Shown piece after piece: positions 1 to 64,000 of a stretch of DNA of 64,000 bases. A model generated the notes under the pieces. It was not told the DNA's origin. It was given only the letters and a program-made list of their open reading frames with translations, and did no database searches. Within the stretch, counting starts at the first letter, position 1, and every line of letters begins with the position of its first letter. The position numbers and the translations under genes are program-made. Source of the DNA: Hyperoplus lanceolatus (Eukaryota; Chordata; Actinopteri; Uranoscopiformes; Ammodytidae); contig CM049403.1 in the NCBI GenBank assembly GCA_026929865.2, positions 7,511,001 to 7,575,000 of the forward strand. Direction: 5' to 3'.

Positions 1-1722
<1,722 letters not shown>

Positions 1723-2354
1723 GGCCCTGAGGGTCTTTGCGGCAATTCTAATTAAGCCCATCCAGAAACAGAGGAGCTGGATTGAGCCAGTTTTCTCATC
1801 GGGGTTTCCACCAAGAGCCTCTTTTGTCATGAACACATAGCCAATTACAAAGCTAAACAATGGAGTGGTGAAGTCTCATATGCCTCTCCACAAAGACCAG
1901 ACACTATGGACATCTCCAAATATCCATAAGCATGGAGTGACTTTGGGAAAACACTCTCACTGTCCTAAGACGTGCCATCAAATGTGCATTTGTTTTTAAC
2001 GCATGGACCAAATTGGTGGACATAAGACTTGAAGGAGTCAGCAGTTTTGAAGAACGCTCTCAAAATCACTTTTTGTCAAAATCAGTGAATATCTCTTTAA
2101 GATCTGCTACCCATCTGTACTATGTGTGTGCTGACTCCTCCTTTAAATCATACTAACAAAATATTGCCTTTTTTTCGTGCTGTGCTCCGGCTCCCTTTTG
2201 GTTGCTATTACGCACGTGGACAGAAAGGTTTACAACAAGTGTTCTCCAATATCGCTGACTCCACCTTTCTAACAGAAAATTGCACGTTCAACTCCCTGTG
2301 GTATACAACCCAGAGTTATATTATGTTTCCAGGGGAACACTACAGATCAAATAA

Positions 2355-5240
<2,886 letters not shown>

Positions 5241-5285
5241 TGAAATGTTGTAATGATGGGTTAAAACCATCATTACAACATTTCA
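5241..5285. repeat. Perfect hairpin, 19-bp arms and 7-nt loop
   Basis: The left arm (5241-5259, TGAAATGTTGTAATGATGG) is exactly complementary to the right arm (5267-5285). The loop is GTTAAAA. No inverted-repeat element family is obvious around it, and no longer miRNA-like precursor stem extends beyond the arms. Confidence 0.9.
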
Positions 5286-6986
5286 AATCATCATTCCAGG
5301 TTGTGAGACTTACAACAAATAAGGAAACTCCAATTTTAGGTTCTACCCCAAAGTAAACACAGGCATGGCAACTGTCCTAGAGCGCCGCTGATGTTTTTAC
5401 GTGTGTGGTGGGGAAAAGTTGTAATAAGGCGTTCTTGTTCTTTTTCTTGCTCTTATATTTGCACACATCTAGTGTTTGGCCTTTGGGCAGCGTGAGTGGA
5501 ACAAATGGGAGCAAAGTGGTTGTTTTTGGAGGTGAAAACATGACTAATTTATTTTCCACACTAAGCTTTTCCCAGCTGGTGTGGCATGCATAGTCCAACC
5601 AATACAAACCTACTTCTGTCTCCCGTTAAGGCTACTGCGGCCTTGGTAAGAAAGTTCACTTTACTACTCGCAAAAATACACCAGTTAATGAGGGCAATAA
5701 CATAAGCTTATTATTGTCCTGACTTGTTGGAAATAAGACCATCCCACATTGCATCTGACATATCCCCAAACATCCTGTCCTAATACCAGTCGTCTGAACA
5801 GCATCCTCGTGTGTACCCCTCATGCCAAAAGACATACACCCCCCCCCCCCCCCCCGCTCTCAGACAAGAGAGTAACGGCACCAAACCATTTCACTGTGTC
5901 ACGTGTTTTCAACTCAGTGCGGGCTGAAACAATTCTTCCTTTCATTTTTTGGAGAAACAGGAGATGCCAGATAATCTCCTAAATATGTGTTGTATTTCTT
6001 CTTCTGCCTTCGACCTGGTCAGGGAGGATAGAGGCAGGCCTTTGTTTTGGCGGGGTGGGGTGGGTGGGGGAGGTCTTCCTGGCTCACAGGAAGTGATTGC
6101 AGTGGGACAGTGAGGGACACTCATCTCTGGGAGACAGGAGGGGGGAATGCGCGAAGACGTATCCCTTTTTGATCACGGCCTGCTGACGGATCGCCCGGAG
6201 AAAGGCAAAATGGGGGATCATACCGGGGCCCGATGACAAGAGGCCAATTTTGATGTCCCTTTTCTCTCATTGCGGTGCTTCTCTTTCAAGCCCAAAAAAA
6301 ATCTGGGGCTTGAGCAGCCTGGGAAAATGGCCTTCTACCCCTCCACCTTTCCCAGTCAAATAGTTGACAGGGAAAACCAAAAAAGCTAAAATGGAAATTT
6401 AGATGAATTTTGAGACTAAAATAAACTGCCCCTTGCACGTGTCTTCATTGTAGTTGCAAATGAATAGGTTTCCTGATTGCTTTGTAGATTTTTTTTTTGC
6501 AGGATAAAACATTCATTGGGAGTTTTTATTTTTAGCCGTGGTCACTCTTTTGTCTTTATGCCTGGTTTAATTAATGCATTTATCCATTAGCCAAATGGAC
6601 ATCGCAAGCACACGTGAAAAGGGGGTTATCAGAGTAGTGTAATCCTGTGAAAAGCGGACAAAGTGAGACCAAAGCGCTGAAATAAAAAAGTGGGTCTATG
6701 TAAAACAAAAACAAGGGGGCACCGCTTCGTTTCCATCCCCAGATTGTTTAATTGAAAAATGTTGACCCATGTGAGAAACATTATATCTGAGCATCTGAAC
6801 ATCAAGCGCCATCTTCAGTGTAACTATAACCTCAAAGGCCACATGGTCCCGCAGTGTTTATAATGCATTAGTGGAACAAACTCCACACTGTACTCTCTTT
6901 TACAAATCCCACCTGGCCATGTATTAGTTGCAGATGTGGCCCTCATTCATAATGAACTAATAATGTTTTTGTTAGATTGTTTTCCT
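5286..6986. other. Gene-free stretch with C17 run
   Basis: Contains a run of 17 C at 5839-5855. The block at about 5990-6350 is GC-rich and non-repetitive, and 6540-6600 holds clustered TAATTA-type motifs (for example TTAATTAATGCATTTA). This could be regulatory, but nothing here proves it. No host exon was seen. Confidence 0.4.
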
Positions 6987-7037
6987 TCCCTCCCTACCTC
7001 CCTCCCTCCCTCCCTCCCTCGCGCGCACACACACACA

Positions 7038-7097
<60 letters not shown>

Positions 7098-7105
7098 CAC
7101 ACACA
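6987..7105. repeat. Compound CCCT / GCAC / AC microsatellite
   Basis: A CCCT tetranucleotide tract runs to 7020 and is followed directly by (AC)n, then (GCAC)n, then (AC)n up to 7105. The change of unit within one array suggests slippage on top of point changes. Confidence 0.95.
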
Positions 7106-7655
7106 GACGGGGCTAATCTGTCCTGGAGGTGTGGCAGCGCAAGGAAAAGATATTGCACCCCGCATGAAACATAGACTTTGGAATGCGCTGTTGTTAGATA
7201 GCAGGCTTTGAATGGTCTTAATGTGAATTGAGTGGATTCTAAATCATACAATAACAGCTCTTTCTCATTATGGAGTCACCTTCCTGTATCAGCCAAGATT
7301 ATAATGACTCATTGTTAGAGGTAAAGTTAATCACAGTATGAGCTCTTCAACCTGCGCAAGTGGAAGCGCACCAAGAGTTCAGCCCCTCGTCTTATTAAAT
7401 GGCTTTGACTGCATTTGAGGCATTTATTAAAATACACAGGAGGAAATGACTGGGGGTCAAAATGAGCCAATACATTTGTATTTTTTTAAAAGCAGGTATA
7501 AGAATCTAATCTGAAAACAATAATATTTAGTGATGAGGAACAGATTGATTGACAAAGTCATGAACAATTAGAAAGATGAGATACCGGTGAGATATGACAA
7601 GGTGTTTACCTCTGGGGTCAAAATGACCTCAGTCGGTAAGATGAGGGTTAATAAA

Positions 7656-8130
7656 TACTAGTCAGGCTAACCGAATGTAGACAACAGGGATTGCGCTCGC
7701 TACAGGTAATGTTGCCAAACTCCTCCCCTTCCCCTTCCCCTTCCTCTTCTGCTAATACATATACTGTAGGCCAACCTCACTTTTATATAATGTTCAATGT
7801 AATTTTATCTCCATGAAAGTTTTCAATGCATGTATTGGCGTGAGAGAAATATGAATAAATATGTACTGTTAAGTATTCCTATTAAAAGTGTAGTCAGCGA
7901 TTCTTGAGAGGCTCCGTAGCCTAGGGTGTGTGTAGTCTGTAGTGAAAGCATATTCAGTTTTCACCAGCTTGCATTTGAGTCACACTGGCATGGTGACCTT
8001 TAAAGGCATACTAAGCATCTCCAGAGAACGTTTGTTTATGTTTATACTAGTCTGGCTAACCAGATATCGACAACTTGTACAGCGCTCCTGCTAGATACCA
8101 GCGTCAAACTCCTCCCCTTCCTCTTTCCTG
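7656..8130. repeat. Pair of related dispersed repeat blocks
   Basis: Two blocks, about 7656-7740 and 8045-8125, share the same text: 'actagtc(a/t)ggctaacc' followed by 'gacaac' and a 'caaactcctccccttcc' pyrimidine stretch. They are in the same orientation, about 390 bp apart. They look like two copies of one short element; the family is not recognised. Confidence 0.6.
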
Positions 8131-8409
8131 CAGGAAGCCTACCGTTAATGCTCTGCCCAGAATGGGAGGCATCAGAAAGTGCGCACGTGTGTTTGATACG
8201 GTTTGATAGCATTCAGCTCATAATGTTGCTGTACACACGGCTTGTCATTAACGGTGTTGGTCGGCATCTTTTATAATAGGTCCATGGCCGGCACCAAATT
8301 GCTAGCCTGGCACCGCCCGCCTAACTACTTCCGCTCAATTTTCATTTCACTTCAGGAGTCAGTCTGGGGCTGCGGTGCATTCATTTGTTCCTGCTCGTCC
8401 AGATTTTTG

Positions 8410-8690
8410 GGGCATGGCAGGAATGTGCCTGAGCACGTTGCAGCATTACCATACATGGAAAATCCGGATTGACCTACGAAGATAAATCCCGGAAATTTGA
8501 ACAAGTGAATCGCGACCGGCGTTCCTAGTGTTTAGCGCTCTGCAGAGCCACCCCAGACGGTCAGAAGGGAATACGTCTAAATGCATGTAAGTCATCATTT
8601 GACACTTTAGTATGGTTAAACATGACTATACATCATTATACCAACGTTAAGGTCATAAAAGTTGAAAAAGCATAATAGGTGCTCTTTGAA
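8410..8690 (+). mobile_element. Fragment of a second short inverted-repeat element
   Basis: From about 8480 to 8690 the sequence matches the right half of the element at 54665-55284: shared 'ggaaatttgaacaag'-like, 'ggaatacgtc(g/t)aaatgcatg' and 'tatggttaaacatgacta' blocks, ending in an inverted end that reads 'cataataggtgctcttt'. The left half and the tRNA-like block of the other copy are missing. It sits inside the split element at 8303-10395. Confidence 0.7.
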
Positions 8691-9044
8691 ACCCGGAACT
8701 CGGAAATGTCCGACTTGGTAGTTCCGAGTTCCGACCTGTCTGTGTTCCAGTGCATCTGCTCGGGAAAGTATGGAAGCCTACAACCTTTCTCATCCAAATA
8801 ACTAAACGTTAGGCTCTAGCAAGTTACTGTTGCCAGGTACCGGTAGATCCATAGACAATATGTGGTGAAGTCGGAAATTTCCGAGTTCCCAGTATAACTG
8901 GAACGCACCGTCAGAAGCCGGCTCATGACATACGTCATGACCAAACGTTATGCGATTGGTTGGCTGATCCAGAGTGGCACTGGGCAGATCCAATCGTTTT
9001 AAACTTCAACAGAAACCCGCCTCCAAGTGAGTGAACGTTTGCCC

Positions 9045-10330
9045 ATAAGGTCCTCAATGACATCCAATTAAACACAGACAGTGGCAAAAGTTCTGTTTTA
9101 GTTTTACTGGATCTCAGTGCCGCTTTTGACACAGTTGACCACAGCATATTACTAGATCGACTAGCAAACTGGGTTGGACTCTCTGGAACTGTACTAAACT
9201 GGTTTGAATCCTACTTAAAGGACAGAGATGACTATGTGTCAATTGGCAATTTCACATCTGAGCGGACACATATTGAATGCGGGGCCCCCCAATGTTCCAT
9301 TCTTGGGCCTCTTCTGTTTAACATCTACATGCTCCCACTAGCTCATATTATGAATAAGAACAAATTATGCTACCATAATTATGCAGACGACACACAAATT
9401 TACATAACCATATCACCAGGAGACTACAGTCCGATACAGGCATTGAGTAAGTGCATTGAACAAATCAATGATTGGATGTGCCAAAATTTCCTTCAATTAA
9501 ACAACGACAAAACTGAAGTAATTGTCTTTGGTGCCAAAGATGAACAATTAAAAGTCAGCGCACAGCTTACATCTGTTATGCTAGAAACCACACACCAAGC
9601 CAGAAATCTTGGTGTTGTCATAGACTCCAACTTGAATTTCAAGAAACACATTAAATCAATTAATAAGTCAGCATACTACCACCTTAAAAACATATCAAGA
9701 ATTAAAGGACTTATGTCTCAGCAAGATTTAGAAAAACTTGTCCATGCATTTATCTTTAGTAGACTTGACTACTGTAACAGTGTCCTTGCAGGCCTTCCAA
9801 AAAAATCTATCAGACAGCTTCAGCTAATTCAGAACGCTGCTGCTCGAGTCCTCACTAGAACCAAAAAAGTGGATCACATTATCCCAGTTCTGAGGTCTTT
9901 ACACTGGCTTCCTGTCACTCAAAGAATTGATTTCAAAATACTGATGTTGGTTTATAAAGCACTAAATGGTGATGTTGGTTTATAAAGCACTAACTCTTGG
10001 GACAGGTTTACTTACAGTCCCAAGAGTTAGGACTGAACGAGGAGAAGCAGCTTTTAGTTTTTATGCACCAAATATCTGGAACAAACTCCCAGAAAACTTG
10101 AGGTCTGCTGCAACCTTCAGTTCTTTTAAATCGAGTCTGAAGACTTTTCTGTTTCCATTTTAACCTGTACTTTTTATTTTATTGAATTGTTTTACTTCTT
10201 TTCATTCGCTTTTAAATGTCTTCTAATGTGTTTTATGTATTTTAATCTTGCCCCTGTAAAGCACTTTGAGTGGCCTTGTGTTTGAATTGTGCTATATAAA
10301 TAAACTTGCCTTGCCTTGCTTTGCCTTGCC
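9045..10330 (+). mobile_element. L2-type LINE, 5'-truncated, reverse transcriptase C-terminal half
   Basis: A non-LTR retrotransposon fragment. Translation from about 9048 gives the palm region of a reverse transcriptase, with LDLSAAFDTVDH upstream and the catalytic YADDTQIYI box at 9380-9406. It continues into the thumb/C-terminal region (LVHAFIFSRLDYCN, SLHWLPVTQRIDFKIL). The longest open frame is 9236-9985 and a second piece, 9966-10163, carries the end of the ORF (FYAPNIWNKLPENLRS). The 3' end has the typical fish L2 tail: 'gctatataaataaa' followed by TTGCC repeats to about 10330. The endonuclease and 5' part are absent. At the break between the two frames a 23-bp direct repeat and an inverted repeat mark a deletion. 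Inserted in a short inverted-repeat element. Confidence 0.9.
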
Positions 10331-10404
10331 ATAGAGCAGTTCCAGACTTTCTGTACAAATGAAATGAAGTACGATGGTCTGGTTGGACCAGGCTACCAAA
10401 TTGC

Positions 10405-10876
10405 ACTATTTTATTTTTATTTTATTTTATTTTGAAAGGACTACTTGCGGCTTCCTGGGCTTAGCGCCGCCCAAGAAGATTGTGATTGGTTGAAAGAAAT
10501 GAAAATGGGCCAGCCCAGTTCCCCCTATACTCAAAAGGATATAGCTTGGTACCAGACCATACTACTAGCTGTAGTTTGGTTTGGCTGTGCGATGTTTATT
10601 ACCGAAGCCTTTGACGCTCAGAGCGAATGGCCGGGTTGTTCCCCGAAATGTGTATCCACTACGTTGTGGCCGCAGTTAAACATGTCCAGCTGCTGGCTCT
10701 GAACCAGGCTTCATAGATCAATGTTAGTGGAGCCTTGGCTGTGTGTAAACACCTGACTTTTTTTCAGTGAGCACACACTACGGACAGGTAGAGGATGGTG
10801 AGTAGATATTAGCTGATTTTGACAAAAAGTGTTCTAGATTACAATCACTTGGATGCCTTTATGACATGAAGACACA
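10405..10876. other. Gene-free stretch
   Basis: A short TTTTA-rich run lies near 10405-10435. The 85-residue frame at 10445-10702 has no recognisable domain. No RNA gene was seen. Confidence 0.5.
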
Positions 10877-13114
10877 AGCCCCTTTTACACAGCCAGTGAA
10901 AGCCGGGAATATCCGCCCTGCTGTATAAATGCGACCGTTGCGGAACGAGGGAAGAAAGGTGCGAGAGATTGTTCCAGGAATTTTACTACTGAGGTGGAAT
11001 AATGAGATATTACCGTGGCCCAGGGGCTCTTAATTCCACGACATTTGATACTAGGGGGACAGACTTCAGCAGGCAAAGGGAGACGCGGGGAAGTAGGATC
11101 AGGGTTCAACAGGTTTACTTTATTAAAGGTTGACTCAAAGTTACAAGCTAGCTTCAACAATACAGATGCTACCTATACATTGCCATCATAACCTCCTGTT
11201 CAGATATTACTAGAATTAACCTACTCTCAACCGAACTTTGAAAAGGGGAGCCCCGAAAACCCTAGTCATCTTTCTCGGGCAAAAGAGCGCGCCTTGAGGC
11301 CAGGCTCTATGCCTTTTATCAGGCAGTTGTGTGTGTGTGCCTGTGTGCGTGTGTCTACCAGTGTGTGAGTGAGAGTGTGCATGTGAGTGCATGTGTGTAT
11401 GTGTGTGTGTAACAGATCTAGTGTCAGAGCTAGGCTATTTGCAGCATGATGTTGCAAAGTGTCCCTATCTTCTGCTGTGTTCGCAACACCTGTTGTTATT
11501 GCTGTTTGTGTGCGGTGTGGCAACAAATTCCTATACTACCTCGGGGGGTAGTAAGATTCCCGACACAATCAGTTCCGCCTCTCTGTTTACATGCTCCAGC
11601 TTGTTGTTGCGGAACAGGGGGGTTTGACCATAGTATAAACAGGAAGAGAGTTGAAGGTCGGTGTTTAACATTAATCACAGCGGCCTGATGTCCCGTAAAA
11701 ATCACCTAATAAAAGGAACGGCTTATAATCTAGCTAATCATAAGGTCCGTTGCTCAATCCAAACCCCCGCGCTTCATTTTGCAGAGTGTATGAGTCTATT
11801 TCTGCCCAGGAGAAGTTGTACAATGGGAAAGCTAGGCTAGGCTAAGCCAGGCTGCGACCGGATCGCCGCCGCTATTATTATCCTAAGTCTGAGCGTATAC
11901 AGAGCGGCCAAGTCTCACGCTTTGGCCGTGAGACACACGCATATCAACCAGTTCACACGCTCACACGCCACACCTCCAATTTCTCACGAAGAGAAATGAA
12001 TCCCCGTAATATATATATATTTTTTTGGTACTTTTACTTTGAAAGTCCTATTTTGAAAAGCTAAACGGACTGAGTTCCGTGACATCCTCTTTCTGCCATG
12101 CTTTCTGCACGCGCGGTTTCTTTATAGGTCCATGTATCCATGGCCATGAGCAGCCCGTAGCCGCAGCAGCCACTTGGCAAACCACCAGGGCCAAGCCCCC
12201 CTGCGTTACACTACAAAACTAATAAAAGACCGCCGCCTCCCAGTCCCGCCCTTTGTTCAAATTATATGGAAAATTAATGACAACAAGGACGCCGGTATTA
12301 AATGAACAAAGAGGTAAGAACACCTTAATTCAAATCAGTCACTTCACTTGATATATTCAAGCTTGTTTTGCATTATGTTATTGGGCTGGTTGACACACCA
12401 ACACATTTTTGTTCTAAAATGTTGTCAACATTAATTGAATGAATGTATTGAGTAACTAAGCTTAGAGGTTACTGTGGGAAAAATATGTTCTGAGAAGACA
12501 TCAAGTGTCATAGATTTAATATAATAATGGTGAATTGAAATTGGATAATTGGATAACCCATACAATGTTGAATACATATAGAATAATTACCTTTATTACA
12601 GTTTAACCAAATGTTTTAACAATAGGCTACAGGAGATATTTGAAAGCACTACACATGCATTGTAGGCTATTCAATTAAATTTGTGTCAGCGAAACCGTGA
12701 ATGTCCTCTTTTACTTTACATAAAAATGAATGCAGAAAAGGCACACATTGCTTCATAAAAATTCACCAGAATGCAGGACTTTGCAATTCATGAATTTGTT
12801 TATTTTGATAAGATTTTTGATGTTTTATCACATTTTCCAATTGTCTTTTATTTCTGATTTATTATGAACAATATGTAAACTTGCAGGACACTAGCAAAAA
12901 TGATTGGGTGGGAAAGAGGACACGGTTTTGGGTCCCTCGGTCAAAAAATCTCACTCCAAACTTTTGGTGAAACTTGGGAGCCCTGGCGTATATCCACACT
13001 TTATTTCTGCCTACAGTAACGTGACTTCACACACTGCGTGTATGTGTATGTGTATGTGTATGTCTGATTGGCAGATCTCTGCCCTCACAAAGAGACTCGC
13101 TCACAGCCAACCTG

Positions 13115-13186
<72 letters not shown>

Positions 13187-13564
13187 AGAGGTGAAGCGAA
13201 TTGATTTTGTCAGTTTGGTTAACAGTCCCAGTGATGTTGGACTCAGCGCATAGCGAGATCAACTGGCACATCGTGGGGACAGTAAAATACGGCCCTCTTA
13301 CTGCAAGCTCCAGCACTTCTGCTCTCAATTCACCGGCCAGTGTTGTTGTAAAGCAGCTGACCTGCGCGGCGCTAAATGTTTACGTCACACCTGACGCTGT
13401 TTACAAGCGCCTCTTTCATTCCGGAACACTGTAAAAGGGGCTACTGATGCGCCAGCAGGCCGGCGTTGCTTGGTTCTGTGTAAATAACACAGAAGCAAGC
13501 AAAGCCAGCATTTTGGAGTGATGTTGTTCCGTCAATATGCCGCAATCTCTGTGTAAAAGGGGCT
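10877..13564. mobile_element. Region bounded by inverted ends AGCCCCTTTTACAC
   Basis: The left end AGCCCCTTTTACACAG (10877) is the inverted match of CTGTGTAAAAGGGGCT (ending 13564). A second, closely related right end stops at 13442 (ACTGTAAAAGGGGCT), so at least two copies of one element family are stacked at the right. The interior of about 2.3 kb has no intact transposase. It contains an AC/GT tract around 11330-11410 and a 68-bp CA array. Either this is one composite element or several independent copies plus other insertions. Confidence 0.55.
13115..13182. repeat. (CA)n microsatellite, about 68 bp
   Basis: A perfect CA array followed by degenerate GACACAGAG. It lies inside the region bounded by AGCCCC ends. 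Confidence 0.97.
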
Positions 13565-14255
13565 ACAGTTTGGAGGCCTTACAGAAAAACATAGATGAAG
13601 CAAGCAAGCCATATAGGACATCGAGGTTATGAAATGCTTGCTTGATTGCCCATCTTCAAACTATTATTTTACTTTGAGCTTTTCCTGAGATAAGACTTTG
13701 AGGATGAAAACTAACAGATGTGTCTGGGAAACGTAACACTATCATAGGGTAACAATCAGGACAAAGCTGCTAACGTTACACCCAGGTTTGATATAGTAGC
13801 AACAGGAATTGCTAGGCCCAGGCAGAGGTGAAATACTAGCCTACAAAGTGAATGTCCCAGTCTTTTAGGGGGCTTTTTCTATCCAATGCTGACACCATCA
13901 AAAGCATGGTGTTAGTTAGTTAGTTAGTTAGCTAATAATAATTAGAAAGTCAAGCACTTGTGGTGCAGTGCACTAATGGGTGCTCTTAAATAGCACGCTA
14001 TGCAGTGTCATGCAGGCTAGAAAAGGGTTTGGAGCTGTTTCACCATAAATGAACCATGCAAATATGTGTGATCCACCGCATGGCCAATGTAGTGCCTTTT
14101 AGTTAAAAAAATGTCCTTGCTCCTGAGAGCCTGTCTACTGTAAGTGGTGAGCTAGTTAGCCAGACATGCTAACATTTGCAGCGAACAATAGAGGAACAAA
14201 GCCTTTAAGTGTCCATTAGTGCTCTAATTATACAGCCCTACAGTATGCACATCAC

Positions 14256-14590
14256 TAGCCTGGCATCGCCCGCCTACCTACTTCCACTCAATTTTTAATT
14301 TCCTATCAGTAGTCAGTCTGGGTCCGCAGTATATTTGCGGATTTTCTCAGACAGAATTTTGGCTCTCCAATCAGCGAACAGAGTGAGTGGCTGAGAAGCC
14401 GTCGCATGACATACGTCATGACCAAACGTTATTCGATTGGTTGGCCGATCCAGAGTGGCACTGGGCAGATCCAATAGTTTTAAACTTCAACAGACACCCG
14501 CCTTCAAGAGAGTTAACTGTTGTCAATTGAGCGATTCCAGACCTTCTGTACAAATGAAATGAAGTATGATGGTCTGGTAGGAATAGGCTA
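14256..14590 (+). mobile_element. Intact 335-bp short inverted-repeat element
   Basis: Starts TAGCCTGGCATCGCCCGCC and ends GGAATAGGCTA. Identical 9-bp direct repeats GCACATCAC flank it at 14247-14255 and 14591-14599, which proves insertion of a complete unit. It has no coding capacity. It is the reference copy for the split copy at 8303-10395 and the internally deleted copy near 26700-26813. Confidence 0.88.
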
Positions 14591-14599
14591 GCACATCAC

Positions 14600-16906
<2,307 letters not shown>

Positions 16907-17529
16907 CTTTTTCCTGTGGAAAGGTATTTGGGAGTGAGTGTGAATGATACATCTGGTGGTATTCTAAATGTTCCTATTGTCAACATGAAACGGCCCTCAT
17001 GAAGAGGCCAAAGGCAACAGTGGATTGATCCTACTCTGCCATACAGCTCCAATGTTGAACAAAAACTATTTTACTACATCAATACGTTTAAGAGGCGGTT
17101 CTCTCCTTACCATGATGTACACACTGTAGCTGTATTTTTGAGTCAATCCCACATCCTGCCATCCTGCTGCTGTATACTTTTCTCTGGCTCATTAAATGTG
17201 GAATAATCCACAGCTGAAAATAGTCCCCAGAGAATGCACTCTTTTACTTCTGTTTGACTCATATTTGCTACAATCTACAGTGCTGCCCAGCTGTTTTGCT
17301 GTTTTAGGAAAGTCTTTTTCTAAAGATAGAAATATATGTTTGTGAGCTGCTTTTAAGGATTTGCCTCTTCAGTAGGAGACAATGGGCTCAGGCTTAGAGC
17401 CAAGAACATGGTCGTCCAGTTCTTTCCCAGGGACAGACTGTACATGGGATTTGATGACAACAAATTAAATTTTTTGACAAATAAATAAATAAATAAAATA
17501 CATTAAAAAGATATCCCTCTTCATTATAG

Positions 17530-18383
17530 TCCTAGATTACGTGCTCAGAAAAGCCATTAGTGGGCGGGAGCAGGACCTCGGCTTCACCCTAACCCCAAGG
17601 AGGTCAAAGCGACACCCTGCAGTTGTCCTGACAGACCTGGACTACGCGGATGACATCAGCCTGCTTTCCAGCAACATGGAGCAAGCACAGGAACTCCTGA
17701 ACAGAGTGGAGCTGGAGTGCGCCAAGGTTAGCCTTAGGCTAAACGCCAAGAAAACAGAGGTCATCACCTACAACATCTCACCAGAGCATCAACCGCTGAC
17801 AACAACTGGTGGCACTGTGCTGAAGGAAGTCGAGGACTTCAAGTATCTGGGCTCATGGGTGAACTCAACCGAGCAGGACCTAAAGGTGAGGAAGGCACTC
17901 GCATGAACGGCATGACCTGTGTGTGGAACACCAACCTCCCCCGTCAAATCAAACTCAGCTTCTTCTTTGCAACGTTAGAGTCTGTTCTCCTCTACGGCAG
18001 CGAATGCTGGTCCCTGAAGCCAACCTTGCAGAAGTCTCTAGACGGGTGCTACACCAGAATGCTGCATGCAGTACTAAACATCAGCAAGAGCACACGTTAC
18101 TAACAGTAACCTGTATGAAGGATTACCAAGGGTTAGCGAGAAAGTAGCTTGCAGGAGAATGAGACTGTCAGGACACTGCCAAAGACACCAAGAGCTGCCA
18201 GCCAGCAAACTGGTACTATGGGAACCAAATCATGGTCATCGGTCTTGAGAACGTCCTACACTAACCTACGTGGATGTCCTCAAGAAGGATGCAGGAGTGC
18301 AAAGTACCAATGAACTGGCCAGATGTATGGAGAATCGGGATGACTGGAAGCAACAATGGAGGGCTCGTCTGAGGACGACCTAG
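17530..18383 (+). mobile_element. LINE reverse transcriptase fragment (RTE-like), decayed
   Basis: The frame from 17541 encodes the C-terminal part of a non-LTR reverse transcriptase: the catalytic LDYADDISLLS box near 17637-17669, then LNAKKTEVITYN and a DFKYLGSWV block. After about 17890 the frame shifts, and a second frame carries the typical GSECWSLK segment. The 3' part ends with DDWKQQWRARLRTT and a stop at 18381-18383. At least one frameshift and the missing 5' part show it is dead. The clade (RTE versus a relative) is inferred from these motifs only. It is not related to the L2-type copy at 9045. Confidence 0.85.
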
Positions 18384-20629
18384 AGAGATTAACATCACAG
18401 TACATGTTAGTCAAAGGACCAAAAACCTAAACTTGATCAATTCTGTCTGTTTAACCGTACCGATCGACTGTGGCCCAGTCATTGAAAACTGCTTTGAAGA
18501 CCAAATATTGTTCAAACCTACATAACCTTATTTTATTATCTGGAGATCCCAATCATTCCAAAAAATACAAAATCTTTCTGTCTGAATTTTGGGGATATGT
18601 GTCTAGAATAATGGACTATGTGAGAGTGAGAATATATGAGAATATTTTGATTTGATGGATGATAATAATGGATAATGCTTCAATAGAAAATTGGAACAAG
18701 ATTATGCAGATAAATGTATGATACTGGCAAACAATGTTGAATAATATTTCTAACCTTAAATCTATTTGAGTAGAGTCCTGAAGCTGTCAAAAGGTCACAA
18801 ATACATCAATGAATGATACTGTTATTTAAATCATTAAAATGGTATGTTAAAACCAACATGAAGAATGTTTTACTTTTCCATCAATCAGTAAAGCAAATAA
18901 TCCTGAAATACAGTACTTTAAAATTGATTTATTTTCAAGCCTTTGTTTATTTTTGACCACTTAGTCGCCAATTAACTTACATTGCTTATTCTTTTGCCAA
19001 CTACAAGCTGAAACTTTTCAAGTGTCACAATGGAGCACCTTGAGCTGCGTTGAAAGAAACGTAGGTTATGAAAAAATAAAGGGTTAACTTTTGCTGTATC
19101 TCTGTCCCTTCTGGGGCTCTATATTTCAGCTACTGGGCCACTTTTTTATTGAACAACAAATATTTACAGTGCACTATAAGCCTACTTTTTTATTATTTTC
19201 TTTTTGCATAAAGTAGCTAATACTTCTTCTTTGCTGTCTTATGCTACACCTGAGACAATCAGTAGCACATTACAGGAAGAACTACTGATAACAACGACTG
19301 ATTGACAAGTTGCTGCAGCAACATGAATGCAGGGCCTCGGATACCTCTCTCTCTCTCATGCAACACACTGAGCTCCTGGCTTGATGGCCTCCATACAAAT
19401 CAATATCATGCATAGATTGCCCATGTTTCAATTTGTAGATAATCTAGATCCGGCAGCTTTCCTCCTTTTTTCCCTCCCTCCATAAGGCCTCTGTATAATA
19501 GAAAACACTTAGAGGAATGATATTTTGGTCACAGTGTTCCTGATCCCGGATCAGCCAGGCCTTACGTGCAGCTGCTGCAGTCTTAATAGCATTCATTTGA
19601 AGAAAACTGTCCTTGATTAGGTTATTATCAAGATCATTTTGTGTTTCAATAAGAAGGGAGAGAGTGAGGAGGAGGGAGGGCAAAGTGGTGGTTCAGTGGT
19701 ATTCTCTGTAGTTGAATTGGACGCTGCGAGGTTCACATGCTCAACTCACCCGACGTCACTGACAATGAGTGTTGGGGCGTAGGTATGAGGGGGGTGGGGG
19801 GAGGAGAAGGTTCTGCATTCAAGCGCTAATTAGAAAAATTAGATCTATGAAAGGCAGCAAGTGATCTAGGCCTTCAACCTACGTCTGTGTACCGCTGTAG
19901 CCGCACAAAGACGAGGCAACAATAAGCACTGAGGAGGAGTGAGGAGTAGAGAGAGAGGGGAGGGATAAATAATTTAATCCATTATCTACTCTGCAAAGCT
20001 CATCAGCACTGCTACACAATGGCCACGATTGAATTGCTGATTGCATTTTCTCTCCTACCTTCCAGGAGAAAGAAAAAAACAATAATGCCCATGCACCACT
20101 ATGTGCTCTCAGTCTGCCGGCACACACAGCCCAGAGCAAAGAGAGAAAGACAGGGAGGGAGACAGAGTAGTGTAGAGTGTCTTTCACCAAGGTCAAACTA
20201 CAATACAGCAATCTAATTAAGAGTATCAGAGAGCTTCCTCTACGGGGTCAACCTCCCTCTCTTGTGCTCACAGACTCATATTGTCCATTATGTATTACAT
20301 CATGTACTCCTAAATACATGTAAAGGATCGAAGGCCATGCTCTGTTTAATTGAAGGAGTGTACCTTCATTAAAAGTGCTGTACATTGTTGTATGTGCTTA
20401 TAGCAGCAAGCAGTATGTATGCATGTGTAGGTGCTCAGGTGAAGTGCTTTGAGATTTCTGTTGTTGGCGATGCAAGCGGCTCTTGGGATAGAAACCTCGA
20501 TCCGTTTGCTGTTGTTCCACCACAATGGTCCAGACTGAATTATTTACTCAATTTGACCATTTGATAGATGGCGGTTGAGATTTTTCTTTATGATTAACAC
20601 TTGAAATGATGGAGGCCATTGCAAATGAC
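18384..20629. other. Gene-free stretch, possible conserved non-coding DNA
   Basis: No exon or mobile element was recognised. The block 19970-20220 is non-repetitive and contains ATTTAATCCATTATCTA and similar homeodomain-like motifs. It would be a reasonable place for a conserved enhancer, but conservation cannot be assessed from one sequence. Confidence 0.4.
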
Positions 20630-20644
20630 AAAGTAGTACTAAAA

Positions 20645-20960
20645 GCTGCATGATTTTTCATGTTTTTTTTAACCTTATAATGGGTCCCAGGTGTGACCAG
20701 AGACTCCCAAAGACTTCCTATCTCTATTTCTCCACCCTTCCGAAAACCTGAGTTCAAAAACCCCAATAAGATTTCCCTCCCCTTATGACATCATACAGGA
20801 AGAAGCCACGCCCCCTCATTACCAAGGGGAGGCTGAGAAGAGGAGATTCAGTAATGGCACTGTGAGAAATAGAAAGGGTTTTTTTTGGACACTACACCAT
20901 GAAAACAGTTTTCTAGTCGAGAGCCAAATTATAATTTTGAACATCACAGCGTTATGGAGA
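20645..20960. mobile_element. Short non-coding element related to copy at 53150
   Basis: Shares ordered blocks with 53150-53560: 'aatgggt(c/t)cc', 'agagactcccaaag', 'ccccttatgacatcat' versus 'ccccttatgatgtcat', 'cctcattacca', and 'gattcag(t/c)aatggcactgt'. The spacing and order are the same, so both are copies of one non-autonomous element. The ends are eroded here. Confidence 0.7.
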
Positions 20961-22553
20961 AAAATGGATGCTCAGTTCTGTGACTCCGGTGTAACGCTCA
21001 AACATGAGAGGCACTAACTGGGGCAAAAACACAAAGCTGCATGCTCGCTTTAATGGCAGGAGCCTCTTGAGTCATGCTGAACTATCCTTTTCACATCGTC
21101 AAACGTCAATGTGTAAGAGACTGCAAGGCAAGAAAGCATTAATGGTAGAATCTGGCAATGCTTTATGATGGTGGTGCTTCCATTGTTTTTCTCCCCTCAA
21201 TCAACCGCAATCCGTCATCTGCACCATGGGCTCCAGTAAAATAGAAATATCAGGAACACTCTAAAGTTTTCTTGGCCCCATGCCTCTGCCATGCTGACTT
21301 CATTTCGCCCCTTCTCTTTCAGCGTGTGGGCATTTACATAAAAACACGGCGCAAAAAGTGGTCCACATAATGGTTCCCCTTTGGCCAAGCGCTTGAAGGG
21401 TCTCGTCCACAGTCCCAGTGAGGGGCGGTCAAGCTGCCTCTGCTCTGCTCTGTTTGTTTTATGGAGCAGTGAGTAGTGAAACCACTTTGAGGTCAGCTAG
21501 CGGCAAAAAAAAAAACACTGTGCTGGCTCTCCTATGGTTCACAGAAAAAAGGGCTCCAAAACCAAACCAGAGTGGCCCATTTGGAGTATAGCAGTAAGTT
21601 TCAATGAGAAAAAGAGCTCTTTATTCTATGCACGGCTTTAGCAATAACAGGATCAAGTGTTCTGGATTGGTTGTAATGGAGACATTTTACTTATGTTAGG
21701 GCTGCTGATCTATTCCTCTTGCAAAGGTGCTTCTGAAGAAGAAGAGGAAGAGGAAGAGGCACGTCATTAAAAAAAGTCCAAAATGTCACCTTTTCACAAC
21801 ACGCAGCAATATGGGGGCTCCTAAATTTGCACACCCTAAAATTCATTTGAGTGCTGCTGTCATTATGCAGGTACAGCAGCACAAATTGTCCAAGACCAAG
21901 TGAAACTATTTATAGCTATCACAGAGCCTGAGAGCCAAGTGTGCCTAATGGTGTAATTTGTATTGTTAATGGTAATGCACTATTAGTTTGTTCCATTTGG
22001 CTTTGCGCAGGTGCACTAATGGGGGGGGCTTGATGAACCGTCTCAGTCTGTCCGAGAAGGACGATGATTTAAGAAGGACCATGGCTCCCTCTGGTGGCTA
22101 AGAGTGGAACAGCCAGCCGGTAAACTAATGCCAAAACTGCAAACTTGAAACAAACAGGCTGGAGTCAAGGTTACGAGAGATGCAGGCTATTTAGCTGGAA
22201 AATAAACCAACATTCTGTAGAATAGATTTTTTTAAATCAAGCAGTAAGACCCGCACAGTCTTTAAAAACAGTTTCCCCACGGCAACAAAGCTGGATGGAC
22301 TACTTTTTTTTTTTTAATTGTGTTCCTAATTAACCTTCAAGCTCATCAGCCGGAATCAATAGAGAGTGTAGCATTTCTTTCTGACGATGAGATGAAGTAA
22401 TTATCAGACTGTATTCATCTCGTTAATGAAACAATGTTCCAATATGCCCGCAGCTAAACTGTTAATTGAGTTCTATTTTCTGAGACGGGGCGGCCTCTCC
22501 TTGTGTCCACGGCCACAGAGCTTGGTATATGGGTTGGGGCCTTTGTGCTCGTA

Positions 22554-22555
<2 letters not shown>
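20961..22555. other. Gene-free stretch
   Basis: A GAAGAG-rich short repeat lies near 21735-21760 and a G run at 22020-22027. The sequence at 22310-22500 is non-repetitive and AT-motif rich. No coding or RNA gene was found. Confidence 0.45.

Positions 22556-22649
<94 letters not shown>
22556..22649. repeat. (GT)n microsatellite, 94 bp
   Basis: A perfect GT array. Confidence 0.98.
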
Positions 22650-22650
<1 letters not shown>

Positions 22651-23639
22651 ACACAGGAACAGGCTGTGGACTGGTGGAGCGTGCTACTGCTTCTCCCTGC
22701 AGACACACTGTCTATTCTCCCATCAGAGACCATGCTGGAGTTGGTGGTAATAGCGCTGACTTCAGCAGATCATCCGTTCCCAGTTGGTTATTTCACGCTC
22801 TCAGTGGTTAAGTACTCCCCATTGAGTAAGATATAGCGAGGCAATTATACTGTAATTATGGAGCCAAAAGACGAGAAAGAGTGAGTGGGTTTAACTCATG
22901 TAAATCACTGCGAGAGACTCACAAAGAGTAGAAAAAACAAGCCTGCTTGTCCACATGTGGGGAATAGTCATTATCTCCATGTTAGCCTACTGTATGAAAT
23001 AAAATCTCCTAGCTAGATCTGTCCAACTTTAAATAGCAGGGGGATAAAAGCATGAACATTCCAAAATGACAATCTCATATAAACTGACAATTCAATAAAT
23101 TAAAATAAAATAAATATAAATACATTTACCCTGGTAACCTTCCTGGAGCAGTTTTGTTAAGTCCGAAAACGTAGCCCATGGAAAAATATCCGTTTGGGTT
23201 CACAGCCTGCTTATACCTATTATTAAAGACTCTATTAAAAACAACCAATTAGTCTATCAATGGACAGAAATGTAATTGACAAATGTTTTGATTATAAATG
23301 TATCATGTATGTAATCTTTCTAGCAGCTCAAGCTTGTTCAAGTGACGATGTTATGTTTATTTTTATATCACTGTAATCTGAACATCTTTGAAGATTGTTC
23401 GGTCAACAAAAAACAAACTATTTGAAGACCTCATCAAGTGCTTTAAGGGAAGTGGGAGTAAATGAATTAAATATGCAAGCAACCTAATGACCTATTGTTG
23501 AGACATGGGCATGATGCAATGTGTTTGGAGTGTGACCCATTTGAAGCACTACATAGCTATAAGGGCGTTTCGCTACCAATCCCCTCCCCAACAGGCCGTC
23601 TCATGGTTGCAGGATAAAACTGAATAGATGAATACAGAT

Positions 23640-23840
23640 ATTAATTGACTTTGGTGATAGAGTCCCAATTATCCTCTAGCGCCACCGTGAGGTGGATGTT
23701 TGTGGTTTGGAGTTTCAGATGTGTAAAAAAAAAACTGTTGGTTGGATGGATGGCCATGAAATCTCCTGCACACATTCATAATAACCCCCTCAGGTCAAAA
23801 TCTGTAGGACTTAGGCCTGTGAACGTGTACTTCTCTTATA
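23640..23840. other. Probable old dispersed repeat fragment
   Basis: The combination 'tctagcgccaccgtgagg' followed by 'tcaggtcaaaatctgta' resembles a phrase common in fish repeats. The family is not identified and the boundaries are approximate. Confidence 0.35.
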
Positions 23841-23939
23841 ATATAGCCATCAATCTATTGAAAAAATAACCTTAATAAACCAACTGAAAATTGAGTTTAA
23901 ATTGAGTGTGCACAGACAAGGACACCATGCATGAAAGCC

Positions 23940-24164
23940 TTAAAGCGGCTCCGAGTAACATTTAAATATCTTTTAAACAGCCTCATGTTTCCTCTGATAA
24001 ACATAAATTACCTTTAACAGCAAACGAGACCATCAGTGCAAAGAAAGACGTTTTTAAATAGTTTTTATTACTGCTTTTGGTCTGGTCGCACACCCAGTCC
24101 GATTTTCGGTTCGCTCGTGCAGGCTCTATGGTCTCATATCCGTATTGGTCGTAGTGGCTTTAAT
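23940..24164. mobile_element. Short inverted-repeat element, about 225 bp
   Basis: Begins TTAAAGCGGCTCCGAGTAAC and ends GGTCGTAGTGGCTTTAA, whose complement is TTAAAGCCACTACGACC, so the ends are inverted with a few mismatches. A second start of the same type lies at 24292. Part of the interior (GACCAATACGGATATG...GACCATAGAGC) recurs in inverse orientation near 25018-25048. Confidence 0.7.
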
Positions 24165-24289
24165 GTTAATGCAGTGTTGGTTACCTGCTTTGTGAGTTGT
24201 GGGGTGGGGGGAACCAAAGATAGTGGAGGAAATGAGAATGATTTTTGTTCAATAGGAGGAAATCCCCCAGGAGGACCTGTTAAACAGCG

Positions 24290-24660
24290 TTTACTTTAAA
24301 GCCACTACGAGTAACATGGCACGTTGGCGTCCCCTTTGGACAAAAGCGGTAGTATTTTTACGACGCCCGCTGTCGCAAAGCTGTTTTCTAGCTCGCGCCA
24401 GGGGAGCGAGTGTGAACTGAGAAGGGAGCAATATAGTGCATGACCGTGTGTTGAAAGTGTGAGGACTCTTTTCGGCTCCGTGAGAGTGGTTTTGACACTG
24501 CATGAACTAATGCCAGTCACTGCCACACACACCTGATTGCAATGAGTTGATGCAGCAGTGTCACCTAACTACTCTCTCTCACGGAGCTGAAAGATTACGT
24601 GTCCAACTCCTCACAGAAAGCGAATGAACGAGAGACGGCAGTTAGTATGGATCACGATGA
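24290..24660. mobile_element. Related element fragment with internal hairpin arms
   Basis: Opens with TTAAAGCCACTACGAGTAAC, the same end as the element at 23940. Inside, CTTTTCGGCTCCGTGAGAG (about 24469-24487) is the inverted match, with few mismatches, of CTCTCTCACGGAGCTGAAAG (about 24573-24592). No right end was recognised. Confidence 0.55.
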
Positions 24661-25080
24661 GGTAATGTGTTTATGTTGTTGTAAATAATGACTATTTCAG
24701 ATAATGGTTATCTGATGATGGTGAAGCAAAGCAAACTGTGTGTTAGTACCAACCGCTCATTCATTTAGGAGTAAACACTGCAGTCTAGTTTCGCTCTCGT
24801 GAAATTGTATACACGTTGCTTGGCAACGCCCTGGTCCCTCCCGTAGCCTATATCACTCTCCCTTTTAGCTTTTCTTCATTGCATTTTTTCTTTGATGGTT
24901 CAGCCCCGTTATCAGTCATTATGACGACAAATAACTGTCTCAAACAAAGCTCCCGCTCCCCTTCCCTCACCTGGAGGGATAGGCTTCTCAAATCACGTTG
25001 CTGCGCCACACTGAAATCTGTGACCAATACGGATATGTGACCATAGAGCTTGCTACTCTCAAAGCTCTCTTCTACACACA

Positions 25081-25353
25081 CCCTGCGTTCCAAATCACAT
25101 ACTTTTACTTTTTACTACACATACTAAAGTACACAAGAGTATTAGGACCATGGGAGTAAAAAAAATCAGAAAAGGAAGATTTTTTTTTCATTATGTTGAG
25201 AAATGTCAAGAATAAAGACGAATACAGCTAAATGCTATTGGAGTTAGTGGGGCATCTAGGTATTTTTGGTTTTTGTTGTGCATGTTTTGGGACATCCTAA
25301 TTATTTTCCTGGCATACTAAATAGTATGGAACTATGGGTGTTGGAATGCAGGG
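25081..25353. mobile_element. Short element with CCCTGCGTTCCAA ends
   Basis: Starts CCCTGCGTTCCAAATCACAT and ends TGTTGGAATGCAGGG. It is flanked by ACA on both sides, giving a 3-bp target duplication. It is non-coding. Relatives occur at 28066, 46787 and 57412. The 3-bp duplication recalls PIF/Harbinger-type elements, but the superfamily is inference. Confidence 0.8.
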
Positions 25354-25489
25354 ACACTGTCCGATCAGCTCTGTCCCTTCAGCTGACACTTCTCCTCTCA
25401 CCTTGTAGCAGGCTATTCTGACCCCACACGCCTTGATGGTTTGTTTGACCAGCGTGTGCTGACAGAACCACCCTAGGAGACCTCTTCTG

Positions 25490-26430
25490 TCCACTAATCT
25501 GTTCTCCTCCTTATCTACAGCCCAAAGCTTTTTTCTCTTCAATCTAAAATTCAATCTCTATTCTCCAATCCCACAAGACTATTTTCTATCTTCTCAACCC
25601 CTCCTTGCCCCCTCCACCCCACCTCATCCCTTCTACAGAGCAAATTTAAACTTTTCTTGTCAAGAAGATAGTTGACATTTGTTCCTCATTTTTCCCGGTT
25701 GGCTGTCCTACATCCACCTCTTCATCTTCTATTCTATCCTCATTTCACTTGATTCCAAACAAGGTATTAACCCTAGTTAACTCCCACTGCCCAACCACTT
25801 GCCCCCTTGACTCCATCCCTTGGACGTATTACAAAGGTGCATCTCATATTATTAGAATATCATGGACACACTTTTTTTCTGCAATTTAATTCAAAAGGTG
25901 AAAGTTCTATTTATTCTAAATTCATTAGACATAAAGTGAAATGTCTCAGGCCCTTTTTTGTTTCATTCAGCAGATTAAGGCCAAACCACAACATCTTGCT
26001 CTTTGGTGGTGTGTGCTTGAACGTGTCATCCAATCTCTGCAGTCAGAATGCGATTGAAGTCCAGCTGCTTTTCAACCTATACCCAAGTTTTCTATGTTCA
26101 ACACTACACTGCTCCTCTGCATCCTGCACTGCCTACCACCACTGACTGTTTGAAGACACTGGTACTTACCTGCTGACCAAAATGCAAAATGGCTCAAGCC
26201 CATCCTAGATCCAGAACATAGTCTAACCTCTCACCCCATCCAAACACATGGGCTTTGCTAATGCCTGTATGCTACTTGAGCCTCAACAAAATCACATCAG
26301 TTTGCTGTTACTGCATCCACGATGGTGGAAGTAGCTCCCCATTGACATCTGGGTCTCTACACATCTTCCATTGCAGACTGTTGGCTCATCTGTTCAGATT
26401 GCACCTTGGCCCAGGAAAACAAATTAAATA
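25490..26430 (+). mobile_element. Rex1-like LINE remnant, interrupted by a Tc1 end
   Basis: Translation near 25560-25620 gives an FSNPTRLFSIFSTPP-type segment, and around 25765-25830 a PTAQPLAPLTPSL segment, recalling the linker before the reverse transcriptase of Rex1-type LINEs. Near 26318-26405 a frame reads GGSSSPLTSGSLHIFHCRLL then AHLFRLHL, like the extreme C-terminus of such elements. The middle is missing, and a Tc1-type terminal segment (25835-25985) sits between the two parts. Stops and frameshifts are present. Family assignment is by motif memory. Confidence 0.6.
25835..25985 (+). mobile_element. Left terminal fragment of a Tc1/mariner-type element
   Basis: Begins AGGTGCATCTCATATTATTA and continues 'gaatatcatgg'. 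The inverted end at about 28800-28957 belongs to the same family (its complement begins AGGTGAAACTCGAAAAATTA, then 'gaatatcgtg'). Only the terminal ~150 bp is present, with no transposase. Confidence 0.75.
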
Positions 26431-26699
26431 TTGTTTGTAAATGCTCTTATAGCTTATTTGCATAATTGTTGCAATTGCAATTATTGTACCCACATGTTAT
26501 AATGCGCTGATGATCACTTTAGAGAAGTGTCAGCTAATATGTCACTTTTGCACATTATATCACTGTGCCTACTGACAGCTAACAAAGCTGCTCGAGTAGT
26601 CCTACCATCAACCAGATAGTATAGGAACTAAGGCGAAACACGGCAGGCAAGAGCATCGGTTCTTCAAGCAATGGTCAATTTGAAGACGTTTGTCCGCCT

Positions 26700-26813
26700 A
26701 TGTTTTGCTCCGTCCGCCTACCTACTTCCGCTAAAATTTCATTTTCCCTTCAGTAGGCCTAGTCTTCTGTACAAATGAAATGAAGTACGATGGTCTGGGG
26801 ACCAGGCTAATAA
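26700..26813 (+). mobile_element. Internally deleted copy of the TAGCCTGG element
   Basis: Carries the left-side phrase CCGCCTACCTACTTCCGCT and the right-side phrase ACAAATGAAATGAAGTACGA ending in GGGGACCAGGCTA. The ~220 bp that separate these in the full copy at 14256 are missing. The extreme left end is lost. Confidence 0.75.
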
Positions 26814-27134
26814 TAAATCACATGTCAAAAAAGGAAAATGTTGGTGTTTATTTGATTAAACCTTGTCTATTTGTTTCACAGGGCTTAAGTTTTGATGTAT
26901 TGTGTGTATTGATGTATTGTGTAGGCTATTGTTCATAGATAGTATGCAATTATATAGGTAGCCTATTGTTGCATGCATGGTTTTATAGTGTGTGTTTAAT
27001 TTTTGTAGGCTATATGGTTTAATGGCATGCTTTTATTTTTGAAACAGTTTGTGTTACCTCGTATGGTGTTACCTCAACTTCGGAGGACACGTTTGTTTTG
27101 TTTTTATCTTTTCTTTTCTGCATTCATCTCTTGT

Positions 27135-27215
27135 TGACACTCCAGTTGGTGGCGGTAATGCTACGAGTTGGTTTGCCAACCGCCCTGAGGACGAAGAAGA
27201 AGAAGAAGAAGCCTC
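27135..27215. repeat. Dispersed motif with GGCGGT/ACCGCC arms and GAA run
   Basis: Contains TTGGTGGCGGTAATGC, then GAGTTGGTTTGCCAACCGCC, then a GAA trinucleotide run at 27196-27210. I recognise this arrangement as one that recurs in fish genomes near transcript starts, but cannot name the family. It lies about 500 bp upstream of the HS2ST1 start codon. Confidence 0.4.
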
Positions 27216-27691
27216 AACTACACAAATACACTCGAACAACTCTGTAGTTTTGGAGTCAAGTTTCTTTTCTTTCGTTTAAACAGATGGCGCTTCGGATTGT
27301 ACGTGATGTCGGCAAGGTTAAAGGAAAGCAAGCCCGTATTAAAAATGTGGAATGACTAACCTACCGTCTTTATCTAATGGATGACGGTATGAGCATGAGC
27401 TTTAACGTAGCTACGTGGCTTCATAATGATAGTTAGCGCAGAGGCTTGCTATTGTTAGTTTATTTGGCTAACGACCAACTAACAGTGTAGAGCAGCCCAT
27501 AATGGTGCTAAACAGCTAACGAGAGCGACGTTCATGTAGCCTATCTATATGTGTTGGTAAACAGATATGCTAGTAGTTCCTTTGCTAGAGTATAGCCACA
27601 GCAGTGGACATGAGCCGCTTCACTGTATAGCTGTCTCCCTGGGATGATTTGAGCAGTCTGTTTGATCCATCGACCTATCATAAGAGGTTTA

Positions 27692-30600
27692 ATGGGACTA
27701 TTACGATTCATGATGGCGCCCAAGTTGCAGCTTTTGGCTGTGTTGGCATTCGGAGTGGCGATGCTCTTCATTGAGAACCAGATCCAGCAACTGGAGGAGT
27801 CTAGAGCAAAACTAGGTAAGACCAAAGCGAAGGTGGGGATTTGTGGAAGCACTGACAAATGCATCATCATCATTGTGTTACAACGTACTGTTTGAGTCTT
27901 TAAACTAATATTCTGGACGAAAATGTTGGTGGTAAGAGTTTTCCATTTAGTGTCAAGGTTTGGACCATATACTTCAAGAAAGAGCGTTCATGGAATAACT
28001 GTTTAACACCTCGATTTCAGATCGGAGTGACAGCTGACTGAGCCAATCAGGCCACAGAATAAGGTTGCGTTCCGAATCGCATACTCTTTCTTTTTTAGAA
28101 ACATACTACATCCGACGATAAAAAAAATAATCTAGTTAGGATGCAGTAGGCATACTATTGGGACATACTTTTCTCTCTTATTTCATCATAACATTGCGCC
28201 TTGATCTTGCCTCTTGCTTTTATATCTGTCGCATCCCCGTTTGTTTTCATATGGAGGCTTCTTCGATGTTACGTCACTTCACGTGCGCAAAGTCACCACA
28301 GCCATCTACCAGAAGATTTTAGAGCACTTCATGCTTCTGTCTGTTGACAAGCTTTATGGTGATGAAAATTAACATTTCCAGCTAGACTTGGCACCTGCCC
28401 ACAGTACCATAAACCACTAGTAACTGGTTGACTGACCATGGTATTACTGTGCTTGATTGGCCATACAACTCTCCTGACCTGAACTCCATAGAGAAACTAT
28501 GGACTATTGTCAAGAGGAAGATGATACACACCAGACCCAACAATACAGACGAGCTGAAGGCCTCTATCAAAGCAACATGGACTTCCATAACACCTCAGCA
28601 GTGCCACAGACTGATAGCATCCATGCCACGCCGCATTGAGGGAAGAATTCATGCAAAAGGGGCCCAAACCAAGTACTTAGTACATATGCATGATTATACT
28701 TTCTAGAGGGCCGACATTTCTGTATTTAAAATCCTTTCTTTATTGATTTTATGTAATATTAAAATTTTCTGAGATTTTGAATTTGGGGTTTTTATAAACT
28801 GTAAGCCATAATAATCAAAATTATAACAAATAAAGGCTTCACATATCTCACTTTGCATGTAATGAGTTTGTATAATATATTATTTACACCTTTTAAAAGT
28901 TGAATTACTTAAATAAATTAACTTTTGCACGATATTCTAATTTTTCGAGTTTCACCTATATAATGTTTATAGAGACAGAGGGTCCTATCTATTTGTGTGT
29001 AAACAGACTTTAGCATGACACATATCAGGGGATGTCATGATGGTTGTCATCAAGTTATTCATTTACGTTTGACTATTTCAGATAGCAGAAAGAGATATAT
29101 TCAAGCATTACACGTGTTAATTCTCTTTTAATTAAGTGCACCCTCATCATCAGTTTAAGCAAATTGTCCCTTTTTAAATGAATAAAAGCACCAAAGAAGA
29201 CCAAATATGCTTAAATTGTTAAACATTACAATTCCAATCAAACCAGTCAATTGAATAATGGGGTGTCGCTCTCTAATAAAAAGTAAAGTTTGTTATGCGG
29301 CAACATTTTACCAAACCCACAAAGCAGTGAAGTAAGAAAAGCAAATGATTTCATGTGAAAATGTATAGAATGTATTTTCTGGCCAAAATATTTGCTCTAT
29401 CCTGCAAAATCCATTGCAAAAATCCAATGCATAAAAACTATGCTTTCCCTTTTCAAGCTTGAACAATATGCAGCAAGTCCAAACAGGCATAGCCGAATAA
29501 GCTCTCTGTATTGCAGGGGGTTTAAGACTTCAACCAAAATATTCACTCCGGATTTTCTTATTCACTTGGAATCCTAGAGGGTGACTGACACCAGCTGTAT
29601 CATTTAGGAAGTACTCTGTCATGAATGGCTTACAGTGGACTTCAATTTTAAGGAATCATTTTTTTTTTAAACCAAATTTACTTTTAACTGAGTGTTTTCT
29701 TCTCCCCTTAAATGAAGCTCAGTGGTCGACTGCTGGCTGGTGTCTTATGATCCTGCCACCCGATTGGAGCATTAGAGGCACTTGACCTGTATCATTTCAA
29801 AATGTTAAACTCAGGAACATGGCAGCAATAAGTGTCTACTCAGCTAATGTCAGCAGCAAGCATTCTGTACAGTAGTACCTGTGAGCAGTATGTACCAGCT
29901 AGATAGAAACATGTCTCCTTTTGTATCTCAACAGTTGCCTTGTTGTTGTTGAGTAATGCTCAGTGTTGCAGAGATTGCATTACTAGGCAGTTGTGGCAAA
30001 GTGTGTAGGGAGGTCATCCACTGGAGTGCAGTTTCGGTGGTTCGATCCCCTGTCTCCCCGCCACATGTCAAATGTCCCTGAACCCTAAACTGCTCCTGAT
30101 GGTTAGCTTGCACCCTGTGTGGTAGCTTCTGCTATCGGTGTATGAATGTGTGTGTGTGTGTGATTGGGTGAATGTGTACAAAACAATGTAAAGCGCTTTG
30201 GGTCTGTGAAAAACCAAGGCTAAGCGCTATGTAAGTGGAGTCCATTTACCATTACTGTATTTAACCACTACACCACGAGCGCCCCCCTGCATGTCATTTT
30301 ATGATACATTTAATTAATGTTGTGTTTCTACAGAATCAGTTTTGTATATAATCAGGGGATCAACAGATTATTTCTATCAAACTTTCTATACACTCTGCCC
30401 CATTTCATCTCTGTCTCTCTGTCAATAAAGCATGGGTTTGCTCTGCCTTTGACAGAATCTAGCCAGTGACCTTTTTTGCATGTCATTCCTCCCTCTCTTT
30501 CTCTATGACTCCTTTCAGCCTCTCATCCATCAATAAAAGGCTAACAATGCCCGCCAGAAAAATATACCAAGGAAAAGGATATACAAACCTGTGTGATCAT

Positions 30601-33600
30601 GAAGAGGGGAGTACCAGTGCTATCTAATCAAAATATTGACTTTAGTTAGATCAAAGGAAAGGGACAGGCTACCACTCCCAAAACAAAAATGAATGCTGGG
30701 ATATGATAAACAGTGAAAACCCAAAGTTTGACCCTCATATTAATTCTGTATGGTAACGTCACATCATGTTTTTCTTCCTTGCCTTTTTTTAACAGAGCGT
30801 ACCATAGCCAGGCATGAGGTGTCCGAAGTGGAGCAGCGTCACAGTGCAGAGGCAGGGCGCGGGGCAGCAGCAGCAGGACCACTGGCAGCAGGAGAAGACC
30901 AGGTCATCATCTACAACAGAGTGCCCAAGACAGCCAGCACCTCCTTCACTAACATCGCCTACGACCTTTGTGCCAAGAACCACTTCCACGTTCTACACAT
31001 CAACACCACCAAAAACAACCCGGTCATGTCCATACAAGACCAGGTCAGAGACTGTTGTGCTTGTTATTGTACTGTATTCATACGCAGTATAGTGCAAACC
31101 ATAATAGGGATGCACATACAAAGCATGAAATGACTAGGGCTGTCCCGAATACCATTTTTAACAGGCTTCGAATACTCGTTAGTTTTTCCGGGCGAGTGTT
31201 CGAATAATAGTTCTTAAAAAAAGACACCGTTAAAAAAAGCAACGTTAATAATCCCAATGTGCTCTGTGAAACCGAAACTTGTGGCTCGAGAGAGTAAGCT
31301 GCGTAGCTTGATGATTTAATAACTTTTAAATGGTAAAGTAAGTCGGAGTTCCTTACTCTTCCTGGTGGAAGCAAACAGCTGTCCGTCCTCTGTGCCATCG
31401 TAACCCTTACAAATTCATCAGGGACTTATCAATACATGCAAAGATCCACAATTGATAGACCTGAGCTACTGTAGGCAAAGCTACAGTAACGCAAATCACA
31501 CAACACATTCAATATCTTTTGTTACAGTATTTCTTTAAAATTTAAGTGCAAACGGTTCCTTATTTTAACATGAGCATTACCTCATAGGGTAAGAGCATTG
31601 AGAAAACAAATGGGAGGAGTTCTATTTCTTTAGAGCCGAAATACAAATTCATGAGACTACAGCAAAGTGAGCTACTTTGACTTCTCTCTCCCAGTTTTTC
31701 TTCTTTTGTGTTGCTGTGTTTTTTTCTGTGCTTGTGTGTCTCTGTGCGCGTGCTGCTTCTTAATGACTCTCCATTCATTGTCTTTGGCTACAGGTGCGCT
31801 TTGTCAGGAATGTGACCTCGTGGAGAGAGATGAAGCCGGGATTCTACCACGGCCACGTAGCTTATCTGGACTTCTCAAAGTAAAGCCCCTTCATTTCCTG
31901 TAAAAAGCATTAACACCCAGATCAGTCACAAACAGATAGCAGGGGCGCTGATAAAGGCAGGTCATGGACTGAACGTGTTGCTTTAAGTGTTGATTAATAG
32001 CTTTGTTATCCTTATCTCCCCTGACACTATCATTTCACTGATCGCAGGTAATTATTCTAATGGTGTAATTGTTCGTCATAGAGAGAGCGAGAAAGAGAGA
32101 GAGGCCCTGTTAACACACAGTCTAGCTTCTACCTGATGCTGACGCCCATTTACTGATATCAAATCTGATCCTTTAGTGCAATAGACACTATTCATTTAGT
32201 GCAGAGATGTGACAGCTCTTTGGTCTGATGTGTGGTGGACTTAAGAAGTAGTCTTCAAGTGTCTGTTCAATGCATATCAGATATTTGAAGTGCTTTCTTT
32301 CTGTGTTAGATATGGAGCGAAGGGTAAGCCCATGTACATCAATGTGGTGCGGGACCCCATCGAGCGCCTGGTTTCCTACTACTACTTCCTACGCTTTGGA
32401 GACGACTACAGACCCACACTGCGACGCAGGAAACAAGGGGACAAAAAGGTGTGAATTGTGCTGCTCCTCTGTCAAATCTTCTTTTTTTTCACAATATATT
32501 TATTGTCTTTTTATACAACACACACAAACAAACACCTGCACCATCACAACAGGGACATACAAAAACACATTTAAACAAAAAATAAACAAGAAACAGAAGG
32601 AGGAAATAAAAAGCAAATTTATCCCATGTTCTCATCCGTCCTAATAGTCATGTATGGCTCCCAGAGCTCCACAAAGTCCCTCTGCTTGCCCTTAGCAATA
32701 TAAGTCAATCTTTCCAGTCAGATACATCTAGACAGCTCTTTAATCCACACATTGCCAGTGTTGGGAGGATCCAAATTTTTTTTCCAACATAGTGCTCTGT
32801 CAAAGCTTTTGTTTTTCAAGGCACTTTACTGTTTGTCAAGCAAAGCGTGTCCTGTTATCTTTTTCTAGACCTTCGATGATTGTGTGTCCTCCGGAGGCTC
32901 CGACTGTGCTCCTGAGAAACTCTGGCTGCAGATCCCTTTCTTCTGTGGCCACCATTCAGAGTGCTGGTGAGTGTGGCATGCTGCTTCATCACAAAGCTCA
33001 ACACAATCTGTGGAACCGTTCGCAGTTTTCAGACGGCAATAGGCCCACTGTTTTAAAAAGAACTTCCACAATCGACAGCGTCTGTCCCAGCAAGCTGCAG
33101 CCATGCCGTCAAAGTTTACACAGGTGGCTGTTGATGTCAAACCTCTATATTATATATTAGCTTTGGGCCAAAGATAGTTTTGTGGGAGAAGAGACATCAC
33201 TGCGTATCTTTTTTTTTTGTTGCATCGTTTGAATGACTCCGGCCTCTGGTCACATTAAACAACCTTTTTCCCCCATAAGCAGTAGTGATCCCCAAGACCT
33301 GTAAACAGACTGTGATGTGACAAAGGAGTTGAGTGAAAACAATAACAAAAGACGGAGTTTGATGACATCATGATGTTGGTACGGGATCATGGGAGATTGA
33401 GTCTTCATCCATTGCGAATGGAAATGTATCAGATGTGCCTCTGTATACAGAGCATAACTAACATGAGCAAGATGTTCAGCGCAGCAGTAATTTAGACAGT
33501 TAGACAGGGTATCCAGACGAGGTAAATCAATATCGATTATCAAGTATTATGTAAAAAAAGAAAAAAGATAATATATCTATATAGAGATATACACTCACCC

Positions 33601-35832
33601 TCACCGACCACTTTATTAGGTACAGCGGTTCATTTTCTTGTTAACACATATAACCAATCAATCAGCCAATCACATGTCAGCAACTCAATGCATTTAGGCA
33701 TGTAGACCTTGACGGGACAACTTATTGAGGTTAAAACCGAGCAACAGAATGGGGAAGAAAGGGGTTTTAAGTGACTTTGAACATGGCATGGTTGAGGGTG
33801 CCAGGAGGGATGGTATGAGTATTTCAGAAACTGCTGATCTACTGGGATTTTCACTCCAAACCATCTCTAGGGTTTACTGAGGATGGCCCGAAAAAGAAAA
33901 AATATCCAGTGAGCGTCATTTGTGTGGACGTAAAATGCCTTGTTGAAGTCAGAGGTCAGTGGAGGATGGGTATACTGGTTTGAGATGATAGAAAGGCACC
34001 AGTAACTCAAATAACCACTCGTTACAACCAGGGTATGCAGAATACCATCTACGAATGCAAAACACGACCAACCTTGAAGCAGACCCCACCGGGTGCCACT
34101 CCTTTCAGCTAAAAACAGGAAAATGAGGCTACAATTCTCACAGGATCCCCAATATTGGACAATAGAAGATTGAAAAATCATGCCTGGTCTGATGAGTCTC
34201 GATTTCAGTTGCGACATTCAGATGGCAGGTTCAGAATTTGGCATAAACAACATGAAAGTATCGATCCATCCTGCCGTGCACCATCAACCATGCCATGTTC
34301 AAGGTCACCTAAACCCCCTTTCTTCCCCATTCTGATGCTCGGTTTGACTTCAGTACATTGTCTTGACCACGTCTAAATGCCTAAATGCATTAAATTGCTG
34401 CCATGTGATTGGCTGATTAGCTTTTTGTTTTTATAAGCCATTGAACAGGTGTACCTAATAAAGTGGCGGGTGAGTGTATATTGTTCATTGAGTGAAACTC
34501 TTTTTAAGAATTCAGCGTCAGAATCTAATTAGTGAAGTTTACCTGAGGGCAGTTACTGCAGAAACACCAACTTATTGAGCTTAAATGTGTCTCTTATGTG
34601 ATGTTCTTTTCTCGTGTGTAGGAATGTGGGCAGTCGATGGGCCCTGGAACAGGCCAAGTCCAACCTGGTGAATGAATACCTGCTGGTGGGAGTGACTGAG
34701 GAGCTGGAGGACTTTGTCATGATCCTGGAGGCAATGCTGCCACGCTTCTTCAAGGGGGCGACCGAGCTCTACAGAACAGGTACCAACACAACACATAGCC
34801 ACACACAGTCAACCCCGCTACTCCAACATTCTGCTTGAATTGTGTGTGTTTGTGCGTGTGTGTGTTAGTGAGCATCAAGCATTTACTGTAAAATTAAATC
34901 TGCTGTATAAGACACAGTCTGTTTCGTGGTGAGTGCATGGAAACCTTTTGGCGAAATCTGCCATTTTTTTAAACCAAAATCGACCACCTACGTGGTTCGT
35001 GTCGATCAGAAAAACAAATCAGCTCGGGAAGTGTGAGTCATCACACAGAGAGCATTGGTCTGTCACCAGCTGTGTGGATATAATAACCCAAAAAGGTTTG
35101 CGAAGGAGTCAAGTCAACTGAAAATTACAAAATACATGGCAGTCAGAAAGCCCGAGCTAAGAGATCAAATTGGAGGAAACGAGAACTGTTTCCGCCAGTC
35201 ACTAACTTAGCGTGTTTGGCTCCTACGCTTTGGCCCCATGGCGCAGCAAAGGTCCTTTCTGGTGGCCCTGGAGGGAGGGAGGGAGGGAGGGGGGGGGGGG
35301 GTATTATGGCACACACTGGTAATGGCGGCACATGTCTGTGACAAAGCTTTTAGCTCGATTGTAGCGCTATCTGTTGAGTATAACACAATAGCACAATAAA
35401 ATGCATCTGCAATTCTTACTGGTTTATTGGTTGCACCGGTATAGAGGGCACACCCTAGAATTATTATTATTTTATTTTAAGTGCATCTTATACACCAGAG
35501 TTTACGGTATGTATATATCAATGAGCTTGTTCTGCTCACCAATGTGTAGACACCCCTGTCTTGTCTAGACTAGCAGACTCCTTAAACCTTCTTATGTTCC
35601 TCCAGGAAAGAAGTCCCATCTGCGAAAGACCACTGAGAAGAAGCCCGCCGCCAAAGAGACAATCACCAAGCTGCAGCAGTCCGACATCTGGAAAATGGAG
35701 AATGAGTTTTACGAGTTTGCCCTGGAACAGTTTCAGTTTGTGCGTGCCCATGCCGTCAGGGAGAAGGATGGAGAACTTTACATCCTGCCTCAGAGCTTCT
35801 TCTATGAAAAGATCTACCCCAAGGTCAACTAA
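27692..35832 (+). CDS. HS2ST1: Heparan sulfate 2-O-sulfotransferase 1, 7 coding exons
   Basis: Golgi type II membrane enzyme that transfers sulfate from PAPS to the 2-OH of iduronic (and glucuronic) acid in heparan sulfate. Coding exons: 27692-27815, 30796-31043, 31794-31879, 32310-32448, 32869-32966, 34622-34779, 35606-35832. All borders are GT/AG and the joined frame gives 359 residues (human about 356). In order: a short cytoplasmic tail; a signal anchor at about residues 10-27; a coiled stem with Gln/Glu; the 5'-phosphosulfate-binding RVPKTAST at 83-90; possible N-glycosylation sites NTT 111 and NVT 130; the catalytic FYHGHV with His143 and His145; the 3'-phosphate-binding [16 protein letters not shown] from 167; and a conserved C-terminal half ending EKIYPKVN. 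The start at 27692 (MGLLRFMM) matches the family start; an in-frame ATG at 27662 is less likely. The stem segment around residues 58-77 is Ala/Gly-rich and unlike the mammalian one. Introns hold Tc1, SINE, hAT-like and L1 remnants. Confidence 0.97.
28066..28301. mobile_element. Truncated element with GCGTTCC end, HS2ST1 intron 1
   Basis: Begins TTGCGTTCCGAATCGCATAC and shares 'tttcatcataacattg(c/t)gcc' and 'ctgtc(g/a)catccc' with 57250-57310, so it belongs to the CCCTGCGTTCCAA family. It stops abruptly where the Tc1 transposase fragment begins. Confidence 0.65.
28302..28957 (+). pseudogene. Tc1/mariner-type transposase, 3' part with right end
   Basis: A cut-and-paste transposon remnant in HS2ST1 intron 1. 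An open frame at 28428-28706 (93 residues) contains [18 protein letters not shown], the region of the third catalytic acidic residue in Tc1-type DDE transposases, followed by IVKRKM and a C-terminus ending at 28706. Upstream, 28302-28427 is the same gene in a shifted frame (SVDKLYGDE). The N-terminal DNA-binding half and the first two catalytic Asp are missing. The 3' flank ends in the family's inverted end (CGAGTTTCACCT to 28957) followed by TA. It cannot be active. Confidence 0.85.
29975..30256 (+). mobile_element. tRNA-derived SINE in HS2ST1 intron 1
   Basis: The head carries a Pol III B box GGTTCGATCCC at 30039-30049 and a degenerate A-box region about 40 bp upstream. The body continues to a tail with 'taaagcgctttgggt' and 'gcgctatgtaagtggagtcc' followed by ATTTACCATT, a tail shared by many fish SINEs. 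A short GT run lies at 30148-30161. Orientation is sense to HS2ST1. Confidence 0.8.
31135..31330. mobile_element. hAT-like element fragment in HS2ST1 intron 2
   Basis: Starts TAGGGCTGTCCCGAATACC, resembling the ends of fish hAT elements, and includes inverted CGAATACTCG...CGAGTGTTCG. No matching right end or target duplication was found, so it is truncated or the assignment is wrong. Confidence 0.45.
32465..32815 (-). mobile_element. 5'-truncated L1 3' end in HS2ST1 intron 4
   Basis: The minus strand translates near 32790-32640 to [20 protein letters not shown], then [20 protein letters not shown] and PYMT. This fits the extreme C-terminus of L1 ORF2 in fish (W..PP..W...ER..Y....F...W.P pattern). 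The element's 3' end at about 32470 carries a T run on the + strand, that is, its poly(A). One stop interrupts the frame. It lies antisense to HS2ST1 and only about 55 bp upstream of exon 5. Confidence 0.7.
33589..34480 (+). mobile_element. Decayed Tc1-type transposon in HS2ST1 intron 5
   Basis: Inverted ends: left ATACACTCACCCTCACCGAC then CACTTTATTAGGTAC; right GTACCTAATAAAGTGGCGGG then TGAGTGTATA, with TA at the outer edges. A transposase start at 33751 ([14 protein letters not shown], then a helix-turn-helix [10 protein letters not shown]) stops after about 42 codons. A later frame at 34155-34376 carries [16 protein letters not shown], around the second catalytic Asp. At 892 bp it is shorter than a full Tc1 (about 1.6 kb), so it is internally deleted as well as frameshifted. 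Confidence 0.88.
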
Positions 35833-36762
35833 AGGTGCAATGCAAAGGGGACTCTGGAGTCATATACACTGGGAAGAAAAAAGGCAAACCAGTTCACCCA
35901 GTGACGCTGGTGAATTCTGGAATGCTTTATTTTGGGGTGGGGGGGGGGGGCTGCAATCTTGACCCTGTGTTTACAGTATGGAAAATCCCCTATATCCAGT
36001 AAAGGGGAATTTTAACCAGGAATTTGCCTATTTTTGTATTGCTGGTGCAGCTGTTTAGAGGACTGAACATGGATTAACTGTGAGCAGCTTCTGATTGTGA
36101 TCCATTTCAACAACCCAGACGTAACCGCGTTCCATTCATGATATACGTTTGCTTTTTTCAGAACGCTGTTGTCGGTGCACATATTCTTGTTGACAAAGTT
36201 ACAGAAGATAAGACTTGCAAAAAAAAAAAAAAAACAATCAGAGGAGCATTTTGTACATACTGTTATCATATGCAGTGAGACATGTTTGTGGACCAAATGG
36301 TGGCAAAAAGAAAATGGATTGGACCATTGCACCCTTCGGTGCGTGACTAGTATTTTTTTTATCCCACTGAGATGTTCTAAATTTTTCAACATGTTTGACA
36401 CATGATATCAACATTTTATCACAGAGATAGTGCTATGCATCTTTATTATATCTGATAGCTGCTGATTTAGCCTTGTTTAAAAAGGAAGCACAGCTGGAGC
36501 AGGAGAAAGGTCCTACTCTTCAATGAACTGAATGTGGTGAGTGCTGGGTTTACAAGAGCTATGACTCATTTCTATTAGGAGGGGACCGGGCCAGACTGGT
36601 CAAACTGTTAGTGCCTTTATTACAACCTTTTAGGACATGTCCTTTTTGGCATTCATTTTTCATTGATCGCACAATCAAGTTTTCTCTTTTTCCCATGAAA
36701 GCAAATGAACTGCAGTTTTTGTTTAAGACTTATATCATTAACACAACATAACCATGAATAAA
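35833..36762 (+). terminator. HS2ST1 3' UTR with poly(A) signal
   Basis: After the TAA at 35830-35832 there is no further exon. The first clean AATAAA is at 36757-36762. A G run at 35939-35950 and an A16 run near 36219-36234 lie in the UTR. Cleavage about 10-30 bp after 36762 is the expected end, but this is inferred from the hexamer only. Confidence 0.6.
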
Positions 36763-38080
36763 TAAGCTGCACATTATCTAATGAGAGTATGTGTCTCTTA
36801 CTGGAAAAACAGCTTGAAACACTGATACTCAGGCAGTTTTAATGTTTAACTTTTTGTTGTGGTACTCCAACTATTTTGACTTGCACTTACATAAAGTTTG
36901 GGATCCTAAAAGAGTTCCTGCTTGTTTATTGACACACATTAGTCTAAATTATAGCAGCAGAGGCTTATAGTCCATATTAAAGGTGAAGTAAGCGATGTAT
37001 TTATGTTAATATAAGTATTAAATCGCTCTTTATTCATACAGTGATCACGTATATAGTGTGCACGTTTCATAAAGCCGATCTTTCAGTCACTCGAAGTGCA
37101 TGTTATCGGCAAATACAATTTTCAGGGATCCCTCTACTAATAACCAATCAGAAGAGAGAACGCTACAAACCGGCACCCGTGAAGAGCGACAGATGAGTGA
37201 ATGCGCCTACAATGGCAGAGCAGGTAAAAATCCTTCACAATGTCTGTTTTGATGGTTTTCATCATGTTTTATCACACTTATGGATCTGAGATGATGCTGC
37301 TGCGTGTGGTGACGAAGAAGGGGACTGCTGACTGCAGTCCCTGACAAGAAGTTAGCTAAACTGACCATTCTGCTTACTGAACCTTTAACGATCAAGCTTA
37401 TCGACTATATAAAGATGGTCGAGCTCCAAAATCCCTGGTTCCTACATTATTTTATTCTCCAGGGTGTCTTTTTGCTTGATCCACCCTGCCTGGATGTTGC
37501 CGTTTTTGACTGTGAGTGTTTGACTGTGCAGGGTGAATATTATCATTCCTGTTCAAACACTGCAGTTATGGCAGATTTCATTGATGGTCATTACTTAAAA
37601 CGTATCTTATGTACAGCTGAACCACAACCTTCTTGATAACTCAAATATATATTTCATTATTGGTGTACTAGACGAAGAAAGGAAGGTAATAAAACATTAC
37701 TCGGCCCTACGTGCATTTTTGGATGAATATGTATTTTCATAAACACTGATTTGCAACAATTATTATCATATATCATCATAATCAAACATTATGCAAATGA
37801 ACAGAAGATGGTGCTGAACATTTCAGACATGGTGCAACAGAGCACAGAAGAATTGTGTCTTCTGCTGCTGTCTTATTTGCCAGTGGGCCTTCATTCTAGA
37901 AAGGAAATTATATCTGCATGGTTAAAAGATTGTTCTTGAATCATTTATTTGCTTCATTTAACCTTTATTTGTACTCGAGGGAATCCAGACCAACAGCTGA
38001 GCAATTTTAAATTAACGCAGGTCTGGATATCCATGCTCTTCTCCCCCCACGTAACTTTGATTTGGTTTACTTTCCAGTTG
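36763..38080. other. Intergenic spacer between HS2ST1 and BRDT
   Basis: 36975-37160 begins 'attaaaggtgaagtaagcga' and looks like a short non-coding element, but its other end was not found. A block at about 37975-38035 shares the phrases AATCCAGACC and GGTCTGGATAT with the element at 38081. No host exon was recognised on either strand. Confidence 0.4.
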
Positions 38081-38191
38081 TAGGCTACCCTGGAAATCCA
38101 GACCTGACCATAGATAGTATATAATAAAACCAAACCTGACACTGCATATTTAAATTTGCCAGCTGTGGGTCTGGATTTCCAGGGCAGGCTA
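38081..38191. mobile_element. Short fold-back element, 111 bp
   Basis: Starts TAGGCTACCCTGGAAATCCA and ends TTTCCAGGGCAGGCTA. The ends are inverted over about 25 bp (CCCTGGAAATCCAGACC against GGGTCTGGATTTCCAGGG). It is non-coding. Confidence 0.8.
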
Positions 38192-38594
38192 GTGGAGTAG
38201 GGCCAGAGTAGGGCAGGACTACAGCCAGTGAAGGGCCATCCAGTCAGAACAACTGAGGGCGGTGACTGATTTCCGACCCCGCCCCTTCCCGCGGTCCGCA
38301 GCGAAGACCATGGCGAAGACCCATTCTTTTACCCACGGAAATTCAAACGAGTGACATTATTCTCAGGAGGTTTCGGGACCGCACTGGTCGGTCGGTAGGC
38401 TATTCTTGATGATCGCTAATCCAAGATGCTACCATGTCACTCGCCATTTTGTTTGGAAGATCTAAACATTTTTTTTTTAAATTTTACCTAATGCTTTAAA
38501 AAACAGGGTATTTACATATTTCCAGGGGGCACAGGGTGTTTTCGCAGTGCATAATGTAACCGTTAACAGCGCCTTTCTCTGCAGAGAAGCGATC

Positions 38595-38730
38595 TGGAAC
38601 ACGTGCAGGTAGAGTTCTGACCAATCAGTTCCAGGGGCTCGAACAGAGGGCTATAAATTTGAGGCGGTTGCCGTAGAGACGTTTGCCACTGAAGAGTTGA
38701 ACGCAAGAGCTCCCCGTGGTATCGCGTAAG
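38595..38730 (+). promoter_or_regulatory. Probable BRDT core promoter and untranslated exon 1
   Basis: In order: E-box CACGTG at 38600-38605; CCAAT box in GACCAATCAG at 38620-38626; TATA box CTATAAAT at about 38651-38658; and a splice donor AAG/GTAATG with the exon ending at 38730. The spacing fits a transcript start near 38682 and a first exon of roughly 50 bases. A GC-rich stretch (38270-38330) lies upstream. BRDT coding starts in the next exon at 44964, so an untranslated first exon is required, and this is the best candidate between HS2ST1 and BRDT. No transcript data are available. Confidence 0.55.
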
Positions 38731-39923
38731 GTAATGCTAGCACTGTACTGCTTACTCATTGCCATGTTTTCCAAACTTAAATCTCTATTAAGGTTACTTG
38801 TGTTTCTAGACTTACGACTGAAATATGTGGGGAAGGGAAGCTGGCATAAGTTGACAAGGAAGGAGCCCATATCGTTAACGCAACCGCATCATGACAGGTG
38901 CTACACGTTAGCATTAGGTATGCTGCTAAGTACTATGCGTGAAGTGACAATTGCATGTTTTTAAACACAGCGACCCTTTTTTGGTAGATTGAACAAGTTG
39001 TACAAAGGAAGGGAAGCTGGTAATAACGAGTAATTGCAGTGCCGACTGGCAGGTTGCTAACGATTTAAAGTGGTTAAATGCACCTGGCAACGTTAGCATT
39101 TCTTTTGGAACTGCTAATTTTAGCCAGTGTGACTGCGTAGGTTCCATTGCGTCATTTAAACAATTCGTCGGATAGAAACTGAAAATAAACTCTGTACGAC
39201 TAGCTTCGTTCCCGTCCCATTTTGCAAGATGCCCTCTGAACAACATGGAAGTTGGCTATGAGTTAGCTATGACTTAAATGAACCGGTGGGCGTGGTGATG
39301 GCTTCACTTGTTGGCGTTTGCTCTGTCAACAGTGCAGCATGCAGCCATGCTGCCTGTTCACAACGATACGTATAATTTGAAAAAGATACCAATCTCTTAT
39401 GACTGAGTGTTTCACAAGCGTTCATATTAATAGTTGACAATTAGCTAAAGGTTTGAAATACTAGTATGTATACCTATTTATTAATCAACTATATTTTCTT
39501 GAACTCGAAGCAGGTGAACTTATGGTTCACATCCACATGGCATGTAACGTTCACTGACTGTCTTTGGTGAATCTCTAACATATCTAAATGCCACCGCTCA
39601 CACAATGTGTGATGGTTGAATAGAAAGCAGGGTACGTTTTTTAAAGACAGCCTTATTTTAGAAAACGGAACGTTTTCATAATTTTGGCGTGGATGTCTAG
39701 CAGATCTGCCCCTCTTTACACTTTATTTGCCTTTTGCACCACCCACAGTGCTCAAGTACTACAGAACCCCAGATGATATTTTTCATAACAATCATTGTGT
39801 CTACTAACTCCTAGTACTTCTAATGGGTTATTTTGTATTGTTTGGTTTTGAAAAAAGGAAAAGGTACACCGTTTCTTCCCCAGGGGGTGCCCAGAGTCGA
39901 AAAAAACAAGAAAAACAACAAAC

Positions 39924-40265
39924 AAAATGAAATATAAATAAAAAGATGGAGAGAAAAAAAAAAAAAAAAAAAATTGAAAATTATAGTGTGAAGAGTGGAG
40001 AATAAAATGAAATGGGAAAGTAAATATATAATTAAAAATTAAGTAGAGTTTGGAGATAAGATAGTTTGTTAAATTGATAAAGGATATGAAGGATTTAGTT
40101 AATTTTTTTTTAGATGGGTAAATTGTATTGTTATGTAGAAAAGATATTTTAATAGGATTAAAAAAAAAATATTAATTTGAGAAGAGAAATAGAGAATTTG
40201 GAATTTTTATATAAAATAGTGGATTTAATAATATAATAATGATTTGATAAGTTATAGTTTAGAGT
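39924..40265 (+). other. 342-base tract with no cytosine on the + strand
   Basis: From 39924 to 40265 there is not one C, while I count 64 G. A and T make up the rest, including A20 at 39954-39973. The sequence is not a simple repeat. C is present normally up to 39923 and again from 40266. It lies in BRDT intron 1 on the sense strand, about 1.2 kb after the putative promoter. No family was recognised. Confidence 0.95.
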
Positions 40266-41313
40266 CTGCTGAAGCCTACCTCTTTGACTGCAACAAATAT
40301 TTTGTGGAAGCAATTTTCAAGTGTACCAAACAAGATGACCGATGGCCAAAAAACAGACAAACTTAAATTTTGCAACCGCAATCTTTATTGTTGGAATGGT
40401 TGGTATATATTGACTTCAAATAATAGTTGAATACGTCTTTTATTTATTTGCTATATGTTACCGGTACTTACAATCAGTAGATATGTTTGTCAGGCAGATA
40501 AAAAAAAAATGTGCATGTCTCCCTGTTTACAAAAGAAAAATGTTGCATTGACATTGTTTTTTGACATTTAGTTTTTTTATGCTTGTCAATTTAATTTATA
40601 AAGCGCCCAGTATTATATATCAGTTGCTTATACGATTTACATTTGTTTACATTATCTTTCATTCAACTATTTAATCTAGTGATTTCACAATTGTTGTACA
40701 TGGCCCAAAAGGAAGTTTCTCTTTACTTGGATATGACATGCTTAAACACTAGTTTTAATGAAAGTTGAAGCAGTACTTGCATGGCAATTTTACTTAACTT
40801 TACTGAATGACTTAAAGAACTTTATAATTAAAATACTTTTGAGTGTGAATACTTTTATGTATTACTTGACATACAATTGTTTCAGCTTTATATGTCCACA
40901 AAGATAACAAAGCTTTGTCAGAATAATGCCAGCTGTATGGAATTGTCAAATGGCATGATTGCTTACCAATCTTACAATTGAATGAAAGTCATCACCGTGA
41001 CGGCAAGCTGTAGGAGGAGCTCAACATTTAGCCACTAAGCTGTGGCTCATACTTGATATGACTTTGCACTTACAAGCACCCAATTCAAGGACAAAAATAT
41101 GAAGCACCGTACTTTACTGGATTTGTTCATGTATGAAACCATTGCTTTTGTTTGTCTTCTTAAAAAAATAAAATGGAATTGAGTTATAGATCTTGCAATG
41201 TATATTTATTTGGGTTGGGTTTCAAATGAAAAACAATTGTTTGTATGACAATCTTTTAAATTAAAGAGTTTTTGTGGTTGAAATTCTATTATACACTTTT
41301 TTTTATAATTGTG

Positions 41314-43744
41314 TAGGGGAGAGTGGCCTAAGTTGTGCCACTTTTTACTTAAAGTGACTTTAAAGTGAGGCCTTGACAGTAAAGTCTCCAACTCAAATAT
41401 ATACATATATTTCAGGGTGTTGTGCATCCCTGGCAATAAAAACTTTGGATCTGGAATCAACTGTTGAAGAAATATAGCTTTCGGAAAAAAAGTGGTCTTG
41501 TGGCACAACTTGCCCCCCGGTGTGGTGTAAGTTGTGCCATTGGAGAAAATACCATGGGGTAAATTGTGCCGTTGATATATCCCAAAAACTGTAATGCAAG
41601 ACAAATCCATTAGACAATCACTTATTTAAGGTTTGTTATTCAAATCTTTATTAGTGTGAATGCTGGAGCTTCCAGCGTTCACACTATTGTTATCCAAATC
41701 TTTATTCCACTTCTTCTTCCGTACGTTTTTTGGACCTTCATACCTCCTTCAAATCTTCAGCTATTTCAACCATACAAATACCAAAATGTTCAGCTCTTTA
41801 AGGACATGTGTGGACCTCTTTTAACATTTTTCTACCTTTTTAAACTTTTTAAAATATTCAGCTTTTTAACAAATTATTTTAACACTGAAGCGGGTGGGAG
41901 CAGCATTCCAAACCGCTCCTCCGGCATTTTTTCAGCTACAGCCTCCATTCAAACTTTAAACAATTCACATGAATTGCAGCTATTCAATTCTTTGACAACT
42001 TTTTAAAATATTCAACTGTCTTTGAACAAACACAGTTTTAGTTTTAAGCTTTTTTCAACCTCTTTCTAAATTTATTATGGGATCCGGATGGGACGGAATG
42101 TTCAGAGGCAGAGTGGGGGAACCAACTGTTACAGTGCAGAACTGGTGTGAAAATACACCAAAACCTTCCACATAACTGCCTCTCACTCCCACAAATTAAA
42201 CCCTACGTGGATAATTTTTACACCTAAATGTAGGACATATTCTGCCGGTCGCATAGATGTGACTACTGAATTAATCAGACCTATACAATGGGAGGTCTGG
42301 GTTTCCAAGCTAAATGTTGTCCAACCAACTGCCACCATGATAACTGAGACATGACATTTCTGGAGAAAGGCAGACTGTACCACACTTTTAAAAGGCTCTG
42401 GTTCTCATATTCTTCACATTACAGGCACAATCTTCACACTGTGTCTTCATCAGATTCTTCTGGTTCTAACAATAAAATAATTTTGTCAGTTAGACTCACG
42501 GTCCGTCAGTTAGAGACAGTGGTTTGAGGTGAAGTTTCGGATGAAATTACCTCTCTGAGGCCTCTAAAAGGTGGGATTTCTGCCTGATCACAGACCCTCA
42601 ATAAGACATACACTCACCTTGGTGACTCACTATGCCCATTAAAGGGCAATTTCACTTTTTTTTCTAGATTTTTTTTTTTTTTCTTTTTTCCGCTTTATTA
42701 GACAATTTGGAGAGACAAAGTTGAAATGGGGTAAAAACCTCTGCTTTTTGAAGGCCTATTTCACACATACATTTTTTTCATGTCTTTCAATTATAATTTT
42801 ATCTAGACATTTTTAAATATTCAACAACATTCCTATTAGAGTTCAACAATTCACTACTGTTCATACTTAAGACTATTTATTACTTTTCCACATCTTCATA
42901 CTCCTTTAGCTGATTCATATACATTCAAGCCATCAAGGTAGTTTAGCTCCAAGTCTATTCAATTACTATTTCATAGTTTTAAGATTTTTATCCATGTCTT
43001 TCAACTTCTTCATAATTTCAGCAAGAAATGTTATTCAAACCTCTATATATTCAACTTTTCAACTCCTTTTAAACTTATTTTACACAATTATGACCTTTAT
43101 AAACTTCAACAACTTTATAGACCTTTTTCAGATCTTCATACTCAGCTATCCAGTTTAGCGTAAGCTGTTTCAGCATTCACACGCATTTTCAGCAGGAAAT
43201 GCATTTTCTAGTTTAAAGTAAATATTTTACAAAGATTGAAGGTCAATTTTCTTAAACAAGGCCTAGCAGATCTAGTAAAGCACTTTGGACAGTGCAAACT
43301 GTTAATGTGCTTTTATAAATACATTTTACTTACTTATAACTCACCTAGGCCCCCCTGGCACAAATCACCCCATCCCCAGAATTTTGGATAATAAGCATGA
43401 TGCAGCAGTTTAGGGCTGACATTGTGTTATCTATATAGACACAAAGTGTAGCATACTAAAGCATTAAAACATGTGTCAAAGGTTTTCAAACGTGTCTATG
43501 ATTGTTCAGACAGTAATCAAAAAACCTTGATCATGGGAATTTTACTTTTAAGGCAAAAAACTGTTTTTTGTTTTAGCTTAAATGTGCTTATATCTTATTC
43601 CATGTTTCTCCCTTATTTGCAGGATGAGTTTAATGGATGGCTCTTCTTAAATATGTGGTCACATTTCCAATTTCTTCTATGGTTTTCTAGAAACAAGGGG
43701 TGGCACAACTTGCCCACCGGCACAACTTAGGCCACTCTCCCCTA
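41314..43744. mobile_element. DNA transposon, 2.4 kb, long perfect inverted ends
   Basis: The left end TAGGGGAGAGTGGCCTAAGT then TGTGCC is exactly inverted at the right (GGCACAACTTAGGCCACTCT then CCCCTA). The phrase GGCACAACTTGCCC also recurs near both ends. The interior has no recognisable transposase. It encloses a second inverted-end unit at 41654-43182. It lies in BRDT intron 1. The superfamily is not recognised; the outer TA could be the target duplication. Confidence 0.85.
41654..43182. mobile_element. Inner element with GTGTGAATGCTG ends, G-poor
   Basis: Begins with a near-perfect 14-bp-arm hairpin (GTGTGAATGCTGGA, 3-nt loop, TCCAGCGTTCACAC; 41654-41684). It ends with TTTCAGCATTCACAC at 43168-43182, an inverted match of the start. 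The body is pyrimidine-biased with recurring TTCAA/TTCA words: in 42841-43080 I count 51 C against 17 G. The 116-residue frame at 41656-42006 has no recognisable domain. Confidence 0.65.
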
Positions 43745-45036
43745 TTACTGTATCAGTGTTAGTAGGCCATGGCATATTCTTTGTTACTTTTAGTACATTA
43801 TCTTTTCAAATTCTGAATGTATTGGTTCGAAACATGGATCCATAATTTACCTAATTTGGCAGATCTCAAATGCTGAATGAAACAGTTTATGAGATACTAT
43901 AGGTGGCAGTATTACCCATGAGAAGCAGAAAATACTCCCCTCTTCAGCATCCACTGTTAGTCTTACTTGAATACAATTATGTGCCCCAGACATATTTAAA
44001 GCAAAGCGTGTCAACAAAAAACTTTGTTCAGATTTTAAATAAAAATTTAAAACTTATTTTAGCCTTTGTGTACCTGTAATGGAGGATAAACTAGGTGTTT
44101 TTTTGTTGTCAACAATCCCAGGAAAATACCAAAACCATCAACTTTCTGATGTCACAACATTGTCTGTGGTGCTCAACTGAAATACAATAATTTATTTGTA
44201 AGTGTTGGTTTGTAAAATAGATAGGCTCTGTTTTATTTAAACTGCTATAAATCTTATTTTGATCTATTTTTTTCTTCTCATAAGACAGGTAGTGGATCAT
44301 GAGGAGATTTTCACAGATTGACATCTTGCGTTACTCCAGAATTGCTGAATCCATATTTTTTTTTTTAAATATCTGGTGTCTTGTTGAAAGATTATAAGCA
44401 ACAGTCAAATTTTTGGTTTTGGTATTTTCTTGGGTTTGATAAAAAATATTTAATATTTCCAGACTTTACATGCACATGTTGTGGGCAGGATAATGAATGT
44501 TCCTTCTTACCAAAGCAAACAGACTACGAATGAATAACAACCCACTAATTGGCACATCAGAGACATGACAGCATTTCATAAATGAAGGCGGTTGTATCAA
44601 GCCTTTTGTGGCTCCACAGGAAGTGCCACAACAGCATTTATCAGGGCTGGAGACTACACCTTTTAAAAATGTAGGGCTGTGACTTACGAATAATTCAACC
44701 TATTAAACGCTGTAGCTCCTTTTTTCTGCTTGACGTTAGTGCTTTGAGAATGTTATCCACTACTACTGTAACCCATCCAATTTGCCATACGTAATTGTCT
44801 GTGGTTGCATTGTGGGTAATGTAGGCACTGGGTGTTTAGTGTCATATGTAAGAAATGTAGGCACAATGGGTTTCAGCATTGACATATTAATTATTGAATC
44901 TAAATGTCCTGAATTTCCATTTTTTACTGAAACCATGCAAACTGCTCTGAATTCCTTGTGTAGGAAATCTTGTGATGAGCACTACAGATCATCACAGTAC
45001 TCCAGACTTCCCCCTTCATGGCCTTTGGACAACACA

Positions 45037-47314
45037 ATGTCTGCTGTGAAACCCTGTCCCACTGTGAGTGGAAATCCCCCTCCACCAGAGTTCCTTAAGC
45101 CCAAGTCTCCTGGCTGTGTGACCAATCAGCTCCTGTATCTGGACAAAGTGGTGATCAAAGCTTTATGGAGCAATAACTTCTCCTGGCCTTTTCGCCAGCC
45201 AGTTGATGCAGTGGCACTGCGTCTCCCAGTAAGTAGTTCAACTGTAACTGTAGCCCCACAGTCACACTCTTACATTTGCTATTTTTGAGATGTCATTATG
45301 ATTTTTGTCTTCAGTAGTTCTCTTAGACTTTGGTCTGGGAAGGAAATATTTAGGTGTATTAATGCCAGTGTCTTTGTTGTCTTTCAGGATTATTATACAA
45401 TCATTAAAGATCCTATGGATCTGGGCACTATTAAGAAGCGACTCCAGAACAAATATTACTGCAGAGCCCTTGAGTGTATTCAAGACTTCAACACTATGTT
45501 CACCAACTGCTACGTGTACAATCGGGTAAGAGAATTCTATTTGTTTTGCTGTAAAACCCATCAACATGTAACATACATACAACAGCAGAGTTCAAAATAA
45601 TGTGTGATAATATAACAATATTGTGAAAAAGTTTTGTAATGCAAAAGTGAGTCTGAACTGGAATAATGTTCCATGAATATGGATAAAAAAAACTATATAC
45701 AAATTATTTCCACAGCCTGGAGATGACATTGTTTTTATGGCACAGTCCCTGGAGAAGCTTTTTTTGCAGAAAGTGTCCGAAATGCCCAAGGAAGAGTGTG
45801 AAGTTAAAGCAATCTCTACAAAGGAACCAGCCAAAGGGAGAAAGACCCCTGCAGGTATCATGAACATCAGCGGTCCCTCAAGACGTGTTCCAATATTGCC
45901 AATAATTTAACTTTGGATTGTTGGTCCATACTGCAATTTTTCTGCCTTATTTTACCAATGTAAAACAGTTGTTTTGTATGGGTTTACTTTGCCTCCTGTC
46001 ATGCAGGTGTAATAAAGCAGAGATCCCTTGTATCAGAAGTTATTCTCCAGCAGACATTGACAGTCATTCCTACTGATGTGCCTAAATTCATCCCACCCAT
46101 CCAGTTCCCTGCACAACTTGATGCACCAGTAAGTATGCCACTGGTTTGCATGTGACATTTACATATAGACTTTAAATCATGAAATAAACTGTCTTACATG
46201 GCTAGATTGTGACACTGACTGGAGACAAAGTCACAATTGAGGCTCAGAGGTTCTGATGCTTGGCTTGTTATTTCAGTGAAATGTATTCCAATATAATGGT
46301 TAAACCCCCAATTCATATGCCATCGCTTGTTTGTAATCTTGAACCACACTTTTGAAAATGTCAAAATGCTAAACAACTTCTAAATTCTTTTCTAAATCTT
46401 CAGCTTAAAAAAGGTTTTAAGAGGAAAGCAGAGCCCGCCCCCTCGGTGGTGATGACCAGCAGCGAGGCGTCCCTGGCCTCCGAGCACTCTGCCCCGTGTT
46501 CCTTCCTCTCCAGGAGGGGCAGTGGAAGGCCCATCAAGCCTCCTAAGAAAGACCTGCCCCACACTGAGGGCAAGAAGGTCAGACTGTCTGAACAGCTCAG
46601 GACCAGCAATGACATCCTGAAGGAGCTGCTGGCCAAGAGACACTATGCCTACGCGTGGCCCTTTTACACCCCCGTCGATTCAGTGGGCTTGGGCCTGCAC
46701 GACTACCACGACGTCATCAAGCAGCCTATGGACCTGAGCACCATCAAGGTAAGAGGAACACGATGCTGATTTAATCGCAAAATATACCCTGCGTTCCAAA
46801 TCACATACTTTTCCCTTTCACTCTACTACATACTAAATCATGCTGTGTTCCATACTTCAAAATGCAATTGGATGTATTAGGGCATCCTGGTATATTTGGC
46901 ATACTTCATTTGACATGGAAGCGTCTTTGAGTGCCTTGAAAAGCGCTATATAAATCCAATCCATTATTATTATGGATGTATAGGGACATCCTTTTTCTGG
47001 CATACTAAATAGTATGGGTTATTGGAACGCAGGGATAATATTATCTTTGCGTTCAGTGTTCCTGACAGTGTTATTTCCTCAGAGAAAAATGGACCAAAGA
47101 GAGTATGACAGTGCAAAGGACTTTGCTGCTGATGTCCGACTGATGTTCTCCAACTGTTACAAATACAATCCACCTTCACATGAGGTGGTCTACATGGCCA
47201 GAAAACTGCAGGTATAGATCTCTTTTTAAGTTTCTGTTCCAAAAATTAAAGGAGGTGACCCTGTTGAGTTTTTTGTAAACTGTTGTTTTTCATTTAACTG
47301 CTGTCTACCTAAAT

Positions 47315-47391
<77 letters not shown>

Positions 47392-50300
47392 ATATGTTAA
47401 GTGTGTTCTCCTTTTTTATCAAACACAAACACACTGCAGACACAGCATATGGTTTTTACATCCAGGTGACCTTGCTGGCAGGCTCTTTCTTCCTTGCCTT
47501 TGTTGGCACATTGCCATCCGCGACTACTATTAATGAGATACTGTGAAACCATCTGACAAACTGTATCACATGCAAGAAACACCAACAAAACATTTCTCTT
47601 GAGTGCTGCCAGTGGTATAAACTCAAAATGTTATTAATGGGATTGATTTAAGAAGGAAAATATAATAGACTTTCTATTTCTATTGGTAGTGATAAGTGTA
47701 TGTAGCAGTAGCGATGCATTAATACAAAGCTACATTCTGATATTTTCACAATACAGATGCACCATGCACACACAGCCTAACGTAGGCGTATCTCAAAAGA
47801 ATATACTGTGCTATAATTTAAGTCATTTTAGTGCACACTCACACAAGTCCCAGTTACGCCGTTTTTCAAAAAATATTTTCATCCGGACAAATCTGCAGCA
47901 AGCGATCCACCTCCTCATCAGACCAGCAAAAACATAAAACCACTTTTTATTTCATTTCTCGAGGTGAATAGTTGCAGATAAACTGGGGGTAGGACCGCTG
48001 TCTATTATGCTTGTGATCCGCACCGTGCTGTAGGGGCCAAGGAAGTGTACCGTGCTTGAGGATTTGTTTCGGTGCTCGGTTCAAATATCAACGAGCTTTC
48101 TCATGCACCAGTGAAAGGTTGCTAAATTACTGACTTACTTATTTAAATGACAGATTTTTGTGGGTATTGACTAGGGTTGCAAAATTTCGAGAATTTTCAA
48201 AGTTGGAAACTTTCCATCGGAATTAACGGGAATAAGCGGGAATTTACTCAATTCAAAGCAACCCAAATGCACTAAATCCTTCTATATGTGTTATTTCAGT
48301 CCTAGCAAACGCTATAGACAGTTAAACGCAGTTTTTTCAACTAAGTGTTCTAATATTTATGAACATTTAACACACTGCTTACTGCATGGGTACTGAGGCC
48401 ACGCCCCCTACATGCACTGCATTCCTCCTTCACATGGGGGGCATTTTACTTAATTTATTGAATGGGTTGGGTCAGACAGATGAGTTATTTTACTCAACAT
48501 TCATCTTTTTGTTGTTCAGTGAAATTATTGATTGTTCATAAATTAATCAAAACTTGATAAAGTTCTACTTACAAATAAATCTGTTCAAATGTAATGTTTT
48601 TTTTTATTGAATTAGTTTGCATGGATGTCTGCCTATGACAAAACATAATGTTTATATGTTTAGATTTATGTTTGGATATGATTTTTTTTTTTTAAATGAC
48701 CTCCATTTAGTTAATTCCTATAATTCCCAATTTTGAATGTTCCCAAAAGTCCCGAGCGAAGTTCACGTGGAAAGTTTCTGGAAATTTACCGGAAACTTTC
48801 CACCCCTTTACAACCCTAGTATTGCCATTTTTGCTTGACCTATGCACAACATGAATATGGATATCATTAACCCATTGATGACTATGGCAATCTAGAATGC
48901 ATGTCCTTAATGCCTGAGGGTTTTCTTAAAAAATAGTATGAATTGTCAAGTCTACCAAAACCTTAATATCTAAGCCTATGTAGCACATAGAAACATGAAA
49001 TAAGCATGAAATAAGCATATTACAGTTGGGATACCTTAACAGATTGGGTTAAGGTTAAACAAGGTTCAGTATTACTATTACTTTTTTTTTTTTTTTAATT
49101 ACACATTTGTGTTTCTGTCAACAGGAGGTTTTTGAGGCCCGATATCTGAAGGTTCCACAAGAATCCCAGTGTGGTTCCCTCACTCCTCAGCGAGTTGACC
49201 AAGGGAAAGGATGCAGAGTTGGGAGTGTGTCCACCTCAGCCAGTTCTGCCAGTGAAAGCTCGTCGGAGGCGGAGAGCTCAGCAGAAGAGGTGGCCTCGCA
49301 GCTTGCCAATCTAGAGGAACGGGTTGGTATATACATGCCAGTAACCGTGCAAAATGGCTTTGAGAAGTTAATTCTCTTCAGTGCATTTTACCCTAACTGT
49401 CTCATTAATGGCTGGCTTCTCAGTTGAAAGCTGTCAGTGATCAACTGAAGAGACTTACCAAAGAGCCCCTGATGAAACCAAAGAAGAAAGACAGGTTGAA
49501 AAAGGAGAAAAGGTCCAAAGAAAAGGATATCGCCAGGTTAAAGCACAAATCCATGCAATACAAATCTATTGTAGAAAAGATGGCCAACAGAAAGAGCTCC
49601 ATTTTGTGAGTTAACCAGGCTTGATCTTTTAATATAGTTTGTATGTTCTTTACTTTGAACAAGTAATGTTGAATGTGTATTTGCTTTGTATGCATGTCTT
49701 GGCGTGGCAACAGACACAATATGCACGGAGCACCTTTGAAATATGAAGACGAGGCGTCGCCAATACCAGTGACCTACCAGGAGAAGAAGCAGCTGAAAAT
49801 GGACATCGACAAGCTGCCGGGGGACAAGCTGGGCAAGTTGGTGACCATCATTCATGCCAGGGAGTCCTGTCTGCGAGACTCCACTCTGGAGGAGATTGAG
49901 GTGGACTTTGAAATGCTCAAGCCTTCCACACTGAGAGCCCTGCAGAGGTTTGTCGCAGCATGTCTGAGGAAATGCAGCAAAAACGCAAGCAGTAAGTTCA
50001 CTTCAGTTCTGTCTCTTTATCTATTTTATTCGACGGAATCCGTAAAATGAAAGCGTTTACTAAATCTTTGCAATGCCATGGAGTTTTATTATCTCTTTTC
50101 GCCAACAGAAAAGAAGCAGCTTAAGCCCACCGTAGGAATACAGACTGGGAAACCAAAGGATGCTGGGAAACCTCCGCTACTCAGTAAAGAGCAGAACTCG
50201 ATTAAGAAAAAGCCACTAGGTAAAGGAAATCCAATGTAATCATCTTGGTTATGCTTCCACACATGAGGCATTGAGCTTCAACCCTTTTTTATTGTTTTGT

Positions 50301-53300
50301 TTTAAGCAGCTAAAGTGGTAGGCTCTGCAGACCCCACCTTCACGCTCAGTGCCAGCAGCACCTCCTCTTCCAGCTCTGGCAGCAGCACTGGTCCTTCTAG
50401 CCCTTCTGATAGCAGTGACTCTGAATCAGGTTAGCTGCTCTGCCCTCGCCAACCTATTTTCCCTTCTCTCCTTTAATATCACACATTGGCTATGAGCACA
50501 ATTCACCCAGGTGCCTCACTACTACCTTTTAAACCCTATTTCTCTTTGCTGCACACAGATATTAAATATTTATATATTTTTGCACATTCATCAGGTGTTT
50601 GCTCTTTGTTTATTTCACACACACTTGTAATGAACTGTCATGAAGAGGGAACACATTTATCCAATGAGATCTGAGACTAAGGGCCGTTTCTCACCTGATA
50701 GTTTGCAAACTTCCTTTCCAACAGATGTGAGAATAATTGATTGGTCCTTTCACACCGTTTCCATTTGTCTGAATCCGTTGGTGAAGTGAACCAAAGAACA
50801 GACCCGAGAACGTTCTTTTCACTCGTTGGTCAGATGTGTCTGGGGCGGAGCAATAACGTAGTTCTTGAACTACTTTACAATTGGTCAGCATTTTCACGAG
50901 GGAAAACTACAGGAAGTAGATTGTCTTCTTCATCCCATAATGCATAGTGTAGCTGCTTCCTGCAGTTGGAAGTCAGTGCGCAAACAGTCCGCACCAGAGT
51001 TGGTTTGGAAGCGTACTGAGACCACCTTCAACAATGTCTCGGTACGCTTGTTTGGTCCTTTTTTGGTGTGCACCAGAGAATGATTGCTGTGTTCTCACCT
51101 GCACAAACGAACCGCAGTAAAGCTGGAACCAAACAAGTTAGGTGTGAAACACTGACTTATCAGTGCCAACATCAATGGCACTGATAAGTCAAAGCAAAAA
51201 CTGAAGGGTAAATTATTTTACTCTGCATTACCGATGGAAGTGGTCAAAAGTTACCCCTGCAGATCAGCAACAACCAGAAAAAATGTGAAACCACCTTAAG
51301 TTGTACCTCAGTATTTGCAGAATGTATAGTTTGTTCTATCTTTTCTCCAACCACTTCGTAAAGCCCAGTTCAGACCAAAGATTTGCCTTGCAACTGCTTG
51401 CGACGAGACGGCTTTAGAACGTCACGGGGGAGAAATCGCAGCAGTGTGAACTGCTTGTTGCAGCGCGTTGCAAGGCGTCACAGAAGATTCAACATGTCAA
51501 ATCGCAAGGTCCAGTTTTAGAACGTCCAGGCCGGCTCGTTGCGAGCGGTTGCAAGCAGTTGCAGTTGCGTCTCGTTGCAAGGCGAATCTTTGGTCTGAAC
51601 TGGGCTTCAGAAAACATACTTTCTGTGCAGCAGGCAAAACGATGGCAAACCTTTTTAATTAGGTGTAAAGACCTGTCGACGTAATCCAGTATGAAACACC
51701 AATGTATTTATTTATTTGCTCAGTTTCCAGATAAACGTATTGCTCTGCACATAGAACCTGTTGTCCTGTTCAAACAAAGAGGGAAGAAATGCTTTTTAAA
51801 CATTTTGTGTACTTCAATTAAATGTATGACATTCACGAAACTGCATTAAAAACAAGCTAATCAGACGCATTGTTTTGGTGGAGTTGGTTTGTCGACGTGT
51901 GTGAAGCAGAGGAGTGGTGTACTGAGAACTAAATGATTAACAGATTAAGAGGTTCAGATAAATACTGTAAATGACTGAGGGAAGCAAGAGTTATGACCAA
52001 AGAAATGGCATAAATAATCTAGATCCAGGCACTTTAAAGTTGGTTTCAAAAATGTAAAAAGGCATTTAATTTATTGGGTATCCTGCACAATGAATCAAAC
52101 CTTGTGCCTGGTTGTGGATTATTTATGCCAGTTCTTTTGGTCATAACTCTTCCTCCCCTCTGTCAACCTTATTCACTTCCATGAGCTCCGGTGCTTTGAA
52201 GGATACCATAAGCTCTCCTCCTGCCACTTCTTTCTTTCAACAAATATTTATAAATGTTTAAAACTAAAAAAAGTGTTGTTAAATCAATGGCAACCTTTAG
52301 AATAAAAGTCTAATATCAAAGTCTTAAGTAAGTCTGTTTAACTTATAAATGTTCATTTGTGTTTAGAAAAGGTCTGACGCCTGTCTTGATAAGACTGTTA
52401 ATTATTAATGTGCATTTTTTTCAGCTCTGAAACCAAAGAGGCAGAAAAATAAAGGCCAAAAGTTAAAGACAAAGGTAAATACATTCAGTATTTTGCTTTC
52501 TAAAAAATCAAGCGATTCATGGTAAGCCATCCTTGCTGGTGACACTGAAATCTAAAGAATGTAATTTTCTTCTTAAGACAAAAGTGACCCGGGCTGCCAG
52601 CATTAAGCAGATATCTGTGGCCAAAGACTTGACGGAAGCCTCGGTCAAGACTAGTCCGCCTCCTCATGCCGCGCAGTCCACTGTAGCAGAAGGCAAAAGT
52701 CAGCCAACGCAACACGATACGAACCAAACGTGTGATGAGCTGACTTTATCACCTCCAGGTACTGCTTACGTTTCTTTGTTTTGCCTGTCAACTGGGGAGA
52801 AATAAGATTGTAACGTTAATTTGACCAAAGGGATCGTGATCTGTTGGTATAAAATGTGATGGCATGGAGAAACTTGAAGACTCTATGCCTCAACTTAATT
52901 TCTTTAATGCTGCGTACAATGAAAACCTTTTTGACAGTTTAAAATGACCTTGCACTAATCATTTTAATGTTTGCATTATCGGCCCAATCTTTCCGAACTT
53001 TTGAAGTCCCTGTGAGACCTAATTTCTCAATGAGATTCCCTATTCCTCCTGCTATTGGCTCCACATCAGAAGTATGAAGTACAATGATGTCCAATGAGCC
53101 TTCCTCTACCACCACCTGTTCACCACAGCTGCCCCTTCCCCTTTAAAGGTCACCTATTACGTTGTTGTTAAAATGGGTTCCCGATGTGATTAGAGACTCC
53201 CAAAGTATGAGAAAAACAACCCTCTCGCTTTCTCTACCTCTGCCTTTCTGATAACCTGTTCTCTCCCCTTATGATGTCATAAGGGGCAAAGCCATGCTCC

Positions 53301-56300
53301 CTCATTACCAACCTCACTTAGCACTCCTCCTCCTGTTATAAGCCATAGACCCAGATTCCCCTGAATCTAACTGGTCGGTAGATTCAGGGTCAATCAGAGC
53401 AGGGTGGGGCTTAAAGAGACAGGCTCTAAAAGAGAGCGTTTCAGACAGGGGCTGAAAAAGAGCAGATTCAGCAATGGCACTGTAAGAAATATATAACTTT
53501 CTAGTAGAAACACAAATGACTATTTTTACCTGAAGATGAGCATAATATATTACTTTTAACTGTCCCATATGCTCAGTGTCCTCAGCAAGTTCAGGTAGTG
53601 AAAACGTCTTTCACTCTCTTGTGGTAGGGCTGAACAGGAAAGTAGTGAAACACTCCGTCTCATGCTACTTCTTTCTGCCTACAGATAGTGTTATTGTGCA
53701 CCAGCTCTTGGGGAATGTTAATGGTAAACAGTAGATTCTTATGATGTGCTGACGATCAATATTTGTCATTTCCTGTTTGGCAGATTTGTCTGCCCTTTTA
53801 TCGCCCATGGCGTCTCCAGGAGTGCTGCTGGACTGGGCTGCTGCCAGGTTTGAGGTACAGTTGATGCAACCATAAAACTTAACCAAACATTGTTGGCTTT
53901 GATTGTTAAAATACAACTTTTCAAAACGTGTGACATACTTGCAATAGCTTCTAGACATCAATCTGAAATTACCTGTGTATTAGTAGTCTACTCTGAAGGC
54001 GTTTCCTGGCTGTACTCAAATACCATCAAAAACATCTCATCACACTTCCAATTTGATAAAATAAGATTCAGAAAAGAATAAAATAATAATTGCACAGGTC
54101 ATTGTAGATGATCTTAATGAAAAGGGTTGGTCTTATTTTAACTGGTTTAACAATTTGGACCATCAGATTAGTAGCAGTTTGCCGTACCATGTTATCTGAC
54201 AATGTATCAGGGATATTTGTACGTCTAGTATATGATGGTGCATAGCATCAATCATACTGCATGGTATTCTGAAATGCAGACTGGACTGTGTTTAGCTTTC
54301 CAGACATAATTCATTTAAATAATAAAAACAAAATCTTCCATTTCAGCCAGGCCCAGTGCTGTCCCCTCTGACAGACAGCCCGCTGCTATCCAAAGATGAG
54401 ACCAAGTCTAGTAAGTCTAACTTTGACATCAGCCTTTTTTTTAAATGGCTAATACTTAGTATTAGTAAACTTATTTATATTAAATGATTCTGCCAGATTT
54501 CAGAGGCCCTGAGGATTTTCCTGAGAGTCAGGTGACCAGTGTGCCTTACACCAACACAGCAAGTAAATCAACCGAAGAGGAAAAACCACACATTCCCAAA
54601 AAGGTTTGAATTGTTTAATTGAGTTTACTATTTCTAAAAATGGTCAAGATCTTTTCCCCAATTGTTTAAAGAGATCCTATTATGCTACTTTTCTGGTCTT
54701 AATTTATTGTTAAAAACTGCTATAGAGCAACCTGACACGAATCACATCACAAAAAAACTATGTAGATTTTCGGGAAGCTCTTTCTCTTATTTTGGCGATC
54801 CAGCAGGCCCTGTAAACACTTTGCTTCTGCCATCTCCGCCCCCTCCCCCCTTCCTGCAAACCCAACTCTGTTGTGATTGGTTACCTTGCGAAGGGAAGTC
54901 GTGATTCTAAATGTCTGCAAAGAATCAGCCCGGGCGGGACGCAAACGCGGGTCTACTGCTTCGTAAACGATCTCTCTACCGGCTGAGCTAGGCGAGCACT
55001 GGTCTAGTGTTGTCACCCCCTGCTATATATAGCAACCTGGGAGCTTGCCTGACCATATATGGCAAAAATATTCGGGTGACACACACATACCGGAGATTTG
55101 AACAAGTTCGGCTCGACTGGCTGCCATAGTTTTTAGTGCTCTGCACAGCCACGGTCAGCAGGGAATACGTCGAAATGCATGTACGTAATTACTTGATACT
55201 CTAGTATGGTTAAACATGACTATAAATCATTATAACAACGTTTATTGGTCATAAAAGTCGAAAAGTATCATAGGTCCTCTTTAAGGAACACTCTGCATAT
55301 CAGGACAGTGTTGCACCAACAAGGATTCATTTTACTTTAATCAGCTGACACACATCAAGGCAATACAGTATGGTGCAATCACTACTACTGTTCATTTCTA
55401 AAATCAGGGAACCAGTGGGTTTTACAAGCATTATACAAGCATTGAATTTAATGTTCTCAAAGTAAAGCCTTTAAACTTTTGAAGTTGACAAGGTATTGCA
55501 TTTCCTTCACAAAGGTCTTAGATGTCTTTAACATCAGAAAAAAATGGTTTACTAGTAGGGCTGTCAAAATTAACACGTTAACACAGGGTGATTCGTTTCT
55601 GGAATTAACGCGTTAATTTTTTATCGCAATTAAAGCATGTGCAGAATGATCCGCCCCGTGCATCCCACCGCCTCTGTACTACAGTCACTCTTACGTTATG
55701 GCTGAACCAGGATCAGTAGCTGCGCGCAGCCAAACATAGCAGCACGTTAGCCCTTGCCGTGTTTTAATCTGCTAACGGTCACGTCTGTGTCGGGGGCATA
55801 GATAGTATATAAAATCAACTGCCGCGGGTGACGGTTGATGTCGGGAGCAACAGGAGGAGAAACATTGTCCGCTCTGTTCAGAGCCCGCAAGGACACAAAC
55901 GGCTGCAGTTTTCAGAGGTGTGTGTGAGTAGACATCAACATAACGCCGGCTTCCTGGCACAAATGAACAGTCCCTAGGACGTGTTCGTGCGTACACACAC
56001 ACACACACACTCACACTCACACTCACACACACACACACCGCGGACTGTAATCAAGTTGTATTCAAGTGCACAACCTATAGATTCACCAAATAAATGCCAT
56101 TATATAGCCTATATTTGCCCAAAGACATAGTAAAGAGACAGACAAATTGAATTATGGTGTGGTAGGTATATATTTTAGTTTGATTTAAATTTATTTTCAG
56201 TATTAAAACCATCATTTGGATTTTCAATTAATAAAAATACTAATTTTAAATGTACATATCCACCTTCTGTCCTTTATCTTTCCGTTCATACAACAATATA

Positions 56301-59300
56301 CAGAGAAAATTTGAATTTTTCGGGCATATTTCGAATGGTAAAATGAATCGTGATTAATCCACAGAATCCTGTGATTAATCTGATTAAAAATTGTAATCGT
56401 TTGACAGCCCTATTTACTATATATATAACCAGGGTTTCCCCAGGAAGAGTTGTCAGGCCTGGTGACAATAGTGCCGCTGCAATTGCGATATAAATACATA
56501 ATATGATATGATTGTACTTGCTTGGTTTTCAAGGAAAAAATTCAAACGCAGGCTGATTTCTCAATTTAAACGCACAATACCCTAACCCTTCCGCTGCCAG
56601 GGTTGGGGTTTGACCGAAAAACAATATCCAAAAGCAGAGTTTGATGATGTCATGGATCATATAACAGCTTAGAGAGAATACATGAGGGCAATGAAGCCCT
56701 CTACGTCATAACTACGCCCCTTTTTGGGTGCAAACTACTGCTGTCAGTTGACTGGCGGTCAATACAAATTCTGAGGTTTTTTGCCGATCGGATAAAAAGA
56801 AGAATACTGTTTCATTTTATATCTTCAAGTAGCCCAAACAAGATGACCAGCCAGCTAAATAATGACATGGTGTCCTTGGAGATCACTGATCAGCAACGAT
56901 AAAGACAAATTGAAAGTAATAGGTGATCGATGTCATTCCAGTCTGCACAAGTGAAACAATGAGACGACTCAATGTCCAGAGGTGTTACATCCTGATATCT
57001 AGAACTATCGCTTCTCTTAGTGTCCTTTCTCCTTGATGGAAGTAAAGTCAATCTTAATTGAAATATATCTTCATGTTTGATGTACAATAAATCAGACACT
57101 AGCAGTAAACACAATATTATAGTGGTGTGAAGATGTTGCAAAAATAGCCTATTTAGTTCCTTTTTAGTGTGCATCAACCTAGGCTACAACTAATCAAAAA
57201 AATAATATAGTTGGCTTGCATTAGGCACACATACTTTAACTTTCTTTATTTCATCATAACATTGTGCCTTTGAATTTGCCTCTTGTTAATATATCTGTCA
57301 CATCCCTGGTTGTTTACACTTGGAGGTGCCGTTGATGTGGCGTCACTTCCGGTGGGCACTGGATTGTGGGTCAGAATCGACACAACAGCGTGCTGATTTA
57401 ATCACTAGGGCTGCGTTCCAATACCCGTACTTTCTTTTATTTAGTATGGTAGTAATGGATGTCTACTACATCTGGCCGAGATTTTTAGTGTTGAAATCAA
57501 TGCTACTTGGGCCATTCTGACCCACAATCCAGTGCGCTCCAGTATGAAAACAACTGGGGATGCGACAGACATAAAAGCAAGATCAAGGCGTAATGTTATG
57601 ATGAAATAAGTAAAAGTGTGTCTCAATGATGTGCCTACGTCATCTTAACTAGATTCTTTTTATGGTCAGATGTAGTATGTAGAACAAAGTATGCGATTTG
57701 GAACGCAGGGTAAAAATCTCAGCCGGTTGTACAGTAGTAGGCATCTGGGTATTTTTAGGAATACTAAATATGACCACACAGATTGGAACATCCTTAATCT
57801 TTTTTCTACCATACTAAATAGCAGGGAAGTATGGGTATTGGAATGCAGGGTCTGTAAGGCCATGGAGAGGGTCTGTGCCAAGAGACAAGTCCTTTTTGAT
57901 TTTGTTGAGTATACTTTACAAAGTTATTATATCAATGTTCGTATGAATGTGAATTTATAATGTTCTTTATTAAAATTACCTTAAAATGTGTACAGGTTTT
58001 CCATTGTATCAGTCCTACTTTTGCCAGTATGGCCATGACGTTGGCATTACATTTAATGTTAAATGGCATTAAAAAGGCATAATAAAGTCTTACATTTATC
58101 TTTGAGATTCCTGGTTATACACTGTCAATATTTAAATGTCTTAATATTTACAACTGACAGTAAATAAAATGTAAAGCTACAGTTGGTAACTTTGTAGAAA
58201 AGAACAAGCAAGAGATTTCAAGTGAGAATTTGAACCCAAACACTTCAACCCCTCCCTCCTTGTGCATGCGCCGCCATTTTTTTTTAGCGGGAACTAAAAA
58301 ATACCGAAAGAACCCTAGCTCGAGTCCTTGGTCTTTTCTTCACTGTCTTGGTAAAAGCAGTTCTTTGCAAAGGAGGAAGTTGAAAGGCAGGCACTGCCGG
58401 AGACACCACAACAACAGCGCCAAGATGTAGGGACGGCCCCTTAACCAATCAGCAAGGAGAGCCAGGGCGGGGGTTCTACCAGACTACAGCATACAGAGGC
58501 TGGGGAGAACACAGTGATGAGGAGTTAGGCCCCATTACAAAACCGATCCCTACACACTCTGTCACTTACTTTGGAATCACTCGTGAATGTGGATGCTCAC
58601 TTAATCAGGGTGAAGGGTCTTAAAACACGGTGCACTTTTGGAAAGCCCCCTCGCCTTTCTCTGGCGAGGACGGGAACATACATCTGTCAGTCAGGTGTCC
58701 TGTGCTCATATAGCAGCTGCTAATTCAGTTACATAAACATTCCAAAACGCTCCTACATGTCTGTATTCTCATCTCTTTTCTTCTTAATTATTAACTTAGA
58801 AGGAATCATTATTTAATAACAAACTCACCCCCACGCATTTATTGTATTGTGAAATAAAATTTCAAATTAACTATACAGTTGTTATTTATTTTGAACAATT
58901 TGCCTATCATGTAGTTTCTTTCCACCACCAGAGGGCATCCTCTAGGGACCAAAAATCAATGAAAGCTGCTTTAAAGTTGATCCTAGTTGAGGTCAACTCC
59001 TTCTACATTTGAGATGGATTGCACATAAACATGGACATTCTTTGTTTAGGACATTGTTCTGAAAAATGCAGAGTCTTGGGCGAGACTGGTGAGGCAGTCG
59101 GTCACTCAAACTGCAATCAAGTCCTCCAAGGAGAGCTTCCAGCAGTTCCGTAAGGCTGCCATAGAAAAGGAAGAACGTGAAAAAGCCCTGAAGAAGAAAC
59201 AGGAGGAGGGCGGCAAAGAGAGAGAGACTCCTTCTACCTTACCACCGGGCCCATGTAAAGCAGAAACCAATCCTCCTCAACCTTTTAAAGAGGTTCCTGA

Positions 59301-59633
59301 TTCACCCAAGAGCCCTAGCACAGACGCTACCTTAGACACTCCTAAAGATCTCGATCCGCCCCATTCTCCCATGGAAACACAACCTCCTCTCACACCACAG
59401 TCCTCGGTGGATAACCACAGAGAGATAGCCCGCAAAAAGGAGCAAGAACGCAGGAGGCGAGAGGCTGTGAGTGGCCTTCATCCTTATATTAGTTTGATAT
59501 GGTTGGTTTTGGTAAAATGGCATTTTTTAACAACTGTTCTGTGGTCTGTTCTTCTCTTTTTTTCTAGATGTCTGGTATTGACATGACTATGCAACAAGAC
59601 ATTATGACTACATTTGAGCTGAACCTGGATTGA
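45037..59633 (+). CDS. BRDT: BRDT, testis-type BET double-bromodomain protein, 18 coding exons
   Basis: Nuclear reader of acetylated histones needed for male germ-cell chromatin and transcription. Coding exons: 45037-45228, 45388-45525, 45716-45854, 46007-46128, 46404-46748, 47083-47211, 49125-49322, 49424-49605, 49714-49991, 50109-50219, 50310-50429, 52425-52474, 52578-52758, 53784-53854, 54347-54410, 54497-54603, 59050-59466, 59568-59633. All borders are GT/AG and the sum is 969 residues (human 947). Bromodomain 1 has WPF shelf 50-52 and acetyl-lysine Asn109 (YVYNRPGDD). Bromodomain 2 has WPF 282-284 and Asn341 ([10 protein letters not shown]). The ET domain spans about 502-572 ([20 protein letters not shown]). 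A Ser-rich segment and a Lys-rich segment follow. The C-terminus, [10 protein letters not shown] to [14 protein letters not shown] and TTFELNLD, is the P-TEFb-binding type shared by BRDT and BRD4. Length and the EPHX4 neighbour favour BRDT over BRD4. The start matches the family (12 residues before NPPPPE) and has A at -3. Confidence 0.97.
46787..47034. mobile_element. CCCTGCGTTCCAA element in BRDT intron between BD2 exons
   Basis: Starts CCCTGCGTTCCAAATCACAT and ends TTATTGGAACGCAGGG. It is flanked by ATA on both sides (3-bp duplication). Inside, 46920-46975 carries a LINE/SINE-type tail (GAAAAGCGCTATATAAATCC with ATT repeats), so it is composite. It ends 48 bp before the exon that completes bromodomain 2. 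Confidence 0.85.
47316..47389. repeat. (GT)n microsatellite in BRDT intron
   Basis: 37 perfect GT units, about 100 bp after the donor that follows the bromodomain 2 exon. Confidence 0.97.
48172..48818. mobile_element. Non-autonomous hAT-type element, 647 bp
   Basis: The ends TAGGGTTGCAAAATTTC and CCCCTTTACAACCCTA are inverted. 8-bp flanking repeats GTATTGAC (48164-48171) and GTATTGCC (48819-48826) differ at one base, the size expected for hAT. It has no transposase. It lies in the BRDT intron after bromodomain 2. Confidence 0.85.
50681..51152. mobile_element. Short inverted-repeat element in BRDT intron
   Basis: The left GGGCCGTTTCTCACCTGATA and the right AACTTAGG-type end (CAAGTTAGGTGTGAAACACT on the + strand) are imperfect inverted repeats over about 20 bp. 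It contains GAACCAAACAAG-like and TTGGTCC repeats, and is non-coding. Confidence 0.65.
51153..51191. repeat. Perfect hairpin, 16-bp arms and 7-nt loop
   Basis: The left arm TGACTTATCAGTGCCA (51153-51168) is exactly complementary to 51176-51191. It abuts the right end of the element at 50681. Confidence 0.9.
51361..51607. mobile_element. Short element with 27-bp near-perfect inverted ends
   Basis: Starts AAGCCCAGTTCAGACCAAAG then ATTTGCC. The right end is the inverted copy with one mismatch in 27 (GGCGAATCTTTGGTCTGAAC then TGGGCTT). The interior has several GTTGCAAG/CTTGCAAC-like words that could fold. It is non-coding, 247 bp, in the BRDT intron. Confidence 0.88.
51987..52150. repeat. Fold-back unit with arms of about 45 bp
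   Basis: The left arm AGAGTTATGACCAAAGAAAT then GGCATAAATAATC pairs with the right arm GATTATTTATGCCAGTTCTT then TTGGTCATAACTCT, with a few mismatches. The paired region continues through CCAGGCAC/GTGCCTGG. The central spacer is about 70 bp. Confidence 0.85.
53150..53560. mobile_element. Short non-coding element, second copy of the 20645 family
   Basis: Starts TTTAAAGGTCACCTATTACG and shares ordered blocks with 20645-20960. An AAGAGAGCG/TCAG segment and a small inverted ATTCAGGGTC/CCTGAATCTA pair (53357-53391) lie inside. The right end near 53550 (CATAATATATTACTTTTAAC) is roughly inverted to the left one. Confidence 0.6.
54665..55284. mobile_element. Short inverted-repeat element, 620 bp, with tRNA-like block
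   Basis: The left TTTAAAGAGATCCTATTATG then CTACTTTTC is inverted at the right (GAAAAGTATCATAGGTCCTC then TTTAA) with few mismatches. The right third matches the fragment at 8480-8690. A tRNA-like segment sits in the middle (54927-54997, minus strand). It lies in the last long BRDT intron. Confidence 0.8.
54927..54997 (-). ncRNA. tRNA-like segment inside a mobile element
   Basis: Read on the minus strand it starts GCTCGCCTAGCTCAGCCGGT and continues AGAG, a good tRNA 5' arm and A box (TAGCTCAGCCGG). The T-arm region (CCCGCGTTTGCGTCCCGC) keeps the stem-like CCCGC...GCGTCCCGC but has TTTGCGTC instead of the B box TTCGANTC. The acceptor ends do not pair well. Most likely a decayed tRNA or the tRNA head of a SINE captured by the element, not a working tRNA gene. 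Confidence 0.6.
55556..56412. mobile_element. Non-autonomous hAT-type element, 857 bp
   Basis: The ends TAGGGCTGTCAAAATTAA and TCGTTTGACAGCCCTA are inverted. Flanks TTTACTAG (55548-55555) and TTTACTAT (56413-56420) form an 8-bp duplication with one change. The subterminal regions are rich in TTAAC/GATTAAT words. A CA/CT-rich array (about 55994-56037) lies inside. No transposase frame is present. Confidence 0.85.
57228..57851. mobile_element. Nested copies of the GCGTTCCAA family with fold-back arms
   Basis: Inverted arms: 57285-57372 (with CACTGGATTGTGGGTCAGAA) against 57510-57600 (with TTCTGACCCACAATCCAGTG). Family ends occur at 57412 (GCTGCGTTCCAATACCCGTA), 57690-57710 (TTGGAACGCAGGG) and 57837-57851 (ATTGGAATGCAGGG). 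Two copies appear to be inserted in or beside each other. Non-coding, in the BRDT intron before exon 59050. Confidence 0.7.
58175..58985. other. Possible short non-coding element in BRDT intron
   Basis: 58177 opens with AAAGCTACAGTTGGTAAC, a phrase that starts many fish non-coding elements, and 58960-58975 ends in ATGAAAGCTGCTTTAA. The two ends are only weakly inverted, so the boundaries are uncertain. The text between is partly GC-rich (58420-58500). Confidence 0.35.
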
Positions 59634-60482
59634 AAAGCCCCTGGGATTTACTTGGAAAAGATAGCCCTCTGCTAGACTGTGTGATCAATTTGAGCTCATG
59701 CTTATTTCTCGGCCACAAAAGAAAAAACTTCACTTCACTCTAATGTATGTTCTTGAGAAGAAAAGAAAAAAAAGTCAATGTTAACTGTGAAAAATAATAA
59801 TACAAATGGGCCTTGCCCTTAAATTGTATTTGGAAAAGATTGGTGAATGTCTGCAATGACACAATTAAAATGATTAGGGTGAAACACTGTTTATATTCAG
59901 ACCTGAATCGACTCTTAAAATGCAGGTTTTTCTGTTCTTTTCACGTGGATGGGACCTCACAGCTCACTGTCAAGCTATAAATGCCTCCATATACTGTAGT
60001 TGAAGTGCCACCTTGTTGTCTTGTTTGCCGAAATGTGCAGTGTTGTTTTGTTCCTCTATTGAATTATCCCATCTGATGAACCCTTACCATGTTTCAGTTT
60101 ATCCTCACTCACAAATAGACTAGATATAGACAAAAAACAGTTTTATATGTATGTGTTATACATGCATGCATGTCTTTTCTTTCCTCTAGAAAACATCCTT
60201 GCACAAAAGACATTTTAAAACCCTGAAACAAAGACTGGTAGGTCCTCACTAAAGTACCCGATGTGAAATTGACATTAATAATCTCAGTTCCTTATTTTCT
60301 CACTACTTGGAAAAAAAATGCTGCACATTGTGTTTTTTGAACATGCACTGCACTTTGTTCTTCATACAGTTCTGTTTTCTTTTTTTTCAAAGTTGTTTTG
60401 GGAGATTATTGATATTTTCTGTACGTTACAGTTTGTATATGCAAAAATAAATAATTCCTTTTTTTCTACTTAAAGTAATAAA
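59634..60482 (+). terminator. BRDT 3' UTR with two poly(A) signals
   Basis: After TGA at 59631-59633, AATAAA hexamers occur at 60446-60451 and 60477-60482, the second in an AAGTAATAAAGC context. Transcript end shortly after 60482 is expected. This is inferred from the hexamers only. Confidence 0.65.
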
Positions 60483-61647
60483 GCTATTTTCACTAAGCGA
60501 TCTGCTTCACTTCATCCAGTTCCAATGGCAGTGTAGGGCAGACTACAGCAATCCTGTTGATACAGATATTATCCAGATGACCCATCACAGAAGTGCCCAT
60601 GATGTTGTGTTTATTGTCTTCCACAGATCAGTCGGGGCTTTCTCCAATCTCTTTGGGAGGAGATCAGTCATGTGGATGTCAATCTAGCCTCGTGACCAGC
60701 CATATCTCACAAGCTTAGGCTATTTATCAATCCATGTTGACATGAAAGACAACAAGAAACAATCAGGGGCTGGAGATTGGAGAAAGTCCAGACTGATTCT
60801 CACACACGCACACAAAATAGGGCTACTATTAAGACACTATCTGTAGCCAATTATTTATGGAAAAATTGGCTTTGGCACCCACTAGTGGTAATGCCATGAT
60901 AGAGCCGGTGGCACTTGACAACATAGATTTCATTCCCTCGCTGCCTGTTGGTTGACGCCCAGAAACGTCCCGATGGGGAAGAAACCAAAACAAAGAAAAT
61001 TCAGTGGGGGGTCTTGTCTAGAGTTGTCTTCTTATTTTTTTTTAAACAAGATAAACTGCTTGGCTGTGTCTGTTGAAAACACCAGTCACAGGCTATACCA
61101 CCTTTTTAAATGTCGTAACAGCCACTTACTGTATAAATGTCTGGTGGACGAGAGATCAACTAGAAATATTTCATTGATTAATGAAAAGTGGATTCATTTC
61201 TTCCAACACGTGCATGCTGAAATCTGTCGTTGCCATAACAGCGGCGTGACGCCCCGGTGCTTTGCAGTGATTTGCGGGCTTATTCCTCCGCCATACAGCG
61301 TCTCTTAGCTCTGTGCTGAAATCAGCCTTTATTAAGCACTGCATCGGAGTGGCTTACTGTTTGCTTGGTTTAGGACTTTTCTTGTATGGTCAACAACAAC
61401 ACTGACTCCTTCTAAACAACCAGTGTCATACGCAAGCGTGAACATCTGACGTGATGCACTTCCCACCGTCCCATTCAGCCGCCGCTTGTTGGGATCCTCC
61501 CTTATTCAGACAGTCGTGCTGTGCGTATGCAGCGCTGGGGACGAAACAACGGCATTGTCAGGGCAGTGTTTAGACAGAGAGGTCCGATTGACAGAAAGAA
61601 ATCAAAAGGGAACTTGATCTGGATCGATTTCCTGCGGCAATGTAAAG
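60483..61647. promoter_or_regulatory. BRDT-EPHX4 spacer, including the EPHX4 promoter region
   Basis: No exon was recognised. Near the EPHX4 start the sequence becomes richer in CpG (61420-61640). TGACGTGATG at about 61448-61457 resembles a CRE half-site. No TATA box is evident, so the transcript start cannot be placed. The 118-residue frame at 60952-61308 has no recognisable domain. Confidence 0.35.
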
Positions 61648-61892
61648 ATGGCGAGAGTGCTCCACAACTTGCTATTGTTTCTCATCAGACTTGCGCTGAA
61701 AATCAGAGTGTTGGGCTATTGGTCGTTGATCTACGGTTATTGTGCTCTTTGCACCACCGTAGCGCTGCTGAAACTTTGGTGGAACATCGTCTTAAGGCCG
61801 ACAACAACCTTCCAGTGGGCGATTCGTGAAACTCCCCCGGCTTGTCTGAATGACACGTCCTTGGGAACCCACTGTTATGTTAGGATCAAGGT

Positions 61893-61926
<34 letters not shown>

Positions 61927-63879
61927 CACTTGGACATGAAAGGTGCTGCTGGTCCCTGTACATGGGGTAAAAGCCCATTGTGTGTGAATGAGCCTCTCTC
62001 ATGCTGTAGGATGTTCAGATGTGAAATGCTCCAACACCTTTTCTTGCCGTATCGCGTCGTGAAAAGACAAACAGGCCTGATCTGTTTATCATTTTTTGTA
62101 GAGGTGTGAAGCTGAGCGCAGGTGGTGCTGAAAGAACAGCTCCTCCGCCCGATGCACGGCTCTACAGCCTCTAAACCTGTGTTAAAACATTATGTCATTA
62201 AATACCCAGGCATGTCTGTCCAAAAAGAATGATTCATATACATTAGTCAGGAAGGCCTTTAATGACCATGCTATGCACATTTACCAGTAAACAATTAGAG
62301 TAGTCATATCATGAGCATAATCTATGCTATTTAAAGTATCGAAAGCACTCAACATTCAGAAGCCACTGTTATATAATGATTGTAGGCTATATTATATCAC
62401 TGGACTATGGATTCATTGGCAAACAAAAAGCATTTTAATGAGCTTGCTTTGGGAAAGCCGTTTTAACAACTATATGCTATACGTGTTAGGCAGTTTAACA
62501 TAAATAACTGCATCATACTAACTTTTGCTGTAGGATAAATGTATCGCACCAAAAAGTACAACATTTCCTTTTAGAATGTGGTAAAGTAGAAAAAACAAAG
62601 AACGGTTGAGAATTGACATAGCCTGCCCTATTCAAGCAACTACAAGGACGTCCCATAGCTGTTCATTTGTACAGTGTACTTAACTCTGCTACTGACTATA
62701 GTTATAACGAACCAATCACTTGTTCTCTTGCAGGAACATTTTCCCATCTCTCTTGTGGTTATTAGGTCTATTAGTCCTAAACAATAGGCTTTGTTATAGC
62801 AATAACTTACATCTAGCCTACCATTGATAGGCTGGGATCCTGATGCAGATGGAACTAAGAGAGATACGTGTGTGTGTGTTTGAATATAATGAAATAAGAA
62901 AAGGCATAGTCATATGTGAAGAGAAGAAAGGAAATAAATGTCTCTTTTTCACTGCATGCCAAGACAGTACAGAATGTGTCAACAGCTGACTCATTGGAAT
63001 TTATGATTTAGAAAATGGTAACTTAGGCCGTTGATAAAGCCAGTCTCAGAGCAAATAAACATAGTCTACAATAAGTCAGAGTACAGTGCGTTATGTGCAT
63101 TATGATATTATAGGTAAAGGGACTCAAAATCACCTTCACCTGTAATTTCATCCTAACTTTAGCTGCCCAGACATTAGCTTACAAAACAGGCTTAGTCAAA
63201 GCAGCACTGTTTCAACGCGAAGACAAGAACAATCTCAATAGTAATTGTAAGTCCCCCTTTCTCCTCCAAATTGTGCTTTGCTTTTACTGTGACTTGAGTT
63301 GGTCGACTGTGCTGCAAGACCCAGAGTTTGATACTGGAAAGCTGTGATCAGGGACACGTTTCTCTGTGTTCATCTTCCATCTCTCAGACTTACACTAGGT
63401 TGGATGCAAAAGCTGGATTGTGTGACAACACACGCAGTTTGAAATGCAACTTTAAACAAGCACACATACAGTACAGCAGCAAATGGACTTTTTCCTAGGG
63501 ATTTAGACAAGTAGCTTTTTTAGAGAGTGGAGTTAATTTTGAGCTAGTTATTTAAAGTTTTATACCTCTTATCATTCAAGGCAATGTTTTATAATCTGCA
63601 AACATTTCTGGAGGGCGTCTTTACGTTAACGGAACTGTATTCCCAAGAGGGTGACTCGTCCAATAATAATGATATTGCAAGCCTAGGATACACTGACCGT
63701 ATGAGTTATTCCTGTACTGTTTTACTGATATAATTGTTTACGTACATTTCCCTGCGGCTACACTCGGTAATGCTAATAGTCTTCTGTCCACAGGAGTCTG
63801 GCCTTAGGTTTCACTATGTGGCTGCTGGAGAGAGAGGAAAGCCCCTGATGTTGTTCCTACACGGCTTCCCTGAGTTCTG
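61648..63879 (+). CDS. EPHX4: Epoxide hydrolase 4, first two coding exons (partial)
   Basis: An alpha/beta-hydrolase-fold protein of the epoxide hydrolase family (also called ABHD7); its substrate is not well defined. Exon 1 is 61648-61890 (81 codons, phase 0) and exon 2 is 63794-63879, ending inside a Trp codon at a GT donor; later exons lie beyond the window. Exon 1 encodes a basic N-terminus, a hydrophobic anchor at about residues 7-45 ([26 protein letters not shown]), then the family segment [19 protein letters not shown]. Exon 2 encodes [20 protein letters not shown], then HGFPEFW: the HGFP motif supplies the oxyanion hole. The catalytic Asp, His and second acidic residue would be in missing exons. 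The start has A at -3 and G at +4. Position right after BRDT matches other vertebrates. Confidence 0.95.
61896..61924. repeat. (CA)n repeat next to EPHX4 exon 1 donor
   Basis: A CA array starting 5 bases after the first base of the intron. It is transcribed in EPHX4 intron 1. CA arrays close to a donor can bind hnRNP L, which could affect splicing, but this is inference. Confidence 0.9.
61925..63793. other. EPHX4 intron 1
   Basis: AT-rich unique sequence. No mobile element, RNA gene or further exon was recognised. The open frame from the EPHX4 start through 62109 is read-through into this intron, not coding sequence. Confidence 0.6.
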
Positions 63880-64000
63880 GTAGGTCAAAGGGGAAAACTG
63901 TGTGTGTGTGCGTGCATGTCTGCGTGTTTGTGTACCTGTGTGGGCTGGTACTCATGTTGTGGGGATTTTTTATGTTTACACAGTGATATTGTGGGGACGT

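What the first reader, a model, noticed from the sequence alone, without database searches (positions are those of the whole stretch)
39924..40265. 342 bases with no cytosine on one strand, inside BRDT intron 1
The + strand lacks C completely for 342 bases but has 64 G. If G and C were interchangeable here the chance would be about 2 to the power -64. The tract is not a simple repeat, and normal C content returns abruptly on both sides. Such total one-strand loss looks like deamination of every C on exposed single-stranded DNA or cDNA (AID/APOBEC-like), or a hyper-edited retrocopy next to its A20 run. A strand-biased low-complexity sequence or an assembly artefact is also possible. It lies on the sense strand of a germline gene downstream of its promoter, where transcription could expose that strand.
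Basis: partly seen in the sequence, partly recalled or inferred. Interest (0 to 1): 0.7.

Follow-up and report, generated by a model that had tools for sequence, protein, structure and literature searches.

The report
A 342-base cytosine-free DNA tract
A short stretch of what appears to be a fish genome has lost every cytosine from one strand; it may be the scar of a single abrupt and recent event that turned C into T, though a foreign C-poor sequence or an assembly error has not been ruled out.

Summary
In detail: window 39924-40265 has 167 A, 111 T, 64 G and 0 C. It is not a tandem repeat. A local-composition model run over 60 x 64 kb gives a longest C-free run of 75.

Three features favour one abrupt C-to-T replacement on the + strand. 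(1) The right end carries GTTTAGAGTC and the left flank GCCCAGAGTC, like a target-site duplication whose right copy lost its CCC. It was found by eye, and its chance is 0.2-2% with narrow edge zones but 18% with wider ones. (2) In one A-rich stretch the pyrimidines switch from four C to five T at the left edge. (3) No C has been regained, so the event is young.

Against: the tract body is 64% purine, where C-to-T of ordinary local DNA predicts about 50%. Dinucleotides do not discriminate. No unconverted parent was found in the window, and the genome itself could not be searched. Zebrafish retrotransposons show at most a very weak editing signal, and conversion must have been nearly complete. 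An assembly artefact or a natively C-poor insert remains possible.

The parts
39924..40265 (+). C-free tract (A 167, T 111, G 64, C 0)
39889..39898 (+). Left copy of a candidate target-site duplication, GCCCAGAGTC (unconverted)
40257..40266 (+). Right copy of the candidate target-site duplication, GTTTAGAGTC (TTT where the left copy has CCC; its last C is the first base after the C-free run)
39899..39923 (+). A-rich left end of the presumed insert, 4 C and no T: pyrimidines not converted
39924..39973 (+). A-rich continuation including A20 (39954-39973), 5 T and no C: pyrimidines presumed converted
39974..40265 (+). Body of the tract, 44% A, 36% T, 20% G, no C; no convincing relative found in the window

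Best explanation
Most likely this is the scar of one recent germline event in which a stretch of + strand DNA lost every C to T at once. The event was perhaps coupled to insertion of about 360 bases at a staggered break (between the two copies of AGAGTC). In the favoured order, a break or nick at GCCCAGAGT(C) took in a single strand of copied or captured DNA; that strand, together with the right copy of the duplicated target, was either deaminated while single-stranded or copied without C; its complement was then synthesised from it and the change became permanent. Shown: the C-free tract, its edges, the near-matching 10-base repeat at the edges, and no convincing relative in the window. Inferred: that the missing base was C turned into T, that it was one event, that there was an insertion. 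Not known: the enzyme or cause. Deamination of single-stranded DNA and copying without dCTP predict nearly the same scar.
For: Zero C in 342 bases with 64 G, far outside the local model. The edges carry a 10-base direct repeat that is perfect except CCC/TTT, its right copy ending at the first C after the run. Under C=A or C=G the longest repeat is only 6 bases in the same zones. Matches of 10 or more under C=T: 0.19% of 50,000 random left zones with the right end fixed at the edge; 0.19% of 20,000 shuffled and 1.9% of 20,000 random left zones with narrow zones. The A-rich left end switches from 4 C/0 T to 0 C/5 T at the start of the tract; the edge is defined by the last C, so this is weak. 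In the dinucleotide test, C-to-T-converted real windows reach the tract's score in 56% of 205, against 7% (C>A), 11% (C>G) and 18% (C deleted): a slight lean to C-to-T. No C regained implies at most about 2-4% divergence since the event, if 20-40% of substitutions would make a C (assumed). Precedent: with APOBEC3A and a uracil-glycosylase inhibitor, new LINE-1 insertions carried strand-specific deamination, and one had a target-site duplication made inexact by C-to-T (PMC4003774, passages). Zebrafish AID and APOBEC2b raised mutation in E. coli (PMC3880073, passage), so fish do have enzymes able to do this in principle.
Against: The edge repeat was noticed by eye and its zones were set afterwards. 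With wider zones (39850-39923 against 40240-40290) 921 of 5000 random left zones (18%) reach it, and the exact 6-base part alone is common (17.7% of random, 2.4% of shuffled left zones). The tract body is 64% purine; only 0.6% of 2977 other windows are as skewed in either direction, so the parent must itself have been purine-rich. Dinucleotide log-likelihoods do not single out C-to-T: independence -611.41, C>T -611.65, C>G -611.71, C deleted -612.05, native steps -612.55, C>A -613.36. If 20-58 C were present (assumed numbers), conversion was at least 86-95% complete per site, whereas the APOBEC3 passages seen describe preference for TpC and CpC sites. Zebrafish retrotransposons showed a very weak, possibly negligible editing signal, and new L2 and L1 copies made with the tested deaminases showed no increase in G-to-A. 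No parent was found. By my reading, the changed copy and strand of the repeat are not those that the LINE-1 model of PMC4003774 predicts.
Confidence: 0.4

Rival explanations
1. Assembly, sequencing or data-preparation artefact: the tract is a chemically or enzymatically converted read, a low-quality consensus or an altered stretch placed in the contig.
For: Complete conversion is normal in vitro (bisulfite, enzymatic deamination; own knowledge) and should be rare in living cells. The body is close to a sequence of independent A, G, T letters (independence fits best of six models). It includes an A20 run.
Against: An artefact would not be expected to be bounded by a matching direct repeat, if that repeat is real (but). 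Runs of A10 and T9 inside look like real DNA.
Confidence: 0.27
2. Insertion of DNA that was already C-poor on this strand (an unrecognised repeat, a foreign AT-rich sequence, or filler made during break repair), with no conversion.
For: Composition of the body (44% A, 36% T, 20% G) resembles AT-rich DNA with C simply absent. The edge repeat can be chance: its exact part is 6 bases, and the C=T match of 10 is reached by 18% of random left zones when wider zones are allowed.
Against: At the local C fraction of 18.6% a C-free 342 bases has a chance of about 10^-30 at one place; a foreign parent of other composition was not modelled. No convincing relative in the window (the best plain blastn match is an A-rich 44-base one at E 0.010 to 16072-16111), none in plasmids by blastn, none by exact C=T patterns in bacterial and archaeal genomes (two segments) or viral contigs (one segment). 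No animal genome could be searched.
Confidence: 0.28
3. Copying without dCTP (a special case of the best explanation): a reverse transcriptase or repair polymerase made the new strand while C was unavailable and put T opposite every G.
For: It would explain context-free completeness, and why the right copy of the candidate duplication (newly made strand in target-primed synthesis) is changed while the left copy and both flanks are not. dNTP pool imbalance as a cause of hypermutation is recalled; related papers were seen only in a search listing (10 of 56 listed).
Against: The first 25 bases of the presumed insert keep 4 C. Dozens of G:T misinsertions in a row would stall most polymerases (own knowledge).
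Confidence: 0.05

Closest known systems
APOBEC3A deamination of LINE-1 integration intermediates (PMC4003774; abstract and passages seen)
   Same: Strand-specific C-to-T changes in newly inserted DNA and, in one recovered insertion, a target-site duplication made inexact by C-to-T.
   Different: There 39 G-to-A changes over 33 insertions with uracil repair inhibited; here total loss over 342 bases. By my reading the changed copy and strand do not match that paper's models B or C. Fish lack APOBEC1 and APOBEC3 (PMC3880073 passage).
G-to-A edited retrotransposons in vertebrate genomes (PMC3880073; abstract, section 12 and passages seen)
   Same: Clusters of strand-specific change fixed in a genome.
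   Different: Found in lizard L1 (85 of 32,872 elements); very weak, possibly negligible signal in zebrafish; clusters of changes rather than a stated complete loss.
C-coordinated mutation clusters in hominid evolution (PMC4864454; abstract and passages seen)
   Same: Germline clusters of changes at C on one strand.
   Different: Clusters of two or more changes within 50 bp, with changes 10 bp or less apart excluded, so a tract as dense as this one would not be called; no insertion in the definition; reported as a primate phenomenon.

Membership tests
AID/APOBEC hypermutated DNA | C-to-T changes on one strand against a known unmutated parent | tested here: inconclusive
   A parent is proposed only for the 10-base edge repeat (3 of 4 C changed; may be chance); none found for the tract
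AID/APOBEC hypermutated DNA | Preferred sequence motif, other C left | tested here: not met
   No C of any context remains in 342 bases; saturation could hide a preference. The motifs TpC/CpC are; WRC for AID is recalled
Retrocopy by target-primed reverse transcription | Target-site duplication | tested here: inconclusive
   GCCCAGAGTC/GTTTAGAGTC; chance 0.2-2% or 18% depending on zones; exact part 6 bases
Retrocopy by target-primed reverse transcription | Poly-A tail at the 3' end of the insert | tested here: not met
   On the + strand the A-rich part is at the left end and nothing like it lies at the right end; on the - strand the right end would have to be the 5' end and the tail would be T-rich
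Simple or satellite repeat | Tandem units | tested here: not met
   Only A20 and a 2.1-copy 19-mer inside, plus a 4-base overlap of one left-edge row
Simple or satellite repeat | Many copies in the genome | not tested
   The genome search did not complete
Deaminated young insertion | Little change since the event | tested here: met
   No C regained in 342 bases, under an assumed 20-40% of substitutions making C and if the tract is real

The most novel reading that the evidence does not exclude
In a fish germline, which has no APOBEC3 or APOBEC1, a newly inserted strand together with one copy of its target-site duplication was stripped of every C in a single event: either an unrecognised deaminase process of near-complete efficiency or DNA synthesis without dCTP.
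Probability: 0.17. Interest if true: 0.8.

Novelty: new variant of a known kind. Interest (0 to 1): 0.5.

Why it matters
Strand-specific C-to-T clusters are known, but complete loss of C over hundreds of bases in a vertebrate germline would point to a very thorough single-strand process, in a group reported to lack APOBEC1 and APOBEC3. Screens that drop closely spaced changes, such as the one in PMC4864454, would not see it. If it is an artefact, it is a warning that converted sequence can enter assemblies.

Tried and rejected
Tandem or satellite array: rejected. Structured RNA (Rfam gathering thresholds) or transfer RNA: none in the window. A parent inside the window was sought with the tract body (39974-40266, A-rich left part not included). 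With C read as T, A or G, both strands, ungapped: best scores 14-19, for which no null was run. With gaps, C as T or A: best bits 31-37, within 30 block-shuffled controls per case (medians 33-35, maxima 41-49). Plain blastn of 38900-41200 against the window (listing cut near 40 rows): best E 0.010, mostly A-runs. Exact patterns with Y for T: 0 matches (in genome contigs, window segments 39991-40031 and 40179-40228; in viral contigs, first segment). blastn against plasmids: no match. C-to-A or C-to-G instead of C-to-T: not separable by dinucleotides, but they do not lengthen the edge repeat. Slow transcription-linked deamination: set aside because no C remains and none has been regained. Coding sequence as it stands: not supported, each + frame of the tract has 11-17 stops and each - frame 2-7 TAA; whether an unconverted parent was coding was not tested, since conversion can create these stops. 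The long - strand ORF 39752-40171 exists largely because that strand has no G. One search, a search for the joined flanks, found only the right edge itself with 3 mismatches and adds nothing.

Change made on re-checking: a control with wider zones weakened the edge repeat, so I lowered the best explanation from 0.45 to 0.40 and the novel case from 0.20 to 0.17, and raised the artefact rival from 0.25 to 0.27 and the C-poor-insert rival from 0.25 to 0.28.

Not in print: I searched only the open-access library, by the terms (listed 15 of 233, 10 of 56, 10 of 17, 25 of 42, 12 of 52, 10 of 16, 8 of 125), and saw no report of such a tract in those listings; this is weak evidence of absence.

Full report
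Observation. The finding is real as sequence. Window 39924-40265 holds 342 bases with A 167, T 111, G 64 and no C, and it is the longest C-free run of the 64 kb window. The next three C-free runs coincide with GT/TG dinucleotide repeats and the fifth is 61 bases. A model with the second-order composition of the flanks gave a longest run of median 47 and maximum 75 in 60 simulated 64 kb sequences. The tandem-repeat finder sees A20 and a 2.1-copy 19-mer inside, and one row of the A-rich left edge reaches 4 bases into the tract.

Setting. The window looks like a teleost, by its long dinucleotide repeats and gene content; no tool named the species, so this is inference. HS2ST1 lies upstream and a BET bromodomain gene downstream, with bromodomain, BET domain and a BRD4-type C-terminal motif. 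The tract lies between the exon I read as the last of HS2ST1 (stop ending at 35832) and the first bromodomain exon (match 45082-45231). CpG observed/expected is 0.66-0.99 in the 500-base windows from 38001 to 39750, a candidate promoter, so intron 1 is plausible but not shown.

Edges. The right end of the tract reads GTTTAGAGT, followed by the first C; shortly before the tract the left flank reads GCCCAGAGTC. Read as a target-site duplication the copies are identical except CCC/TTT. I noticed this by eye and set the zones afterwards. Exact matches of 6 or more between the narrow zones occur in 17.7% of random left zones and 2.4% of shuffled ones, so the exact part alone is not significant. Matches of 10 or more under C=T occur in 1.9% and 0.19% (000 trials each). 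With the right end fixed at the end of the run they occur in 0.19% of 50,000 random zones, and matches of 9 or more in 0.55%. With wider zones, however, 921 of 5000 random left zones (18%) reach 10. In favour, only C=T lengthens the repeat: C=A and C=G leave it at 6 in the same zones. The duplication is thus suggestive at best. At the left end, 39899-39923 has 4 C and no T and 39924-39973 has no C and 5 T. The edge is defined by the last C, so the informative part is only that no T precedes it.

Is it C-to-T? Composition does not make this easy. The body (39974-40265) is 64% purine, matched in either direction by 0.6% of 2977 windows, whereas C-to-T change of ordinary DNA keeps purines near 50%. 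So the parent was purine-rich, or the C went elsewhere, or never existed. First-order dinucleotide log-likelihoods differ by less than two units between six models, and plain independence fits best. A calibration on 205 real windows per case leans slightly to C-to-T (56% of C-to-T-converted windows reach the tract's score; 7-18% for the others). No relative of the body was found in the window: ungapped scores reached 14-19 with no null run; gapped scores stayed within block-shuffled controls. Exact Y-for-T patterns found nothing in bacterial and archaeal genomes (two segments) or viral contigs (one segment), where a fish parent is not expected anyway.

One event, and young. If later substitutions create a C 20-40% of the time (assumed), the absence of any C in 342 bases bounds divergence since the event at about 2-4% (95%). 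This argues against slow build-up and predicts that the tract is confined to one species or a few close ones, or to one assembly.

Mechanism. Deamination of exposed single-stranded DNA during integration has a direct precedent: with APOBEC3A in cells stably making a uracil-glycosylase inhibitor, 33 LINE-1 insertions carried 39 G-to-A changes, and in a separate set of 12 insertions one duplication was made inexact by C-to-T (PMC4003774, passages). Against simply calling this APOBEC: fish lack APOBEC1 and APOBEC3, zebrafish retrotransposons showed a very weak, possibly negligible signal, and new copies made with the tested deaminases were not hypermutated (PMC3880073), although zebrafish AID and APOBEC2b did act as mutators in E. 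coli. Completeness of at least 86% (if 20 original C) to 95% (if 58) per site is needed. By my reading of that first paper's figure legend, the copy and strand of the duplication that change differ from what is seen here. In target-primed synthesis with the + strand as cDNA, the right duplication copy is part of the newly made strand and the left copy is old (own knowledge). A strand made without C would then give left intact, right changed, though the four C in the first 25 bases need another reason. Alternatively a break with 5' overhangs would leave the right + strand copy single-stranded and open to a deaminase. I cannot separate these.

Verdict. A real and extreme compositional anomaly with suggestive, not conclusive, signs of a single C-to-T event, perhaps tied to an insertion. 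An artefact and a natively C-poor insert each keep a little over one chance in four. Interest 0.5 pending the C=T genome search and raw reads.

Noticed in passing
window 9035-9985 and 17493-17906: Two reverse-transcriptase fragments (Pfam RVT_1), probably of LINE type (own inference): a possible source of copied DNA in this genome.
   Followed up: partly
window 25481-25630: C- and T-rich, G-poor stretch on the + strand (61 C, 6 G in 150 bases), the strongest negative skew among 150-base windows after dropping windows dominated by one dinucleotide.
   Followed up: no
window 38001-39750: CpG observed/expected 0.66-0.99, against 0.12-0.49 in the windows from 40501 to 46250: a candidate promoter 0.2-1.9 kb upstream of the tract.
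   Followed up: partly
window 39752-40171, - strand: A 139-codon open frame that exists largely because the C-free + strand gives a - strand without G (no TAG or TGA there); not evidence of a gene.
   Followed up: yes
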